Assembly (NCBI GenBank): GCA_902598655.1
Contig: CACKCQ010000003.1
Coordinates: 62,001-126,000, forward strand
Direction of reading: 5' to 3'
Origin: an uncultured Pelagibacteraceae bacterium
GTDB taxonomy: Bacteria; Pseudomonadota; Alphaproteobacteria; Pelagibacterales; Pelagibacteraceae
DNA: 64,000 bases
The notes below the pieces were generated by a model that saw only the letters and a list, made by a program, of their open reading frames with translations, had not been told where the DNA came from and searched no databases. Position numbers and translations under genes: made by a program. This document shows, in pieces, positions 1 through 64,000 of the stretch. Within the stretch, counting starts at the first letter, position 1. Every line of letters begins with the position of its first letter.

Positions 1-791
1 TAATAATTGCAGGATCAGACTCCTCTGGAGGAGCAGGTATTCAAGCAGATATTAAATCAGTTACTTCTCTTGGTTCATATGCTATGACAGCAATAACAGC
101 AGTTACAGCTCAGAATACTACAGGTGTTAAGTCTATAATACCAATACCTAGCAAAGAAATTTCTAATCAAATCGAATTTACTTCAAAGGATATTAAGCCG
201 GACTCAGTAAAGATAGGAATGCTCCATTCTACCGAAGTTATAAAAGCAGTATTAAAATCGATAAAAAAATCAAACTTAAAAAAAATAATATTAGATCCTG
301 TCATGATATCTAAAGGTGGTGCCAAGCTTATTGATAATAATGCAATTTTACTCTTAAAAAAAAAACTAATAAAAAAAGTAGATTTAATAACACCAAATAT
401 ACCTGAAGCAGAAATACTGACTAAAACAAAAATTAAATCTATGATGGATATGAAAAATGCTGCTAAAATATTATTAGATTTAGGTGCTAATAATGTTTTG
501 ATTAAAGGTGGTCATTTAAGTTCTAAAATCTTAAAAGATATCTTTGTAAATAAAAAAGAAACTGCAATATTTAAAAATAAAAAAGTTAAAACAAAAAACA
601 CTCATGGAACTGGGTGCACATTATCAAGTGCAATTGCAACATATTATGGATGTGGAAAAACTCTAAAGAAATCTTGTGAGTTAGGTATTAGATATGTAAA
701 CAATGCCATTAGGAAAAGACCAAACTTTGGAAAAGGAAATGGACCAATTAACCATTTAAATAGTTTTATAATAGAAAAGAAATTTAGATGA
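1..791 (+). CDS. thiD: hydroxymethylpyrimidine/phosphomethylpyrimidine kinase, 5'-truncated by window edge
   Basis: Frame is open from the window start ([19 protein letters not shown]...); ThiD motifs [13 protein letters not shown] and [15 protein letters not shown]. Confidence 0.93.
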
Positions 792-2077
792 ATAATGTAG
801 TCGTTGTTGGATCGCAGTGGGGAGATGAAGGAAAAGGCAAGATAGTTGATTGGTTATCCAGCGAAGCAGACGTTGTTATTAGATTCCAAGGAGGACATAA
901 TGCTGGTCATACTTTGGTGATAGATGGTGTTACTTATAAATTAAGATTATTACCATCTGGAATTGTTAGAAAAAATAAAATTTCTATTATTGGAAATGGA
1001 GTTGTTGTAGATCCTTGGGCACTTCTAGATGAAATCGAAGAAGCCAAATCTAAAGGTGTAGAAATTAACGAAAATAATCTGATATTGTCAGAGGGTGCCA
1101 CATTAATTTTACCATTTCATAGAGAGATGGATGAAATAAGGGAAGACTCTGCCGGTAAATCAAAAATTGGAACCACTAGAAGAGGTATTGGTCCAGCATA
1201 TGAAGATAAAGTAGGAAGAAGATCTATAAGAGTAATGGACCTTGCATCAAAACAAAATCTTGAAAATCGATTATCATTAGTACTTGAACATCATAATGCC
1301 ATTCGAAAGGGATTAGGTAAGCCAATATATGAAAAAGATAAACTGGTTGGGGACTTATTAAAGATAGCCCCAAATATTCTAAAATATTCAGCACCTGTTT
1401 GGAGAAAGATAGATCAATTTAAATCAGAAAATAAAAAAATATTATTTGAGGGAGCTCAAGGAATATTACTTGATGTGGATCACGGAACTTATCCATTTGT
1501 AACTTCATCTAACACAGTAGCAGCTTCAGCAGCAACAGGATCTGGATGTGGTCCAAACTCAATAAATTATGTATTAGGTATAACGAAGGCATATACAACA
1601 AGGGTGGGAGAAGGACCTTTTCCAACAGAATTAAAAAATGATGTTGGTAATCATTTAGGTGAAAAGGGACACGAATTTGGAACTGTAACTAGTAGAAAAA
1701 GAAGATGTGGCTGGTTCGATGGGGTTCTAGTAAGACAAACTATAAAGATTTCAGGCATTGACGGAATAGCGTTAACAAAATTAGATGTATTAGATGAGCT
1801 TGATGAAATAAATCTTTGTGTAGCCTATGAATTAAATGGAAAAAAAATAGATTATTTCCCAGCTGCTGTAGAAGATCAGCTAAATGTTAAACCTGTTTTT
1901 AAAATATTTGAAGGTTGGAAATCTAAAACTCAAGGAATTAAAAAATTTGATGATTTACCTGACAACGCAAAAATATATGTAAAAGCAATTGAAGATTTTG
2001 TTGAGACAAAAATATCTAGTATTTCAACAAGCCCCGAGCGAGAGGATACTATTCTTTTAATAGATCCATTTAATTAA
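788..2077 (+). CDS. purA: adenylosuccinate synthase
   Basis: [41 protein letters not shown] overlap with thiD. Confidence 0.98.
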
Positions 2078-2090
2078 TATTAATTGTAAT

Positions 2091-2981
2091 TTAGTTAGCA
2101 GGTAATAGATTTTTTGATTTAGCAGAATTCAACATATGTTTTTGCAGTTTTTCAAATGCTTTATTTTCAATTTGTCTTATTCTTTCCCTACTTATTTTGA
2201 ATTTTTTACTTAAATCTTCTAAAGTTATTGGATCATCTGTTAATCTTCTTGAGTAAAGAATTTCTTTTTCTCTTTCATTTAAAATTTTAATAGAATTTTG
2301 AAGAAGTTCTTTTCGTTGTTCCATTTCTTCACTTTGGGCAAACTTCAATTCTTGATCCATATCATTATCAACGACCCAATCTTGCCATTCATCGCCGTCT
2401 TCACCAATTGGTGCATTTAATGACTGCTCTTTTCCTGAAAGCCTTCTATTCATAGATACTACTTCTTGTTCACTGACATCTAATCTATTTGCTATATCTT
2501 TTACGTGTTCATCGCGTAAGTCACCCTCAGTTCTAGGTGCAATTTGATTTTTTAGTTTCTTTAAGTTGAAAAAAAGCTTTTTCTGAGCTGTTGTAGTTCC
2601 AATTTTTACTAAACTCCACGATCTTAGAATATATTCTTGTATGGAAGCTTTAATCCACCACATTGCATAAGTGGCAAGTCTGAAACCTTTTTCTGGTTCA
2701 AATTTTTTAACAGCTTGCATTAAACCTACGTTACCTTCTGAAATCATTTCATTAAGAGGCAAACCATAACCTTTGTAACCCATTGCTATTTTAGCAACTA
2801 GTCTTAAATGACTTGTAACAAGTTTTTCAGCTGATTTAACGTTTCCTGTCGTTTGCCAGTTTTTAGCAAGCATGTATTCTTCCTCTGCATCTAGCATAGG
2901 AAATTTTTTAATTTGAGCTAGATATGCTGCTAAACCACCTTCATTAGAAAGAGCAGGCAAATTGTATGTGTTATTACTCAT
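2091..2981 (-). CDS. rpoH: RNA polymerase sigma-32 (heat shock) factor
   Basis: Sigma70-family regions 2 and 4 plus RpoH-box-like QKKLFFNLKKLK. Confidence 0.95.
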   Translation of the reverse strand: MSNNTYNLPALSNEGGLAAYLAQIKKFPMLDAEEEYMLAKNWQTTGNVKSAEKLVTSHLRLVAKIAMGYKGYGLPLNEMISEGNVGLMQAVKKFEPEKGFRLATYAMWWIKASIQEYILRSWSLVKIGTTTAQKKLFFNLKKLKNQIAPRTEGDLRDEHVKDIANRLDVSEQEVVSMNRRLSGKEQSLNAPIGEDGDEWQDWVVDNDMDQELKFAQSEEMEQRKELLQNSIKILNEREKEILYSRRLTDDPITLEDLSKKFKISRERIRQIENKAFEKLQKHMLNSAKSKNLLPAN

Positions 2982-3024
2982 CGGAAGTATTTATGTAATA
3001 GAGAAATTTTTTTTTACAATCGTT

Positions 3025-4005
3025 TTATTTACTCAATTTTCGTAGTTTTTTTAAGATATCATTTAATTCGATTGGGATATTTGATGAAAATTCTAATCTT
3101 TCTCCTATCCTTGGATGGTCAAAACCTAACTGTTTTGCATGCAAAAATTGTCTATCTAGATTTAAAATTTTATTATTAAGATCTTCATCAATGTTTTTAA
3201 ATTTCTTAAATTTCTTTTTATATTTTTTATCTCCAAGAATATTGTTACCTTTGTATGACATATGAACTCTTATTTGATGAGTTCTCCCAGTTTCTAATTT
3301 ACATTGTATAAAACTAAAAGTTGGAACTTTATCATTCTCGAAAACTTCTAATGTTTCATAATGTGTAATTGCCTTTTTACCTTTGCTAGATGAGACCTCC
3401 ATCATCTGTCTGTTTTTAGAACTTCTAGTTATGAACGTTTCAATAGTTCCTTTTTGAGGTCGTAATTTTCCCCATATTAAAGTTTGATAAACTCTTGTTA
3501 TAGTGTGTTCAGAAAACTGAAGCGATAATTTTTCATGGGTTGAATTATTTTTTGCAATTACAATTAATCCTGATGTATCTTTATCAATTCTATGAACTAT
3601 ACCAGGCCTAAGTTCATCTCCAATATCAGATAAATTTTTACTATCATAATTCATTAACGCGTTAACTATAGTATTATCGTAATTACCAGCACCAGGATGC
3701 ATTGAAATTCCAGAAGGCTTATCAATTACGATTAAGTCTTCATCTTCATAAATTATGTTTAATTTAAAATTATAAGGTTTTAAGCTTTGTTTCTTAGGTT
3801 CAACAATTTCAAGATCAATTTTGTCATTTAATTTTATTTTAACTGAAGGGTCTTTTATAATTTTCTCGTTAATTTTTAATTTACTATCTAGAATTAAATT
3901 TTTTACTCTAGTTCTGCTTAACCTCTTATCATGATTTGCTAATATCGTGTCTACTCTCTTGTTATTATCATCTTCTTTAATAATAAAATTGATGAAATTT
4001 TTCAT
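3025..4005 (-). CDS. rluD: RluA-family 23S rRNA pseudouridine synthase (RluD-like)
   Basis: N-terminal S4-like region; catalytic motif HRIDKDTSGLIVIAK; GRTHQIRVH. Confidence 0.9.
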   Translation of the reverse strand: MKNFINFIIKEDDNNKRVDTILANHDKRLSRTRVKNLILDSKLKINEKIIKDPSVKIKLNDKIDLEIVEPKKQSLKPYNFKLNIIYEDEDLIVIDKPSGISMHPGAGNYDNTIVNALMNYDSKNLSDIGDELRPGIVHRIDKDTSGLIVIAKNNSTHEKLSLQFSEHTITRVYQTLIWGKLRPQKGTIETFITRSSKNRQMMEVSSSKGKKAITHYETLEVFENDKVPTFSFIQCKLETGRTHQIRVHMSYKGNNILGDKKYKKKFKKFKNIDEDLNNKILNLDRQFLHAKQLGFDHPRIGERLEFSSNIPIELNDILKKLRKLSK

Positions 4006-4028
4006 AAATTATTATATTAAATTATTAT

Positions 4029-4105
4029 GCGTTCGTAGCTCAACTGGATAGAGCGCCAGATTTCGGCTCTGGAGGTTCAGGGTTCGACTCCTTGCGGGCG
4101 CACCA
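4029..4105 (+). tRNA. tRNA-Arg(TCG)
   Basis: Cloverleaf: acceptor GCGTTCG/CGGGCGC, anticodon stem CCAGA/TCTGG with loop TTTCGGC (anticodon TCG), T-loop GTTCGACTC, encoded CCA. Confidence 0.95.
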
Positions 4106-4897
4106 CTATTCCCCCATATTAATAAGCGTTCCTTTTTTTTTTGCGACATTGAAAGAATAATAGAATAACGCAATTGATAATACAAAGTAAACCCCATTCC
4201 AAATGAATGCATTGTAAATATTTTGAATGTCTACAGTTTGATTAATCAAAATATTTCTTGCTTCTTCGAAAATGTATACCAATGGTAATAAGTAAGCTAT
4301 TTTTTGAAACAATTCTGGCAATATTTCAATTGGATAATATATACATCCAAAGGGTGCTAATAGAAACATTGTGGACCATGCTATATTTTCAAAAGAGGGT
4401 CCGTATCTCAATAGACCAGCTGATACAAGGATGCCAAGTGTTATTCCAAATAAATAAAGGCTCAAAAATAAAAAGAATAAAAATATTCCTAAATCTAAAA
4501 TAGAAATACCAAACAACGGAGAGGTTAAAAGTACTGCTGGTATTAAACCAATAAGAGCTCTTATTAAAGCTGTAGCAACAAGTGAAGTTAATATTTCACC
4601 AATTTTCATTGGCGCAATAAATAAATTTGTAAAGTTTCTGCTCCAAATTTCCTCAAGAAATAGCATATTAAATCCAATACTAGTTCTAAAAAGAAAATCG
4701 TAAAGGATCGCGCAAGTTAATATAACTCCAACTGCATTATTATAATATGTTGTATGTGTAGCGAAAAAATTTGAGATAAATCCCCATAAAGTAATTTGAA
4801 TAGTCGGCCAATAAACAAGATCCAAAACCCTTGGGAAAGATCTGGTAATTAAATAAAAATGTCTTAAAAAAAGACCATACATTCTAGTTAAACTCAT
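4106..4897 (-). CDS. ABC-2 type transporter permease
   Basis: Six-TM ABC-2 type protein; overlaps the ATPase gene upstream. Confidence 0.85.
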   Translation of the reverse strand: MSLTRMYGLFLRHFYLITRSFPRVLDLVYWPTIQITLWGFISNFFATHTTYYNNAVGVILTCAILYDFLFRTSIGFNMLFLEEIWSRNFTNLFIAPMKIGEILTSLVATALIRALIGLIPAVLLTSPLFGISILDLGIFLFFLFLSLYLFGITLGILVSAGLLRYGPSFENIAWSTMFLLAPFGCIYYPIEILPELFQKIAYLLPLVYIFEEARNILINQTVDIQNIYNAFIWNGVYFVLSIALFYYSFNVAKKKGTLINMGE

Positions 4898-5621
4898 TTT
4901 TACTCCTTGATAATTTTAAAAAAACTTCCTCAAGGTTTTTTCTGCCGTGTTTATTTATTAATTCTTCAGGATTTCCTTTATCTATAATAATTCCGTCTTT
5001 CATCATAAGAATAGATTTACAAAGCCTAGTGACTTCATTCATATTATGAGAAGCAAGAAGTATAGATATTTTTTTTTCTTTTTTATAATCTTCCAAAAAA
5101 GATCTAACAAAATCACCTACTTCTGGATCTAATGATGCAGTTGGCTCATCTAGTAGTAATACCTTTGGTTGGTTGATTAATGCTTTTGCCAAACTAACTC
5201 TATTTTTTTGTCCAGATGATAATTCGCCTGTAATGCTATTAAGCAATTCTCCCAATCTTAATTTTTCCGATAAAAATTCAATCCTCTCATTAATATTATT
5301 TATTTTATATAATTTTCCATAAACGGTTAGATTTTGTTTAACCGTAAGTTTTTTTGGTAATTCAATATATGGAGATATGAAGTTTATTTGTTCCAAGATT
5401 TCAATTCTATTTCCCTCCAATTTTTGACCATTTATCAAAATTTCTCCACTAGTTGGTTTTAAAAGTCCTAATAACATACCAATGGTGGTTGTTTTGCCTG
5501 AGCCATTTGGACCTAATAGGCCTAAAATTTCGTCTTCTTTTATGTTAAAGCTTATACCTTTTACAGCCTCATTCTTTCCATAATTTTTTTTAATATTTTT
5601 TACTTCGACTAAATTTTTCAT
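4884..5621 (-). CDS. ABC transporter ATP-binding protein
   Basis: Walker A GPNGSGKTT, signature LSSGQKNR, Walker B VLLLDEP. Confidence 0.95.
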   Translation of the reverse strand: MKNLVEVKNIKKNYGKNEAVKGISFNIKEDEILGLLGPNGSGKTTTIGMLLGLLKPTSGEILINGQKLEGNRIEILEQINFISPYIELPKKLTVKQNLTVYGKLYKINNINERIEFLSEKLRLGELLNSITGELSSGQKNRVSLAKALINQPKVLLLDEPTASLDPEVGDFVRSFLEDYKKEKKISILLASHNMNEVTRLCKSILMMKDGIIIDKGNPEELINKHGRKNLEEVFLKLSRSKNEFN

Positions 5622-6553
5622 TTTTTTGATGCTCTAAGAAGTCTATCGTTAATCACCAATCCAAAGTTTCGGTTCGGTATTCTTTGCACAGCTATTTTTC
5701 TGTAACCTAGCTTCTTAATTTTTCTTAATGTTTTATACAAATTTTTACCACTCTCCATTAGATTATTTGTCTTACTTAAATAAAAATAATTCTTATTATT
5801 TTCTTTTTTCTTCTTGATTAGGATAAAAGCCTCATCTTTTTTTATTTTAATTGCGTTTAATCTAATGGGTATACCTGGTGAATAATGAACCCTCCCTCTT
5901 CCTGGAGAATTTATATTGTTTTTACCATGCAATTTAGTTTTTAAATTTATTTTCAATTTTTTTTTTAATATAGAAATATCTAAACCGCCCAATCTTAAAA
6001 TTTGGGGTTTTTTTACTAAACTTATTATTGTAGATTCAACACCAACTTTTGATCTTCCACCTTCTAGAATAAATTTAATTTTTTCTCCAAATTCATCATA
6101 TACATCATCTCTTGTCACCGGACTTATCCCTTCAGAAATATTTGCGCTTGGTGCTGCTAAAGGATATTTTAAAGATTTTAATAATATTCTAGCGGTTCGG
6201 TGACTTGGAAATCTTACACCTAAAGTTTTTTTGTTATTAGTAACGTTTTTTGAAATTTTGCTTTCATTTTTTAGTTTTAATATAAAGGTAATTGGTCCAG
6301 GGCATAATGAATTATAAAGTTTATAAAATAAAGTGTTTGTCTCACAATCTTTTTCCAAATCTTTAATATTATAATAATGAACTATCAAGGGGTTATCAGA
6401 AGGCCTTCCTTTTAATTTAAATATTTTTTTAGTGCCTTTATCAGAATAGGCATTAGCAGCTAATCCATAGACAGTTTCTGTAGGTATTCCAATACATTCG
6501 TTATTATTTAAATATTTTACTGCTTTTTTAATATTTGAATCATTAATTTTCAT
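5618..6553 (-). CDS. L-threonylcarbamoyladenylate synthase (Sua5/YrdC/YwlC)
   Basis: YrdC motifs GIPTETVYGLAANA, KGRPSDNPL, APSANISEGISPT-like; C-terminal Sua5 region with HYSPG. Confidence 0.93.
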   Translation of the reverse strand: MKINDSNIKKAVKYLNNNECIGIPTETVYGLAANAYSDKGTKKIFKLKGRPSDNPLIVHYYNIKDLEKDCETNTLFYKLYNSLCPGPITFILKLKNESKISKNVTNNKKTLGVRFPSHRTARILLKSLKYPLAAPSANISEGISPVTRDDVYDEFGEKIKFILEGGRSKVGVESTIISLVKKPQILRLGGLDISILKKKLKINLKTKLHGKNNINSPGRGRVHYSPGIPIRLNAIKIKKDEAFILIKKKKENNKNYFYLSKTNNLMESGKNLYKTLRKIKKLGYRKIAVQRIPNRNFGLVINDRLLRASKK

Positions 6554-6576
6554 ATAATATTACAAACTATTATATG
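6551..6576. promoter_or_regulatory. perfect dyad spanning both divergent start codons, with TATAAT on each strand (candidate face-to-face promoters)
   Basis: CATATAATA-TTACAAAC-TATTATATG: 9-bp perfect arms; TATAAT at 6553-6558 (+) and 6569-6574 (-). Confidence 0.5.
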
Positions 6577-6828
6577 AATGAAAAATTTTTGCCAGATGAT
6601 ATTGAATTAAAATCTTTGAGTGAACTCACAGATATAGCAGATCGTTTAATTCAAAAATTAGAAAATAAAAAAAATTTGGAAGAATCCATTGAAGATTATC
6701 AATATTTAATAAAGTTAAACAATATAATAGAAAAAAAATTTCAAAAAGACTCAAAAAATATATCTGAAAGTACCAAGCTAAAAATAGAAGAATTAACCTC
6801 AAAAAAAAATGAAAAAAAAATTAGTTAA
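6574..6828 (+). CDS. xseB: exodeoxyribonuclease VII small subunit
   Basis: Small acidic/coiled protein with XseB-like layout, immediately upstream of ispA-dxs, the conserved xseB-ispA-dxs order. Confidence 0.75.
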   Translation: MNEKFLPDDIELKSLSELTDIADRLIQKLENKKNLEESIEDYQYLIKLNNIIEKKFQKDSKNISESTKLKIEELTSKKNEKKIS

Positions 6829-7678
6829 AACTGTTAATGAAGTAAATAAATTTTTAAAAAATTACTTAGCAAAACAAAAAAAAACAGATCTAATTATACC
6901 TATTAAGTATGGTTTATTTCCTGGAGGAAAAAAAATAAGATCTAAGCTTATTTTTGATGTTGGAAAAATTTTTAATGTAGAAAAAAAATATCTTTTATAT
7001 TTAAGTTCAGCTGTTGAATGTATACACGCTTATTCACTAATACATGATGATTTACCGTGTATGGATAATGATGATATTAGAAGAGGTAAACTAACTACAC
7101 ATAAAAAATTTGGAGAATCAACAGCGGTTTTAGCCGGAAACTCCCTTTTGACATTAGCTTTTGAAATTTTATCTGATCCAAAGTTCAATATAAATAACAA
7201 TAAAAAAATATCCCTAATAAATCTATTATCTCAATCATCAGGTCACCAAGGAATAGCTGGAGGTCAATTTTTGGATTTAAATTATGAAAGAAAAAAAGTT
7301 TCTAAACAAAAAGTTATAGATATGGAGATTAAAAAGACTGGAAAATTATTTTCATTCAGCTGCTTGTCTCCAGTTATTTTGACAAATAAAAAAGACCAAA
7401 TAAAAAAATTCTTAATTATTGGTGAAAAAATTGGTTTACTTTTTCAAATTGCAGATGATTTAATTGATTATAGCAGTACATCAAAAACTGCAGGAAAAAA
7501 AACAAATAAAGATTCAAAAAGGGGAAAAGCAACATTAATAAGTTTACTAGGATATAAAAATGCTATTAAATATGCTTCAAAACTAAAAAAAGAAATATTT
7601 AATAGTTTAGTTAGCTATGGAAATAATGCTAGTGATTTAAAAGAGACAATTGAATTTATATTAAGTAGAAATAAATAA
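6809..7678 (+). CDS. ispA: polyprenyl (farnesyl/geranyl) diphosphate synthase
   Basis: First Asp-rich motif DDLPCMDNDD, second DDLIDY; GGKKIRSKL. Confidence 0.93.
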   Translation: MKKKLVKTVNEVNKFLKNYLAKQKKTDLIIPIKYGLFPGGKKIRSKLIFDVGKIFNVEKKYLLYLSSAVECIHAYSLIHDDLPCMDNDDIRRGKLTTHKKFGESTAVLAGNSLLTLAFEILSDPKFNINNNKKISLINLLSQSSGHQGIAGGQFLDLNYERKKVSKQKVIDMEIKKTGKLFSFSCLSPVILTNKKDQIKKFLIIGEKIGLLFQIADDLIDYSSTSKTAGKKTNKDSKRGKATLISLLGYKNAIKYASKLKKEIFNSLVSYGNNASDLKETIEFILSRNK

Positions 7679-9589
7679 ATGCAAAATTACAAATATTTAA
7701 ATAATATTAATTTTCCTTCAGATATAAAAAAACTCAATAATGAAGAATTAAAAGTTCTATCAGAAGAAGTAAGAAGCGAAATGATTGATGCTGTTTCAAA
7801 AACAGGTGGTCATCTAGGTGCGGGCTTAGGTGTTGTAGAATTAACAGTAGCACTTCATCATGTTTTTGACACACCTAAGGACAAATTGATATGGGATGTT
7901 GGTCATCAATCATACCCTCATAAAATTTTAACAGGAAGAAAAGATAAAATAAGAACTTTACGACAAGGAAGTGGATTATCTGGTTTTACAAAGCGATCGG
8001 AAAGTGAATTTGATCCTTTTGGTGCAGCTCATAGTTCCACTTCTATTTCTGCTGGACTTGGTATTGCAACAGCAAATAAATTATCAAATAAATCAGATCA
8101 GGTTATAGCAGTTATTGGTGACGGTGCCATGAGCGCAGGAATGGCATATGAAGCTATGAATAATGCTGGAGACTCAAAAACAAAAATGATCGTAATTTTG
8201 AATGACAATGATATGTCAATTGCAAAACCAGTTGGCGCAATGAAATCTTATCTTGCTAAAATTTTTTCAGGTAAGATTTATTTTAGTTTCAGAGAAACAG
8301 TTAAAATGATTTTTTCATCATTTTCAAAAAGATTTAGCAAAAAGGCTGGAAAGGCTGAAGATTTTTTGAGATCGGCTGTCACAGGTGGTACATTATTTAA
8401 TTCATTAGGTTTTTATTATGTTGGTCCAATTGATGGTCATGATTTAGATGTACTATTGCCAATTTTAAAAAATGCAAAAGAAAGCAATCATAATGGTCCA
8501 ATACTAATTCATATAAAAACTCAAAAAGGGAAAGGATATAGTTTTGCTGAAAAATCTGATGATAAGTATCATGGAGTTACAAAATTTGATGTTCAAACTG
8601 GAGTTCAACAAAAATCAACAACTAAGACTCCTGCTTTTACAAAGGTATTTGCAAATACATTAATAGAGCATGCAAAGAAAGATAGTAAAATAGTAGGTAT
8701 AACTGCTGCTATGCCATCTGGGACAGGAATGGACGCATTTAGTAAAGTATTCCCGGACAGAACTTTTGATGTTGGAATTGCTGAACAACATGCTGTTACT
8801 TTTGCTGCAGGTTTAGCAACAGAGGGTTATAAGCCTTATGCAGCAATTTATTCAACATTTTTACAAAGAGCTTATGATCAGGTAGTTCATGACGTTGCAA
8901 TTCAAAGTTTACCAGTAAGATTTGCAATTGATAGAGCTGGTTTAGTTGGCGCCGATGGAGCCACTCATGCAGGTGCTTTTGATATTACATATTTATCAAC
9001 TTTACCTAATTTTATTGTTATGGCAGCAAGTGATGAAGCAGAATTGGTAAGAATGGTCAATACGTCAGTAGATATTAATAATCAACCATGTGCATTTAGA
9101 TATCCCAGAGGAAATGGAGTAGGTTTAGAATTACCTGATATCAACGAAAAAATAGATATTGGAAAAGGTAGAGTTATAAGAGAAGGTAAGAAAGTTGCCT
9201 TAGTAAGCTTTGGTAACAGATTAAAAGAATGTTTATTGGCTGAAGAAGGTTTAAAAAAAATGGGAATTAATCCAACAATTATAGATGCTAGATTTGCAAA
9301 ACCTCTGGATGAAAATCTTATGTGGCAAGTTGCAACAAATCATGAAGTGCTAATTACTTTGGAAGAAGGATCTATAGGAGGTTTTGGAGCTCATGTAAAT
9401 CATTTCTTAAATGAAAAGAATTTATTAGATAATAATATAAAATTTAGATCAATGATTTTGCCTGATAAATTTTTAGACCAAGATAAACCAGAAGAAATGT
9501 ATAAAGAAGCTGGTCTAGATGCTAAATCTATTGAAGCGAAGGTTTTAGAAACTCTAAATTCAAAAGTTTTAATTAAAAAAACTAATTAA
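7679..9589 (+). CDS. dxs: 1-deoxy-D-xylulose-5-phosphate synthase
   Basis: TPP motif [36 protein letters not shown]. Confidence 0.98.
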
Positions 9590-10671
9590 TTTCCGCATTG
9601 AGCTTTATTCATTAAGTAATGATCAAGAATTACACAATGCATCATTGCTTCGCCAATAGGCACTGCTCTAATACCTACACATGGATCATGTCTCCCTGTG
9701 ACTGAAATTGAAGTATTTCTTCCAAATTTATTAATTGTTTTTCTTTGAGAAAGAATTGATGAAGTTGGTTTTACTGCAAAAGAAACTATTATTTCTTGAC
9801 CACTAGAAATACCTCCAAGAATTCCTCCAGCATTATTCGATTTAAATTTTGTTTTCTTTCCTGCTTGGGACATTTCATCAGAATTTTGTTCACCAGAAAG
9901 TTGAGCAGAGTTCATTCCTGATCCTATATTTACCCCTTTTACTGCGTTAATACTCATCATTGCTGATGCTAAATCCATATCTAATTTTGAATAAATTGGA
10001 GCTCCTAATCCGACAGGAACACCTCTTGCTCTTACTTCAATAATTGCCCCACAAGATGAGCCAGCTTTTCTTATCCCAAGTAAATATTTTTCCCATAATT
10101 TTAAAACTGTTTTATCTGGACAAAATAAAGGGTTTTTTGTGATGAAACTGTCATTCCATTTTTCTGTGTCACATCCTAGTATTCCTAATTGTGTTACGGC
10201 TCCAATTACACTGTACTTTTTCCCAATAATATTTTGCAAAACTTGTTTTGCTATTGCCCCTGCTGCCACTCTTGAAGCAGTCTCTCTCGCAGATTGTCTG
10301 CCTCCACCTCTATAATCTCTAATTCCATACTTTTTAAAATATGTATAATCAGCATGACCAGGTCTAAATTTATCTTTAATATTTTTATAATCCCTAGAAC
10401 GCATATCTTTATTGAAGATAATCATTGAGATAGGTGTACCAGTTGTTTTGCCCTCAAAAGTTCCTGATAAAATTTCTACTTTATCATCCTCTTTTCTTTG
10501 GGTTGTGAATTTTGACTGACCAGGCTTTCTTTTATTTAATTCTAACTGAATGTCTCTGATATTAAGCTTAATATTCGGAGGACAACCATCAACAACACAT
10601 CCTATTGCTGGACCGTGAGACTCACCCCAAGTAGTAAATCGAAAAAATTTTCCAAATGTATTAAAAGACAT
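9586..10671 (-). CDS. aroC: chorismate synthase
   Basis: [55 protein letters not shown]. Confidence 0.98.
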
Positions 10672-10703
10672 TATATTATTATATAAATTATTTTGGTTAA
10701 ATT

Positions 10704-11327
10704 ATGAACGAAAAAAATTCTTTAGGGTTAGATAAATGCTTTCTAGATCTCGATAATCCAATACTATTATTCACTGAATGGTACAACGAGGCAAAGAAAA
10801 CAGAAATAAATGATCCAAATGCATTAGCACTAGGCACTATTAACGAAAAAGGTTATCCGAATGTAAGAATGGTATTGCTCAAAGATTATGGAGAGGATGG
10901 ATTTGTTTTTTACACTAACTTTAATAGTAATAAGGGAAACTCTATAAAGCAGAATCCAAACATTTCGATGTGCTTTCATTGGAAAAGTTTACTCAGACAA
11001 ATTCGAATAGTTGGTACTGCTGAAAAAGTTTCTGATGAAGAAGCTGATAATTATTATAAATCCAGAAGTTACGGAAGTAGAATTGGTGCATGGGCATCAA
11101 ATCAGAGTTCAATTTTAAAAGATAGAGAAGAGCTAAACCAATCTATAAAAAAATTTAAAGATCTCTATAAAGATGAAAATAATGTTCCAAGACCTGATCA
11201 TTGGTCAGGATGGAGGTTAAAACACCACGAAATTGAATTTTGGTTAGATGGTGAAAATAGAATTCACGAAAGATTAAAATATATTAAAGAAAATAATGAT
11301 TGGAAAAAAATTCTCTTATCACCTTAA
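10704..11327 (+). CDS. pdxH: pyridoxamine 5'-phosphate oxidase
   Basis: PNVRMVLLKDYGEDGFVFYTNFNSNKG; C-terminal RLKHHEIEFWLDGENRIHERLKY. Confidence 0.95.
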   Translation: MNEKNSLGLDKCFLDLDNPILLFTEWYNEAKKTEINDPNALALGTINEKGYPNVRMVLLKDYGEDGFVFYTNFNSNKGNSIKQNPNISMCFHWKSLLRQIRIVGTAEKVSDEEADNYYKSRSYGSRIGAWASNQSSILKDREELNQSIKKFKDLYKDENNVPRPDHWSGWRLKHHEIEFWLDGENRIHERLKYIKENNDWKKILLSP

Positions 11328-12337
11328 AATTTTCTATTAATACTAAATGAAGTTAAATTTTTGAGTATAGTTTTTTCTTCACAATCTTGAAATATACTTA
11401 ATGAATTTGATGCTAAACTTATATAGTGCTCCGCTTTTTTGTAACACTCATTAATTATATTATATTTTTTTACCAATGTAAGCACATAGTCAAATTGTTC
11501 TTTAGATCTGATATTTTGTTCAAATATTTTTTTTAAAACTAATTTTTCATCTGAAGATAATTTTTGATGTAATAGAATAATTGGGAGAGTGACCTTGCCC
11601 TCAAAGAAATCTTTCCCTATCTCTTTACCAAACATTTTTAATTCTGAGTTATAGTCAAGTGTGTCATCTGCAATCTGAAATGTTAATCCAAGGTTCTTTC
11701 CATAGAATTCTAGTGCATCTTTAAATTTATTGTCTTTATCAGTAATTATCGAGCCAACTTTTGAAGATGCAGAAAATAAAGCTGCAGTTTTAGAAGAAAT
11801 TATATTCAAATATGTATCTTCTAACATTTCAGAGTCACCTTTATGTTGTAATTGCAAAACTTCTCCTTGAGCAATAGTTGATGATGTAGAAGATAAAAGT
11901 TTTAATACTTCAATACTTCCATCCTCAACCATCATTTCAAAACATCTACTTAATAAATAGTCCCCAACAAGAATTGATGACTGATTTCCCCAAATTTTAT
12001 TTGTAGTTTTTTTGCCTCTTCTTAAATCTGCGCTGTCAATTACATCATCATGCATAAGGGTTGCTGCGTGTATGAGTTCAACACATGCAGCTAGGTTCAC
12101 ATCTCTACTACCTTTTGTATATCCACACAATTTAGCACACTCCAAAGTAAGCAATGCTCTTAATCTTTTACCTCCACTAGTCATATGGTAAGCTGTCATT
12201 TCTTTAACAAGCTCAACTTTACTATCTAATTTATAAGAAATTTTGTCTTCAACTAAACTTAGTTTTTCATCAACAGAATTTACTAAATCTGTATACGCAT
12301 TAGTTATTTGCTTTTTTAATTGAACTACTGAACCCAT
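11324..12337 (-). CDS. ispB: long-chain polyprenyl diphosphate synthase (octaprenyl type)
   Basis: GGKRLRALL, DDVIDSADLRRG, QIADDTLDY. Confidence 0.88.
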   Translation of the reverse strand: MGSVVQLKKQITNAYTDLVNSVDEKLSLVEDKISYKLDSKVELVKEMTAYHMTSGGKRLRALLTLECAKLCGYTKGSRDVNLAACVELIHAATLMHDDVIDSADLRRGKKTTNKIWGNQSSILVGDYLLSRCFEMMVEDGSIEVLKLLSSTSSTIAQGEVLQLQHKGDSEMLEDTYLNIISSKTAALFSASSKVGSIITDKDNKFKDALEFYGKNLGLTFQIADDTLDYNSELKMFGKEIGKDFFEGKVTLPIILLHQKLSSDEKLVLKKIFEQNIRSKEQFDYVLTLVKKYNIINECYKKAEHYISLASNSLSIFQDCEEKTILKNLTSFSINRKF

Positions 12338-12379
12338 AAATTCAAAATATTACATTAAGTTTATTAATATACTTATCAA

Positions 12380-12407
12380 TTGACGCACCTAATTCTTCAA
12401 CTATAAG
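12380..12407 (+). promoter_or_regulatory. candidate sigma70 promoter for the S49 peptidase gene
   Basis: TTGACG at 12380-12385, 16-bp spacer, TATAAG at 12402-12407; 38 bp before the ATG at 12446. Confidence 0.5.
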
Positions 12408-12445
12408 TAGCTTTATAAATAAGTGAAATTTTTATAATCATTTGT

Positions 12446-13252
12446 ATGTTTTCATTTTTTAAAAAAAAAAAAATTGTTAGTCATTTAAGACTTACCGGTG
12501 TCATAGGAAATGTTGGAAAGTTTAAACAAGGAATAGAATATTCCTCTCAAGAAGAAATGATAAAAAAAGCTTTTTCAGTTAAAAAAGCAGAGGCTGTTGC
12601 AATTTCAATTAATTCACCAGGTGGTTCACCCGTTCAATCACATCTAATATATAAATTTATTAGAGAACAGTCTAAGAAAAACAAAAAAAAAGTTATAGTT
12701 TTTGCTGAAGATGTTGCTGCATCTGGAGGCTATCTAATTGCATGCGCAGGTGATGAGATTTATGCTAATGCAAGTTCTATAATCGGATCAATAGGAGTAA
12801 TTTATTCTTCTTTTGGTTTTAAAGATTTAATTCAAAAAATAGGTGTTCAAAGAAGAGTTTACACAGCTGGAAAAAATAAAAGTACTCTAGACCCTTTTTT
12901 AGACGAGAAAGAAGAGGACATTCAAAGATTAAAAAATATTCAACTGGAACTTCACCAAGAATTTATTAATGTTGTAGAGGAAAGTAGATCAACAAAATTA
13001 AACAAAACTGATGTTGAACTTTTTTCTGGAGAATTTTGGTCTGGCAAAGCATCTTTAAAACTTGGTTTGATAGATGGAATAGGGAATGCAGAACAGATAT
13101 TGAGAGAAAAATTTGGTGAAGATGTTGAAATTAAAAAATTTGAAAAGTCTAAAGGATGGCTTGCCAAAAAACTTTCGTCTTCTGAAGACCATGCGGATAA
13201 ATTGATAAGTGTTTTAGAAGAAAGATCTATTTGGCAAAAATATGGTTTCTAA
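12446..13252 (+). CDS. S49 family serine peptidase (SppA/SohB-like)
   Basis: [40 protein letters not shown]. Confidence 0.92.
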
Positions 13253-14126
13253 AAAAAAAACAAAATATCCAAAATCATTTATTTCTTTTCAGGATACAAT
13301 TTTAAATCTTCAAAAGTACTGGTCAAAAAAAGGTTGTGTTATTTTACAACCTTATGATTTAGAAGTTGGAGCAGGAACATTTCACCCAGCAACAACTCTA
13401 AGATCATTAGGTTCTAAACCATGGAAAACAGCTTACGTTCAACCATCAAGAAGACCAACAGATGGAAGGTATGGAGAAAATCCTAATCGTTTGCAACACT
13501 ATTATCAATTTCAAGTTTTAATAAAACCTTCACCAAAAGATATTAAAAAAATGTATCTTAATAGCCTTTCATCAGTAGGTATTAAATACGAAGAGCACGA
13601 TATCAGATTTGTAGAGGATGATTGGGAAAGTCCAACCTTAGGTGCTGCTGGTCTTGGATGGGAAGTATGGTGTGATGGTATGGAAGTTACTCAATTTACT
13701 TATTTTCAACAAATGGCAGGCATGGAATGCAATCCAATATCTGTTGAAATTACTTATGGTTTAGAGAGATTATGTATGTTTATTCAAGGTAAAAAAAATG
13801 TTTTTGATTTAATTTGGAATGATGAGGGAGTTTTATACAAAGATGTTTTTCATCAAGCTGAAAAAGAATTTTCAGCCTATAATTTTGAGTATGCAAACAC
13901 AGATAAATTATTTAAAATTTTTGATATGCTCGAAGAAGAAGCAAAATCATTAATTCAAAAGAAAATTTCTCTTCCAGCATATGATCAATGTTTAAAATCA
14001 AGTCATGTGTTCAATATTTTAGATGCTAGAGGAGTTATAAGTGTTGCTCAAAGAGCAGAATATATTGCAAGGATCAGAGATCTGACAAAAGAAATTGGAA
14101 AAATCTGGGTAGAAACACAAAATTAA
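13242..14126 (+). CDS. glyQ: glycyl-tRNA synthetase alpha subunit
   Basis: [42 protein letters not shown]; adjacent to glyS. Confidence 0.98.
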
Positions 14127-14127
14127 A

Positions 14128-16191
14128 ATGTCTGAATTTTTTCTTGAATTATTTAGTGAAGAAATACCTTCCAGACTACAAATCAATGCTAGAAATGAAT
14201 TAACACAAATTTTTAAAAAATTTTTTGATGATAATCAAATTATAGTTAAAGGTAAAATTAATACTTATTCAACTCCAAATAGGCTCATTGTTCATATAAA
14301 TAAGATTTCTAAAGATGTAATAAAAAAAGCAGAGGAAATTAGAGGTCCTAATATAAATGCTCCAGAAAAGGCTTTAGAAGGATTTTTAAAATCCAATAAA
14401 ATAAGTAAAGAAAAAGTTTCCAAAAAAAGCACTGAAAAAGGCATATTCTACTTCTACAATAAACCATCGGAAAAAATAAAAACATACGATTTATTAAAAG
14501 AAAGTATTGCAAGTTTACTTTTAAAAATTTCATGGAAAAAATCAATGAAATGGGGCAATCATGATTTATATTGGGGAAGACCGTTGAAATCAATATTAGC
14601 TTTATACGATAAAAAAATAATTGAATTTAAATTAAACCATTTACATAGTTCAAATAAAACTTTTACAGATAAAGATCTAGAAGATGAAGTAAAATGTTTT
14701 AATGATTTTAAATCTTATATAAAATTTTTTAAACAAAAAGGAGTAACAATTGATCAAGATAAAAGGAAAGAATTTATAATTAAAGAAATAAACAAATCAA
14801 CTAATCAAAAAAAAATTCATATAAACGTGAATGAAAAACTTATAGACGAAATAATAAATATTGTTGAAAAACCAAAAATTTTAGTATGTGAGTTTAATAA
14901 GAAATTTTTAGAAATTCCCCAAGAAATACTTATTATTACAATGCAGCATCACCAAAAATATTTTCCTACATTTGATAGCAAAAACAAAATAACAAATAAT
15001 TTTATAGTTGTAGCAGATTGCAAGGACAAAAAGGGATTAGTTAAATTAGGAAATCAAAATGTTGTAGATGCAAGGTTGGCAGATGCAGAATTTTTTTGGA
15101 ATAGAAATAAGTCTCAAAATTTAGTTAAACAGGTTTCTAGATTGAAGCAAATCAATTATTTTAAAGGGTTGGGAAGTTATTTTGATAAAATACAAAGAGT
15201 AAGAAAACTTAGCGGAATAATTTCAGATGAACTTTTAATAAGTAAAGAAAAGATAGAAATTGCCTCCTCAATTTGCAAAGTAGATTTAATGTCAGATTTA
15301 GTTGGAGAGTTTCCCGAATTACAAGGCGTGATGGGTGGATATTTCGCAAGAGAGCAAGGTTTTGACGAAGAAATAAGTTTAGCTGTTTCAGAACATTACT
15401 TACCAAGTGGCATTGATAGTAAAGTTCCAAAAAAACCATACAGCATAGCATTATCGTTAAGTGACAAAATAGACTCCTTAGTTGGATTTTTTGGAATTAA
15501 TCTCAAACCAACTAGTTCAAAAGATCCTTATGCCTTAAGAAGAATGGCAATTAGTATATTAAGGTTAATAATTGAAAATCAAAAAAAAATAAAATTAAGA
15601 GATCTAATAAATTATTCAATAAATTTATACAAAGATCAAAATTACTCTTTTGACTCAAAATTGATAAATGATGAATTGGGAGATTTTATTTTAGAAAGAT
15701 TAAAAAATTATTTAAAAGAAAAAAATATTAGGTCAGATATTATTGAGTGCTCCACTAATTCGTATGGAATAGATGATTTACTAAAAATTTTTAATAAATC
15801 TTTAAATTTGAATAAAAATATTAAAAAAGATTTCGGTCTTGATGTTGTTGCAATTTATAAAAGATCTGCAAACATTTTAAATAGCGAAAGTAAATCAAAA
15901 CTAGAAATTGTAGGTTCTGCCGATCCTGGTCTCTTTAAAAATGATTATGAAAAAAATCTTTACAAAAAAATACATACTATTAGAAAGTATTTTTCAAGTA
16001 TAGGTAGAGACGAGGATTATGATGAAAGTCTTAAAACACTTTCAAGTGCCAAAATAGAGGTCAATGAGTTTTTTGATAACGTAATAGTTAATGATCAAGA
16101 AGAAATAATTAAAAAAAACAGACTAGAACTTTTAAAAATGTTGTGTAAAAGCTTCGATAATTATTTTAACTTTTCTAAAATAGAAGCATAA
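14128..16191 (+). CDS. glyS: glycyl-tRNA synthetase beta subunit
   Basis: LELFSEEIPSRLQ start; MRWG-like KSMKWGNHDLYWGRP; position after glyQ. Confidence 0.97.
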   Translation: MSEFFLELFSEEIPSRLQINARNELTQIFKKFFDDNQIIVKGKINTYSTPNRLIVHINKISKDVIKKAEEIRGPNINAPEKALEGFLKSNKISKEKVSKKSTEKGIFYFYNKPSEKIKTYDLLKESIASLLLKISWKKSMKWGNHDLYWGRPLKSILALYDKKIIEFKLNHLHSSNKTFTDKDLEDEVKCFNDFKSYIKFFKQKGVTIDQDKRKEFIIKEINKSTNQKKIHINVNEKLIDEIINIVEKPKILVCEFNKKFLEIPQEILIITMQHHQKYFPTFDSKNKITNNFIVVADCKDKKGLVKLGNQNVVDARLADAEFFWNRNKSQNLVKQVSRLKQINYFKGLGSYFDKIQRVRKLSGIISDELLISKEKIEIASSICKVDLMSDLVGEFPELQGVMGGYFAREQGFDEEISLAVSEHYLPSGIDSKVPKKPYSIALSLSDKIDSLVGFFGINLKPTSSKDPYALRRMAISILRLIIENQKKIKLRDLINYSINLYKDQNYSFDSKLINDELGDFILERLKNYLKEKNIRSDIIECSTNSYGIDDLLKIFNKSLNLNKNIKKDFGLDVVAIYKRSANILNSESKSKLEIVGSADPGLFKNDYEKNLYKKIHTIRKYFSSIGRDEDYDESLKTLSSAKIEVNEFFDNVIVNDQEEIIKKNRLELLKMLCKSFDNYFNFSKIEA

Positions 16192-18855
16192 ATGCCAAAA
16201 TTATTATTTAATTTTAAATCTAAAGACACAAAAAAAATAAAAAACCCAAAAAATATTTTAGGTGGCAAAGGTGCTAATTTATCAGAAATGGGAAGAATGG
16301 GTTTACCTGTCCCACCAGGATTTACAATTTCTACTGAAGTTTGTGATCTATTTTATAAAAATAAAAAGAAATTAAAGCCTAAAATCATAAATGAAATAAA
16401 TAGAGAGTTAAAAAACGTTGAAAAAGATTCTGGTAAAAAATTTGGAGATCTGAAAAATCCCTTATTGTTATCTGTAAGATCTGGTGCAAGGGTTTCCATG
16501 CCAGGAATGATGGATACAATTTTAAATCTTGGACTCAATGATAAAACTGTGATTGCTTTAGCAAATAAAACATCAAATATGAGATTTGCAAAAGATAGTT
16601 ATAGAAGATTTATACAAATGTATGCAAATGTTGTTATGGGTGTTGAAAGTTATAATTTTGAAGAACTAATTGAAAATTATAAACTTACAAAAGGTGTATT
16701 GTTAGACACTGATTTGGATGAATATGACTGGGATGGACTAATTAAAGACTTTAAAAATATTGTAAAAGAAAAAACCAAAAAGGATTTTCCTCAAAATATT
16801 AATGAACAATTACTAGGTGCAATTAGCGCAGTCTTTTTGTCATGGGAGAGTAACAGAGCAAAGGTTTATAGAAAATTAAATCATATCCCATCAGAATGGG
16901 GAACTGCAGTAAATGTACAGTCCATGGTTTTTGGTAATATGGGTGATGATTGTGCGACAGGTGTTGTATTTACACGCAATCCATCAAATGGAGTCAATGA
17001 AATCTATGGCGAATATTTAATAAATGCTCAAGGAGAAGATGTTGTTGCGGGAACTAGAACTCCCCAACATATAACTAAGAAAGCTAGAAAAGATGCAAAA
17101 GAAACACTTGTTTCAATGGAAGAGTCTATGCCTAGAGTTTACAAAAATCTAAAAAATATTCTTATTAAATTAGAGAAACATTATAAAGATATGCAGGATG
17201 TAGAGTTCACAGTCGAAAATAATAAGTTGTGGATGTTGCAAACTAGATCAGGAAAAAGAACAGCAAAATCAGCAGTCAAAATTGCTGTCGATATGGAAAG
17301 GGAAAAACTCATCACAAAAAAAGAGGCTGTTCTTAGAGTACAACCAAATTCATTAGATACTTTGCTTCATCCAACTTTAGATGAAGCAGCGAATTTAGAA
17401 GTAATAGCCAAAGGCCTTCCAGCTTCGCCGGGAGCAGCTAGTGGAAAGGTAGTATTTACATCTGATGAAGCTGAAAGACTAAATGGAATGATGCAAAATA
17501 CAATCCTAGTAAGAGTAGAAACATCACCTGAAGATATCAATGGAATGCATGCAGCCAAAGGAATTCTTACTGCAAGAGGGGGAATGACCAGCCATGCCGC
17601 AGTAGTTGCAAGAGGAATGGGTAGGCCTTGCGTATCTGGCTCAAGCGAAATAGAAATAGATTACCAAAATAAAATTTTTAAAACAAAAAATAATGAAATT
17701 AAAGAAGGTGATTTAATTACAATTGATGGATCAACTGGTAGAATTATAAAAGGAGAAGTTAAAACTGTTAAACCTGAAATTTCGGGAGATTTTTCTAAAC
17801 TTATGAGTTGGGCTGACAAATTTAGAAAATTAAAAATTAGAACTAACTCTGAAACACCTCTCGACAGTAAAACTGCTAGAGAATTTGGAGCTGAAGGAAT
17901 AGGTCTTTGTAGAACAGAACACATGTTTTTTGATGAAGAGAGAATTTTATCTGTAAGAGAAATGATTTTATCAAAATCAAAAGAAGATAGGGCTAGTGCT
18001 TTAAAAAAACTACTTCCCTTTCAAAAAAAGGATTTTATTGACATCTTTAAAATTATGAATGGTCTACCTGTTACAGTTAGATTATTAGATCCACCGCTTC
18101 ATGAATTTTTACCGAAAAATCAAAAAGAAATTAGCGATGTAGCAAATGCTTTAAACATCAAAAGTGCAGAATTAGAGGGTAGAATAACAGAACTTCATGA
18201 ACAAAATCCAATGCTCGGTCATAGAGGTTGTAGATTAGGTATATCATTCCCAGAAATATATGAGATGCAGTGCACTGCGATTTTTCATGCATTAGCAGAA
18301 TGTAAAAAACTCAAGATAAAATCTATTATTCCGGAGATCATGATACCTTTGGTATCTACTGAAGCAGAAATAAAAATAATGAAAGATTTAGTAATTAGAG
18401 TTGCAAAAGAAGTTGAAAACAAAACCAAAACAAAACTAAATTTTTTAGTGGGGACAATGATTGAGCTCCCAAGAGCAGCAATTAAAGCAGATGATATATC
18501 TAGACATGCAGAATTCTTTAGTTTTGGAACAAATGATTTAACACAAACAACTTTTGGAATTAGCAGAGATGATAGTGGCAAGTTTTTAAATGATTATATT
18601 GATAATAAAATTTTCGATATCGACCCATTTGTTTCTATAGATGACGGAGTTGGGGATTTGATAGAAATTGCAGCAAATAAAGGTAAAAAAATTAACAAAA
18701 AAATTAAACTTGGCATATGTGGTGAACACGGAGGTGATCCTAAAAGTATAGATTTTTGTGCACGTGTTGGATTAGATTATGTATCCTGCTCACCTTATAG
18801 AGTGCCAGTTGCAAGACTTGCTGCCGCTCAAGCTCAATTAAAAAAACAAAATTAA
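16192..18855 (+). CDS. ppdK: pyruvate, phosphate dikinase
   Basis: GGKGANLSEMGRMGLPVPPGFTIST; phosphohistidine motif GGMTSHAAVVARGMGRPCVSG; 887 aa. Confidence 0.98.
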   Translation: MPKLLFNFKSKDTKKIKNPKNILGGKGANLSEMGRMGLPVPPGFTISTEVCDLFYKNKKKLKPKIINEINRELKNVEKDSGKKFGDLKNPLLLSVRSGARVSMPGMMDTILNLGLNDKTVIALANKTSNMRFAKDSYRRFIQMYANVVMGVESYNFEELIENYKLTKGVLLDTDLDEYDWDGLIKDFKNIVKEKTKKDFPQNINEQLLGAISAVFLSWESNRAKVYRKLNHIPSEWGTAVNVQSMVFGNMGDDCATGVVFTRNPSNGVNEIYGEYLINAQGEDVVAGTRTPQHITKKARKDAKETLVSMEESMPRVYKNLKNILIKLEKHYKDMQDVEFTVENNKLWMLQTRSGKRTAKSAVKIAVDMEREKLITKKEAVLRVQPNSLDTLLHPTLDEAANLEVIAKGLPASPGAASGKVVFTSDEAERLNGMMQNTILVRVETSPEDINGMHAAKGILTARGGMTSHAAVVARGMGRPCVSGSSEIEIDYQNKIFKTKNNEIKEGDLITIDGSTGRIIKGEVKTVKPEISGDFSKLMSWADKFRKLKIRTNSETPLDSKTAREFGAEGIGLCRTEHMFFDEERILSVREMILSKSKEDRASALKKLLPFQKKDFIDIFKIMNGLPVTVRLLDPPLHEFLPKNQKEISDVANALNIKSAELEGRITELHEQNPMLGHRGCRLGISFPEIYEMQCTAIFHALAECKKLKIKSIIPEIMIPLVSTEAEIKIMKDLVIRVAKEVENKTKTKLNFLVGTMIELPRAAIKADDISRHAEFFSFGTNDLTQTTFGISRDDSGKFLNDYIDNKIFDIDPFVSIDDGVGDLIEIAANKGKKINKKIKLGICGEHGGDPKSIDFCARVGLDYVSCSPYRVPVARLAAAQAQLKKQN

Positions 18856-18858
18856 ATT

Positions 18859-19695
18859 CTAGATTTCTAATTTTAAGTCTAAAGCATTCATTGAGTGGGT
18901 TAGAGATCCTATAGAAATTCTGTCTACTCCAGTAGAGGAAACATTTTTAACATTCTTTAAGTTAATTCCTCCTGATGCTTCAGTTTCATAAAATTTCCCA
19001 GACATTTTGACTGCTTTTTTTAAATTTTTTGAATTCATATTATCTAATAAAATTCTATCAAATTTCAGACCCAATATTCTTTTTAACTGAGATAAATTAT
19101 CAACCTCTACTGTTATTTTTTTTCTACCCTTATTTTTGATGGCTCTTTGAATTAAATTTTCAAAATTTTTTTCAGAACTTATATGATTATCCTTTATTAA
19201 GTATTCATCACTTAAGTTAAATCTGTGGTTTGTTCCACCACCTAATTTAACGGCATATTTTTGAATTACTCTAAGATTTGGAATCGTTTTTCTTGTACAG
19301 CATATTTTAGTTTTTTTTCCTACCTTTTTTACAAACTTATTTGTTTTCGTTGCTATTCCAGAAATATGAGAAACAAAGTTTAATGCTACTCTCTCGCCAG
19401 TTAAAATATTTTTTAGGTCACCATCAATAGTTGCAACTACCTCACCTTTTTTAATTAGAGATCCATCTTTTTTTTTATTTTTAAATTTTATTTTTTTATC
19501 AATTAATTTAAAAGTCTCTCTTGCAAATTCTATACCACCTAAAATACCTTCCTGGTTACTTATCATTTTAACTTTCTTTTTAATATTTTTATTGATTAAT
19601 TCTGAAGTAATATCGCCTGATGGATATAAGTCCTCGTTCAAAGCTAATTTACATAAAGATTTTATAAAATTTCTACTTAATTGAATTTTAGACAC
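18859..19695 (-). CDS. nadC: nicotinate-nucleotide pyrophosphorylase (carboxylating)
   Basis: ILGGIEFARETF, CTRKTIPNLRVIQKYAVKLGGGTNHRFNLSD. Confidence 0.95.
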   Translation of the reverse strand: MSKIQLSRNFIKSLCKLALNEDLYPSGDITSELINKNIKKKVKMISNQEGILGGIEFARETFKLIDKKIKFKNKKKDGSLIKKGEVVATIDGDLKNILTGERVALNFVSHISGIATKTNKFVKKVGKKTKICCTRKTIPNLRVIQKYAVKLGGGTNHRFNLSDEYLIKDNHISSEKNFENLIQRAIKNKGRKKITVEVDNLSQLKRILGLKFDRILLDNMNSKNLKKAVKMSGKFYETEASGGINLKNVKNVSSTGVDRISIGSLTHSMNALDLKLEI

Positions 19696-19700
19696 AGATT

Positions 19701-20690
19701 TTATCTGCCTATTTCTGCCATTCTCTCTACAGATTTTCTTGCTTTTTGAATTGTCTCATCGTCCATGATTAATTCGTTAGTTTCATTTTCTAAACAATCT
19801 AATATTTTAGGTAAAGTAATTCTTTTCATATGAGGGCAAAGATTACATGGTCTAATAAATTCAACATTTGGATTATCAATTTGGACATTATCACTCATCG
19901 AGCATTCTGTGACCATCATAACTTTTTCTGGTTGATTATCTCTCACATATTTAATCATTCCACTTGTAGAACCTGCAAAATCAGATGCTTGTATTACATC
20001 AGGAGGACATTCAGGATGTGCTATTATTTTTATGCCTGGATTAGCTTTTCTAATATCATTAATTTCTTGATCATTGAATTGTTCATGCACTTCACAAGTT
20101 CCCTTCCAAGAAATAATTTCTATATCAGTTTGTGATGCCACATATTTAGCTAAAAAATCGTCAGGTAAAAATATTACTTTTTTTACTCCTAATGACTCTA
20201 CAATTTTTACTGCATTTGCAGATGTACAGCAAACATCAGTTTCGGCTTTAACATCAGCAGATGTATTTACATACGAGACTACTGGAACACCAGGATATTG
20301 TTTTTTTAGATTTCTAACATCATCACCCGTTATAGATGAAGATAACGAGCAGCCTGCTTTCATATCTGGTAGTAACACTTTTTTTTTAGGACTCATTAGT
20401 TTTGCAGTTTCAGCCATAAAATGAACGCCACACATTACAATTATATCTGCTTTTGTTTTTGCAGCCTCTACTGCTAACGCTAAAGAGTCTGCAGAAAAAT
20501 CTGAAATGCCGTGATAAATTTCTGGTGTTTGATAATTGTGGGCAAGAATTACTGCATTCTTCTCTTTTTTTAATTTATTAATTTTATAAATATATGGCGC
20601 ATGTGTAGCCCATTCTATTTCCGGAATTTTTTTTGATACTTTATTGTAAATTGAGTTTGTTGCTTTTTTTATTTCACTAGTAAATTCCAT
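19701..20690 (-). CDS. nadA: quinolinate synthase A
   Basis: ILAHNYQTPEIYHGISDFSADSL; CGVHFMAETAK; C-terminal PCNLCPHMK cysteines. Confidence 0.97.
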   Translation of the reverse strand: MEFTSEIKKATNSIYNKVSKKIPEIEWATHAPYIYKINKLKKEKNAVILAHNYQTPEIYHGISDFSADSLALAVEAAKTKADIIVMCGVHFMAETAKLMSPKKKVLLPDMKAGCSLSSSITGDDVRNLKKQYPGVPVVSYVNTSADVKAETDVCCTSANAVKIVESLGVKKVIFLPDDFLAKYVASQTDIEIISWKGTCEVHEQFNDQEINDIRKANPGIKIIAHPECPPDVIQASDFAGSTSGMIKYVRDNQPEKVMMVTECSMSDNVQIDNPNVEFIRPCNLCPHMKRITLPKILDCLENETNELIMDDETIQKARKSVERMAEIGR

Positions 20691-20748
20691 AAAAAAAACT
20701 TATCAACTTGAAATAGAATTGTCATTCATTTAATCTGCCGCATAACAT

Positions 20749-20834
20749 GCGGTCATGCTGAAACTGGTAGACAGGCACGGTTGAGGGCCGTGTGGGCCTA
20801 GCCCATGAGAGTTCGAGTCTCTCTGACCGCACCA
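20749..20834 (+). tRNA. tRNA-Leu(GAG)
   Basis: Class II tRNA: acceptor GCGGTCA/TGACCGC, anticodon loop TTGAGGG (GAG), variable arm, GTTCGAGTC T-loop, encoded CCA. Confidence 0.94.
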
Positions 20835-20849
20835 AAAACAAATATTTAT

Positions 20850-21108
20850 TAAGGGGCGTTCTGTTGCCAGGTGCCCCAAACCCCGTAACTTAATTAATAA
20901 ATTAATTAAGCTGCAAGTGCGTAACTTTCGTTAGCATTTATAAATTAGCCCTTCACGGCGGAACAATACCGAACGAAAGAATAACTTTTAGTCATCCGTC
21001 GATCCTAATTCACCCCCATAAGTTGAAAATGGTGGAGGTGGTGGGTACTGCCCCCACGTCCGTAATGGTTATTACGAAATTCGTTTATCGTCATAGTTGG
21101 AAAACCAA
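20850..21108 (-). ncRNA. ssrA: tmRNA, circularly permuted two-piece alphaproteobacterial type; ends approximate
   Basis: Minus strand: acceptor piece ends ...CACCTCCACCA (21040-21030), 12-nt intervening loop, coding piece starts GGGGGTGAATTAGGATCGACGG (from 21017). GGGGGTG pairs with CACCTCC (7 bp, one G-U). Tag ORF GCTAACGAAAGTTACGCACTTGCAGCTTAA at 20935-20906 encodes ANESYALAA-stop. Confidence 0.93.
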
Positions 21109-21153
21109 CATTAATAATATAAAACCAAATTCAATAGATTCAATAAATTATTC

Positions 21154-22101
21154 ATGAAGTTAACCGACGAACAAATAAAAGAAATAAAAGATCAGCAATC
21201 TCAGCAAAATTCAACAAAAAGAGTGACAGCTCCAGAACTTGAAAAAATTCTTTACGATGCAATTCCAATATTAGACCACGGTTTTATAAGAGTTGTTGAC
21301 TATATGGGCGATGATACCTCTGTGGTTCAATCAGCTAGAGTTTCTTATGGAAAAGGTACAAAAAAAGTTTCAACAGATTCTGGTTTAATAAAATATTTAA
21401 TGAGGCATTGGCATAGTACTCCTTTCGAGATGTGTGAAATAAAATATCATGTAAAACTACCTATTTTTATAGCAAGACAATGGATTAGACACAGAACAGC
21501 AAATGTAAATGAATACTCTGCAAGATACTCAATTTTAGATAAAGAATTTTATCTACCTGAGCCACAACATCTTGCTGCTCAATCACAAAGTAATAGACAA
21601 GGTAGAGGTGAAATTTTAGATGGAGAAAAAGCAAAAAAAGTTTTGAATTTATTAAAAGGAGATGCTGAACAAACTTATAATAATTATGAAACTATGCTTA
21701 ATGAAAGATATGATGGATCAACTATCGATGAGAATGCTGTAGGTTTAGCAAGAGAGCTTGCTAGAATGAACTTAACATTAAATACTTACACCCAATGGTA
21801 TTGGAAAACAGATTTATTAAATCTGATGAATTTTTTGAGGCTCAGAGCAGATCATCACGCACAATATGAAATAAGAGCTTATGCAGATGCTATGCTTGAT
21901 ACCTTAAAAAAATGGGTGCCAATAACTTATGAGGCCTTTATGGATTATAGGGTTGGTGGAACAGAAGTTTCGGCAAAAGGAAAAATTATAATTCAAAAAC
22001 TTATAAAAGGTGAAAATATTTCTATCGATGATACAGGTTTATCGAAAAGAGAATGGAACGAACTTATGGAAGCTTTTGATCTTAAAGATAAACTGATTTA
22101 A
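21154..22101 (+). CDS. thyX: flavin-dependent thymidylate synthase
   Basis: ThyX signature [15 protein letters not shown]. Confidence 0.96.
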
Positions 22102-22906
22102 TTTTTTCTGCAAACTTAAAATATTTTTTTGATATCTCATGGTCTGGCTTGCTTTCTACTATCGGCGAACCCAAATCTCCTTGCTTTCCAACTTCAGGAT
22201 CAATTGGTATTTCACCCATAAAATCTTTTTTAAATTCTTCAGCAGTCTTCTTGACACCTCCTTCACCAAAAATTGCATACTTCTTTCCATCATCTCCAAT
22301 GAAATGACTCATATTATCTATAAGTCCTAATATTTTTACTTTAAGTTTATCAAACATCCTTATTCCACGTTTAACATCCTGTAAGGCTATTTCTTGTGGT
22401 GTAGATATAATAATTACTCCATCCATGTTAATTTCTTGTGCAAAAGTCAATTGTGTATCTCCAGTTCCTGGGGGCATATCAACTATTAAAAAATCTAAAT
22501 TTTTCCACAAAACTTTTTGTGTAAAAGTTTTTATCGCAGAAATTACCATTGGACCACGCCAAATCATTGGAGTTTGCTCTTCTGTTAAAAATCCTATGGA
22601 CATACATTGAATTCCATATTTTAAAATTGGCTTTAAATTTTGCCCATCACTTTCAGGTTTTTCATTTATTGAAAATAATTTTGGAAGCGATGGTCCATAT
22701 ATATCTGCGTCAAGCAATCCGACATTTAAGTCGATTTTTTTTAATGCCAAAGCTAGATTTGAGGCAAATGTTGACTTTCCTACTCCTCCTTTTGCACTTG
22801 ATATTGCAATTGTAAACTTTGTTCCAATAATTGGGTTCCGTCTGAAGGTTTTTGGCTCAGTTTTTGCCTTTGTTGTGTCACTTAAACCTACTTTTTTTTC
22901 GTTCAT
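22082..22906 (-). CDS. mrp: Mrp/ApbC-type Fe-S cluster carrier P-loop ATPase
   Basis: [44 protein letters not shown]. Confidence 0.93.
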
Positions 22907-22937
22907 AATTTACCATTATCTTGTTTTTACTAATAAA

Positions 22938-22955
22938 GACACTATATAGAGTGTC
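22938..22955. promoter_or_regulatory. dyad just upstream of hflK
   Basis: GACACT-ATATAG-AGTGTC, 6-bp perfect arms, between divergent mrp and hflK, 5 bp before the hflK ATG. Confidence 0.35.
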
Positions 22956-22960
22956 GTATT

Positions 22961-24052
22961 ATGAGTGATTTTAGAAATCAAAGCCCATGGGGATCACCTC
23001 CAGGAGGAGGTGGTAGTGGAAATGGTGGATTTAGAAAAGGTCCTACTCCTCCAAATATTGATGAAGTTATTAGTAAACTACAATCAATAATAAATAGATT
23101 TTTAGGTGGCGGTAAAGGCGGTGCTAAGCCAATAATAATTGGTCTAATAATTCTCCTAATTGTTTGGACTTTAAGTGGTCTTTATAGAGTTTTACCTGAT
23201 GAACAAGGCGTTGTATTAAGATTTGGAAAATTTGTTAAAACTACTCAACCTGGATTAAATTATCATCTTCCTTTTCCAATTGAAAATGTACTAACCCCTA
23301 AGGTTACAAAAGTTAATCGAATGGATATTGGATTTAGGTCAGAAAGAGATAGTGGATTTTCCTCAGGCGGAGTTGCAGATGTTCCAGAAGAAAGTTTAAT
23401 GTTAACAGGTGATGAAAACATAGTTAACATAGATTTTTCAGTATTTTGGGTAATTAAAGATGCTGGTAATTTTTTATTTAAAATTCAAGATCCAGAAGGA
23501 ACAGTTAAAGCAGCTGCTGAAACAGCAATGAGAGAGGTTATTGCACGATCTGATATTCAACCAATTCTGACTGAAGGTAGATCTCTCATAGAAGCTGATA
23601 CTCAAGAAATAATTCAAGAAATTTTAGATGAATACACAAGTGGAATTCAAATTACACAAGTTCAAACTCAAAAAGCCGATCCACCAGACCAAGTTATTGA
23701 TGCATTTAGAGATGTCCAGGCAGCTAGGGCGGACATGGAAAGATCTAAAAATGAGGCAGAAGCATACGCTAATGATGTGATACCAAGAGCACGAGGAGAA
23801 GCAGCAAAAATTCTACAAGCAGCAGAAGCTTACAAAAAAGAAGTTGTTGCTAAGGCAGAAGGAGAAGCAAGTAGATTTTTATCAATTTATAATGAGTATG
23901 CAAAAGCTAAAAAAGTAACTCAAGAAAGAATGTATCTTGAGACAATGGAAGAAGTATTAGCTGACATTAATAAAATAATAATCGACAAAAATTCAGGTGA
24001 AGGTGTAGTACCATATCTGCCATTACAAGAATTAAAGACAGGAACTAATTAA
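22961..24052 (+). CDS. hflK: FtsH protease modulator HflK
   Basis: Gly-rich N-terminus, TM segment, SPFH domain; precedes hflC. Confidence 0.95.
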   Translation: MSDFRNQSPWGSPPGGGGSGNGGFRKGPTPPNIDEVISKLQSIINRFLGGGKGGAKPIIIGLIILLIVWTLSGLYRVLPDEQGVVLRFGKFVKTTQPGLNYHLPFPIENVLTPKVTKVNRMDIGFRSERDSGFSSGGVADVPEESLMLTGDENIVNIDFSVFWVIKDAGNFLFKIQDPEGTVKAAAETAMREVIARSDIQPILTEGRSLIEADTQEIIQEILDEYTSGIQITQVQTQKADPPDQVIDAFRDVQAARADMERSKNEAEAYANDVIPRARGEAAKILQAAEAYKKEVVAKAEGEASRFLSIYNEYAKAKKVTQERMYLETMEEVLADINKIIIDKNSGEGVVPYLPLQELKTGTN

Positions 24053-24053
24053 A

Positions 24054-24923
24054 ATGAAAGCTGGAAAATTTTTATTACCAATAATAATACTAATAGTTGC
24101 AACAATCTACTTTTCAGTTTTTATAGTAAAAGAGGTTAATCAAGCCATAGTACTTCAATTTGGTGATCCTAAAAGAATTATATCAAAACCAGGAATTAAT
24201 TTTAAAATTCCATTCATACAAAACGTTGTATTCCTAGATAAAAGAATTTTAAATCTTGATACACCACCAGAAGAGGTCATTGCATCAGATCAAAAAAGAT
24301 TAATCGTTGATGCATTTGCAAGGTTTCAAATAATTGATCCTCTTAAATTTTATATATCTGTTGGAAATGAAAGAGTTGCAAGATCAAGATTGGCTACAAT
24401 TATAAACTCTAGAATAAGAAACGTACTTGGTCAGCAAGAACTACAAACACTTTTATCAGAAGATAGAACGAAACAGATGTCTCTAATTCAAGAAGGTGTA
24501 AACAATGAAGCAGAAAATTTTGGGATTAGTATCGTTGATGTAAGAATTAAAAGAGCAGATCTTCCTCAAGCAAACAGTGATGCAATTTTTAGAAGAATGC
24601 AAACTGAAAGGGAAAGAGAGGCAAAGGAATTTAGAGCAAAAGGTGCAGAGATGGCAGTAACAATTACCTCAACTGCTGACAAAGAAGTAACAGTTATACT
24701 TGCAGATGCACAAAAAAAATCTGAAATTATGAAGGGTGAAGGTGATGGTTTGAAAAATAAGATTTTTGCTGATGCCTTTGGACAAGATCCTGAATTTTTT
24801 GCATTTTATAGAGCTATGCAGGCATACCAAAAAGCTTTAATCGGCGGTGAAACTTCAATGATACTTTCACCAGACAGTGAATTTTTTAAATTTTTCGGAA
24901 ATATTGATCAAAAAGTAGAGTAA
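24054..24923 (+). CDS. hflC: FtsH protease modulator HflC
   Basis: SPFH protein with N-terminal TM; RMQTEREREAKEFRAKGAE. Confidence 0.95.
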   Translation: MKAGKFLLPIIILIVATIYFSVFIVKEVNQAIVLQFGDPKRIISKPGINFKIPFIQNVVFLDKRILNLDTPPEEVIASDQKRLIVDAFARFQIIDPLKFYISVGNERVARSRLATIINSRIRNVLGQQELQTLLSEDRTKQMSLIQEGVNNEAENFGISIVDVRIKRADLPQANSDAIFRRMQTEREREAKEFRAKGAEMAVTITSTADKEVTVILADAQKKSEIMKGEGDGLKNKIFADAFGQDPEFFAFYRAMQAYQKALIGGETSMILSPDSEFFKFFGNIDQKVE

Positions 24924-24928
24924 ATTTA

Positions 24929-25114
24929 ATGAGAGAATTGATCATCGCATTTGGTCTATTCCTTTTTATTGAAGGTATTCTTTACGCCATATTTCCATCA
25001 AAAATGAAAAATATGATAATGAAATTAAAAGAAGCCACTGACAATCAACTAAGAACTGGTGGATTAATATTTGCAGTGATTGGTTTTTTTATTATTTGGT
25101 ATTTAAAAAGATGA
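24929..25114 (+). CDS. DUF2065-like small membrane protein
   Basis: 61 aa, two TM segments, between hflC and degP, a known neighbourhood for this family. Confidence 0.75.
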   Translation: MRELIIAFGLFLFIEGILYAIFPSKMKNMIMKLKEATDNQLRTGGLIFAVIGFFIIWYLKR

Positions 25115-26514
25115 GAATCATAAAAATTTTATTAGTAATATTATTTTCAATTAATATTCAAAATACTACTAACGCAGCAAACATGCCTGCGTCTTTTGCT
25201 GATCTAGCTGAAAAATTAATGCCGTCAGTTGTAAATATCTCAACTACAACAACAGTAACCACAAGGTCTAATCCATTTCCGTTCGAATTTCCCCCAGGGT
25301 CTCCTTTTGAAGATATGTTCAAGGATTATGGTACTCCTCAAAAGAGACAGACAAGTGCCCTTGGATCAGGGTTTATCATTGATGAAAAAGGAATTGTTAT
25401 TACAAACAATCATGTAATCCAAGGTGCGGAAGATGTTTTTGTTAGAGTTAATGGTGAAAAAAATATAAAGGCAAAAGTAATTGGAGCTGATCCTGGTATG
25501 GATTTAGCAGTTCTTCAAATAGAGTCAGATCAAAAATTTACCCCAGTTAAATTTGGAGACTCTGATACAGCAAGAATTGGTGATTGGGTTATTGCAATTG
25601 GGAATCCATTTGGCTTAGGTGGAACAGTTACTGCAGGAATAATCTCAGCAAGAAACAGAAGTATTGGTCTTTCTAGATATGAAGATTACATTCAAACTGA
25701 TGCATCTATAAACCAAGGTAATTCAGGAGGACCATTATTTAATATGGATGGTGATGTAGTTGGAATTAATACTGCAATATTAGGTCAATCAGGTTCAATT
25801 GGAATTGGTTTTGCAATTCCCTCTAATAGTGCTCAAAAAGTAATTAATCAATTAATTGAGTTTGGTGAAACCAAAAGAGGATGGTTAGGTGTAAGGATCC
25901 AAACAGTCACAAAAGATATTGCAGATGTTGAAAAATTAGATGAACCAAGAGGGGCACTTGTTGCTAGTGTAGCTGAAAATAGTCCATCAGATAAAGGTGG
26001 AATTAAAGCTGGAGACATAATTTTAGAATTTGATGGCAAAAAAATTAATGAAATGAGTGAGCTTCCAAGAATAGTTGCAGAAACTGAAGTTGGAAAAAAA
26101 GTAAAATTAAAAGTTTGGAGAAACAAAAGAGAAATAACTAAGGAAATTATACTTGGAAGACTAGAAACATCTGAAGATTTTAAATCTCAAGGTTTAGTAA
26201 CTGAAAAACCTAAAGAAGATGCAATAGATGGATTGAAAATAAAAGTAAGATTGCTAAATAAAGATGATATTAGAGAAAGAAATTTACCAAAAAATACAAC
26301 AGGATTAGTAATCACAGAAATTGATAAAGATAGTCCAATTAATTATCTTCAAGTAAACAATATTATTGTTGAAGCACAAAAGAAAAAGATCAACACCATT
26401 GGAGATTTAGATAACATTGTAAAATTAGCTTTAAAAAGTAATGATAAAAGTTTACTTATTGCAATTTACAATAACAATAACCAAAGAAGATATATTGGTG
26501 TTAAACTAAATTAA
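25111..26514 (+). CDS. degP: DegP/HtrA periplasmic serine protease with PDZ domains
   Basis: Signal peptide from MRIIKILLVILF (start at 25111 preferred over 25096); ITNNHVI, DLAVLQI, GNSGGPLF triad motifs; two PDZ-like regions. Confidence 0.95.
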   Translation: MRIIKILLVILFSINIQNTTNAANMPASFADLAEKLMPSVVNISTTTTVTTRSNPFPFEFPPGSPFEDMFKDYGTPQKRQTSALGSGFIIDEKGIVITNNHVIQGAEDVFVRVNGEKNIKAKVIGADPGMDLAVLQIESDQKFTPVKFGDSDTARIGDWVIAIGNPFGLGGTVTAGIISARNRSIGLSRYEDYIQTDASINQGNSGGPLFNMDGDVVGINTAILGQSGSIGIGFAIPSNSAQKVINQLIEFGETKRGWLGVRIQTVTKDIADVEKLDEPRGALVASVAENSPSDKGGIKAGDIILEFDGKKINEMSELPRIVAETEVGKKVKLKVWRNKREITKEIILGRLETSEDFKSQGLVTEKPKEDAIDGLKIKVRLLNKDDIRERNLPKNTTGLVITEIDKDSPINYLQVNNIIVEAQKKKINTIGDLDNIVKLALKSNDKSLLIAIYNNNNQRRYIGVKLN

Positions 26515-27434
26515 TGGACCTAAAGTCCAAAATAATTCTTATTTCAGGACCAACAGCATCTGGAAAATCAAAATTCGCTATTCAGCTTGCAAAAAAAATT
26601 AATGGTGAAGTAATAAATGCAGATAGTATGCAAATATTTAAAGAATTAACATTTCTTACTGCAAGACCAAAGGTAAATGATTTAAAAAATATAAAACATC
26701 ATTTATATGGATTTAAAAGTGTAAAGGATAATTATTCTACAGGAAATTGGCTTAACGACGCAAAATTAAAAATTAATAATATTAAGAAAAAAAATAAAAT
26801 TCCAATTCTTGTTGGTGGCACTGGTTTGTATTTTAAAGCACTTATAGATGGTATAGTTAAAATCCCAGATATTCCACTTATTATTCGAAATAGAATAAGA
26901 AAAAAACAATCAAAAATAGGACAAAGTAAATTTTATTCTGACCTTATTAAACTAGACCCACTTTGCAAAAAAAAAATTAACAAAAATGATACACAAAGAT
27001 CAATAAGAGCCTATGAAGTTAAAAAGTTTACAAATAAATCTTTGTTTGATTGGTATAATGAAACATATTCTGATTTTACTCAGGACAGTTTCATAAAGTT
27101 AATTATCGATTATCCTAGAGATAAGTTAATTGAAAGAATTTCCTTAAGGACAAATGAAATTTTGAGAGATGGGGCAATTAAAGAGGCTGAGAGGTTTTAT
27201 AAATTAAGAGTGAAGAAAGATTTATCGTCTAATAAAGTCATTGGTTTAAGTGAGATTAAAGAATATCTTGATAAAAGAATAGATCTCTGTGAACTAAAAG
27301 AAAAAATATCAATAAAAACAAGGCAATATGCCAAGAGACAATCTACTTGGGCAAGAGGCCAGATGTCTGATTGGCAAAAAATAAAATTTAATAGACTTGA
27401 AACATTTTTAAAAAAATTTCCTAAATCTACATAG
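26514..27434 (+). CDS. miaA: tRNA dimethylallyltransferase
   Basis: ISGPTASGKSKFAIQLA; VGGTGLYFKALIDG; TRQYAKRQSTWARGQ. Confidence 0.96.
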   Translation: MDLKSKIILISGPTASGKSKFAIQLAKKINGEVINADSMQIFKELTFLTARPKVNDLKNIKHHLYGFKSVKDNYSTGNWLNDAKLKINNIKKKNKIPILVGGTGLYFKALIDGIVKIPDIPLIIRNRIRKKQSKIGQSKFYSDLIKLDPLCKKKINKNDTQRSIRAYEVKKFTNKSLFDWYNETYSDFTQDSFIKLIIDYPRDKLIERISLRTNEILRDGAIKEAERFYKLRVKKDLSSNKVIGLSEIKEYLDKRIDLCELKEKISIKTRQYAKRQSTWARGQMSDWQKIKFNRLETFLKKFPKST

Positions 27435-27475
27435 ATAGCTTGACCTTTTAGCACAACTTCAGCTAGATTGTCTGA

Positions 27476-29242
27476 ATGTCAAAATTATACTCAGGTGCTG
27501 AAATTGTATTTAAGTGTATGGAGGATCAAAATGTTGATCATATTTTTGGTTATCCAGGAGGTGCAGTCCTACCAATTTATGACGAATTACAGAATTTTAA
27601 ATCAATCAAACATGTTTTGGTTAGGCATGAACAAGGTGCTGGTCATGCAGCAGAAGGATATGCAAGATCATCAGGTAAGCCTGGTGTTATTTTAGTAACT
27701 TCAGGTCCAGGTGCAACAAATGTAGTTACAGCTTTGACTGATGCGTATATGGATTCTATTCCACTAGTTTGTATTTCTGGACAAGTTCCAACTCATTTAA
27801 TTGGCACAGATGCATTTCAAGAATGTGATACAACTGGAATAACCAGACCTTGCACTAAACATAATTGGTTAGTCAAAGATATAAATGATTTAGCTGAAAC
27901 AATACATAAAGCATTTGAAGTAGCAACTACTGGTAGACCAGGACCAGTTTTAGTTGATATACCAAAAGATATTCAGTTTCAAAAAACAAAATATAAAAAA
28001 CCTAGAAAAGAAAATAAATTAAACGGTAAATCTCATAATCATTTTAATCAAAATAGTATTGATCAGTTAATTGATTTAATGAGCAAATCTTCAAAACCTA
28101 TTTTTTATACCGGTGGAGGAGTGATTAATTCTGGACCTAAGGCTAGTGAACTTTTAAGAGAACTTGTTTATGCAACAGGTTTTCCTATTACATCAACATT
28201 ACAGGGATTGGGGTCTTTTCCAGGTGATGATAATCAATTTTTGGGCATGTTGGGTATGCATGGAACCTATGAAGCAAATAATGCAATGCACGATTGTGAT
28301 TTAATGATTAATATTGGGGCACGTTTTGATGATAGGATAACAGGAAAAATAGATGAATTTTCTCCAAATTCCAAAAAAGTTCACATTGATATAGATCCAT
28401 CATCTATTAATAAAAATGTTAAAGTTGATTTAGCTATTGTGGGAGATGTAAAAACTGTTCTTTCATCTACTTTAAAAAGTTTAAAACAAAAAAAATCAAA
28501 ATTTTTAAAATCAAATAAACAAAAGACTTCCAAGTGGTGGGAAAAAATTCAAAAATGGAGGTCGGTAAGATCTTTAGATTATATTGGAAGTGAAGAGACT
28601 ATAAAACCTCAGTATGCTATTGAAAGATTATATGAATTAACTAAAGATAAAGATTCCTATATTACAACTGAGGTAGGACAGCATCAGATGTGGGCTGCAC
28701 AACATTATAAATTTAACAAACCAAATCGTTGGATGACATCTGGTGGTTTAGGTACAATGGGATATGGTTTACCAGCTGCAGTGGGTGTACAAGTTGCTCA
28801 TCCAAAAAAATTAGTTATTGATATTGCAGGAGAGGCTTCAGTATTAATGACAATACAAGAAATGTCTACAGCTGTACAATATAACCTTCCAATTAAAATA
28901 TTTATATTGAATAATCAATACATGGGTATGGTTAGACAGTGGCAAGAACTTTTACATGATAAAAACTATTCTGAAAGTTATACTGCTGCTCTTCCAGATT
29001 TTGTTAAATTAGCAGAAGCGTATAACTGTGTTGGTATAAGAGCAAAAACACCAGAAGAGTTAGACGATAAAATTATTGAAATGTTAAATACAGATAGACC
29101 TGTAATTTTTGATTGTATGGTTGATAAAGTAGAAAATTGTTTTCCAATGATACCATCAGGAAAGCCTCATAATCAGATGATTTTAGGACCAAAAGACCAA
29201 GATAGTAAGAAAATTACTGGTAAAGGTAAGTCCTTAGTTTAA
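27476..29242 (+). CDS. ilvB: acetolactate synthase large subunit
   Basis: GYPGGAVLPIYDEL; RHEQGAGHAAEGYAR; TPP motif region; followed by ilvH. Confidence 0.97.
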   Translation: MSKLYSGAEIVFKCMEDQNVDHIFGYPGGAVLPIYDELQNFKSIKHVLVRHEQGAGHAAEGYARSSGKPGVILVTSGPGATNVVTALTDAYMDSIPLVCISGQVPTHLIGTDAFQECDTTGITRPCTKHNWLVKDINDLAETIHKAFEVATTGRPGPVLVDIPKDIQFQKTKYKKPRKENKLNGKSHNHFNQNSIDQLIDLMSKSSKPIFYTGGGVINSGPKASELLRELVYATGFPITSTLQGLGSFPGDDNQFLGMLGMHGTYEANNAMHDCDLMINIGARFDDRITGKIDEFSPNSKKVHIDIDPSSINKNVKVDLAIVGDVKTVLSSTLKSLKQKKSKFLKSNKQKTSKWWEKIQKWRSVRSLDYIGSEETIKPQYAIERLYELTKDKDSYITTEVGQHQMWAAQHYKFNKPNRWMTSGGLGTMGYGLPAAVGVQVAHPKKLVIDIAGEASVLMTIQEMSTAVQYNLPIKIFILNNQYMGMVRQWQELLHDKNYSESYTAALPDFVKLAEAYNCVGIRAKTPEELDDKIIEMLNTDRPVIFDCMVDKVENCFPMIPSGKPHNQMILGPKDQDSKKITGKGKSLV

Positions 29243-29790
29243 TGCCTAATTCAAAGTCAGCGTATAGTTTTTCAAATAAGAAAGAAAAATTTGATACACA
29301 TATTATAGTTGTTTGGGTGGACAATGAAGCTGGTGTTTTGGCTAGAGTAGTCGGTCTATTTTCTGGCAGAGGTTATAATATTGAGTCTCTAGCAGTTGCC
29401 CAAGTTGATGAAAAGTTAAAGATATCAAGGATAACAATTGTAACTACAGGAACACCACAAGTTGTTAATCAAATTAAACTTCAATTAAGAAAACTTGTGC
29501 CTGTTCATAAAGTTGCAGATTTTAAAAGAGAAGATAAAGCAGTCATTTTTAAGGAGATGGCATTATTTAAAATTGTTGGTTCAAATAATAAATTAGAGGG
29601 TGCATTGAAAGCTTGTAAAAAATATAATCCTGTATTACTAGACAAAACAAAAAAATCGAATGTTATTCAAATAACAGCCTTAAGACGAGAAGTAGATAAA
29701 ATGTCAAAAGATTTAAAAAAATTTGGATTGGTGAGTGTTTCAAGAACAGGAGCCGTAGCTATGACAAGAGGTGCAGATATATTTAAATAA
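29242..29790 (+). CDS. ilvH: acetolactate synthase small subunit
   Basis: ACT domain NEAGVLARVVGLFSGRGYNIESLAVA. Confidence 0.96.
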   Translation: MPNSKSAYSFSNKKEKFDTHIIVVWVDNEAGVLARVVGLFSGRGYNIESLAVAQVDEKLKISRITIVTTGTPQVVNQIKLQLRKLVPVHKVADFKREDKAVIFKEMALFKIVGSNNKLEGALKACKKYNPVLLDKTKKSNVIQITALRREVDKMSKDLKKFGLVSVSRTGAVAMTRGADIFK

Positions 29791-29798
29791 TTAATTAG

Positions 29799-30830
<1,032 letters not shown>

Positions 30831-30914
30831 TTTGATATTAAAATTAGGTTAAATTACCCAATTTATTTTGCAATCTGAACGAGAGCATGTATTATGCTCG
30901 AGCAAAAAAATACA

Positions 30915-33525
<2,611 letters not shown>

Positions 33526-33530
33526 ATATT

Positions 33531-34367
33531 ATGTCAACAGAAACGAGTAGAGATGACTTTATAATTGCTATTCGTTCAGCATTTCTAAAAAAAGGAAATA
33601 GACAAAAGTTTTCTTTATTCACTTTATTAGTAATATCCATTTTAGTTCTATCTTTAGAATATTTTAAAACTGGTCCTGTGAACAAATTTAGATCTTTAAC
33701 AAAAGATATTATATTTAGAGGATCATATGTTGTATCTAGCCCATTTAAATATGTTAAAGATAAATATTATCTTTTTCAAGATCATATGAGTATGTATGAA
33801 AAGTTTTCAGTTTTAAGAGATAAGGACCTTGATCTTGACTCACTGAGAAAAGAAGTTGATTTTTATAAATCAGAAAATACTCTTTTAAAAAAATTGATAG
33901 ATGAAAGGGATCTTTTTTCTGAAGAATATATGTTAACTAAGATTTTATTGGATAAACAAAGTCCTTATTTAAAGTCTTTGATTATTAACAAAGGTCAAAA
34001 AAATGGAATTAAATTAGGATCAGCTGTTAAAGACAGGCTATATTACATTGGCAAGGTTGTGAATGTTAACTATTTAAGCTCAAGAGTGTTACTCGCTAAT
34101 GATCTTAATAGCAAAATCCCAATCATTATAGAGCCAAGTGGTATAAATGCAATACTCTCTGGTAATGGAAATGATGAATATGCGGAACTAGAATACCTGC
34201 CAAAAGATAATCAAATAAAAGAAAATGAAGTTGTTTATACCTCTGGATCAGACGGCACAATTCCAGCATCAATCCCTGTTGGAAAAATAATTATTCAAGA
34301 AAATAAAAAGTATGTGGAGTTTTTTAGTAACTTAAATCAACTAAATTATGTGCAGGTAAATAAGTAA
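33531..34367 (+). CDS. mreC: rod shape-determining protein MreC
   Basis: N-terminal TM, coiled coil, MreC beta-domain style; synteny. Confidence 0.93.
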   Translation: MSTETSRDDFIIAIRSAFLKKGNRQKFSLFTLLVISILVLSLEYFKTGPVNKFRSLTKDIIFRGSYVVSSPFKYVKDKYYLFQDHMSMYEKFSVLRDKDLDLDSLRKEVDFYKSENTLLKKLIDERDLFSEEYMLTKILLDKQSPYLKSLIINKGQKNGIKLGSAVKDRLYYIGKVVNVNYLSSRVLLANDLNSKIPIIIEPSGINAILSGNGNDEYAELEYLPKDNQIKENEVVYTSGSDGTIPASIPVGKIIIQENKKYVEFFSNLNQLNYVQVNK

Positions 34368-34368
34368 A

Positions 34369-34890
34369 ATGGCTAGAGGAGATATAAAACTTTACCAATT
34401 TTTATTAAATAGTTTTCCAATTATTTTATTATTTTTCTTTGCTTTGACAGGCTACTCGTTTTCATTCAATATTTTCAAAATTGCTATATCTTTTAATTTT
34501 ATTCACTTAATCGTTTTTTATTGGGTTTTAAGAAAGCCCGAAATGCTTGGTTACGGTCTTATTTTTTTTGCAGGTGTGATTAATGATGTTGTACAAAACC
34601 TACCAATTGGAGTTTCATCAATAAACTATCTTTTACTTTGTGTAATTGCATCTTTTTTCAGGACAAGAACTCTAGTTCCTAATTTAATATATGATTGGAT
34701 ACTATTTTTTATAGCAATATTAATTGTCAGCTCAATTCATTTTACAGTACTAGCTATTTTCTTTGATGGAAATATTAGTTACGGGACTTTAATGTCAACC
34801 GCCTTTTTTTCATTTTTAATTTATCCTGCAGTGGCAAAATTATTTAATCAAATTTATTTACTAGGTTTAAAACAAAAAAATGTTGAATAG
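34369..34890 (+). CDS. mreD: rod shape-determining protein MreD
   Basis: Multi-TM protein between mreC and mrdA. Confidence 0.85.
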   Translation: MARGDIKLYQFLLNSFPIILLFFFALTGYSFSFNIFKIAISFNFIHLIVFYWVLRKPEMLGYGLIFFAGVINDVVQNLPIGVSSINYLLLCVIASFFRTRTLVPNLIYDWILFFIAILIVSSIHFTVLAIFFDGNISYGTLMSTAFFSFLIYPAVAKLFNQIYLLGLKQKNVE

Positions 34891-36829
34891 AGGAAGAAAC
34901 ATAGAAAAGGGTAGAGTAATAACAAGAAGGATGTTTATCTTAGCCGCTGCAAAAATACTACTTTTTGCTGGTATATCATCAAGATTATATAACTTACAAA
35001 TTTCTGACAGAGAAAAATATGAAATTTTATCTGATAAAAATAGGATACGAGAATGGAAAACTCCTCCACAAAGAGGCATAATTGTAGACAACTTCAATAA
35101 AGTTTTAGCAAGTAACGATAGAGTATTTCAGCTACATTTAATGTTAGATGAGATTGATGATTTTGATGTAACAATATTTAAAATCAAAAATATAATTGGA
35201 TTAGACAAGTTTCAATTAAAAAAATTATATAGAAAAAAAGAAAGATTGAAGCCTTGGGATACATTGGTAGTTTCAGATAATTTAACTTGGGAACAATTCT
35301 CAAAAATTAATTTATATTTACATGAATTAGAAGGTGCAAAACCTGTATTATCGACATCTAGGTTCTATCCTTATGCAAATGATTTAGTTCATATAGTTGG
35401 ATATGTCGGTGACGCTAGTCCAAAAGATCTTGAAAAACCTGAGATAAAAGAAAATTTTGTTCCAGGATTAAAAGTGGGCAAGTATGGAATAGAAAGCTCA
35501 CAAGAGAAAATGTTAATAGGTAACTACGGTATTAAAAGATATGAAGTTAATGCATCTGGAAAAAGAATAAGTCAAATAGATTATATTAAAGAAAGACAGG
35601 GTAATAAAGTTAACTTAACGATAGATATTGAAATTCAAAAATATGCCCAAGAGTTACTTAAAGAAAAAGCAGGCTCAATATGTGCAATGGATATTTATAC
35701 AGGCGAAGTAGTTGCAATGGCATCATCACCAACTTATGATCCAAACAAATTTACCCACGGGATAAATCAGAAAGATTGGAAAGAAATCACAAATAATCCT
35801 TTAAAACCTTTAATAAATAAGTCTATTGCTGGTTTATATTCCCCCGGATCAACGTTTAAGCCATTAGTTGCTCTGGCAGCTCTGGAATATGGCACATTAG
35901 ATCCTAATAAAACAATAAGATGTAAGGGGCACAAGCATCCATATGAACTATACGGAGTAAAATATCATTGTTGGAAAAAGGAGGGTCATGGATACATGAA
36001 GTTGAGAAATGCTATCAAACAATCTTGTGACATATATTTTTATGAAATGGCAAGATTGCTTGGAGTAGATAAATTATCAGTTATTGCAAAAAGATATGGG
36101 CTAGGAACCAATGTGCTTGGAGAAGTTTATAATGATGAAAAAAATGGATTGGTTCCTGATACAAAATGGAAAAGACGTGTATTAGAAAAAAGTTGGTATT
36201 TAGGAGAAACTGTAATCAACGGTATTGGACAAGGCTATATTCAGACTACACCACTTCAACTTTGTCTAATGACTGCTCAAATTGCAAATGGAGGATATAA
36301 AATAAAACCTCATATCATAAAAGATGAAACTATAAATTATCAGAATGTAATAAATAAAATTAAATTGGATCAGTCTAATTTTCCTCTGCATGAGAGAAAT
36401 TATTTGGATGACATAAATATTGAATATTATCAAAGAATGTATCACAAAAAATCTAACATTAATTTTGTGTTAGATGCTATGTTTGGTTCTACAAATGAAC
36501 AATATGGAACTTCATATAGATCTCGTTACGATGATCCAAAGTATCAATTTGCAGGTAAAACAGGAACATCACAAGTAAGAAGAATTACTGATCTTGATAG
36601 AGAGCTCGATTTAGATACTGAACAAATTGAATATAAAAAAAGAGATCATGCATTATATGTAGCTTTTGCTCCTTATAAGGATCCAAGGTACGCAATAAGT
36701 GTTATTATAGAACATGGAGGTTCTGGTAGTAAAGCTGCTGCTCCACTTGCAAGTAAATTAATCAAAAGAATTATTGATAGACACAATTTAAGAGAGCAAA
36801 TTAGTAATGGAAATAGTAGTTTAGCATAA
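34880..36829 (+). CDS. mrdA: penicillin-binding protein 2
   Basis: SxxK motif in YSPGSTFKPL; KTGTSQ; FtsI-type transpeptidase. Confidence 0.96.
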   Translation: MLNRGRNIEKGRVITRRMFILAAAKILLFAGISSRLYNLQISDREKYEILSDKNRIREWKTPPQRGIIVDNFNKVLASNDRVFQLHLMLDEIDDFDVTIFKIKNIIGLDKFQLKKLYRKKERLKPWDTLVVSDNLTWEQFSKINLYLHELEGAKPVLSTSRFYPYANDLVHIVGYVGDASPKDLEKPEIKENFVPGLKVGKYGIESSQEKMLIGNYGIKRYEVNASGKRISQIDYIKERQGNKVNLTIDIEIQKYAQELLKEKAGSICAMDIYTGEVVAMASSPTYDPNKFTHGINQKDWKEITNNPLKPLINKSIAGLYSPGSTFKPLVALAALEYGTLDPNKTIRCKGHKHPYELYGVKYHCWKKEGHGYMKLRNAIKQSCDIYFYEMARLLGVDKLSVIAKRYGLGTNVLGEVYNDEKNGLVPDTKWKRRVLEKSWYLGETVINGIGQGYIQTTPLQLCLMTAQIANGGYKIKPHIIKDETINYQNVINKIKLDQSNFPLHERNYLDDINIEYYQRMYHKKSNINFVLDAMFGSTNEQYGTSYRSRYDDPKYQFAGKTGTSQVRRITDLDRELDLDTEQIEYKKRDHALYVAFAPYKDPRYAISVIIEHGGSGSKAAAPLASKLIKRIIDRHNLREQISNGNSSLA

Positions 36830-37959
36830 TGTTAAGAGAAAGAATACAAACAAACAACTATAGTTTTCTGGATAAACTAAAATCTATTGATTATTTATTA
36901 ATCTTATTAATTATAGCTATAGGATCAATTAGTATATTTGCAATTTATTCTACTGAAGGAGGAAAATTTTCTTTTTACACAAAAAATCATATAATTAGAT
37001 TATCTGCATTTTTTTGTTTATTTTTAGTTTTATCTTTTGTGAGGGTTTCAACCTGGTATAAAAATGCTTACTTATTTTATATTGTTGGATTAATTTTATT
37101 AATAACTGTTCTATTTTTTGGGATTTCAGCATCAGGTGCAACCAGATGGATAAACCTATATTTTTTAAACTTACAACCTTCAGAACTAATGAAGATTGGG
37201 GTTATAATATGTTTTGCAAGATATTATCATAGAATTCAAAGCTCAGATATTCAAAGTTATAAATTTTTAATTCAACCGATTATACTTTTAATAATTCCTT
37301 GTTATCTTGTTATACAGCAGCCTGATTTAGGGACTTCTATTTTAATTGCTGGAAGTGGTATCGCTATAATTTGGTTAGCAGGGTTAAATATTAAATACTT
37401 TGTTTACTCAGGATTATTATTATTGGTCTCATTACCTTTTGCTATATCTATTTTAAAACCATATCAAAAATCTAGAATTTTAACTTTTTTCAACCCAGAT
37501 AGAGATCCTTTGGGAGCCGGTTATCAGATAATTCAATCAAAAATAGCTATTGGATCAGGTGGTTTTTTTGGGAAAGGATATTTAAAAGGTACTCAAAGTT
37601 ATTTAGAATTTTTACCTGAGAAACATACTGATTTTATATTCACTCTATTTTCCGAAGAGTTTGGATTTCTTGGGTCAATAATACTTTTACTTTTGTATAT
37701 ATTATTAATTTATAGAATTATTAATACTGGTCTAGTATCAAGAAGTTTCTTTGCGAAATTATACTGCTTTGGTTTTGCAACAGCAATTTTTCTTTATGTT
37801 TTTGTAAATATTGCTATGGTTTTAGGAATGCTTCCAATAGTTGGAGCTCCTTTGCCAATAATGTCTTATGGAGGATCATCTTTATTATCAATTATGTTGG
37901 GACTTAGTATAGTAATGAGCTGTAAAATTTATAATCAAGAGCAAATATCAGTCTATTAA
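36829..37959 (+). CDS. mrdB: rod shape-determining protein RodA (SEDS)
   Basis: Multi-TM SEDS protein; ATRWINLYFLNLQPSELMKI; EKHTDFIFTLFSEEFGF. Confidence 0.95.
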   Translation: MLRERIQTNNYSFLDKLKSIDYLLILLIIAIGSISIFAIYSTEGGKFSFYTKNHIIRLSAFFCLFLVLSFVRVSTWYKNAYLFYIVGLILLITVLFFGISASGATRWINLYFLNLQPSELMKIGVIICFARYYHRIQSSDIQSYKFLIQPIILLIIPCYLVIQQPDLGTSILIAGSGIAIIWLAGLNIKYFVYSGLLLLVSLPFAISILKPYQKSRILTFFNPDRDPLGAGYQIIQSKIAIGSGGFFGKGYLKGTQSYLEFLPEKHTDFIFTLFSEEFGFLGSIILLLLYILLIYRIINTGLVSRSFFAKLYCFGFATAIFLYVFVNIAMVLGMLPIVGAPLPIMSYGGSSLLSIMLGLSIVMSCKIYNQEQISVY

Positions 37960-37994
37960 ATCAAATTATTTAATTCATAATATTCATTTATTAT

Positions 37995-40097
37995 TTGAAT
38001 TCTTTACATTGTGCTCAATCAAGATTAATTTTAATTGTGAAATCTTTTGTCTCAAAATATTATAATTATCTAATATATATTTTGATATTATTACTTTTAA
38101 TATCTTTAAAAATTAGCAATCCAACTATTGTTAAATCTGTTTCATTTTTGAGCTTTGACTTATACCAGAAAATATTTCCCTTAAGAAAACAAAACTCTGA
38201 TGTTATTATTGTAGATATAGATGAGAAAAGTTTACTTAAATTTGGACAATTCCCATGGAATAGATCTGTGTTTGCAAAAATACTGAGCAACATAAATGAA
38301 GCTGAACCAAAAGTAATTGGATTTGATGTTTTTTTTAGCGAGAAAGATAAACAATCACCGGAGGAATTTATTAAAGCTTATGATCTAAAATCTTTAGATC
38401 TAATTAATGAATTGAAAAATATAGAGAGTCACGATGAATACTTTACAAAAGAACTAGGAAATTCTAAAGCTGTTCTTGCAGTACTTGGAAGCACTGAAAA
38501 GTCTTTTAAAAAGTATAGTCGTAAACCTAAAGCAAGATTTTTATTTAAAGGAGGAGATCCAAATCAATTTGTTTATAATTATCCAAATTCTATTGGTTCC
38601 CTAGAATTACTTGAAAATAATGTGAAAGGATTAGGTTCAATTTCATTTTTGGACCAAACTGATGGGATTATAAGATCTTTACCGTTAATTGTTTCATTTG
38701 ATAAAAAAATTTACCCAACAATAGGTCTTGAGATGATCAGAGTTGGCTCAAAACAAAAAAATTTATTTGTAAATTTAGATGAAGTAGGAATTAAAAAAAT
38801 AAGCGTTAGACCACATAAAATTCCAACTGATAATAATGGATTACTTTGGATAAGATATAAATCACCACAAGAGAGTCAGTATATTTCTGCAAGTTCTGTT
38901 TTTGAAGGAAATTTTGATAGATCTAGATTTGAAAATAAATATGTTTTAATAGGCGCTTCTTCTCAAGGACTTTTTGATTTAGTTAAAACACCATTAGGTA
39001 TAATAATGCCAGGAGTTGAGGTCCACGCTAATGTAATTGAAAATATATTAGACAAATCGTATTTACTTAGAAATCCAGAAATTTATTTAATAGAACTTTT
39101 ATTAACTATTATTTTAGCGACAATAATATTTATTTTATCCCAAAAAATTAGACCAAAATATAGTTTGCCTGTTTTTATTTTAGGTTTTTTTTCAATTTTT
39201 ATAACAGGCTTTGCTTTTTATTATTTTAGGGCAGAATTGATCGATATTAGTTACCCTATATTTATTTTACTCGTAACGTTTTTAACTGGTCTTTATTTTA
39301 GATTTATACAAGAGAATAAATTTGCACTAGAAAATTTAAAGAAAGAGACAAAATTATTAAGAGAAAGAGAGTTAGCTGGAGATGTACAAAAAAGTTTATT
39401 CCCAGAAATCTCTAAATATCATAATTTTCTTTATGCTAAAAACATTCCAGCAAGAGATGTTTCTGGTGATTATTATGATTTAATAAATGTTGGTAAAAAC
39501 GAGTATTATTTTTCTTTAGCAGATGTATCAGGAAAGGGAGTGAAGGCTGGGATGTATATGGCAAAAGCATCATCTACATTTAGAGCATTATCTAAATTAT
39601 CAATACCACTAGAGAAAGTTGTTTATTTAGTAAATAATGAATTAGTTGAAGCTAAATTTAAAGGAATGTTTGTAACAGCTGTTTTTGGAAAATTTAACAC
39701 TGAAACTGGAGATGTCACATTTGTAAATGCCGGTCATGAAAGTATTATGTTATTTGATAAAAGTTTAAATTTCGAATTTTTAAAATCTGAATTACCGCCT
39801 ATAGGGATAGTTAAATATTTTACAGAAAGCATGGTAGTGTCAAAAACTATAAATCTAAAAGATAAAACTTTTGTAGTTTATACAGATGGTGTTACAGAGG
39901 GATATTTAGAAAATGGAAAGGAATTGGGAGCAGAAGGTGTAGAAGAGATAATCAAAAATTTAAATGAAGTAAATCCTTCAAGTATCGTTGAAGGAATTGC
40001 ATCTAAATTAAATTGGGGTTCAGATAAATTGAGAGATGATATTACCTGTTTAGCTTTAAATTTAGAAAATACCGAATTATTAAAAACAAAAAAATGA
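37995..40097 (+). CDS. CHASE2 sensor - TM - SpoIIE/PP2C-type serine phosphatase (TTG start in ORF track)
   Basis: Extracytoplasmic CHASE2-like region (VIIVDIDEKSLLKFGQFPWNRSVFAKIL ... GVEVHANVIENIL), three TMs, linker helix, PP2C domain with VSGDYYD, ADVSGKG, NAGHE, TDGVTEG, DDITCLAL. Confidence 0.88.
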   Translation: MNSLHCAQSRLILIVKSFVSKYYNYLIYILILLLLISLKISNPTIVKSVSFLSFDLYQKIFPLRKQNSDVIIVDIDEKSLLKFGQFPWNRSVFAKILSNINEAEPKVIGFDVFFSEKDKQSPEEFIKAYDLKSLDLINELKNIESHDEYFTKELGNSKAVLAVLGSTEKSFKKYSRKPKARFLFKGGDPNQFVYNYPNSIGSLELLENNVKGLGSISFLDQTDGIIRSLPLIVSFDKKIYPTIGLEMIRVGSKQKNLFVNLDEVGIKKISVRPHKIPTDNNGLLWIRYKSPQESQYISASSVFEGNFDRSRFENKYVLIGASSQGLFDLVKTPLGIIMPGVEVHANVIENILDKSYLLRNPEIYLIELLLTIILATIIFILSQKIRPKYSLPVFILGFFSIFITGFAFYYFRAELIDISYPIFILLVTFLTGLYFRFIQENKFALENLKKETKLLRERELAGDVQKSLFPEISKYHNFLYAKNIPARDVSGDYYDLINVGKNEYYFSLADVSGKGVKAGMYMAKASSTFRALSKLSIPLEKVVYLVNNELVEAKFKGMFVTAVFGKFNTETGDVTFVNAGHESIMLFDKSLNFEFLKSELPPIGIVKYFTESMVVSKTINLKDKTFVVYTDGVTEGYLENGKELGAEGVEEIIKNLNEVNPSSIVEGIASKLNWGSDKLRDDITCLALNLENTELLKTKK

Positions 40098-41413
40098 AAA
40101 AAATATCATTTATATTAACTTTAATTTTATTTTTTCAAACAAGCTTAAAAGCCAAAGAAATAACCTATCAAGAAATTTTAGAAAATCCTACAGATTTAGA
40201 ATTAAACTTAAATTATGCCAAGCAACAAGAAAATACTGGCAACCTTAAATTAACCATATCAACATTGGAACGTTTAAACATGTTATATCCAAAAAATTTA
40301 GATATTAAACTTTATCTTCTATCAATATTAATTGAAATGGATTCTAAAGTTAAAGTAGATCTAATGGTTAGAACTATGATGAATGATCCCAATACCCCTG
40401 CTGAAACAAAAAAAACTATTGCAAAATTATTAACTAGTCCATCCAAGGAAAAAGAAAGTAAATGGTTTGCTTATCTAGATTTAAAATACTTACAAACAGA
40501 AGAAAACAACGTAAGTGGTATCACTAAATCAAAAAAATTATTACAAGAAGATAACTTAATACCATACCCTGCTGTTGATGGAAGGTTGGTTGTAGAAGAT
40601 GATAAGACTTTTAACAGAACTGGTGCATTAACGATTGGTAGAAATCTTAATAATAGTTCATCTGTTTTTTTTAATATAAGTTTAGATGTTAAAACTATCG
40701 AAAAAAAAGTTACTGGAGACAGTGATATAATTTCTTCATCATTGAGTTACTTTAAAATATTCGGAAATAATTATATTTCGCCATATGCATACTGGAGCAA
40801 ACCTAATTACAGAAGACAAGAAGATTATGAATCAAAAGGTTATGGATTTAACAATACTTATTTTTTTAATGAGAAGCACAACATCAATTATGGTCTAGCT
40901 TTTTCTGAAACCTCATACGACAGGAGCTCAGCATTTACAGCCGCAGATGATAATGATAGTGATGTGTATTCTAGTTTTATTAAGCACAATTTTAATTTTA
41001 CAAAAAAAAGTCAACTTGGAACTAAAATAATCTTGAACAGAACAGAAGCTAAGAAAGAATTTGATAGCTATGATTCTACGGGAATTAACCTAACTTATTC
41101 TCATTTCTTACCCATAGGAACATTAAAATTAAGCAGCACATATTTAAAAAATGCATATGATGAACCTGAAACCTTTCTTAGTGTGAGTAAAATTAGAGAC
41201 GACGAAAGTTTTGTTAATTCTATTTCATTGGAGGGCCAAATTATTCAACTCTTACCATTTATTAAGAATTCAAAATTTTCAGAAGGAGTATTTTACACTT
41301 TAAAATTAAGACAGTCTGATGTAAGTTCAAATATACAAAATCACGATGTAGAAAGAAAGTTTTTTACAATGGGATTAACTAAAAGATTTAATTTAAATGC
41401 GCTATTTAAGTAA
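40094..41413 (+). CDS. TPR plus outer-membrane beta-barrel protein (Slam/DUF560-like architecture)
   Basis: Signal peptide, N-terminal helical-repeat region, then ~270 aa of alternating amphipathic beta strands ending KRFNLNALFK; 4-bp overlap with CHASE2 gene. Confidence 0.6.
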   Translation: MKKISFILTLILFFQTSLKAKEITYQEILENPTDLELNLNYAKQQENTGNLKLTISTLERLNMLYPKNLDIKLYLLSILIEMDSKVKVDLMVRTMMNDPNTPAETKKTIAKLLTSPSKEKESKWFAYLDLKYLQTEENNVSGITKSKKLLQEDNLIPYPAVDGRLVVEDDKTFNRTGALTIGRNLNNSSSVFFNISLDVKTIEKKVTGDSDIISSSLSYFKIFGNNYISPYAYWSKPNYRRQEDYESKGYGFNNTYFFNEKHNINYGLAFSETSYDRSSAFTAADDNDSDVYSSFIKHNFNFTKKSQLGTKIILNRTEAKKEFDSYDSTGINLTYSHFLPIGTLKLSSTYLKNAYDEPETFLSVSKIRDDESFVNSISLEGQIIQLLPFIKNSKFSEGVFYTLKLRQSDVSSNIQNHDVERKFFTMGLTKRFNLNALFK

Positions 41414-41972
41414 AGTATTAATAATTATTTTTTTGACATTTGCTAGTGTAGCCAAAGCAAGCAACAATAGTTTTGTAGGTGTAATTGGAGCTGCAATTGG
41501 AGATATAAAAAATCAAAAAAACGAGAGCCTCTCAAATGGCTCAAAAATTTTTTTTGGAGATACTATTATATCAAAAAGTAAATCAAATGCTCAAATATTA
41601 TTTCTTGATCAAACTGTATTAACTTTAGGTGAGGAAACAGAACTTACTATTGACGAATTTGTTTATGATCCAAATAGTCAAGACGGTTCTTTTGTTTCAA
41701 CTGTAAAAACAGGAACAGTTAAGTTCATTACTGGTCAGATAAGTAAAAAAAATCCTGATAATCTTGAGGTAAAAGTTCCAGCTGGTACTTTAGGAGCACG
41801 TGGTACAGAATTTGTTGTATTGTCAGAATCCAATAATGAAAGCACTGTTGTTTTATTAGGACCAGGTCCTAATAACACTTTAGGAATGATACCAGGAAAT
41901 TTAATATTATCTGATGGAGTAAATTCAGTTGATATAACAAATCCAGGATTTGAAGCGATGGTAAAAAATTAA
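41397..41972 (+). CDS. secreted FecR-domain protein
   Basis: Signal peptide; FecR-like GDTIISKSKSNAQILFLDQTVLTLGEETELTIDEF...VKTGTVKFITGQ...VKVPAGTLGARGTEFVV. Confidence 0.82.
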   Translation: MRYLSKVLIIIFLTFASVAKASNNSFVGVIGAAIGDIKNQKNESLSNGSKIFFGDTIISKSKSNAQILFLDQTVLTLGEETELTIDEFVYDPNSQDGSFVSTVKTGTVKFITGQISKKNPDNLEVKVPAGTLGARGTEFVVLSESNNESTVVLLGPGPNNTLGMIPGNLILSDGVNSVDITNPGFEAMVKN

Positions 41973-41975
41973 ATT

Positions 41976-43010
41976 ATGAAAATTTTATTTATAATAAAAT
42001 CGATTATTATTTATATAATCTTCAATTCCTATTCGTATGCCGTTGTATCAACTCCAACTCCAACGACAACTTTAAGTAAAATAGCAAATTCCATGAGTTA
42101 TTCAGCAAATAATACATCACAAAATGTTACAAGTAATACTAGTAGTACTACATCAAAATTAATAAATTCATCAAAATTAACTGCCGGCATTCAAAAGTCA
42201 GCTGAAAAATTTGGATTGACTATAGATGCTGATGCTGCAGCTATTGTTGCTAGCATCGATACTTCAAGTGTTGAGTCTATGTCAAAAGCACTTGCATCAT
42301 TAGAGGGTAATTATGCTCATTTGGATGATGACTATGTTCAAACAATTGATCAAGATACAATTATTTATGACAGTGACTGGGTAACATTAAGTAAAGTTAC
42401 TGGTGGATCCTTAAATTACACAAGCAATAACAATGTATTTAAATCAGGTGCATCTCAACAGGTTAGAGCTCAGGTATATGTTAATTTTAAAAAAAGAGAT
42501 ATTTTTGCCGATGTGGATACTAAAATCACAAGAGCTGTTGGAGCAGGAGGAAATTGGGATTCTACTGGGGGCACAGAAATTGCAACAAGTTGGAGAACAG
42601 GTACAGCAGCATTTACTGACCTACCTATAGTAGCAACTGATGACCAAAGAATAGGTGACGGCTGGGGATCATACGCTGCGGTATTTGCAGGAGAACATGA
42701 CAAATTTAGCACGATGAAGAAAAGTACTACAACTCTTCAAGATGCCTGCACACACTGTGATGCTGGAAGTTATTGGACTGTTAAGCAAAACCATATTGAA
42801 GAGTACAACAACAATGTAAATGACGCCAGTTCATATGGCTCTATATATTTTTATGGAAAGTTTACTACAGCATCAGAAGGTGCAGAAGGTGTTGGAAATT
42901 TTGCATTTGAAGGTGGCTTCACAGCTGACGGTGCTTCAGAACAAGAATTTGTAGAGTCTATTGAAAGATATGAAGCTACCGGTACACTCTCAGCAAAAGC
43001 TGCAGAATAA
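41976..43010 (+). CDS. secreted protein of unknown function
   Basis: Signal peptide, Ser/Thr-rich N-terminus, CTHC pair, beta-rich Gly-rich C-terminus; 4 bp after the fecR-like gene. Confidence 0.7.
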   Translation: MKILFIIKSIIIYIIFNSYSYAVVSTPTPTTTLSKIANSMSYSANNTSQNVTSNTSSTTSKLINSSKLTAGIQKSAEKFGLTIDADAAAIVASIDTSSVESMSKALASLEGNYAHLDDDYVQTIDQDTIIYDSDWVTLSKVTGGSLNYTSNNNVFKSGASQQVRAQVYVNFKKRDIFADVDTKITRAVGAGGNWDSTGGTEIATSWRTGTAAFTDLPIVATDDQRIGDGWGSYAAVFAGEHDKFSTMKKSTTTLQDACTHCDAGSYWTVKQNHIEEYNNNVNDASSYGSIYFYGKFTTASEGAEGVGNFAFEGGFTADGASEQEFVESIERYEATGTLSAKAAE

Positions 43011-43017
43011 TATTAAA

Positions 43018-44307
43018 CTATTTTCCATCGATCACTACAATTGTTAGATCATCTTTTTGAATATGACCTGCATTAAGAATATCATCTATCATAGTCTTCA
43101 ATCTTTCATTAATAGGAGTTAATTGATATTTTTTTATGTAGTTTTCAAAGCCTTCAGATCCTAACATTTCGCCACTTGGATTTTTAATTTCTGTAATACC
43201 ATCAGTAAAAATATACATCGAACTGTTCTCAAATGACAATTTGTGTTCAGGATATTTTGTTTTAGGCATAACTCCTAAAGGAGGACCAGCTTCTGAAAAA
43301 TTACTAAATTTACCATCTGCAGATAAAATTAAAGGTGGTTCGTGTCCTGCACTTGAAAGAAGCAATTCTTTTTTGTTTGAATCATATATTCCAATTAGCA
43401 TCGTAACAAACATACCTCTTGAAATTGTCTCACATATCTCGTTATTTAATTGAAATAATAATTCTGATGCGGAAAAATTTGTTTTACTTAAACATCTATA
43501 CAGACTTGATGCTTTTGACATTAAAAGAGAAGATTTTATACCTTTCCCAGATACATCTGCCACACCAAATCCATATTTACCATCGCCCAAATCTGAAAAA
43601 TTATAAAAATCTCCAGAGACAACTTTTGCTGGAATATTTATTCCCGCAACTGGAAAGTTTTCATCTTTATTTTTGGACAATAGTGATTTTTGAATTTCCC
43701 CTACAATTTCTACTTCCTTTTGAATTTTATTTTTTTCTATCATTTCTTTTGCCATTTTTGCATTTCTAATAGCTAGTGCTGCTGGAGCTGATAGTGTTTC
43801 TAGTAATTTTCTATCATCCTCAATAAATAATTTGTCATTTGTTTTTTTGTTCAAGCAGTGAATTACACCTATACATTCATTAGCAGCAATTAATGGAGAG
43901 CATAGAACAGAGTATGTGTTAAAATTAGTTTTGTTATCTAAATCAAAATAAAACTCAGCTATTTCCCTTACATCTTTCCTTACATTACCGACACGAATAC
44001 ATTTTTTTTGTTCTACTGCTTTACCCATTACACCATCTTTTAAATCTAACTCATATTCATCAAGATAATTTTGATGAAGTGATGCAATACATTCAAACTT
44101 CTTCTTTTTTTCATTTATAAGAAAAATATTTGCGGCTTCAGCATTTAATCTAGCAATGATAACTTGTAGAGCTGTTTTAAGAGTATCATTTAAATCAAGA
44201 GAGACAGCAAATTCTTGATTCATTTTTGTAACAAGTTCTAAATCTTCATTTACTTGTGAAGCTTGTTTTTCTGGCTCAATAGGTTTTTTTGTTTTAAAAA
44301 GAAACAT
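43018..44307 (-). CDS. GAF domain - SpoIIE/PP2C-type serine phosphatase
   Basis: GAF-like N-terminal half; PP2C motifs VSGDFYNF, ADVSGKGIKSSLLMSKASSLYRCLSK, SAGHEPP, FTDGITE, DDLTIVVI. Confidence 0.88.
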   Translation of the reverse strand: MFLFKTKKPIEPEKQASQVNEDLELVTKMNQEFAVSLDLNDTLKTALQVIIARLNAEAANIFLINEKKKKFECIASLHQNYLDEYELDLKDGVMGKAVEQKKCIRVGNVRKDVREIAEFYFDLDNKTNFNTYSVLCSPLIAANECIGVIHCLNKKTNDKLFIEDDRKLLETLSAPAALAIRNAKMAKEMIEKNKIQKEVEIVGEIQKSLLSKNKDENFPVAGINIPAKVVSGDFYNFSDLGDGKYGFGVADVSGKGIKSSLLMSKASSLYRCLSKTNFSASELLFQLNNEICETISRGMFVTMLIGIYDSNKKELLLSSAGHEPPLILSADGKFSNFSEAGPPLGVMPKTKYPEHKLSFENSSMYIFTDGITEIKNPSGEMLGSEGFENYIKKYQLTPINERLKTMIDDILNAGHIQKDDLTIVVIDGK

Positions 44308-44475
44308 TTATTTATCTAGTATTTTAAGCAATTTTTGATAAATTTTTCAATCATGGAGATTATCATTAATAGCCCCAATTTATATATCCATCTGTACGAC
44401 GCAGTCTTATTTGTTCAATATTTAGTTGATGGAATATTTGAATTTTCCTCTAATATTAAATTTTAATACATCTTT

Positions 44476-45234
44476 GTGGATATAATCTTTTTTATTGTCA
44501 TAGGAGGTTTATGGGGCAGTTTTGCCAACGTCTGCATATACAGATTACCAATTAACAAAAATATAGCACTTGGTAGATCGTATTGTACAAATTGTAAAAA
44601 AAAAATATCTTGGTTTGATAATATTCCAGTTTTATCTTATTTAATATTAAGATCTAAATGTAGAAATTGTAGAAAAAAAATTTCTTTTCAATATTTTCTT
44701 GTTGAACTTCTTAGCATATTAAATTTCACAGTAATCTATTTATTATTTGGTATTACTTTGACAACTATACTGCTTATAATTTTAAGCTTAGCATTTCTAA
44801 TAATATTCTTTATAGATTTGAAACATTATATAATACCAAATTCCATAACTTATCCTATGATGATTTTAGGTTTTATTAAATCGTTTGATCCAAATTTAAA
44901 TTCCATCTTTCCAAATTATATTAATTCATTGATAGGAGGAATTTTCGGATATGCAATGATTTGGTCAATTATTTATTTTTATAAACAAATAAAAAAGAAA
45001 GATGGTATGGGATTAGGTGATGCAAAACTTTTTGCAGTTATAGGTTTTTGGTTTGGGTGGATTTCAATTCCATTTATAATCTTTCTCTCTTCAATTATTG
45101 CTCTTATTTATGTGTTACCAGACTTGCTTAAAAATTCAAAAAAAATGTCATCGCAAATACCTTTTGGTCCATTTATAATTATAGGGACAATTTTTTATTT
45201 GGTATTTCAAGACTATTTTGTACAATTGATATAA
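44476..45234 (+). CDS. pilD: prepilin leader peptidase/N-methyltransferase
   Basis: Two CxxC pairs (YCTNCKKKISW...CRNCRKKISFQY); GMGLGDAKL catalytic motif; GTG start. Confidence 0.93.
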   Translation: MDIIFFIVIGGLWGSFANVCIYRLPINKNIALGRSYCTNCKKKISWFDNIPVLSYLILRSKCRNCRKKISFQYFLVELLSILNFTVIYLLFGITLTTILLIILSLAFLIIFFIDLKHYIIPNSITYPMMILGFIKSFDPNLNSIFPNYINSLIGGIFGYAMIWSIIYFYKQIKKKDGMGLGDAKLFAVIGFWFGWISIPFIIFLSSIIALIYVLPDLLKNSKKMSSQIPFGPFIIIGTIFYLVFQDYFVQLI

Positions 45235-45249
45235 ATTAAAATATTAGCC

Positions 45250-46131
45250 ATGTTTGAAAATGTAATCACAAATACTTCAAAAATAATAATTGGTAATACG
45301 GATAGAATTAAACTTGCGTTGGCTGCAATAATTTCCGAGGGAAGTATATTAATTGAAGATTATCCAGGTTCAGGCAAAACAACATTTGCAAAAGCACTTA
45401 CATTAAATTTAGGATTAAATTTTAAAAGAATTCAGTTCACATCTGATTTATTACCAAGTGATATATTAGGATTTAATGTTTTATCCAATGACAAAATAAA
45501 TTTTCAGCAAGGACCAATATTTACAAATATCGTTTTAGCAGATGAACTTAATAGAGGCAGTCCAAAATCACAAAGTGCTTTTCTGGAAGCCATGGAAGAA
45601 AAAAAAGTTTCTATAGATGGCGAAAGTCATTCCTTACCTGAGCCATTTTTTGTAATCGCAACGCAGAATCCTATGGACACTTCAGGAACAAGTTTATTAC
45701 CAGATTCGCAACTAGATCGATTTATGATTTCTTACTCCTTATCTGAATTGAGCGAGAATGATAAAATAAATATGCTAAAACAGGATGTTGAGTTGACCAA
45801 TGGAAAAACAAGTCATTTAGATTGGGACGAGATCAAAATAAAAAAAAATAAAATTACAGTTAAAGAAGAAATTTATAAATACGTATTAGAGATTGAGCAG
45901 ATTATAAAAACACTAGAGCAAAAAATTTATCTTTCTGCAAGATGTATGAAGCAAATTATAAATCTAGCTAAAGGATGGGCTATTATTAATGGAAAAGATT
46001 ATGTCACACATCAAGATATAAAAGATACATTGCCTTTTATATTGAGGCACAGAATAAGATTTCTAAATCAAGAGGATAAATTCGAATTTGTTAATAAAGA
46101 AATACTTGAAAAAATTAGCATAATTGGATGA
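45250..46131 (+). CDS. MoxR-family AAA+ ATPase
   Basis: EDYPGSGKTTFAKAL; ADELNRGSPKSQSAFLEAMEEKKVSIDG; FFVIATQNP. Confidence 0.94.
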   Translation: MFENVITNTSKIIIGNTDRIKLALAAIISEGSILIEDYPGSGKTTFAKALTLNLGLNFKRIQFTSDLLPSDILGFNVLSNDKINFQQGPIFTNIVLADELNRGSPKSQSAFLEAMEEKKVSIDGESHSLPEPFFVIATQNPMDTSGTSLLPDSQLDRFMISYSLSELSENDKINMLKQDVELTNGKTSHLDWDEIKIKKNKITVKEEIYKYVLEIEQIIKTLEQKIYLSARCMKQIINLAKGWAIINGKDYVTHQDIKDTLPFILRHRIRFLNQEDKFEFVNKEILEKISIIG

Positions 46132-47036
46132 AAATACAAAGTATTCAAAGAATTTCTAACTTTTTTGAATTTAATTTAAAAAATAAAACAAAAATTTATA
46201 TTTATCCAAACCTCAATGGTATTGGGCTTGGGCTGTTTATTTTCTTTTGTTTTCTAATATCAGTATTTTATGAAAATAATTCTGCATTATTGATATCAAT
46301 AATCATATTCTTTATTTTTTTTATCTCGATTTTTGTATCTCATCAGAATATTAATAGTTTAAATCTAAATCATAACCAAAATTTTGTTATTGAAGCTGGA
46401 AAATCTGAAATAATAAATTTACAAATTATTAATCTGTCTAACGAAAAAAAATTAAATATTGATGTTGATTATAACAAACAGACTATAGGCAACTACAATT
46501 TTAATAAAAAAGTTAATACTGTCCGTCTAAAATATTTCAATAAACAAAGAGGAAAATATTGTCTAGATAAAATAATACTTAAATCAATTTATCCTTTTGG
46601 TGTTATTAGAACAAAAGTTCCACTTATATCTAAATCAGAAATATATATTCACCCAACAAAAATTAGACCAAACGATAAAATATTAAATGAGTTCCAAATC
46701 AATAAACTAAAAAATGCAGATGAATTTGATGGGTTAGATGATTATAAATATGGTGATAGTTATTCCAAAATAGCTTGGAAAAAATCCTCAGGCAAGAATA
46801 AATATGTCAAAGTCTTCAGTGATGTTGAAAAGCAATCACATTTTATTTTAAACTTAAATAAATACGAAGAAATTAATTTTGAACTGTTATTAGGTTATGC
46901 TGTATATATTATACACTATTTTTTTGATAACAAAAAAAAACTTATCATAAAACATAGAAATAATGTATTTGAATTAAACAGTAGTCAAAATTCATTAAAT
47001 AAAATTCTTAAATATTTGTCAAATGTTGAAAAATAA
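46128..47036 (+). CDS. DUF58 domain protein
   Basis: Two N-terminal TMs; EFDGLDDYKYGDSYSKIAWKKSS motif; overlaps MoxR gene by 4 bp. Confidence 0.88.
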   Translation: MKIQSIQRISNFFEFNLKNKTKIYIYPNLNGIGLGLFIFFCFLISVFYENNSALLISIIIFFIFFISIFVSHQNINSLNLNHNQNFVIEAGKSEIINLQIINLSNEKKLNIDVDYNKQTIGNYNFNKKVNTVRLKYFNKQRGKYCLDKIILKSIYPFGVIRTKVPLISKSEIYIHPTKIRPNDKILNEFQINKLKNADEFDGLDDYKYGDSYSKIAWKKSSGKNKYVKVFSDVEKQSHFILNLNKYEEINFELLLGYAVYIIHYFFDNKKKLIIKHRNNVFELNSSQNSLNKILKYLSNVEK

Positions 47037-48918
47037 TTTTTTGAATATTTCATACTTAACATTTATTACTTTATTCATAAGTATCCTAAGTCTATCAAGT
47101 GACCTAATATTTAGTATTAAAATATTTTGGTTCATTTTATTTATAGTAAGTCTATTTCTATTAAAAATTAAATTAAAATTTAAAAGTTTATTAATTGGAG
47201 CTATTGCATTATCAGCGCTCTATATTCAATTAATTTTAAATCAGTATGTAATGTCAGAAGAATTTTTTATTAATTGTCTAGGAGTATTAATTATAATTAA
47301 ATTTTCAGAATTAAATGATAAAAATAATTTACTCTCTTTTAATCTAATTTGTATTGTGATTGCAATTGCTAGTTTAATTAAAGGACAAGACATTATTAGC
47401 ACACTAACATCTATAGCTTTAGTAATTTTGATTGTTGTTAATATGTATTTAATTCAGCAAAAAGAAATTTTAGATTTAAACTTAAAAAATATATTTAAAT
47501 ATTTAGGTTTTGGATTAAGTATTTTTCCTTTTATTATAATTTTTTATTTAATATTTCCCCGAGCAGAAATAAATTTTAAAATATTTGACCAATCTACAAG
47601 CTCTTTAGGTATTCCAGATACAATAAATCTTGGTTCTTTTAGTGAATTTTCAAACTCTGAAGAAGAAATATTTAAGTTGATTAATAATAATTATAAAAAA
47701 GAGGACTTATATTTTAGGGTAAAAGTATTTGATTTTATTGAGGATAACAAATCTTGGAGACCTTCGTCTGGATATTACTTATTTAACCAATTTAAAAATT
47801 CATTAAAAATTAACGATAAACAAAATCTAAATGAAAGTTATGAAATTATTTTAGAACCATATAAAAAGAAATGGATACCTAGTTTAAAAAATTCGAAAAT
47901 AGCATCAAACTTTACAGAAATTTCTGAAGATTACTTTAACCAAACATTTATAAGCAGAAACTTAATTGATAGAAATAAACAAGTAAGATTTGAAAAAATT
48001 AAAACAAATATTTCTTTAGGTGAAGATTTAAGAAATTACTATGTATCAACTCCAAAAAATATTTCATATAAGTTAAAGAAATGGGTTTCGGAAAATAATA
48101 ATTCAACCCAAATAGAGTTTCTTAATAAAATTTATAAAAGATTTTCCAAAGGCGATTATTATTATAATTTAAATCCTCAAAATATTATTGGTAATGATTA
48201 CGAAAGTTTTTTCTTTGATATCAAAGAAGGTTATTGCGAACATTATGCTGCAACGTTTGTATTACTTGCAAGATTAGCAAATATTCCAAGTAGAATTGTT
48301 ACTGGTTATTATGGAGGAGAATTAAATGATGTTGGTAATTTTTACAGCTTTAAACAAAAGGATACTCATGCCTGGGCTGAGATATGGCTTGAAGATAAAG
48401 GTTGGGTTAGAATTGATCCTACTAAAGCTATACCTGATGAAAATGTTAAAAATACACTAAATAATGTAATTAATTATGAAGATTTAAATTCAAAGAGTTT
48501 ATTTTCTTCAAAATATTTTCAAAGAATATCCTATTATTTTAGTTATGTTGATTTCATTTGGACTAAACATTTGCTGTCATATGATAACGAAGAAAGGAAA
48601 AATTTTATCAAAAATATATTAAATTTTAATTTTTCAAAAATATTTGTTTGGATCTTTGCTCCAATTATATTCTTTATTTTGATAAAAATAATTTTCTATA
48701 TTAATAGTAAGAACTTAATGAAATTATATTTATATTTGCTTCTAATAGGAAAAAAAAAAAAATTAGGAATATTAAAATCAGATACTTTAGAAGAAACTTT
48801 TAATAAATTTAATGAAAACGAAAAAATTAAATATAGACAATTTTTTCAAGCTTACGAAATTAACAAATATTCTAGAAAAAATTTTAGTATTATTGAAACT
48901 TTAAGATTAATTTTCTAA
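47023..48918 (+). CDS. TgpA-like membrane transglutaminase
   Basis: Multi-TM N-terminus, transglutaminase core GYCEHYAATFVLLARLANIPSRIVTGYYGG...DTHAWAEIWLEDKGWVRIDPT, C-terminal TM. Confidence 0.92.
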   Translation: MLKNNFLNISYLTFITLFISILSLSSDLIFSIKIFWFILFIVSLFLLKIKLKFKSLLIGAIALSALYIQLILNQYVMSEEFFINCLGVLIIIKFSELNDKNNLLSFNLICIVIAIASLIKGQDIISTLTSIALVILIVVNMYLIQQKEILDLNLKNIFKYLGFGLSIFPFIIIFYLIFPRAEINFKIFDQSTSSLGIPDTINLGSFSEFSNSEEEIFKLINNNYKKEDLYFRVKVFDFIEDNKSWRPSSGYYLFNQFKNSLKINDKQNLNESYEIILEPYKKKWIPSLKNSKIASNFTEISEDYFNQTFISRNLIDRNKQVRFEKIKTNISLGEDLRNYYVSTPKNISYKLKKWVSENNNSTQIEFLNKIYKRFSKGDYYYNLNPQNIIGNDYESFFFDIKEGYCEHYAATFVLLARLANIPSRIVTGYYGGELNDVGNFYSFKQKDTHAWAEIWLEDKGWVRIDPTKAIPDENVKNTLNNVINYEDLNSKSLFSSKYFQRISYYFSYVDFIWTKHLLSYDNEERKNFIKNILNFNFSKIFVWIFAPIIFFILIKIIFYINSKNLMKLYLYLLLIGKKKKLGILKSDTLEETFNKFNENEKIKYRQFFQAYEINKYSRKNFSIIETLRLIF

Positions 48919-51504
48919 TAAAAGATTTCTTTCAGTTCTAAGTTTATTATTTTCTTTAATTAATTGAATAATCATATCTTTCATTATTCTGTTTTCTTCT
49001 ACTGCTTGCCCTGTAATTTTCGCCAATCTTTCATTTTCCCTAGCTAATTGTAGTTGATCAAATAAACTTTCAAGCTCAGGATCAATAGGAAGACCTTGTA
49101 TCTTTTTGCTTATATTGTTTTGGATCTTTTTCGTCAAAGAAACATTTATCTTACTATCTTTAAGTCCATTTTGTTCATTAAACTCTAGATTAAAGTTTAG
49201 GCCGAAATTATCAGTATTTTTGCTAATATTTAAACCAGCTTTTACTGCTAGATCATCAGACATGTAATGATCCATATCTTTTCTCTCACCGTCAGCAGTA
49301 ATTTCAACTTTATTGCTTACGGTTTGATTTAAAGATAAGCCTGTATAAGGTTTAAGCACAAAACCGTTCTTAAAAGACTTGGAGTATTCAACATTAAAAC
49401 CTGCTGATAGAACTTGATCCACTGCATCATCAACAGAAAGATCTCCATCAGTAAATGATGATAAATAAGTAGGAAGTCTTCTTAGGCCATATTTTCCATC
49501 TACTTCAATATTTAAAATTTGACTATCATTAATATTTATATCTTTGGATGCTGTGTAATTTACACCAGCAAATTGACCTAGATTTTCTTTGGAAATTGTT
49601 TGTTGTGTTTCAGTTTCAAGATCTAAATATTTATTTTGAGTTAATCCAAAAATTGAAACTACAGAAAATTTAAATTTCTCGTAATCAATATCTTTTTTTA
49701 AACCAATAGCTAAATTTTCACTATCTATTACTTCTCCATTATTAAATTTTGCTTGCTGACTAGAATAACTTAAAAACGGTGTAAAATTATCATTTTCAAT
49801 TTTAAAATCTCCGGTAACTCCTGTTGTTTCATTTTTATAAATATTGTCTCTTTTCTTTACAGAATAATATCCACTAGATTTTTTTTCTTCTGAAACCGAA
49901 CTGAAAATATCATTTAAATTAGATAAAAATATTTCAGATCGATATTTTTTATTATGGCTATCAATATCTAAATCTTCACCATAAACATATAAGAAACCAT
50001 TAGTTTCCGAATTATCAGCATCTGGATCACTGTTACTATCTAATATTTCATAGGTATCGTTTCCACAAAGATTATTTGTGACAACCATATTTGTTTTGTT
50101 ATGGATTTCTATTTTTTGATCTTTTGAAATACTACAATCTAATGTCATTGTCGTAGTTGAATCTTTTAAATCAATCTCACCTTCATACGAACCTTCACCT
50201 TTTGTAACAATATCTATACCTGTACTAGAAGAGTTAAGAACAACTAAAGAATTATCAGATCCAGAAATTGTACCATAATTATTTATCGTAATATTAAACA
50301 TTGGGAAGGCATTTTTTCCAATACCAATTCCATCTGCCAAAGAACCTGATGTTGCACTAATCGTGCCATAATTGTTTAAAGTATTATTTACTCTGTTGGT
50401 TCCATTATTTTCATACACTAGTCCATATCCTGAATTAGAGCTTGCAGAAATGGTTCCATGATTTGTTATCGTAGAATTATCTACATTTGAAGATTGCATT
50501 CCATGATCAACCCCAGATATAGTCCCAGTATTAGTAACAACGGTCCCGTCGGATGAACTTATGTTTAAACCTGAATTATCAGCAGTGGCAGTTATTGTTC
50601 CAGAATTTGTTATACTTATATTATCCCCGGCTGAAATTACTACAGCGTTATTTCCAGATGTCATTGTCCCGGTGTTGTTAAAAGTAACATCCGAGCATGT
50701 TTTACAGTAAAATGCACTTTTATCAGTTGCAGTTATTGTTCCATGATTAGTAAAATTAATATCTTCAGATTGTTCAGTATTAACTGCGTGTCTGTCGGCA
50801 CTTTCAATTGTACCTCCCTGATAATTAATAAATTCAAAATCAACTAAATGAAAACCTTTAATCGGACTATCGCCTTCATCTGTTGTTTTAATAATTCCAC
50901 CGTCATAGTTATAAATTTTAATACCTTTGCTCCTGTGATTACCTGAGGCTCCTGAACCTAACCAAATTGTTTCATGAGTAGAGGTAATGGTACCATGATT
51001 GTGTAGTGTGAGACCAACACCATTAGATTGACCAGATAAATCTGAATGGCAATTAGTACCATTAAAATGACAGTTACCAACGTTTTTTCCATAAATTGCA
51101 GTATTCCCGTCAGCACTTATCGTTGCTCCTGTATTATTAGTAATTACAACATTTTCTGCATAATTTAATATTATACCATACTTATTATCTGAGTTGATTG
51201 TTCCGTTATTTGTAATTGTAGTATTCAAAGATGACTCAGCATTTATTGCGATTTGTTTGTTAGTTCCATCCTCTGTTTGAATTGTTCCATCATTAGTAAT
51301 TTGAACTCCACTTATATCTTCGAGATCAACTGCCTTATTATCGTTGTAAGTAATTGACCCAGCAGAAGTAACATTTAAAATATCATCATCTGCACATGCC
51401 AGTTGGTTTGTTGATGCGCTTGCAATAGTTGTTAAACAAGGACCGGCATAACTTACTGATCCAAACAAAAAAAAGAATATTAAACTGAATAAAATTTTTT
51501 TCAT
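48907..51504 (-). CDS. repetitive autotransporter-like surface protein with C-terminal coiled-coil extension
   Basis: Signal peptide; ~13 N-x-G-T-I-[ST]-type beta-helix repeats; ~235-aa barrel-like region; C-terminal ~75-aa helical heptad region. Confidence 0.72.
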   Translation of the reverse strand: MKKILFSLIFFFLFGSVSYAGPCLTTIASASTNQLACADDDILNVTSAGSITYNDNKAVDLEDISGVQITNDGTIQTEDGTNKQIAINAESSLNTTITNNGTINSDNKYGIILNYAENVVITNNTGATISADGNTAIYGKNVGNCHFNGTNCHSDLSGQSNGVGLTLHNHGTITSTHETIWLGSGASGNHRSKGIKIYNYDGGIIKTTDEGDSPIKGFHLVDFEFINYQGGTIESADRHAVNTEQSEDINFTNHGTITATDKSAFYCKTCSDVTFNNTGTMTSGNNAVVISAGDNISITNSGTITATADNSGLNISSSDGTVVTNTGTISGVDHGMQSSNVDNSTITNHGTISASSNSGYGLVYENNGTNRVNNTLNNYGTISATSGSLADGIGIGKNAFPMFNITINNYGTISGSDNSLVVLNSSSTGIDIVTKGEGSYEGEIDLKDSTTTMTLDCSISKDQKIEIHNKTNMVVTNNLCGNDTYEILDSNSDPDADNSETNGFLYVYGEDLDIDSHNKKYRSEIFLSNLNDIFSSVSEEKKSSGYYSVKKRDNIYKNETTGVTGDFKIENDNFTPFLSYSSQQAKFNNGEVIDSENLAIGLKKDIDYEKFKFSVVSIFGLTQNKYLDLETETQQTISKENLGQFAGVNYTASKDININDSQILNIEVDGKYGLRRLPTYLSSFTDGDLSVDDAVDQVLSAGFNVEYSKSFKNGFVLKPYTGLSLNQTVSNKVEITADGERKDMDHYMSDDLAVKAGLNISKNTDNFGLNFNLEFNEQNGLKDSKINVSLTKKIQNNISKKIQGLPIDPELESLFDQLQLARENERLAKITGQAVEENRIMKDMIIQLIKENNKLRTERNLLLEN
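50230..51320 (-). repeat. protein-level tandem repeat region of beta-helix type within the 865-aa protein
   Basis: Translated repeats ITNDGTIQT, ITNNGTINS, LHNHGTITS, FTNHGTITA, FNNTGTMTS, ITNSGTITA, VTNTGTISG, ITNHGTISA, LNNYGTISA, INNYGTISG. Confidence 0.75.
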
Positions 51505-51517
51505 CCTTTAAGGATTA

Positions 51518-54500
51518 TTAGTAATTATGTCTCCAAGAACTTCTAAAGATATTTGTATCACCGCTAACTGTTTCTATTTGTACAAGATCTTTTTTATTTG
51601 GATCCAATGATTGACCTGCAAGATTAGCAAAAGCTTTATCAGCAAAGAATACAATTTTTGATAGTACCCCCTGACCAACATATCCACATTTATTAGAATT
51701 ATTTGTATTTATACCACCAAGTAAAGATGATGTGTTTTGTCCACATTCATCATCTACAGCACATATATATGCATTTCCAAGACTACATTTATTTTTGGAT
51801 TTTGTTGGTTCATAAATTGGATAATAAGCATATCCTTTATAAACAGATGGTTCTGCTGTTATTTTAGCAGAGTTTTTTAGTTTTATGAACCACCCTTCTT
51901 TTGTTTGATCTAAACAAGCAGCACCTGGCATATTACCAGTAGTATTTTCACAATCACTTAGCTTGTTTGCTTGTAATGGTTTTCCAATATCTTTATAGAA
52001 TGGAAAATGTTTATCTCTAATACCTAGTAATAAATTATCATTTGTCGTGCTAGTATCATTTATTCTCTCGTAGTCACCTGTACCAGCAAATAACCATAGT
52101 TGATTTGTATCTTTTCCAATAGTTGCATCCATTGAATGATACATATATCTTCCATTCTGTTTAGTAGATTCAGCGATAAATAATGTTGTGCTATCGAATA
52201 TTTTTATGTTTTTTAAATCTGAGTCTTGTCTCATGTTTGAAAGATTAAATTTTGTAATTTTTCCCTCAAGATCAGGAAGATACAATAATGCTCCACTAAA
52301 GTTAACGCCTATAGCTGTATCTGGAGTTATTAATACAGGTGATCCTGGTGTTGAGTTTACTATCCCATTACCTGAGATATCATCAATTTCTATGACCTTA
52401 TAAATGCTTCCTGGATTTAATGTGTCTTCTAAATTTATAATAGTAAGATTTGAACCTACACCTTGATTTTGTGTTCCGTACCCACCACCCATTGCTGCAA
52501 CATATATGTCATCCATAATATCATTATCGCCCTCACCTTTATTTGGAATTCTGAAAATTCTTGGTTCTGACCATGTTTCACCAAGTCTACTATAATCATA
52601 GGCTTGATCGGGTGGTTGAACTCCAGTTTGTAATGAACCAGCTGTTATTCTTATACCTACTTGTGACGAGTTTTGTTTGTCTGTTGCTGAATACTGTATT
52701 GAATCTTGAAATACAATTTCAGTCTCTCCAGAACTTGAATTAGTTCTTAAGCTCCAATTTGTAATTTTAGAACCATCTTTAATAATTGTTAAATCATTTT
52801 GCGTAACTCCTCTTATAGGAAAAGTCCAAATTTTTCCTGTATAGCAATAAGCCGTAGTATCAGATTTACATATCTCTTTGCTTGAATCTAATCCATTACC
52901 ATTATAATCATCATTCCAATTATCAGTAACCTGAATAGACTCACCTAAAGCTGCTAAAGAATAAGTTGTTGGTATATAATCATGGACTGCTACGTTTTGC
53001 GTATGATCCATTCTATAAACTTTATTATTTATAATATCATTATATATTGAGTATAAATGTTCAGGTTTATCAGGGTCAGTAACATCTAAAACACTGTATC
53101 CCGCACCGCCTCTTCCATAAGGAACAAATAAAATTGTGTGCCATCCTTTTGAATTTTTAAGAGGGCTTTTAAAATACATATCATGAACTACAATTGATCC
53201 ATCAACACCAAACATTGCATTAGTTCCACCTTTTGACATATTTAAGCTGGCGTTCATAACTTTTGGAAGATTAGGAGCTATTAAAGGAGGCACAAATCCC
53301 CAAATTTCTTTACCAGTAGATGCATCAAATGCATGCAGAATTCCGCTATTCGAACCAGCATATATTATTTCTTTTCTTTGCTCGTATTGTTGAGCGAATG
53401 CTTCATAATTATTTACTTGTCTAAAATAAGCTTCTTGATTGATAGAGGTAAAAGATGTTTCTGCTGAAGGAGGGCCAACCACAACTAGTTGCGAGTGATA
53501 AATATCACCTAAAGGGTTGTCTCTTTTTTCTGTTAAATTACAATCTCCATCGTAGTCAAAGTAATCTTGACCTCTTATAAAATTTATTAATCCATTTAAA
53601 TCGTCTGCAATACCATCAACTACGCCAGGTGAATTTGCACATCTTCTATTATTTGTTGATCCGTCAGAGTTATTACTATCTTTATGATAATCTATAATAT
53701 CTTGATCATATATTTGCATTAAATTTCCAACATTAGTTGCATTTGATACAGAAAAATTATTATAACCAAGCCTGTAATCACTTCCTGGAACAGCGCTCCA
53801 AATTTTTCTTGAATTAGGGTCTGGCATTACATCAGCTGCAGACCAATTATTCTTATCTTTAGTATCAAGTGAACCATCTGGATTAATTTTTGTTCTCGTT
53901 ATCGTTCCTGCCCACTCTTTATTTTGTCTATAATCAAATTGCGCTTGGAACATTGATCCACCTTTTTCAAGAGTTGCAGTAATAGATGGAGCTGTAAACG
54001 AAAGTTTGGATGCTATAATTTGTGATATGGCTGCCTTTAATTGAACTTTTAAGGATGCTGCAGTTGTTGCAACGATTGCTTTATCTGTTCCACCTGCTTT
54101 TGCAAGTTCATTAAAATATCTCATCCCTCTACTGCTAATTCCGGTTCCAAATGCTACAGTAAAAGTTTTAATTTTGTGGTTTTGCCTTAGACTTCTTGCT
54201 GTTCTAAGAGCATTACCATGGTTATACCAATCTCCATCTCCTATGACTAAAACGTAACTATTTTGACATGGAGAATTTTTATCTACTGGAGATAAACTGC
54301 CATGTGTATAATATTGTTCGGCAATTCGCATAAATGCCATTGCATCAGTTCCACCACCTGGATTTACCCCACTAATCATGTTTTCAATATCTTTTGCACC
54401 ACCTTTGTAGATCGGTACTTTTAAACAATTGGCACTTGAACAAGGCGAGGCCCTACCAACACCTTGAAATATATCTCCACCACTCCAACTACTAAACCCG

Positions 54501-55648
54501 GAACGTCCAGCAGCCCATTTAGCAAAACCAAAATTAACACCCGAGGTTAATGAAGAGTCTGTTACTATCGATCTAATCGCAGCTTGAGCTGCTTGCATTC
54601 TAGTTGTAGGAGCTCCTCCAAAATTTTTAACCCAAGTTCCACTTGAATCAAATATTTGAACTGATCCTTTGTTTAAATCTGCAGCAATTAATCTATTGTT
54701 TGCCTGATCCCAGCCAAGACCCCAAGGATAATAAAAGTATGTTCTTGAAGCTGTTGAATTTGATCTACTTCTGCTTCCAAAAGTTTGATTTATCGTTACT
54801 CCAGTAAAGCTACTATTAAAAGTTAACTTTTGCATTCGACTTGCTGTCCAAGATAAAGTCCAAAGTTCATTATTATTATTTGGATTGAACTGTAAACCTA
54901 CATAATATCCTGCTCGATATGTAATTGCTCTTCCAGAAGTATTCGGACATCTGGAACCACTTCCTGATAAACTATGAACATATAAATAATTTTGTCTTGC
55001 ATATACAATACGACTACCTGAAATCGCTGAACCAAAAGCATATGCTTGATTGTAATTATAACTACAGTTACTCATTGAACCAGTTCTAAGATTTATAGTT
55101 TTGTATCCTCTATTACCTCCCACATATAAATAACCAGTGCTTTGGTCTATCGTCATATTGTATGGATAAAAACCTAGATTATACCTTTTTAAACATCTTC
55201 CATCACTTGCTCTAATAGCTACTACTGCTCTTTCATAATACGCAGTGGTATAATAAACGTCATTATATGTTTCTCCACTATATGAATAAGATGTTCTGCA
55301 ATTTCGATTACCTTCAAACCTGGCGTTTCCTTTTCCTGATACTCCTCTGTTACCAAATCCAGTATCAAAAGTTCCTGAGCCATAAACAAATTTTTTAACT
55401 CCATCTCTATTATATTGAGACACTAAAATATCGCCGTTACTATCAGCATCAGCATCATAAGGATACCTCATACTTGCTGTACCACCACTCATTCTCCATC
55501 CCATACTTCCTGATTTATCCAACATTAACAGTACGTTTGCTGGCACATCTCCTATTCCTGATCCAGGTGGTAATGCTTTTGAAAAAGCATTGTTAACAAA
55601 TGAAAATAAAATAATAGTAACTAATAAAAATAATTTTTTTAATTTCAT
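51518..55648 (-). CDS. pilY1: PilY1-like type IV pilus tip protein with VWA domain interrupted by a propeller-like insert
   Basis: [27 protein letters not shown] and [9 protein letters not shown]; C-terminal PilC/PilY1-type propeller ([36 protein letters not shown]); embedded in pilX/W/V cluster. Confidence 0.88.
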   Translation of the reverse strand: [1376 protein letters not shown]

Positions 55649-56184
55649 TGTTCAGCCTTAAATTGTTGTTCTTCAATATTTCGCATGTAATCCATAAGTT
55701 TGGTATCTAGCTCAGGATTTGAGATGTAAATTTGTTCATCCATAATACCATCATCATTTGGTATTCTTCCATAAACGTAAAATTCGTTATTTTTATCTAT
55801 CACCTCATAACCAGTATATGAACGTGGATTATCAGGTGTTTCAAAATCTCCGAAATTTTTTTTAAAATAATTCATCATTATTAAACTTTCAGAAACTAAA
55901 TTCCTGTCATCATTTAATGCAATCAGATTTATCGCAACAAGTTCATCTTTTAAAAATTTATACTCAATTGCTACCTCTTTTAATTTTTGATCTGGGCATA
56001 TATCATCAGCTAATATCCCATATACATCAAAATCCTCATACTCTAAGGGTAGTGGTGGTCCAGTGAGTTCCAAGCTTTCAAATGCTTTTCTTTTTACTCC
56101 GAGTTCTACTTTAAAGTCGCAAGCAGAATATGCATGCACAATAGATAATGAAAATATAATTAATATTTTAGTTACTAATTTCAT
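55645..56184 (-). CDS. secreted protein of unknown function in pilus minor-pilin operon
   Basis: Signal peptide, two cysteines in mature part; ATGA overlap with pilY1. Confidence 0.75.
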   Translation of the reverse strand: MKLVTKILIIFSLSIVHAYSACDFKVELGVKRKAFESLELTGPPLPLEYEDFDVYGILADDICPDQKLKEVAIEYKFLKDELVAINLIALNDDRNLVSESLIMMNYFKKNFGDFETPDNPRSYTGYEVIDKNNEFYVYGRIPNDDGIMDEQIYISNPELDTKLMDYMRNIEEQQFKAEQ

Positions 56185-56237
56185 ATTAAATATAAAGTTA
56201 TATATACTATATAATTAACAGTTATATGATGACATAT

Positions 56238-56921
56238 TTATTTTGGTAATACAACTGTGCTTTCCAACCCAACAACAATTGGATCATCAGGATCTTTCAT
56301 AATTCCACAACCATAAACACGGTATGCCATACCATCTAGACCTTTGTTGTTTGCTTTTTTCTTAACACTTCCTCCTGATCCTCTAAAAGGAGCGGCTCCA
56401 ATTTTAACAATAAAATAATCATAATAATATTTTTTTAATTTTTCAGCTTCAGCCTTAAAATCTTGAGCTTTATTCCCAAAACTATCTGTTAATAACTTTC
56501 CAAAATTCCAACTTTCTGCTGCAACGACTGTAATGCTAGTCCCGATAACATCTGAAAAACTGTTAAAACATATATTGTCTGTCTCTAATCTGTACTTTTT
56601 ATCAAGTTGTGAAGCTCTATAATTGATCTTATTCATTTTGCCATTAAAAGTTATAGTTCCATCGGGCAATTTTTTTTTAGTTTTATCTCTCTCATTAGTT
56701 GAAGTATCATACGGTCCTAGAAACTGATTTAATAATACTTTTTCACCTTCCAATAACGCAGTTTCAGCCACATAAAAAGTTTGTTGGTATTCATCATTAA
56801 CATTATTACTAGTATGGTCGCCTGCTGATATAACTATCAACGCACCTCCCATCAAAGACATAGCTAATAATAAAACTAATGATAAAACTAAAGCAAAACC
56901 TTTTTCATTTTTATTTTTCAT
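56238..56921 (-). CDS. pilX: PilX-like minor pilin
   Basis: KGFALVLSLVLLLAMSLMGGALIVISAGDH N-terminus; position between pilW and pilY1. Confidence 0.82.
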   Translation of the reverse strand: MKNKNEKGFALVLSLVLLLAMSLMGGALIVISAGDHTSNNVNDEYQQTFYVAETALLEGEKVLLNQFLGPYDTSTNERDKTKKKLPDGTITFNGKMNKINYRASQLDKKYRLETDNICFNSFSDVIGTSITVVAAESWNFGKLLTDSFGNKAQDFKAEAEKLKKYYYDYFIVKIGAAPFRGSGGSVKKKANNKGLDGMAYRVYGCGIMKDPDDPIVVGLESTVVLPK

Positions 56922-57757
56922 TGTATCCCTAAATTTCTTGCAAAAGCAGTAACTATAATTGTATCTCTAAAATATCTATCATTATCTTTTCTTTGTCGTT
57001 TAGTTTCATTCATTACTGCTTTGTTTCTGTTATCTGCTTTAGTCCTAAAAAAAGGTTTTGTTGATCTAATTGAAATAGCTACATCAACCGTTTTTATATT
57101 GTACAATTTATTTCTATTTATGTTTGTAGGTGAGGGTGGGGGATCAATTAGTACTCCTTTGTCATCGATAGGATTAAAAACCATATCTTCTATATAATCA
57201 GCAACTTTTTGCTTTTCAAAAGTATAATCATCATTATCTGTGTTTGGATTTGCCCATTTACCGTTTTTCCAAACTTGTACAGTTTTAAAAATAGCAAAAC
57301 CATCTACGGTATCATATGTTCCTGATTTATTTTTTCCTTTAGCCCTATCTTCTATTTTTGATCTCTCACAATGGTAAGATGACTTATATTTTTTATAAAT
57401 AAAATTTTGCTTACTATCAAAGTGTCCCCCTCCAAAAACAATATCTATCGAGTCACATTCTTGTTTAAATTTATTTGAAGCAGGCTTTTTAATTAATATA
57501 GGTGAATGCTCTAATAAATTAATTTGAATATTATCTCCAAAATATCTAAATCCTGCATTTCTTATATCTCTAACGATCATTGTTACAAGATCTCTACCTT
57601 GGGCAGAAATTTTTGCTCTGTCTGTGACTTTTGAGTAAGAATTATTTACTGCATTATAAGCAGTATACATCGCGCCCATCATTAAAACTGATATTACAAT
57701 TCCAATTAATATTTCAATTAATGTTACACCAGAGTTATTTATTAATTTTCTTTTCAT
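56918..57757 (-). CDS. pilW: PilW-like minor pilin
   Basis: Class III prepilin G-VTLIEILIGIVISVLMMGAMYTAYN. Confidence 0.85.
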   Translation of the reverse strand: MKRKLINNSGVTLIEILIGIVISVLMMGAMYTAYNAVNNSYSKVTDRAKISAQGRDLVTMIVRDIRNAGFRYFGDNIQINLLEHSPILIKKPASNKFKQECDSIDIVFGGGHFDSKQNFIYKKYKSSYHCERSKIEDRAKGKNKSGTYDTVDGFAIFKTVQVWKNGKWANPNTDNDDYTFEKQKVADYIEDMVFNPIDDKGVLIDPPPSPTNINRNKLYNIKTVDVAISIRSTKPFFRTKADNRNKAVMNETKRQRKDNDRYFRDTIIVTAFARNLGIQ

Positions 57758-58456
57758 TTAGTCAATTTGAAAATAGAGTACTTTTTTTTTAGATACGGGT
57801 TCTTTATTTCCTCTAACAGTTTTCGTTTTTCCTGTTGTAATACCCACTTCAAGTCTACCAAAATATCTCTCTAAATAAATTCCAACTGCTTTGCTATTTG
57901 GTAGATGTCCAGTATATGTCTTAGTTATATTAAATTTACAGGGCCTATTACTTTTTGATAAATTTGACTTAGAAACAACACTATTGTTACAAAGAGTAAA
58001 TACGTTTAACCTTTTTTCATCATTAGTCGTTCCACCCGAAACATTCGTACACTTAAGTCTTTTCTTAGAAAATCTGTGTTTCCACTTATGAATTTTATTG
58101 TCTAAAGCATTATCATCTGGGCTTTTTCTGCTTGGTCCAGAGTCTGAACAAGATGTTATTTCGAACTTAGGTTTGCTGCTAAAGCCATGTTCATCATCAA
58201 ATAATTGGTCTTTAAAATTTACTTTTTTTGTTTTGTCATGAAGCGTATTTTTTTCAGAGATAAAATCCTCAACTACCATAGTCATAAGTAAATTCGCTTT
58301 TGACCTATCGCTAGATACACCTATAGAAGAAACAGAATACTGAACCATCTGAAAAACTGATACAAATCCAATACCAACAATAACAGTTGCAACTAAAGCC
58401 TCAATTAATGTAAGTCCTCTCTCGGAATTTCGTTTATTATTGCCTAATCCAATCAT
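57758..58456 (-). CDS. pilV: PilV-like minor pilin
   Basis: G-LTLIEALVATVIVGIGFVSVFQM; start at MIGLGNN (58456) preferred over 58489. Confidence 0.82.
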   Translation of the reverse strand: MIGLGNNKRNSERGLTLIEALVATVIVGIGFVSVFQMVQYSVSSIGVSSDRSKANLLMTMVVEDFISEKNTLHDKTKKVNFKDQLFDDEHGFSSKPKFEITSCSDSGPSRKSPDDNALDNKIHKWKHRFSKKRLKCTNVSGGTTNDEKRLNVFTLCNNSVVSKSNLSKSNRPCKFNITKTYTGHLPNSKAVGIYLERYFGRLEVGITTGKTKTVRGNKEPVSKKKVLYFQID

Positions 58457-59111
58457 TTCCACTAAATCTGTATTTTTGTATTTGTCCAAATCTGCTCCAT
58501 TCTATCAAATAAGCTGGTTTCTTTAAACCATCCTTTTCTTTTAATGGACACTTTCCACCTTTGGTTTGAGCAAGGTCAGAGCTGCAAACAATTATAAATC
58601 TTTTATGTTCGTTTTTTTCAAAAATCAAATTTCCCTGAGATAAACCACCACTTGTTGAATAATGTGCAGCGTTTTTAGAAAAACAAACTGAGCTTGTTTT
58701 GTCAAGTTGAGTTGCGACACCTTTAACAGTGACCTTTTGAATTTCTGGATTACCTCCTAAATTTGATTTCCAATCATCTTTATTTGTGCTGCATGTTATT
58801 TGAGTGTTTTGAGAATTTCTTTTTTTTAATAATCTTGTGTACCCTTTTCTTTGTAAACCTCTTGTATGAATTTCAATTTTGTCTTTCCGAGGGGTAACCA
58901 TTAATTGTACAAAAGAATAATTTCCTCTTTGAACTGCTGATGTAATAGTAGAGAGCATTGTTGAAACTTGTTCAGCGCTTTTTCTAACTTCTCTATCTTT
59001 ACTCCAAGAACTAAAATTAGGATAAGCAACTGCAGAAATTACCATTACAATTGTAACAACAACTAATAATTCTAATAATGTAAATCCTTTAATGTTCTGA
59101 TCTTGCTGCAC
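58437..59111 (-). CDS. fimT: FimT/GspH-like minor pilin
   Basis: G-FTLLELLVVVTIVMVISAVAYPNF prepilin signature. Confidence 0.82.
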   Translation of the reverse strand: MQQDQNIKGFTLLELLVVVTIVMVISAVAYPNFSSWSKDREVRKSAEQVSTMLSTITSAVQRGNYSFVQLMVTPRKDKIEIHTRGLQRKGYTRLLKKRNSQNTQITCSTNKDDWKSNLGGNPEIQKVTVKGVATQLDKTSSVCFSKNAAHYSTSGGLSQGNLIFEKNEHKRFIIVCSSDLAQTKGGKCPLKEKDGLKKPAYLIEWSRFGQIQKYRFSGNDWIRQ

Positions 59112-60105
59112 CTGGATCTATCTTTCCTGATTTAGCCAATTCCTCAAGAGACTTTTCCATAGTTATCATACCATCTCTGACTGCAGTCTGCATGATGCTT
59201 GGTATTTGGTGTATTTTTGCTTCTCTAATTAAATTTTGAATTGGTGCTGTGCATTTCATAATTTCAAAGGCACCAACCCTTCCTGCTCCATCTCTTGTTT
59301 TTAATAGTCTTTGTGTAACTACCATTTTTAATGAAGTCGATATTTGCGCTCTAATTTGTTCTTGTTGCTCTGGAGGAAAAACATCTATTATACGATTGAT
59401 TGTACTAGGAGCACCACTTGTATGCAATGTTCCAAAAACTAAGTGACCTGTTTCAGCAGCAGTTAAAGCTAAACTAATTGTCTCAAGATCTCTCATTTCA
59501 CCAACTAATATTACATCAGGATCTTCTCTTAAAGCTGCCTTCAATGCAGCAGCAAATGTTTCAGTTTGTTTCCCAACTTCTCGATGTGAAATTATACTTC
59601 TATTATCTTCATGTATAAATTCTACTGGGTCCTCAACTGTTATTATGTTTGCAGTTCTTGTTTTATTAATTTCATTTACAATAGCTGCAAGGGTTGTTGA
59701 TTTACCAGATCCTGTTGGACCTGTAACTAAAACTAAACCCTTATGAAAATCCACGATATCATAAAGTGCCTGTGGTAAATTAAATTGATCCATATCTGGA
59801 ATTTTACTTTCCACTCTTCTGCAAACACAAGCCGGTCCCTTAATGGTTTTATAAAAATTAGCTCTAAATCTTAATCCACTTAAAGTAACCGATGTATCGA
59901 GTTCGTGTGTCGTATTAAATTTTTCTAGTTCTTGTTCACTACAGTTCATTGACAACAAATCTTTTAAATCTTGAGCCGTTACCATTACCTCTTGAACTTT
60001 AATGATCTCTCCTGTTTGTCGATATGCCAGTGGAGCACCTGATCTTATGTGAAAGTCAGATATTTTTTTATTGTTCTTGGCTAATTCTTCTAATTTTTCA
60101 AACAT
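59089..60105 (-). CDS. pilT: type IV pilus retraction ATPase
   Basis: GPTGSGKSTTLAAIV; ALREDPDVILVGEMRDLETISLALTAAETGHLVFGTLHT. Confidence 0.95.
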   Translation of the reverse strand: MFEKLEELAKNNKKISDFHIRSGAPLAYRQTGEIIKVQEVMVTAQDLKDLLSMNCSEQELEKFNTTHELDTSVTLSGLRFRANFYKTIKGPACVCRRVESKIPDMDQFNLPQALYDIVDFHKGLVLVTGPTGSGKSTTLAAIVNEINKTRTANIITVEDPVEFIHEDNRSIISHREVGKQTETFAAALKAALREDPDVILVGEMRDLETISLALTAAETGHLVFGTLHTSGAPSTINRIIDVFPPEQQEQIRAQISTSLKMVVTQRLLKTRDGAGRVGAFEIMKCTAPIQNLIREAKIHQIPSIMQTAVRDGMITMEKSLEELAKSGKIDPGAARSEH

Positions 60106-60226
60106 TCGATATTGTTACTATAAAAATAAGTTATTTAAGACTTTAATTTTTTTAAATTAATAATGTATAACGCTATTTTATTCTAGTAAAAGTTGAGTAT
60201 ATAGTTAAAACTTATAATATAAATTT

Positions 60227-61939
60227 ATGAAAAATCCATTTGCGAACCTAAAGCTATTTAAGAAAAAAGATAAAGATCAATCAGGCTCACCTGTCCCAAA
60301 ATCTGATAAACCAAAGAAAGATAACTTTTTCAGCAAGCTTTTAAAAAATCGGATTGGTAAAGCTTCTGTTCAGGGAGAGGAAATTTTAGGAGTTGAACTC
60401 ACAACAAATGAAATAAGACTAGCACAAGTCTCAAGTAATAAGTCTAATCAATGGGTTTTAGATAAATTTTTTGTTCATAAGTTTGAAGGTATAGATGATA
60501 ATGGAACAGTTCTAGAAAACCAGGATAAAATTGCAGATGAGCTAAAGCTAGCAATACAAACATCAAAAGTTTCTACAACTAACGCAGCGATAGCTATTCC
60601 AGTAACAAGTGCGATTATAAGAGTGGTCACTGCTCCTTTAATGACAGACGAGGAGCTAAAGAAAGCTATTGATACAGATTCATTATGGGAAAACCTTGTA
60701 CAGCTCACAGATAATTTAAACGATTATTCAATTTTTCATCAAGTTATAAATAAAGATGAAAAAGGTAACACAATGGATATTTTATTTGTTGCTTCAAAGT
60801 TATCAGATATTAACAGTTATACAGCAATTATTAAAAAGGCAGGACTTAATGCGGTAATAATTGATGTAAAATGTTTTGCATTAAAGTCTGCTGTTGACCA
60901 AATAAATCAAATTGCAGGGTCTATTGAAGATTCTAATCTAACAGCTGTTCTAGAATTTGGTTTGGATGAAAATTATGTAATGATACTTTATGAAAATAAT
61001 CCAATCATAACAGATATATTTATAAGATCGCAAGATCGAAAAACACTCCAAGAAAGTAATAATCAAGAAGAGATGGATGCTTTGGTTAGAAGATATATGA
61101 CTCAAGTTAAGCAGGCTGTTCAAGATTTTGAAACGAAATATGAAAAAAGAATTAGAAATTTAAAAGTTACTTCTAATTTAGAAAATGTTGATGATTATTT
61201 AGCAAGTTTTAGAAAAAATATGGTTAATACGGGTTATAATCTCTTTAATCCATTTGAGGGGATTAAAGTTCCAGCACAATTAGAAAACGATGTTCAATTT
61301 ACCAATCCTTCTTATTTCTCTACTGTAATGGGTTTAGCATTTAGAAAACTTGACGTTTTTGGTTATTACAAATTTGTAACAGCAGTAAAAAATATTAACC
61401 TTTTACCCAATAGAGACAACATGATAGCTCAAAAAAAAGCTAAGGCTTTTTCAAATTTTGCATTTAAAGGTGTTGTAGGTGTTGTTGCAGTTATTTATGT
61501 AATTTTATTTGGTTTTTCATTTTGGCAAATAATGGATTTAAACAAAAAAATTCAAGGTTACGAACAAGTTGTTCAAGTTCATCAGGAAAGAACAGAGTTA
61601 AGAGATAAATTTTTAAAAGAAAAAAGAATGATGGATAAATCATTAGAATTAAGTAATTCCATCAAGTCAAACAAAACCGTCAGCTTCAGAGTTCTTGCTC
61701 AAATAGCATCAGCTGTACCAAATAGAGTAAAATTTAGCTCTATTGAGTACAACGGGTCAGATTTAATAACTATACAAGGTACAGCCTTTAGCGATCAAGA
61801 TATTCTAAAATTGATAAGTAATTTAAATAACAAGAAATTAATTGCACAAGCATCTTTAGCAAGCATGATTCTACCTGAACAAAAAGATAGTCAGAGTAGA
61901 AAAGGTTTTGTAATAGCTTGTGTGTTGGAGGCTGTGTAA
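60227..61939 (+). CDS. PilM-PilN fusion protein
   Basis: Actin-like PilM region (GVELTTNEIRLAQVS) continuous with PilN hallmark NINLLPNRDN (61391-61420), TM and PilN-like periplasmic domain; 570 aa, one frame. Confidence 0.85.
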   Translation: MKNPFANLKLFKKKDKDQSGSPVPKSDKPKKDNFFSKLLKNRIGKASVQGEEILGVELTTNEIRLAQVSSNKSNQWVLDKFFVHKFEGIDDNGTVLENQDKIADELKLAIQTSKVSTTNAAIAIPVTSAIIRVVTAPLMTDEELKKAIDTDSLWENLVQLTDNLNDYSIFHQVINKDEKGNTMDILFVASKLSDINSYTAIIKKAGLNAVIIDVKCFALKSAVDQINQIAGSIEDSNLTAVLEFGLDENYVMILYENNPIITDIFIRSQDRKTLQESNNQEEMDALVRRYMTQVKQAVQDFETKYEKRIRNLKVTSNLENVDDYLASFRKNMVNTGYNLFNPFEGIKVPAQLENDVQFTNPSYFSTVMGLAFRKLDVFGYYKFVTAVKNINLLPNRDNMIAQKKAKAFSNFAFKGVVGVVAVIYVILFGFSFWQIMDLNKKIQGYEQVVQVHQERTELRDKFLKEKRMMDKSLELSNSIKSNKTVSFRVLAQIASAVPNRVKFSSIEYNGSDLITIQGTAFSDQDILKLISNLNNKKLIAQASLASMILPEQKDSQSRKGFVIACVLEAV

Positions 61940-62577
61940 TGGATCTTAAAAATATTACAATGACAGATCTAAAAGAGAAATTAGCAACGATTGATAAAAA
62001 AATATTAATAAAGTTTGGAGCAGGTTTTGGTGCAATACTTTTATTTTTAATTGTTTATTACGCAGTTTTAAACCCAATGGTTAAAGAACGTAAACTAAAG
62101 TATAATGATAAAATAACAAAGCAAAATGAAATTGTAGAATTAGAGGATAATATTATTACTTTAAAAAATACAATTGAAAAAAATAAACCACAATTCGAAA
62201 AAACTTCCACTCTATTTCATACAAAAGCAGAAGTTGAAGGTCTTTATGAAAGTCTAAGTTTGCATGCTGCGAAAAATGGACTTGTAATATCTAAGATAGA
62301 AAAAAAAGAACCAAAGCCTGTTTTAAAACCTGGAGAAGCTGCACAGTCTGCTGAACTGCTAGAGCAAAGTGCAATTTCGTATTATCAAATACCGGTTGAT
62401 TATGAAATTAAAGGGAATTTCTTGGGGTATATAAAGTTTAAAAGAGCAGTATCTAAACAAAAAAAAATGTTAAATTTTGACAAAGAGACGATAAGTATAG
62501 TACAAAACGATTCAACCGGAGCGATTGTTGCCAGAGGAGAATTAACAATAGTAGGAATGCCTGATGAGTTTTTTTAA
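61939..62577 (+). CDS. pilO: type IV pilus assembly protein PilO
   Basis: Single TM, coiled coil, PilO position; ATG at 61939 overlaps the pilMN stop (TAATG). Confidence 0.85.
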   Translation: MDLKNITMTDLKEKLATIDKKILIKFGAGFGAILLFLIVYYAVLNPMVKERKLKYNDKITKQNEIVELEDNIITLKNTIEKNKPQFEKTSTLFHTKAEVEGLYESLSLHAAKNGLVISKIEKKEPKPVLKPGEAAQSAELLEQSAISYYQIPVDYEIKGNFLGYIKFKRAVSKQKKMLNFDKETISIVQNDSTGAIVARGELTIVGMPDEFF

Positions 62578-63013
62578 AATATTTTTAATCATGTTTTTTA
62601 TTGCTTTCGCTAGCAGTAGTTACGCTGATAATCATGATAAAAAACAAGAAGTTTTAGATCAAGTTAAAGATATTGCTAAAGAATTAGAAGAAGATGAAGA
62701 GGTTCCTTTAAATGATCCATTTGCAGGAAATGAAGGAACTAGTGGAATGGCATCAAATATTCCTGAAGAAGAACAAGATAATCAATTAAGTTTATATAAT
62801 TTTAAATTAGTAGGTTTGATTTCGGGGAAGGATTATAGTTATGTATCTTTAGTTAATTCAAGTGGAGAGGTAATGACACTAACACTTGGACAGTATTTGG
62901 GTAAAATTCAATTAATTGATTTAAGACTAAATGAGGCAATTTTTAAAAAAGAGGATGAGTCATTTATAATTATAGATTTTAATAATATGATTAGAGAGTC
63001 AAATGAATATTAA
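62564..63013 (+). CDS. pilP: type IV pilus assembly protein PilP
   Basis: Small secreted protein with PilP-like NQLSLYNFKLVGLISG; between pilO and pilQ. Confidence 0.82.
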   Translation: MSFFKIFLIMFFIAFASSSYADNHDKKQEVLDQVKDIAKELEEDEEVPLNDPFAGNEGTSGMASNIPEEEQDNQLSLYNFKLVGLISGKDYSYVSLVNSSGEVMTLTLGQYLGKIQLIDLRLNEAIFKKEDESFIIIDFNNMIRESNEY

Positions 63014-64000
63014 CAAAATTTTTTCTATATCCTTTTTACTTGTTTTGGCTATTTTTCTAAATAGTTGTGGACCTAATTCACAATTTGGAAAAAAATATGA
63101 TAAACCATTCAAACATAATGTTCCATTAATCAAAGACCAAAATATTGTTGCATCAGGCAAATCAGAAATATCTAAAACCTTAGAGATGGGGCCAAAGCCA
63201 GTAGTAGGCGATACTATAAAACTTGGTAAGAGAAAAAAAATAACATCCGAAGCTCAAAAAAATTATTTGATAATTTCCGACGATTATCCATTATTAAAAC
63301 AAAGGATTTCATTAAAATTCAAAAATTTAGATTACAAGGAAACAATGAAATTGATGGGCAAAATTGGAGAAATTAATATTTTAGTTGGAGATGAGGTCGC
63401 AGGTGCAATTTCGGCTGAACTTATCGATGTTCCTTGGGATAAAGCATTTCAAGCACTCTTAGATATGAAAAATTTTGCGTCAGACGTTGATACGGCAAGC
63501 AATTTAATAAGAGTTCATTCACCTGAAACATTAACCAATCAAGAACAATATAAATCTGATAGGGCAGCTGCAGTTAAAAAGAAAGTCGAATTAGAAGATA
63601 GTGTAGAACCTATATTTTCAGAAATATTTAGACTTTATTATATTACTCCTGCGCAAGCTAAAAAAACTATAGAAGAACTGTTTTCTGCGGGTGAGGGCAC
63701 TAGCGTTATAACTATAACAGAAGAAACAACTACTAGATCTATAATTGTTAGAGGTAGAGAAAAAGACTTAGACGTTGTTGATAAAGTAATCAAAGAAATT
63801 GATATCAGAACTAAACAAGTTTTAATTGAAGCATTTATTGTGGAAGCAAACTCAGATTTTGAAAGAGCTCTTGGAACTAGATTGGGTGGCAAATACATGA
63901 GAAATGGATCACAAATTGGTGGTATGGGTGGTGGTTCAAGTGGAAATGACGCTGTAACAGAACCTGCATTAGGTGATGCAGCAGACTCACTTGGTAATTT
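63003..64000 (+). CDS. pilQ: type IV pilus secretin PilQ, 3'-truncated by window edge
   Basis: Not in the ORF track (no stop in window). Frame from ATG 63003 is open to the end: MNINKIFSISFLLVLAIFLNSCGPNS...PVEPIFSEIFRLYYITPAQAKK-like N-domain and KQVLIEAFIVEANSDFERALGTRLGG. Confidence 0.88.
   Translation, partial: MNINKIFSISFLLVLAIFLNSCGPNSQFGKKYDKPFKHNVPLIKDQNIVASGKSEISKTLEMGPKPVVGDTIKLGKRKKITSEAQKNYLIISDDYPLLKQRISLKFKNLDYKETMKLMGKIGEINILVGDEVAGAISAELIDVPWDKAFQALLDMKNFASDVDTASNLIRVHSPETLTNQEQYKSDRAAAVKKKVELEDSVEPIFSEIFRLYYITPAQAKKTIEELFSAGEGTSVITITEETTTRSIIVRGREKDLDVVDKVIKEIDIRTKQVLIEAFIVEANSDFERALGTRLGGKYMRNGSQIGGMGGGSSGNDAVTEPALGDAADSLGN

Follow-up and report, generated by a model that had tools for sequence, protein, structure and literature searches.

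A CHASE2-SpoIIE, TPR-barrel and FecR gene cluster as a probable envelope input to a partner-switching system of the SAR11 type IV pilus

SAR11 bacteria, whose cells rank with the most numerous on Earth, possess very few regulators. The genome considered here belongs to this group (Pelagibacteraceae) and, at 1.09 Mb, is streamlined, as the original prediction had supposed. The window, i.e., the whole stretch of 64,000 nucleotides that was analysed, carries a compact set of sensor, surface and phosphatase genes as follows:

37995..40097, + strand: CHASE2-SpoIIE (PP2C) membrane phosphatase (Pfam CHASE2, 1.4e-53; SpoIIE, 1.3e-32)
40094..41413, + strand: outer-membrane 14-strand barrel with N-terminal TPR helices, of porin/BcsC/Slam-like architecture (AlphaFold, Foldseek; TPR_19/OMP_b-brl in relatives)
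41397..41972, + strand: secreted FecR-domain protein of 191 aa (Pfam FecR, 2.8e-11; hydrophobic N-terminal signal segment)
41976..43010, + strand: secreted orphan, homologous to the C-terminal part of a FecR protein that is fused in relatives
43018..44307, - strand: GAF-SpoIIE cytosolic phosphatase, a second input, beside pilD in many SAR11 genomes (Pfam SpoIIE, 5.7e-42; GAF_2, 6.6e-12)

ORF positions and Pfam matches bore out the five genes and the tight spacing first described for them: the barrel gene shares 4 bp with the CHASE2 gene and 17 bp with the FecR gene, while 3 bp separate the FecR gene from the orphan and 7 bp separate the end of the orphan from the stop of the convergent GAF-SpoIIE gene. 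The CHASE2-SpoIIE protein comprises one N-terminal TM segment, a CHASE2 domain outside the cytoplasm, a C-terminal TM cluster, a coiled linker and the SpoIIE phosphatase, in which the metal-binding Asp motifs are all present (SGDYY 490, ADVSGKG 509, TDG 630 and DDIT 681). Its start is probably GTG 38037, not TTG 37995, because relatives begin there.

The original prediction had staked itself on conservation of the gene set in relatives, and such conservation was found. Across dozens of SAR11 genomes, the barrel and FecR genes are kept with CHASE2-SpoIIE in 38 of the 41 loci having at least 4.5 kb of upstream DNA, so the gene set is not a product of chance, and a pilus gene is present at all 41 of these loci. 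The order that recurs in dozens of SAR11 single-cell genomes is pilB-pilC-rsbW-STAS-pilA-pilA-[Amt-SpoIIE]-barrel-FecR-CHASE2-SpoIIE. The window cluster probably provides one of the inputs to a larger system, the core of which sits just past the window end: the only RsbW-type kinase of the genome (C3:129577-129909) and its only STAS protein (C3:129969-130253) are encoded there, with pilC on one side and the pilin genes on the other. Near rsbW and STAS, likewise outside the window, lies a SpoIIE domain fused to an ammonium transporter (Amt-SpoIIE); the genome has three SpoIIE genes only, all on this contig.

We observed that the parts of this core are intact. The SpoIIE/PP2C metal-binding Asp motifs are preserved in all three SpoIIE genes of the genome (Pfam SpoIIE, 1e-32 to 6e-42), and the catalytic Asp motifs are kept in all complete SpoIIE proteins inspected. 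Some relatives seemed to lack one SpoIIE motif; this was a search-pattern artefact, as GDV(T/S)GKG retains the Asp. The phosphorylatable Ser of the DSSG motif is found in 65/65 STAS proteins, and the RsbW kinases carry the N-box (47/48) and GGLG (48/48). The closest solved structures are SpoIIAA/RsbV for STAS and RsbW for the kinase; for the phosphatase, SpoIIE is one of several matches. With STAS and RsbW both present and intact, partner switching proved to be the right framework, as had been proposed.

The GAF-SpoIIE gene, originally taken for a flanking part of the cluster, is instead conserved on its own next to the gene for the prepilin peptidase, and it also occurs in genomes that lack the CHASE2 cluster (e.g., that of probable HTCC1062). 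This peptidase gene and further pilus genes of the window are:

44476..45234, + strand: PilD, the prepilin peptidase, oriented divergently to GAF-SpoIIE (Pfam Peptidase_A24, 5.3e-23; A24_N_bact, 1e-31)
59089..60105, - strand: PilT retraction ATPase of a type IVa pilus (NCBIfam TIGR01420 pilT_fam, 414 bits, over cut-off)
60227..61939, + strand: PilM-PilN fused pilus assembly protein (Pfam PilM_2, 2.6e-18; PilN, 2.9e-10)
61918..62577, + strand: PilO-like pilus assembly protein (Pfam PilO, 9e-4, below cut-off; position right)

The genome thus encodes a type IVa pilus, with PilB, PilC, PilT, PilM/N/O, pilins and PilD. In three complete genomes, CHASE2-SpoIIE is the sole phosphatase, indicating that it alone can serve the switch.

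SAR11 keeps or loses this phosphorylation switch (i.e., one kinase, one STAS and several sensor-phosphatases) together with type IV pili. More specifically, SpoIIE, RsbW and PilC (T2SSF) had the same distribution over 30 Pelagibacteraceae genomes (29 of them at least 97% complete): the same 21 have all three and the same 9 have none, a match with a chance probability of 7e-8 when kinship is ignored. On a tree of one gene (MrdA), presence changed about nine times, with eight of the changes forced by well-supported branches, and SpoIIE, RsbW and T2SSF agreed at every tip. Likewise, PilC and RsbW coincided among 37 genomes of the same genus (16/16 and 0/21; one RsbW was truncated at a contig edge). 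Genetic linkage accounts for some of the joint loss, and phosphatase genes located 190-585 kb from rsbW are likewise absent whenever the pilus is absent. Three sister-family genomes (G042, G045 and G051) have T2SSF and lack a kinase-sized RsbW, so a pilus can work without RsbW. Type IV pili, which SAR11 lineages have repeatedly lost or gained, may matter for the uptake of DNA, for attachment and for infection by phages.

Taken directly, then, all parts are present, their motifs are intact, and the genes are linked to the pilus and gained and lost with it. On this basis, the window cluster probably feeds signals from the envelope into a partner-switching system by which SAR11 controls its type IV pilus. 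The outer-membrane TPR-barrel and the secreted FecR protein would inform the CHASE2 domain about conditions at the surface or in the periplasm. Judging from domain order and the intact catalytic residues, CHASE2 would in turn gate, through the membrane, the SpoIIE phosphatase in the cytosol. By homology to RsbU/SpoIIE, the single RsbW kinase is predicted to phosphorylate the single STAS on the Ser of its DSSG motif, and CHASE2-SpoIIE, GAF-SpoIIE and Amt-SpoIIE are all predicted to remove that phosphate. Unphosphorylated STAS may then bind RsbW, thereby releasing or redirecting it, or may itself be the output, and pilus assembly, retraction or pilin expression would be altered.

An envelope role for the FecR, CHASE2 and barrel genes, as first suggested, is plausible. 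A CHASE2 receptor gene stands beside a secreted FecR gene, which is the arrangement of a CHASE2-FecR sensor pair. Fec-type cell-surface signalling was rejected, given that no ECF sigma factor was found in the genome and that there is no TonB receptor; the FecR protein here is secreted, and neither Pfam nor the fold makes the barrel a TonB receptor. The orphan, initially regarded as an independent gene family, is instead a detached C-terminal domain of the FecR protein: residues 183-511 of the FecR protein in L121 align with it (35% identity, E=3e-44), and the two are fused in the relatives L121/L124. AlphaFold modelling of the fused protein gave a pLDDT of 46, and we therefore claim no fold for the orphan.

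The barrel model (pLDDT 83.6) shows N-terminal helices followed by approximately 14 long strands, as read from the element list. This is the topology of Slam-type exporters, and the secretion or display role once suggested for the barrel would make it such an exporter, with the FecR protein and orphan as surface-displayed cargo and CHASE2-SpoIIE only monitoring export. Cargo-like secreted genes do adjoin the barrel gene, and the SlipAM (PF04575) profile matches 1 of 26 barrel family members (5e-6), leaving that role weakly supported. However, the window barrel itself has no SlipAM match, its Foldseek matches favour porins (OmpG, CymA) and BcsC, and neither the FecR protein nor the orphan has a lipobox Cys after the signal segment, i.e., no neighbouring lipoprotein substrate for Slam is apparent in the sequence. 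We regard this exporter role as quite unlikely; it is compatible with the pilus partner-switch explanation. A profile search found TPR_19 in 16/26 and OMP_b-brl in 9/26 members of the barrel family, and a match to DUF2860 (23 bits) was too weak to use.

As to the output, a sigma-70 region 2 search found RpoD and RpoH only and no dedicated or ECF sigma factor in a genome that is 86.6% complete, so that a sigma gene could still be missing from the assembly. The cognate alternative sigma factor that serves as target in classical Rsb systems was not found in the genome, and one gene of the window is a candidate for that place:

2091..2981, - strand: RpoH sigma-32, candidate (unproven) RsbW target (NCBIfam rpoH_proteo, 356 bits; sigma-70 region 2 search)

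A sigma-70 promoter scan of the region (41 hits versus 39 expected) was dropped. RsbW might be an anti-sigma factor for RpoH (or RpoD), with the phosphatases releasing RpoH to elicit a general stress response in which the pilus genes are just one of several targets. Binding to sigma factors is the classical behaviour of RsbW-type kinases, no alternative sigma factor other than RpoH was found in the genome, and HsbR of P. aeruginosa binds RpoS (PMC6482189). We nonetheless consider RpoH an unlikely target, as loss of the switch exactly when the pilus is lost would be odd for a general stress regulator, and two-hybrid analysis in R. capsulatus gave no contact of RbaW with RpoD or RpoHI (PMC3999984).

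As a rule, phosphatases of the SpoIIE type act specifically on STAS proteins. In 2025, a phosphoproteomic study of HTCC1062 reported that Ser/Thr phosphorylation is dynamic, that RsbW is the only kinase of this type and that no protein phosphatase is annotated (PMC13198564). Four SpoIIE domains are encoded in what is probably the genome of that strain, and the SpoIIE domains described here, hidden inside "ammonium transporter" and CHASE2 genes, are candidates for the phosphatases said to be missing. The same report would suit SpoIIE domains that act as general Ser/Thr phosphatases on the wide SAR11 phosphoproteome, not on one STAS. This appears very unlikely in view of the STAS specificity of the family, the strict joint occurrence with RsbW and the pilus, and the nine near-complete genomes that have neither SpoIIE nor RsbW.

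Extending the pilus partner-switch reading, we tentatively propose, at somewhat less than an even chance, that many signals converge on the single Ser/Thr kinase RsbW as their hub. Ammonium through Amt-SpoIIE, the envelope through CHASE2/FecR/barrel and a cytosolic ligand through GAF-SpoIIE would determine whether one STAS is phosphorylated, and this STAS would act on the pilus machine itself and not on a sigma factor; the SpoIIE domains would then be the phosphatases reported missing. Nutrient sensing, ammonium in particular, would thereby be tied to type IV pili, and both cultured SAR11 model strains appear to carry versions of the system.

Both the pairing of CHASE2 with FecR and partner switching linked to pili have precedents elsewhere; the literature searched contained neither their combination nor the Amt-phosphatase nor the SAR11 setting. 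The BiofilmReg operon of Burkholderia likewise has a CHASE2-histidine kinase gene beside a secreted LysM-FecR gene (PMC5192318), but its output is a histidine kinase with a response regulator, and it has neither barrel nor SpoIIE. As the original prediction had suspected, CHASE2-FecR neighbourhoods with cyclases are known: many CHASE2-nucleotide cyclases (Bradyrhizobium, Labrenzia and others) lie downstream of a FecR gene, and their CHASE2 region is ~30-35% identical to that of the window, whereas their output is a cyclase and, in one examined, FecR is fused to cadherin-like and RTX-type domains. RsbU/RsbV/RsbW and SpoIIE/SpoIIAA/SpoIIAB of Bacillus share the SpoIIE phosphatase, the STAS protein with phospho-Ser and the GHKL Ser kinase; in SAR11, by contrast, no dedicated sigma factor was found, up to four sensor-phosphatases would feed one kinase, and the genes lie within a type IV pilus locus. 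SiaABC(D) of Pseudomonas aeruginosa also combines a PP2C phosphatase, a kinase and a STAS-like protein in a partner switch for surface lifestyle (PMC7647112), but works with a diguanylate cyclase, a threonine phosphosite and another sensor. HmpUVW of Nostoc punctiforme, from another phylum, is needed for type IV pilus-driven motility, with STAS reported as the output and the effector undefined; the accessible part of that report mentions no CHASE2, FecR or Amt inputs (PMC6495340). RbaVWY of Rhodobacter capsulatus is an alphaproteobacterial STAS/RsbW/PP2C system with no identified sigma factor and a dominant STAS (PMC3999984), although its phosphatase has a receiver domain and it controls the gene transfer agent and viability. 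The SAR11 switch is Rsb-like without a classical sigma target, as RbaVW and HmpVW are reported to be.

Whole-genome searches of the uncultured Pelagibacteraceae (SAR11) genome that contains the window (G000; 1.09 Mb, 86.6% complete) identified only three SpoIIE phosphatase genes, all on the window's contig (C3, CACKCQ010000003.1, on which the window spans C3:62001-126000), together with one STAS protein and one HATPase_c_2/RsbW-type kinase above the cut-off. The STAS/RsbW pair lies ~3.5 kb beyond the window end and is followed by two pilin-like genes and then by Amt-SpoIIE. Pilus genes are also present inside the window, namely, PilD (prepilin peptidase) beside the GAF-SpoIIE gene, and PilT, PilM-PilN, and PilO near the window end. 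The loci concerned are as follows.

Window 37995-44307: CHASE2-SpoIIE, TPR-barrel, FecR, and orphan secreted protein genes (plus strand), and convergent GAF-SpoIIE (minus strand)
Window 45250-48918, directly after pilD: MoxR ATPase, a gene without Pfam match (DUF58-like by position), and a TgpA-type transglutaminase gene
C3:129.5-130.3 kb, minus strand: STAS and RsbW genes (4-bp overlap), between pilC and the pilin genes
C3:131665-133812 (L040:5665-7812), outside the window: Amt-SpoIIE, 715 aa; ammonium transporter domain (1e-110) and SpoIIE (2e-35)

The DSSG phosphorylation motif is kept in 65/65 STAS proteins, the N-box in 47 of 48 RsbW proteins, and the SpoIIE catalytic motifs in every complete sequence inspected. 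Among solved structures, STAS is nearest to SpoIIAA/RsbV and the kinase to B. subtilis RsbW. The MoxR-to-TgpA gene run after pilD is kept in some relatives (L057, L061, L173), and several genomes carry a second, related Amt-SpoIIE copy (L058, L059, L171, L174).

We assessed co-occurrence with the pilus in 30 Pelagibacteraceae genomes, i.e., 29 with completeness of 97% or more and the genome of the window itself (86.6%), taking RsbW as present at E ≤ 1e-10. SpoIIE, RsbW, and T2SSF (the PilC domain) each occurred in the same 21 genomes and were missing from the same 9. On an MrdA single-gene tree, this distribution needs nine presence changes, eight of them forced by well-supported branches (e.g., G086 versus G084, G064 versus G065, and G088 versus G087); since the three agree at every tip, they were gained or lost together on about nine separate occasions. 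Joint loss is not explained by physical linkage alone, because phosphatases located far from rsbW (193, 211, 409, and 585 kb in some cases) are also missing from all pilus-less genomes, none of the nine having kept a SpoIIE gene. Likewise, among 37 same-genus genomes of mixed completeness, 16 have both PilC and RsbW and 21 have neither; the RsbW of G003, which lies next to PilC, is cut short by the end of its contig and scores below the cut-off. Three sister-family genomes carry T2SSF without a kinase-sized RsbW, which counts against a strict need of RsbW for the pilus. CHASE2-SpoIIE is the only phosphatase in three complete genomes.

All five genes that the original prediction had placed in the window cluster were found there with the predicted spacing, and Pfam bore out the CHASE2 plus SpoIIE, FecR, and GAF plus SpoIIE assignments. 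In public genomes, the nearest relatives come from single-cell genomes of Pelagibacteraceae, with up to 86% identity across the CHASE2 part. CHASE2-SpoIIE comprises an N-terminal transmembrane segment, a large extracytoplasmic part, a C-terminal transmembrane cluster at residues 360-439, and an intact phosphatase; a sequence search of its CHASE2 region against solved chains returned no match. In the barrel model (pLDDT 83.6), helices lie within residues 1-115 and are followed by about 14 long strands; Foldseek matches it to BcsC, a TPR-barrel protein, and to porins, including OmpG and CymA. Over its full length, the orphan (41976-43010) shares 35% identity with the C-terminal portion of the FecR protein at locus L121 (511 aa), where the two are fused as one gene; the orphan is therefore the split-off second half of the FecR protein.

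The gene set itself, proposed as a dedicated system, proved to be conserved in a neighborhood search for CHASE2, FecR, and barrel. Of the SAR11 loci, 41 extend 4.5 kb or more upstream of CHASE2-SpoIIE; all 41 contain a pilus gene, and 38 contain both barrel and FecR. Dozens of SAR11 single-cell genomes share the order pilB, pilC, (reverse) rsbW, STAS, pilA1, pilA2, Amt-SpoIIE, barrel, FecR, CHASE2-SpoIIE, in which Amt-SpoIIE is optional and STAS is sometimes doubled. In the window and in L061, the genes are arranged differently, as RodA, CHASE2-SpoIIE, barrel, FecR, and orphan, followed by GAF-SpoIIE and PilD. In a further group of loci, PilD and CHASE2-SpoIIE share a 4-bp overlap, with barrel and FecR next in several cases. 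The CHASE2-SpoIIE of the window shares 66-70% identity with the pilin-linked type; the window's barrel is 50-52% identical to the PilD-linked type versus about 27% to the pilin-linked type, and its FecR 68% versus about 42%, respectively. At L063:7267-16080, a single CHASE2-SpoIIE stands between two different barrel-FecR pairs, with two orphan copies; this locus has the appearance of an intermediate in recombination between the two types, in which sensor partners are being swapped. FecR proteins of pilin-linked loci end in a long lysine-rich tail (L041:7101-8441, L062:8370-9950) that possibly binds polyanions, e.g., DNA or LPS. At L040:15040-16642, a secreted orphan gene comes after an inverse-autotransporter beta-domain gene, and this pair recurs near the pilus/CHASE2 locus of other SAR11 genomes (L048, L065, L071, L116).

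Homology and the genes present point to partner switching in SAR11, in which the sensor-phosphatases would act on phosphorylated STAS, RsbW would rephosphorylate it, and the STAS state would decide the output. Three predicted inputs are evident from the domains: the envelope (CHASE2 with FecR and barrel), a cytosolic ligand (GAF), and ammonium (Amt). Other SAR11 genomes have additional phosphatases of this kind: a 288-aa SpoIIE close to pilin-like genes (L190) and, in another genus, a receiver-SpoIIE whose gene has pilin-like genes on either side (L181:9044-10660; L182 from 6327, minus strand) and which could be a two-component input to the same switch. Position and joint loss tie the output to the pilus, and we infer a link of STAS/RsbW to pilus activity.

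Genome G066, presumably strain HTCC7211, holds the CHASE2-SpoIIE, barrel, FecR, and orphan plus GAF-SpoIIE set. In G086, which we take to be strain HTCC1062, rsbW lies near 67 kb, adjoining pilC, and the SpoIIE genes map to three loci, CHASE2-SpoIIE not being among them.

L171:8070-12561, L172:5116-6462, and L190:9827-10693: two Amt-SpoIIE, one GAF-SpoIIE, and one 288-aa SpoIIE protein, the last near pilin-like genes at L190

The probable HTCC1062 genome has four SpoIIE domains, although the 2025 phosphoproteome of this strain, which names RsbW (SAR11_0057) as the sole Ser/Thr kinase, reports no annotated phosphatase predicted to act on proteins (PMC13198564).

The sigma factors found in the genome were RpoD and RpoH only. 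No dedicated sigma factor has been identified for the comparable systems of Nostoc (PMC6495340), Rhodobacter (PMC3999984), and Pseudomonas (PMC7647112) either. In Nostoc, type IV pilus motility is known to need a partner switch. The open-licence literature searched contained no report from SAR11 in which CHASE2-FecR and a pilus-linked partner switch are combined with SpoIIE, a TPR-barrel, and a fusion of Amt to SpoIIE. At L128:5861-9853, outside SAR11, a CHASE2-cyclase has as its FecR partner a 1330-aa cadherin-like/RTX-type protein, which suggests that surface adhesins may be what such CHASE2-FecR pairs monitor. Adjacent CHASE2 and FecR have been described with a histidine kinase as the output (PMC5192318), and our analysis also found them with a cyclase as the output, in Bradyrhizobium, Labrenzia, and others.
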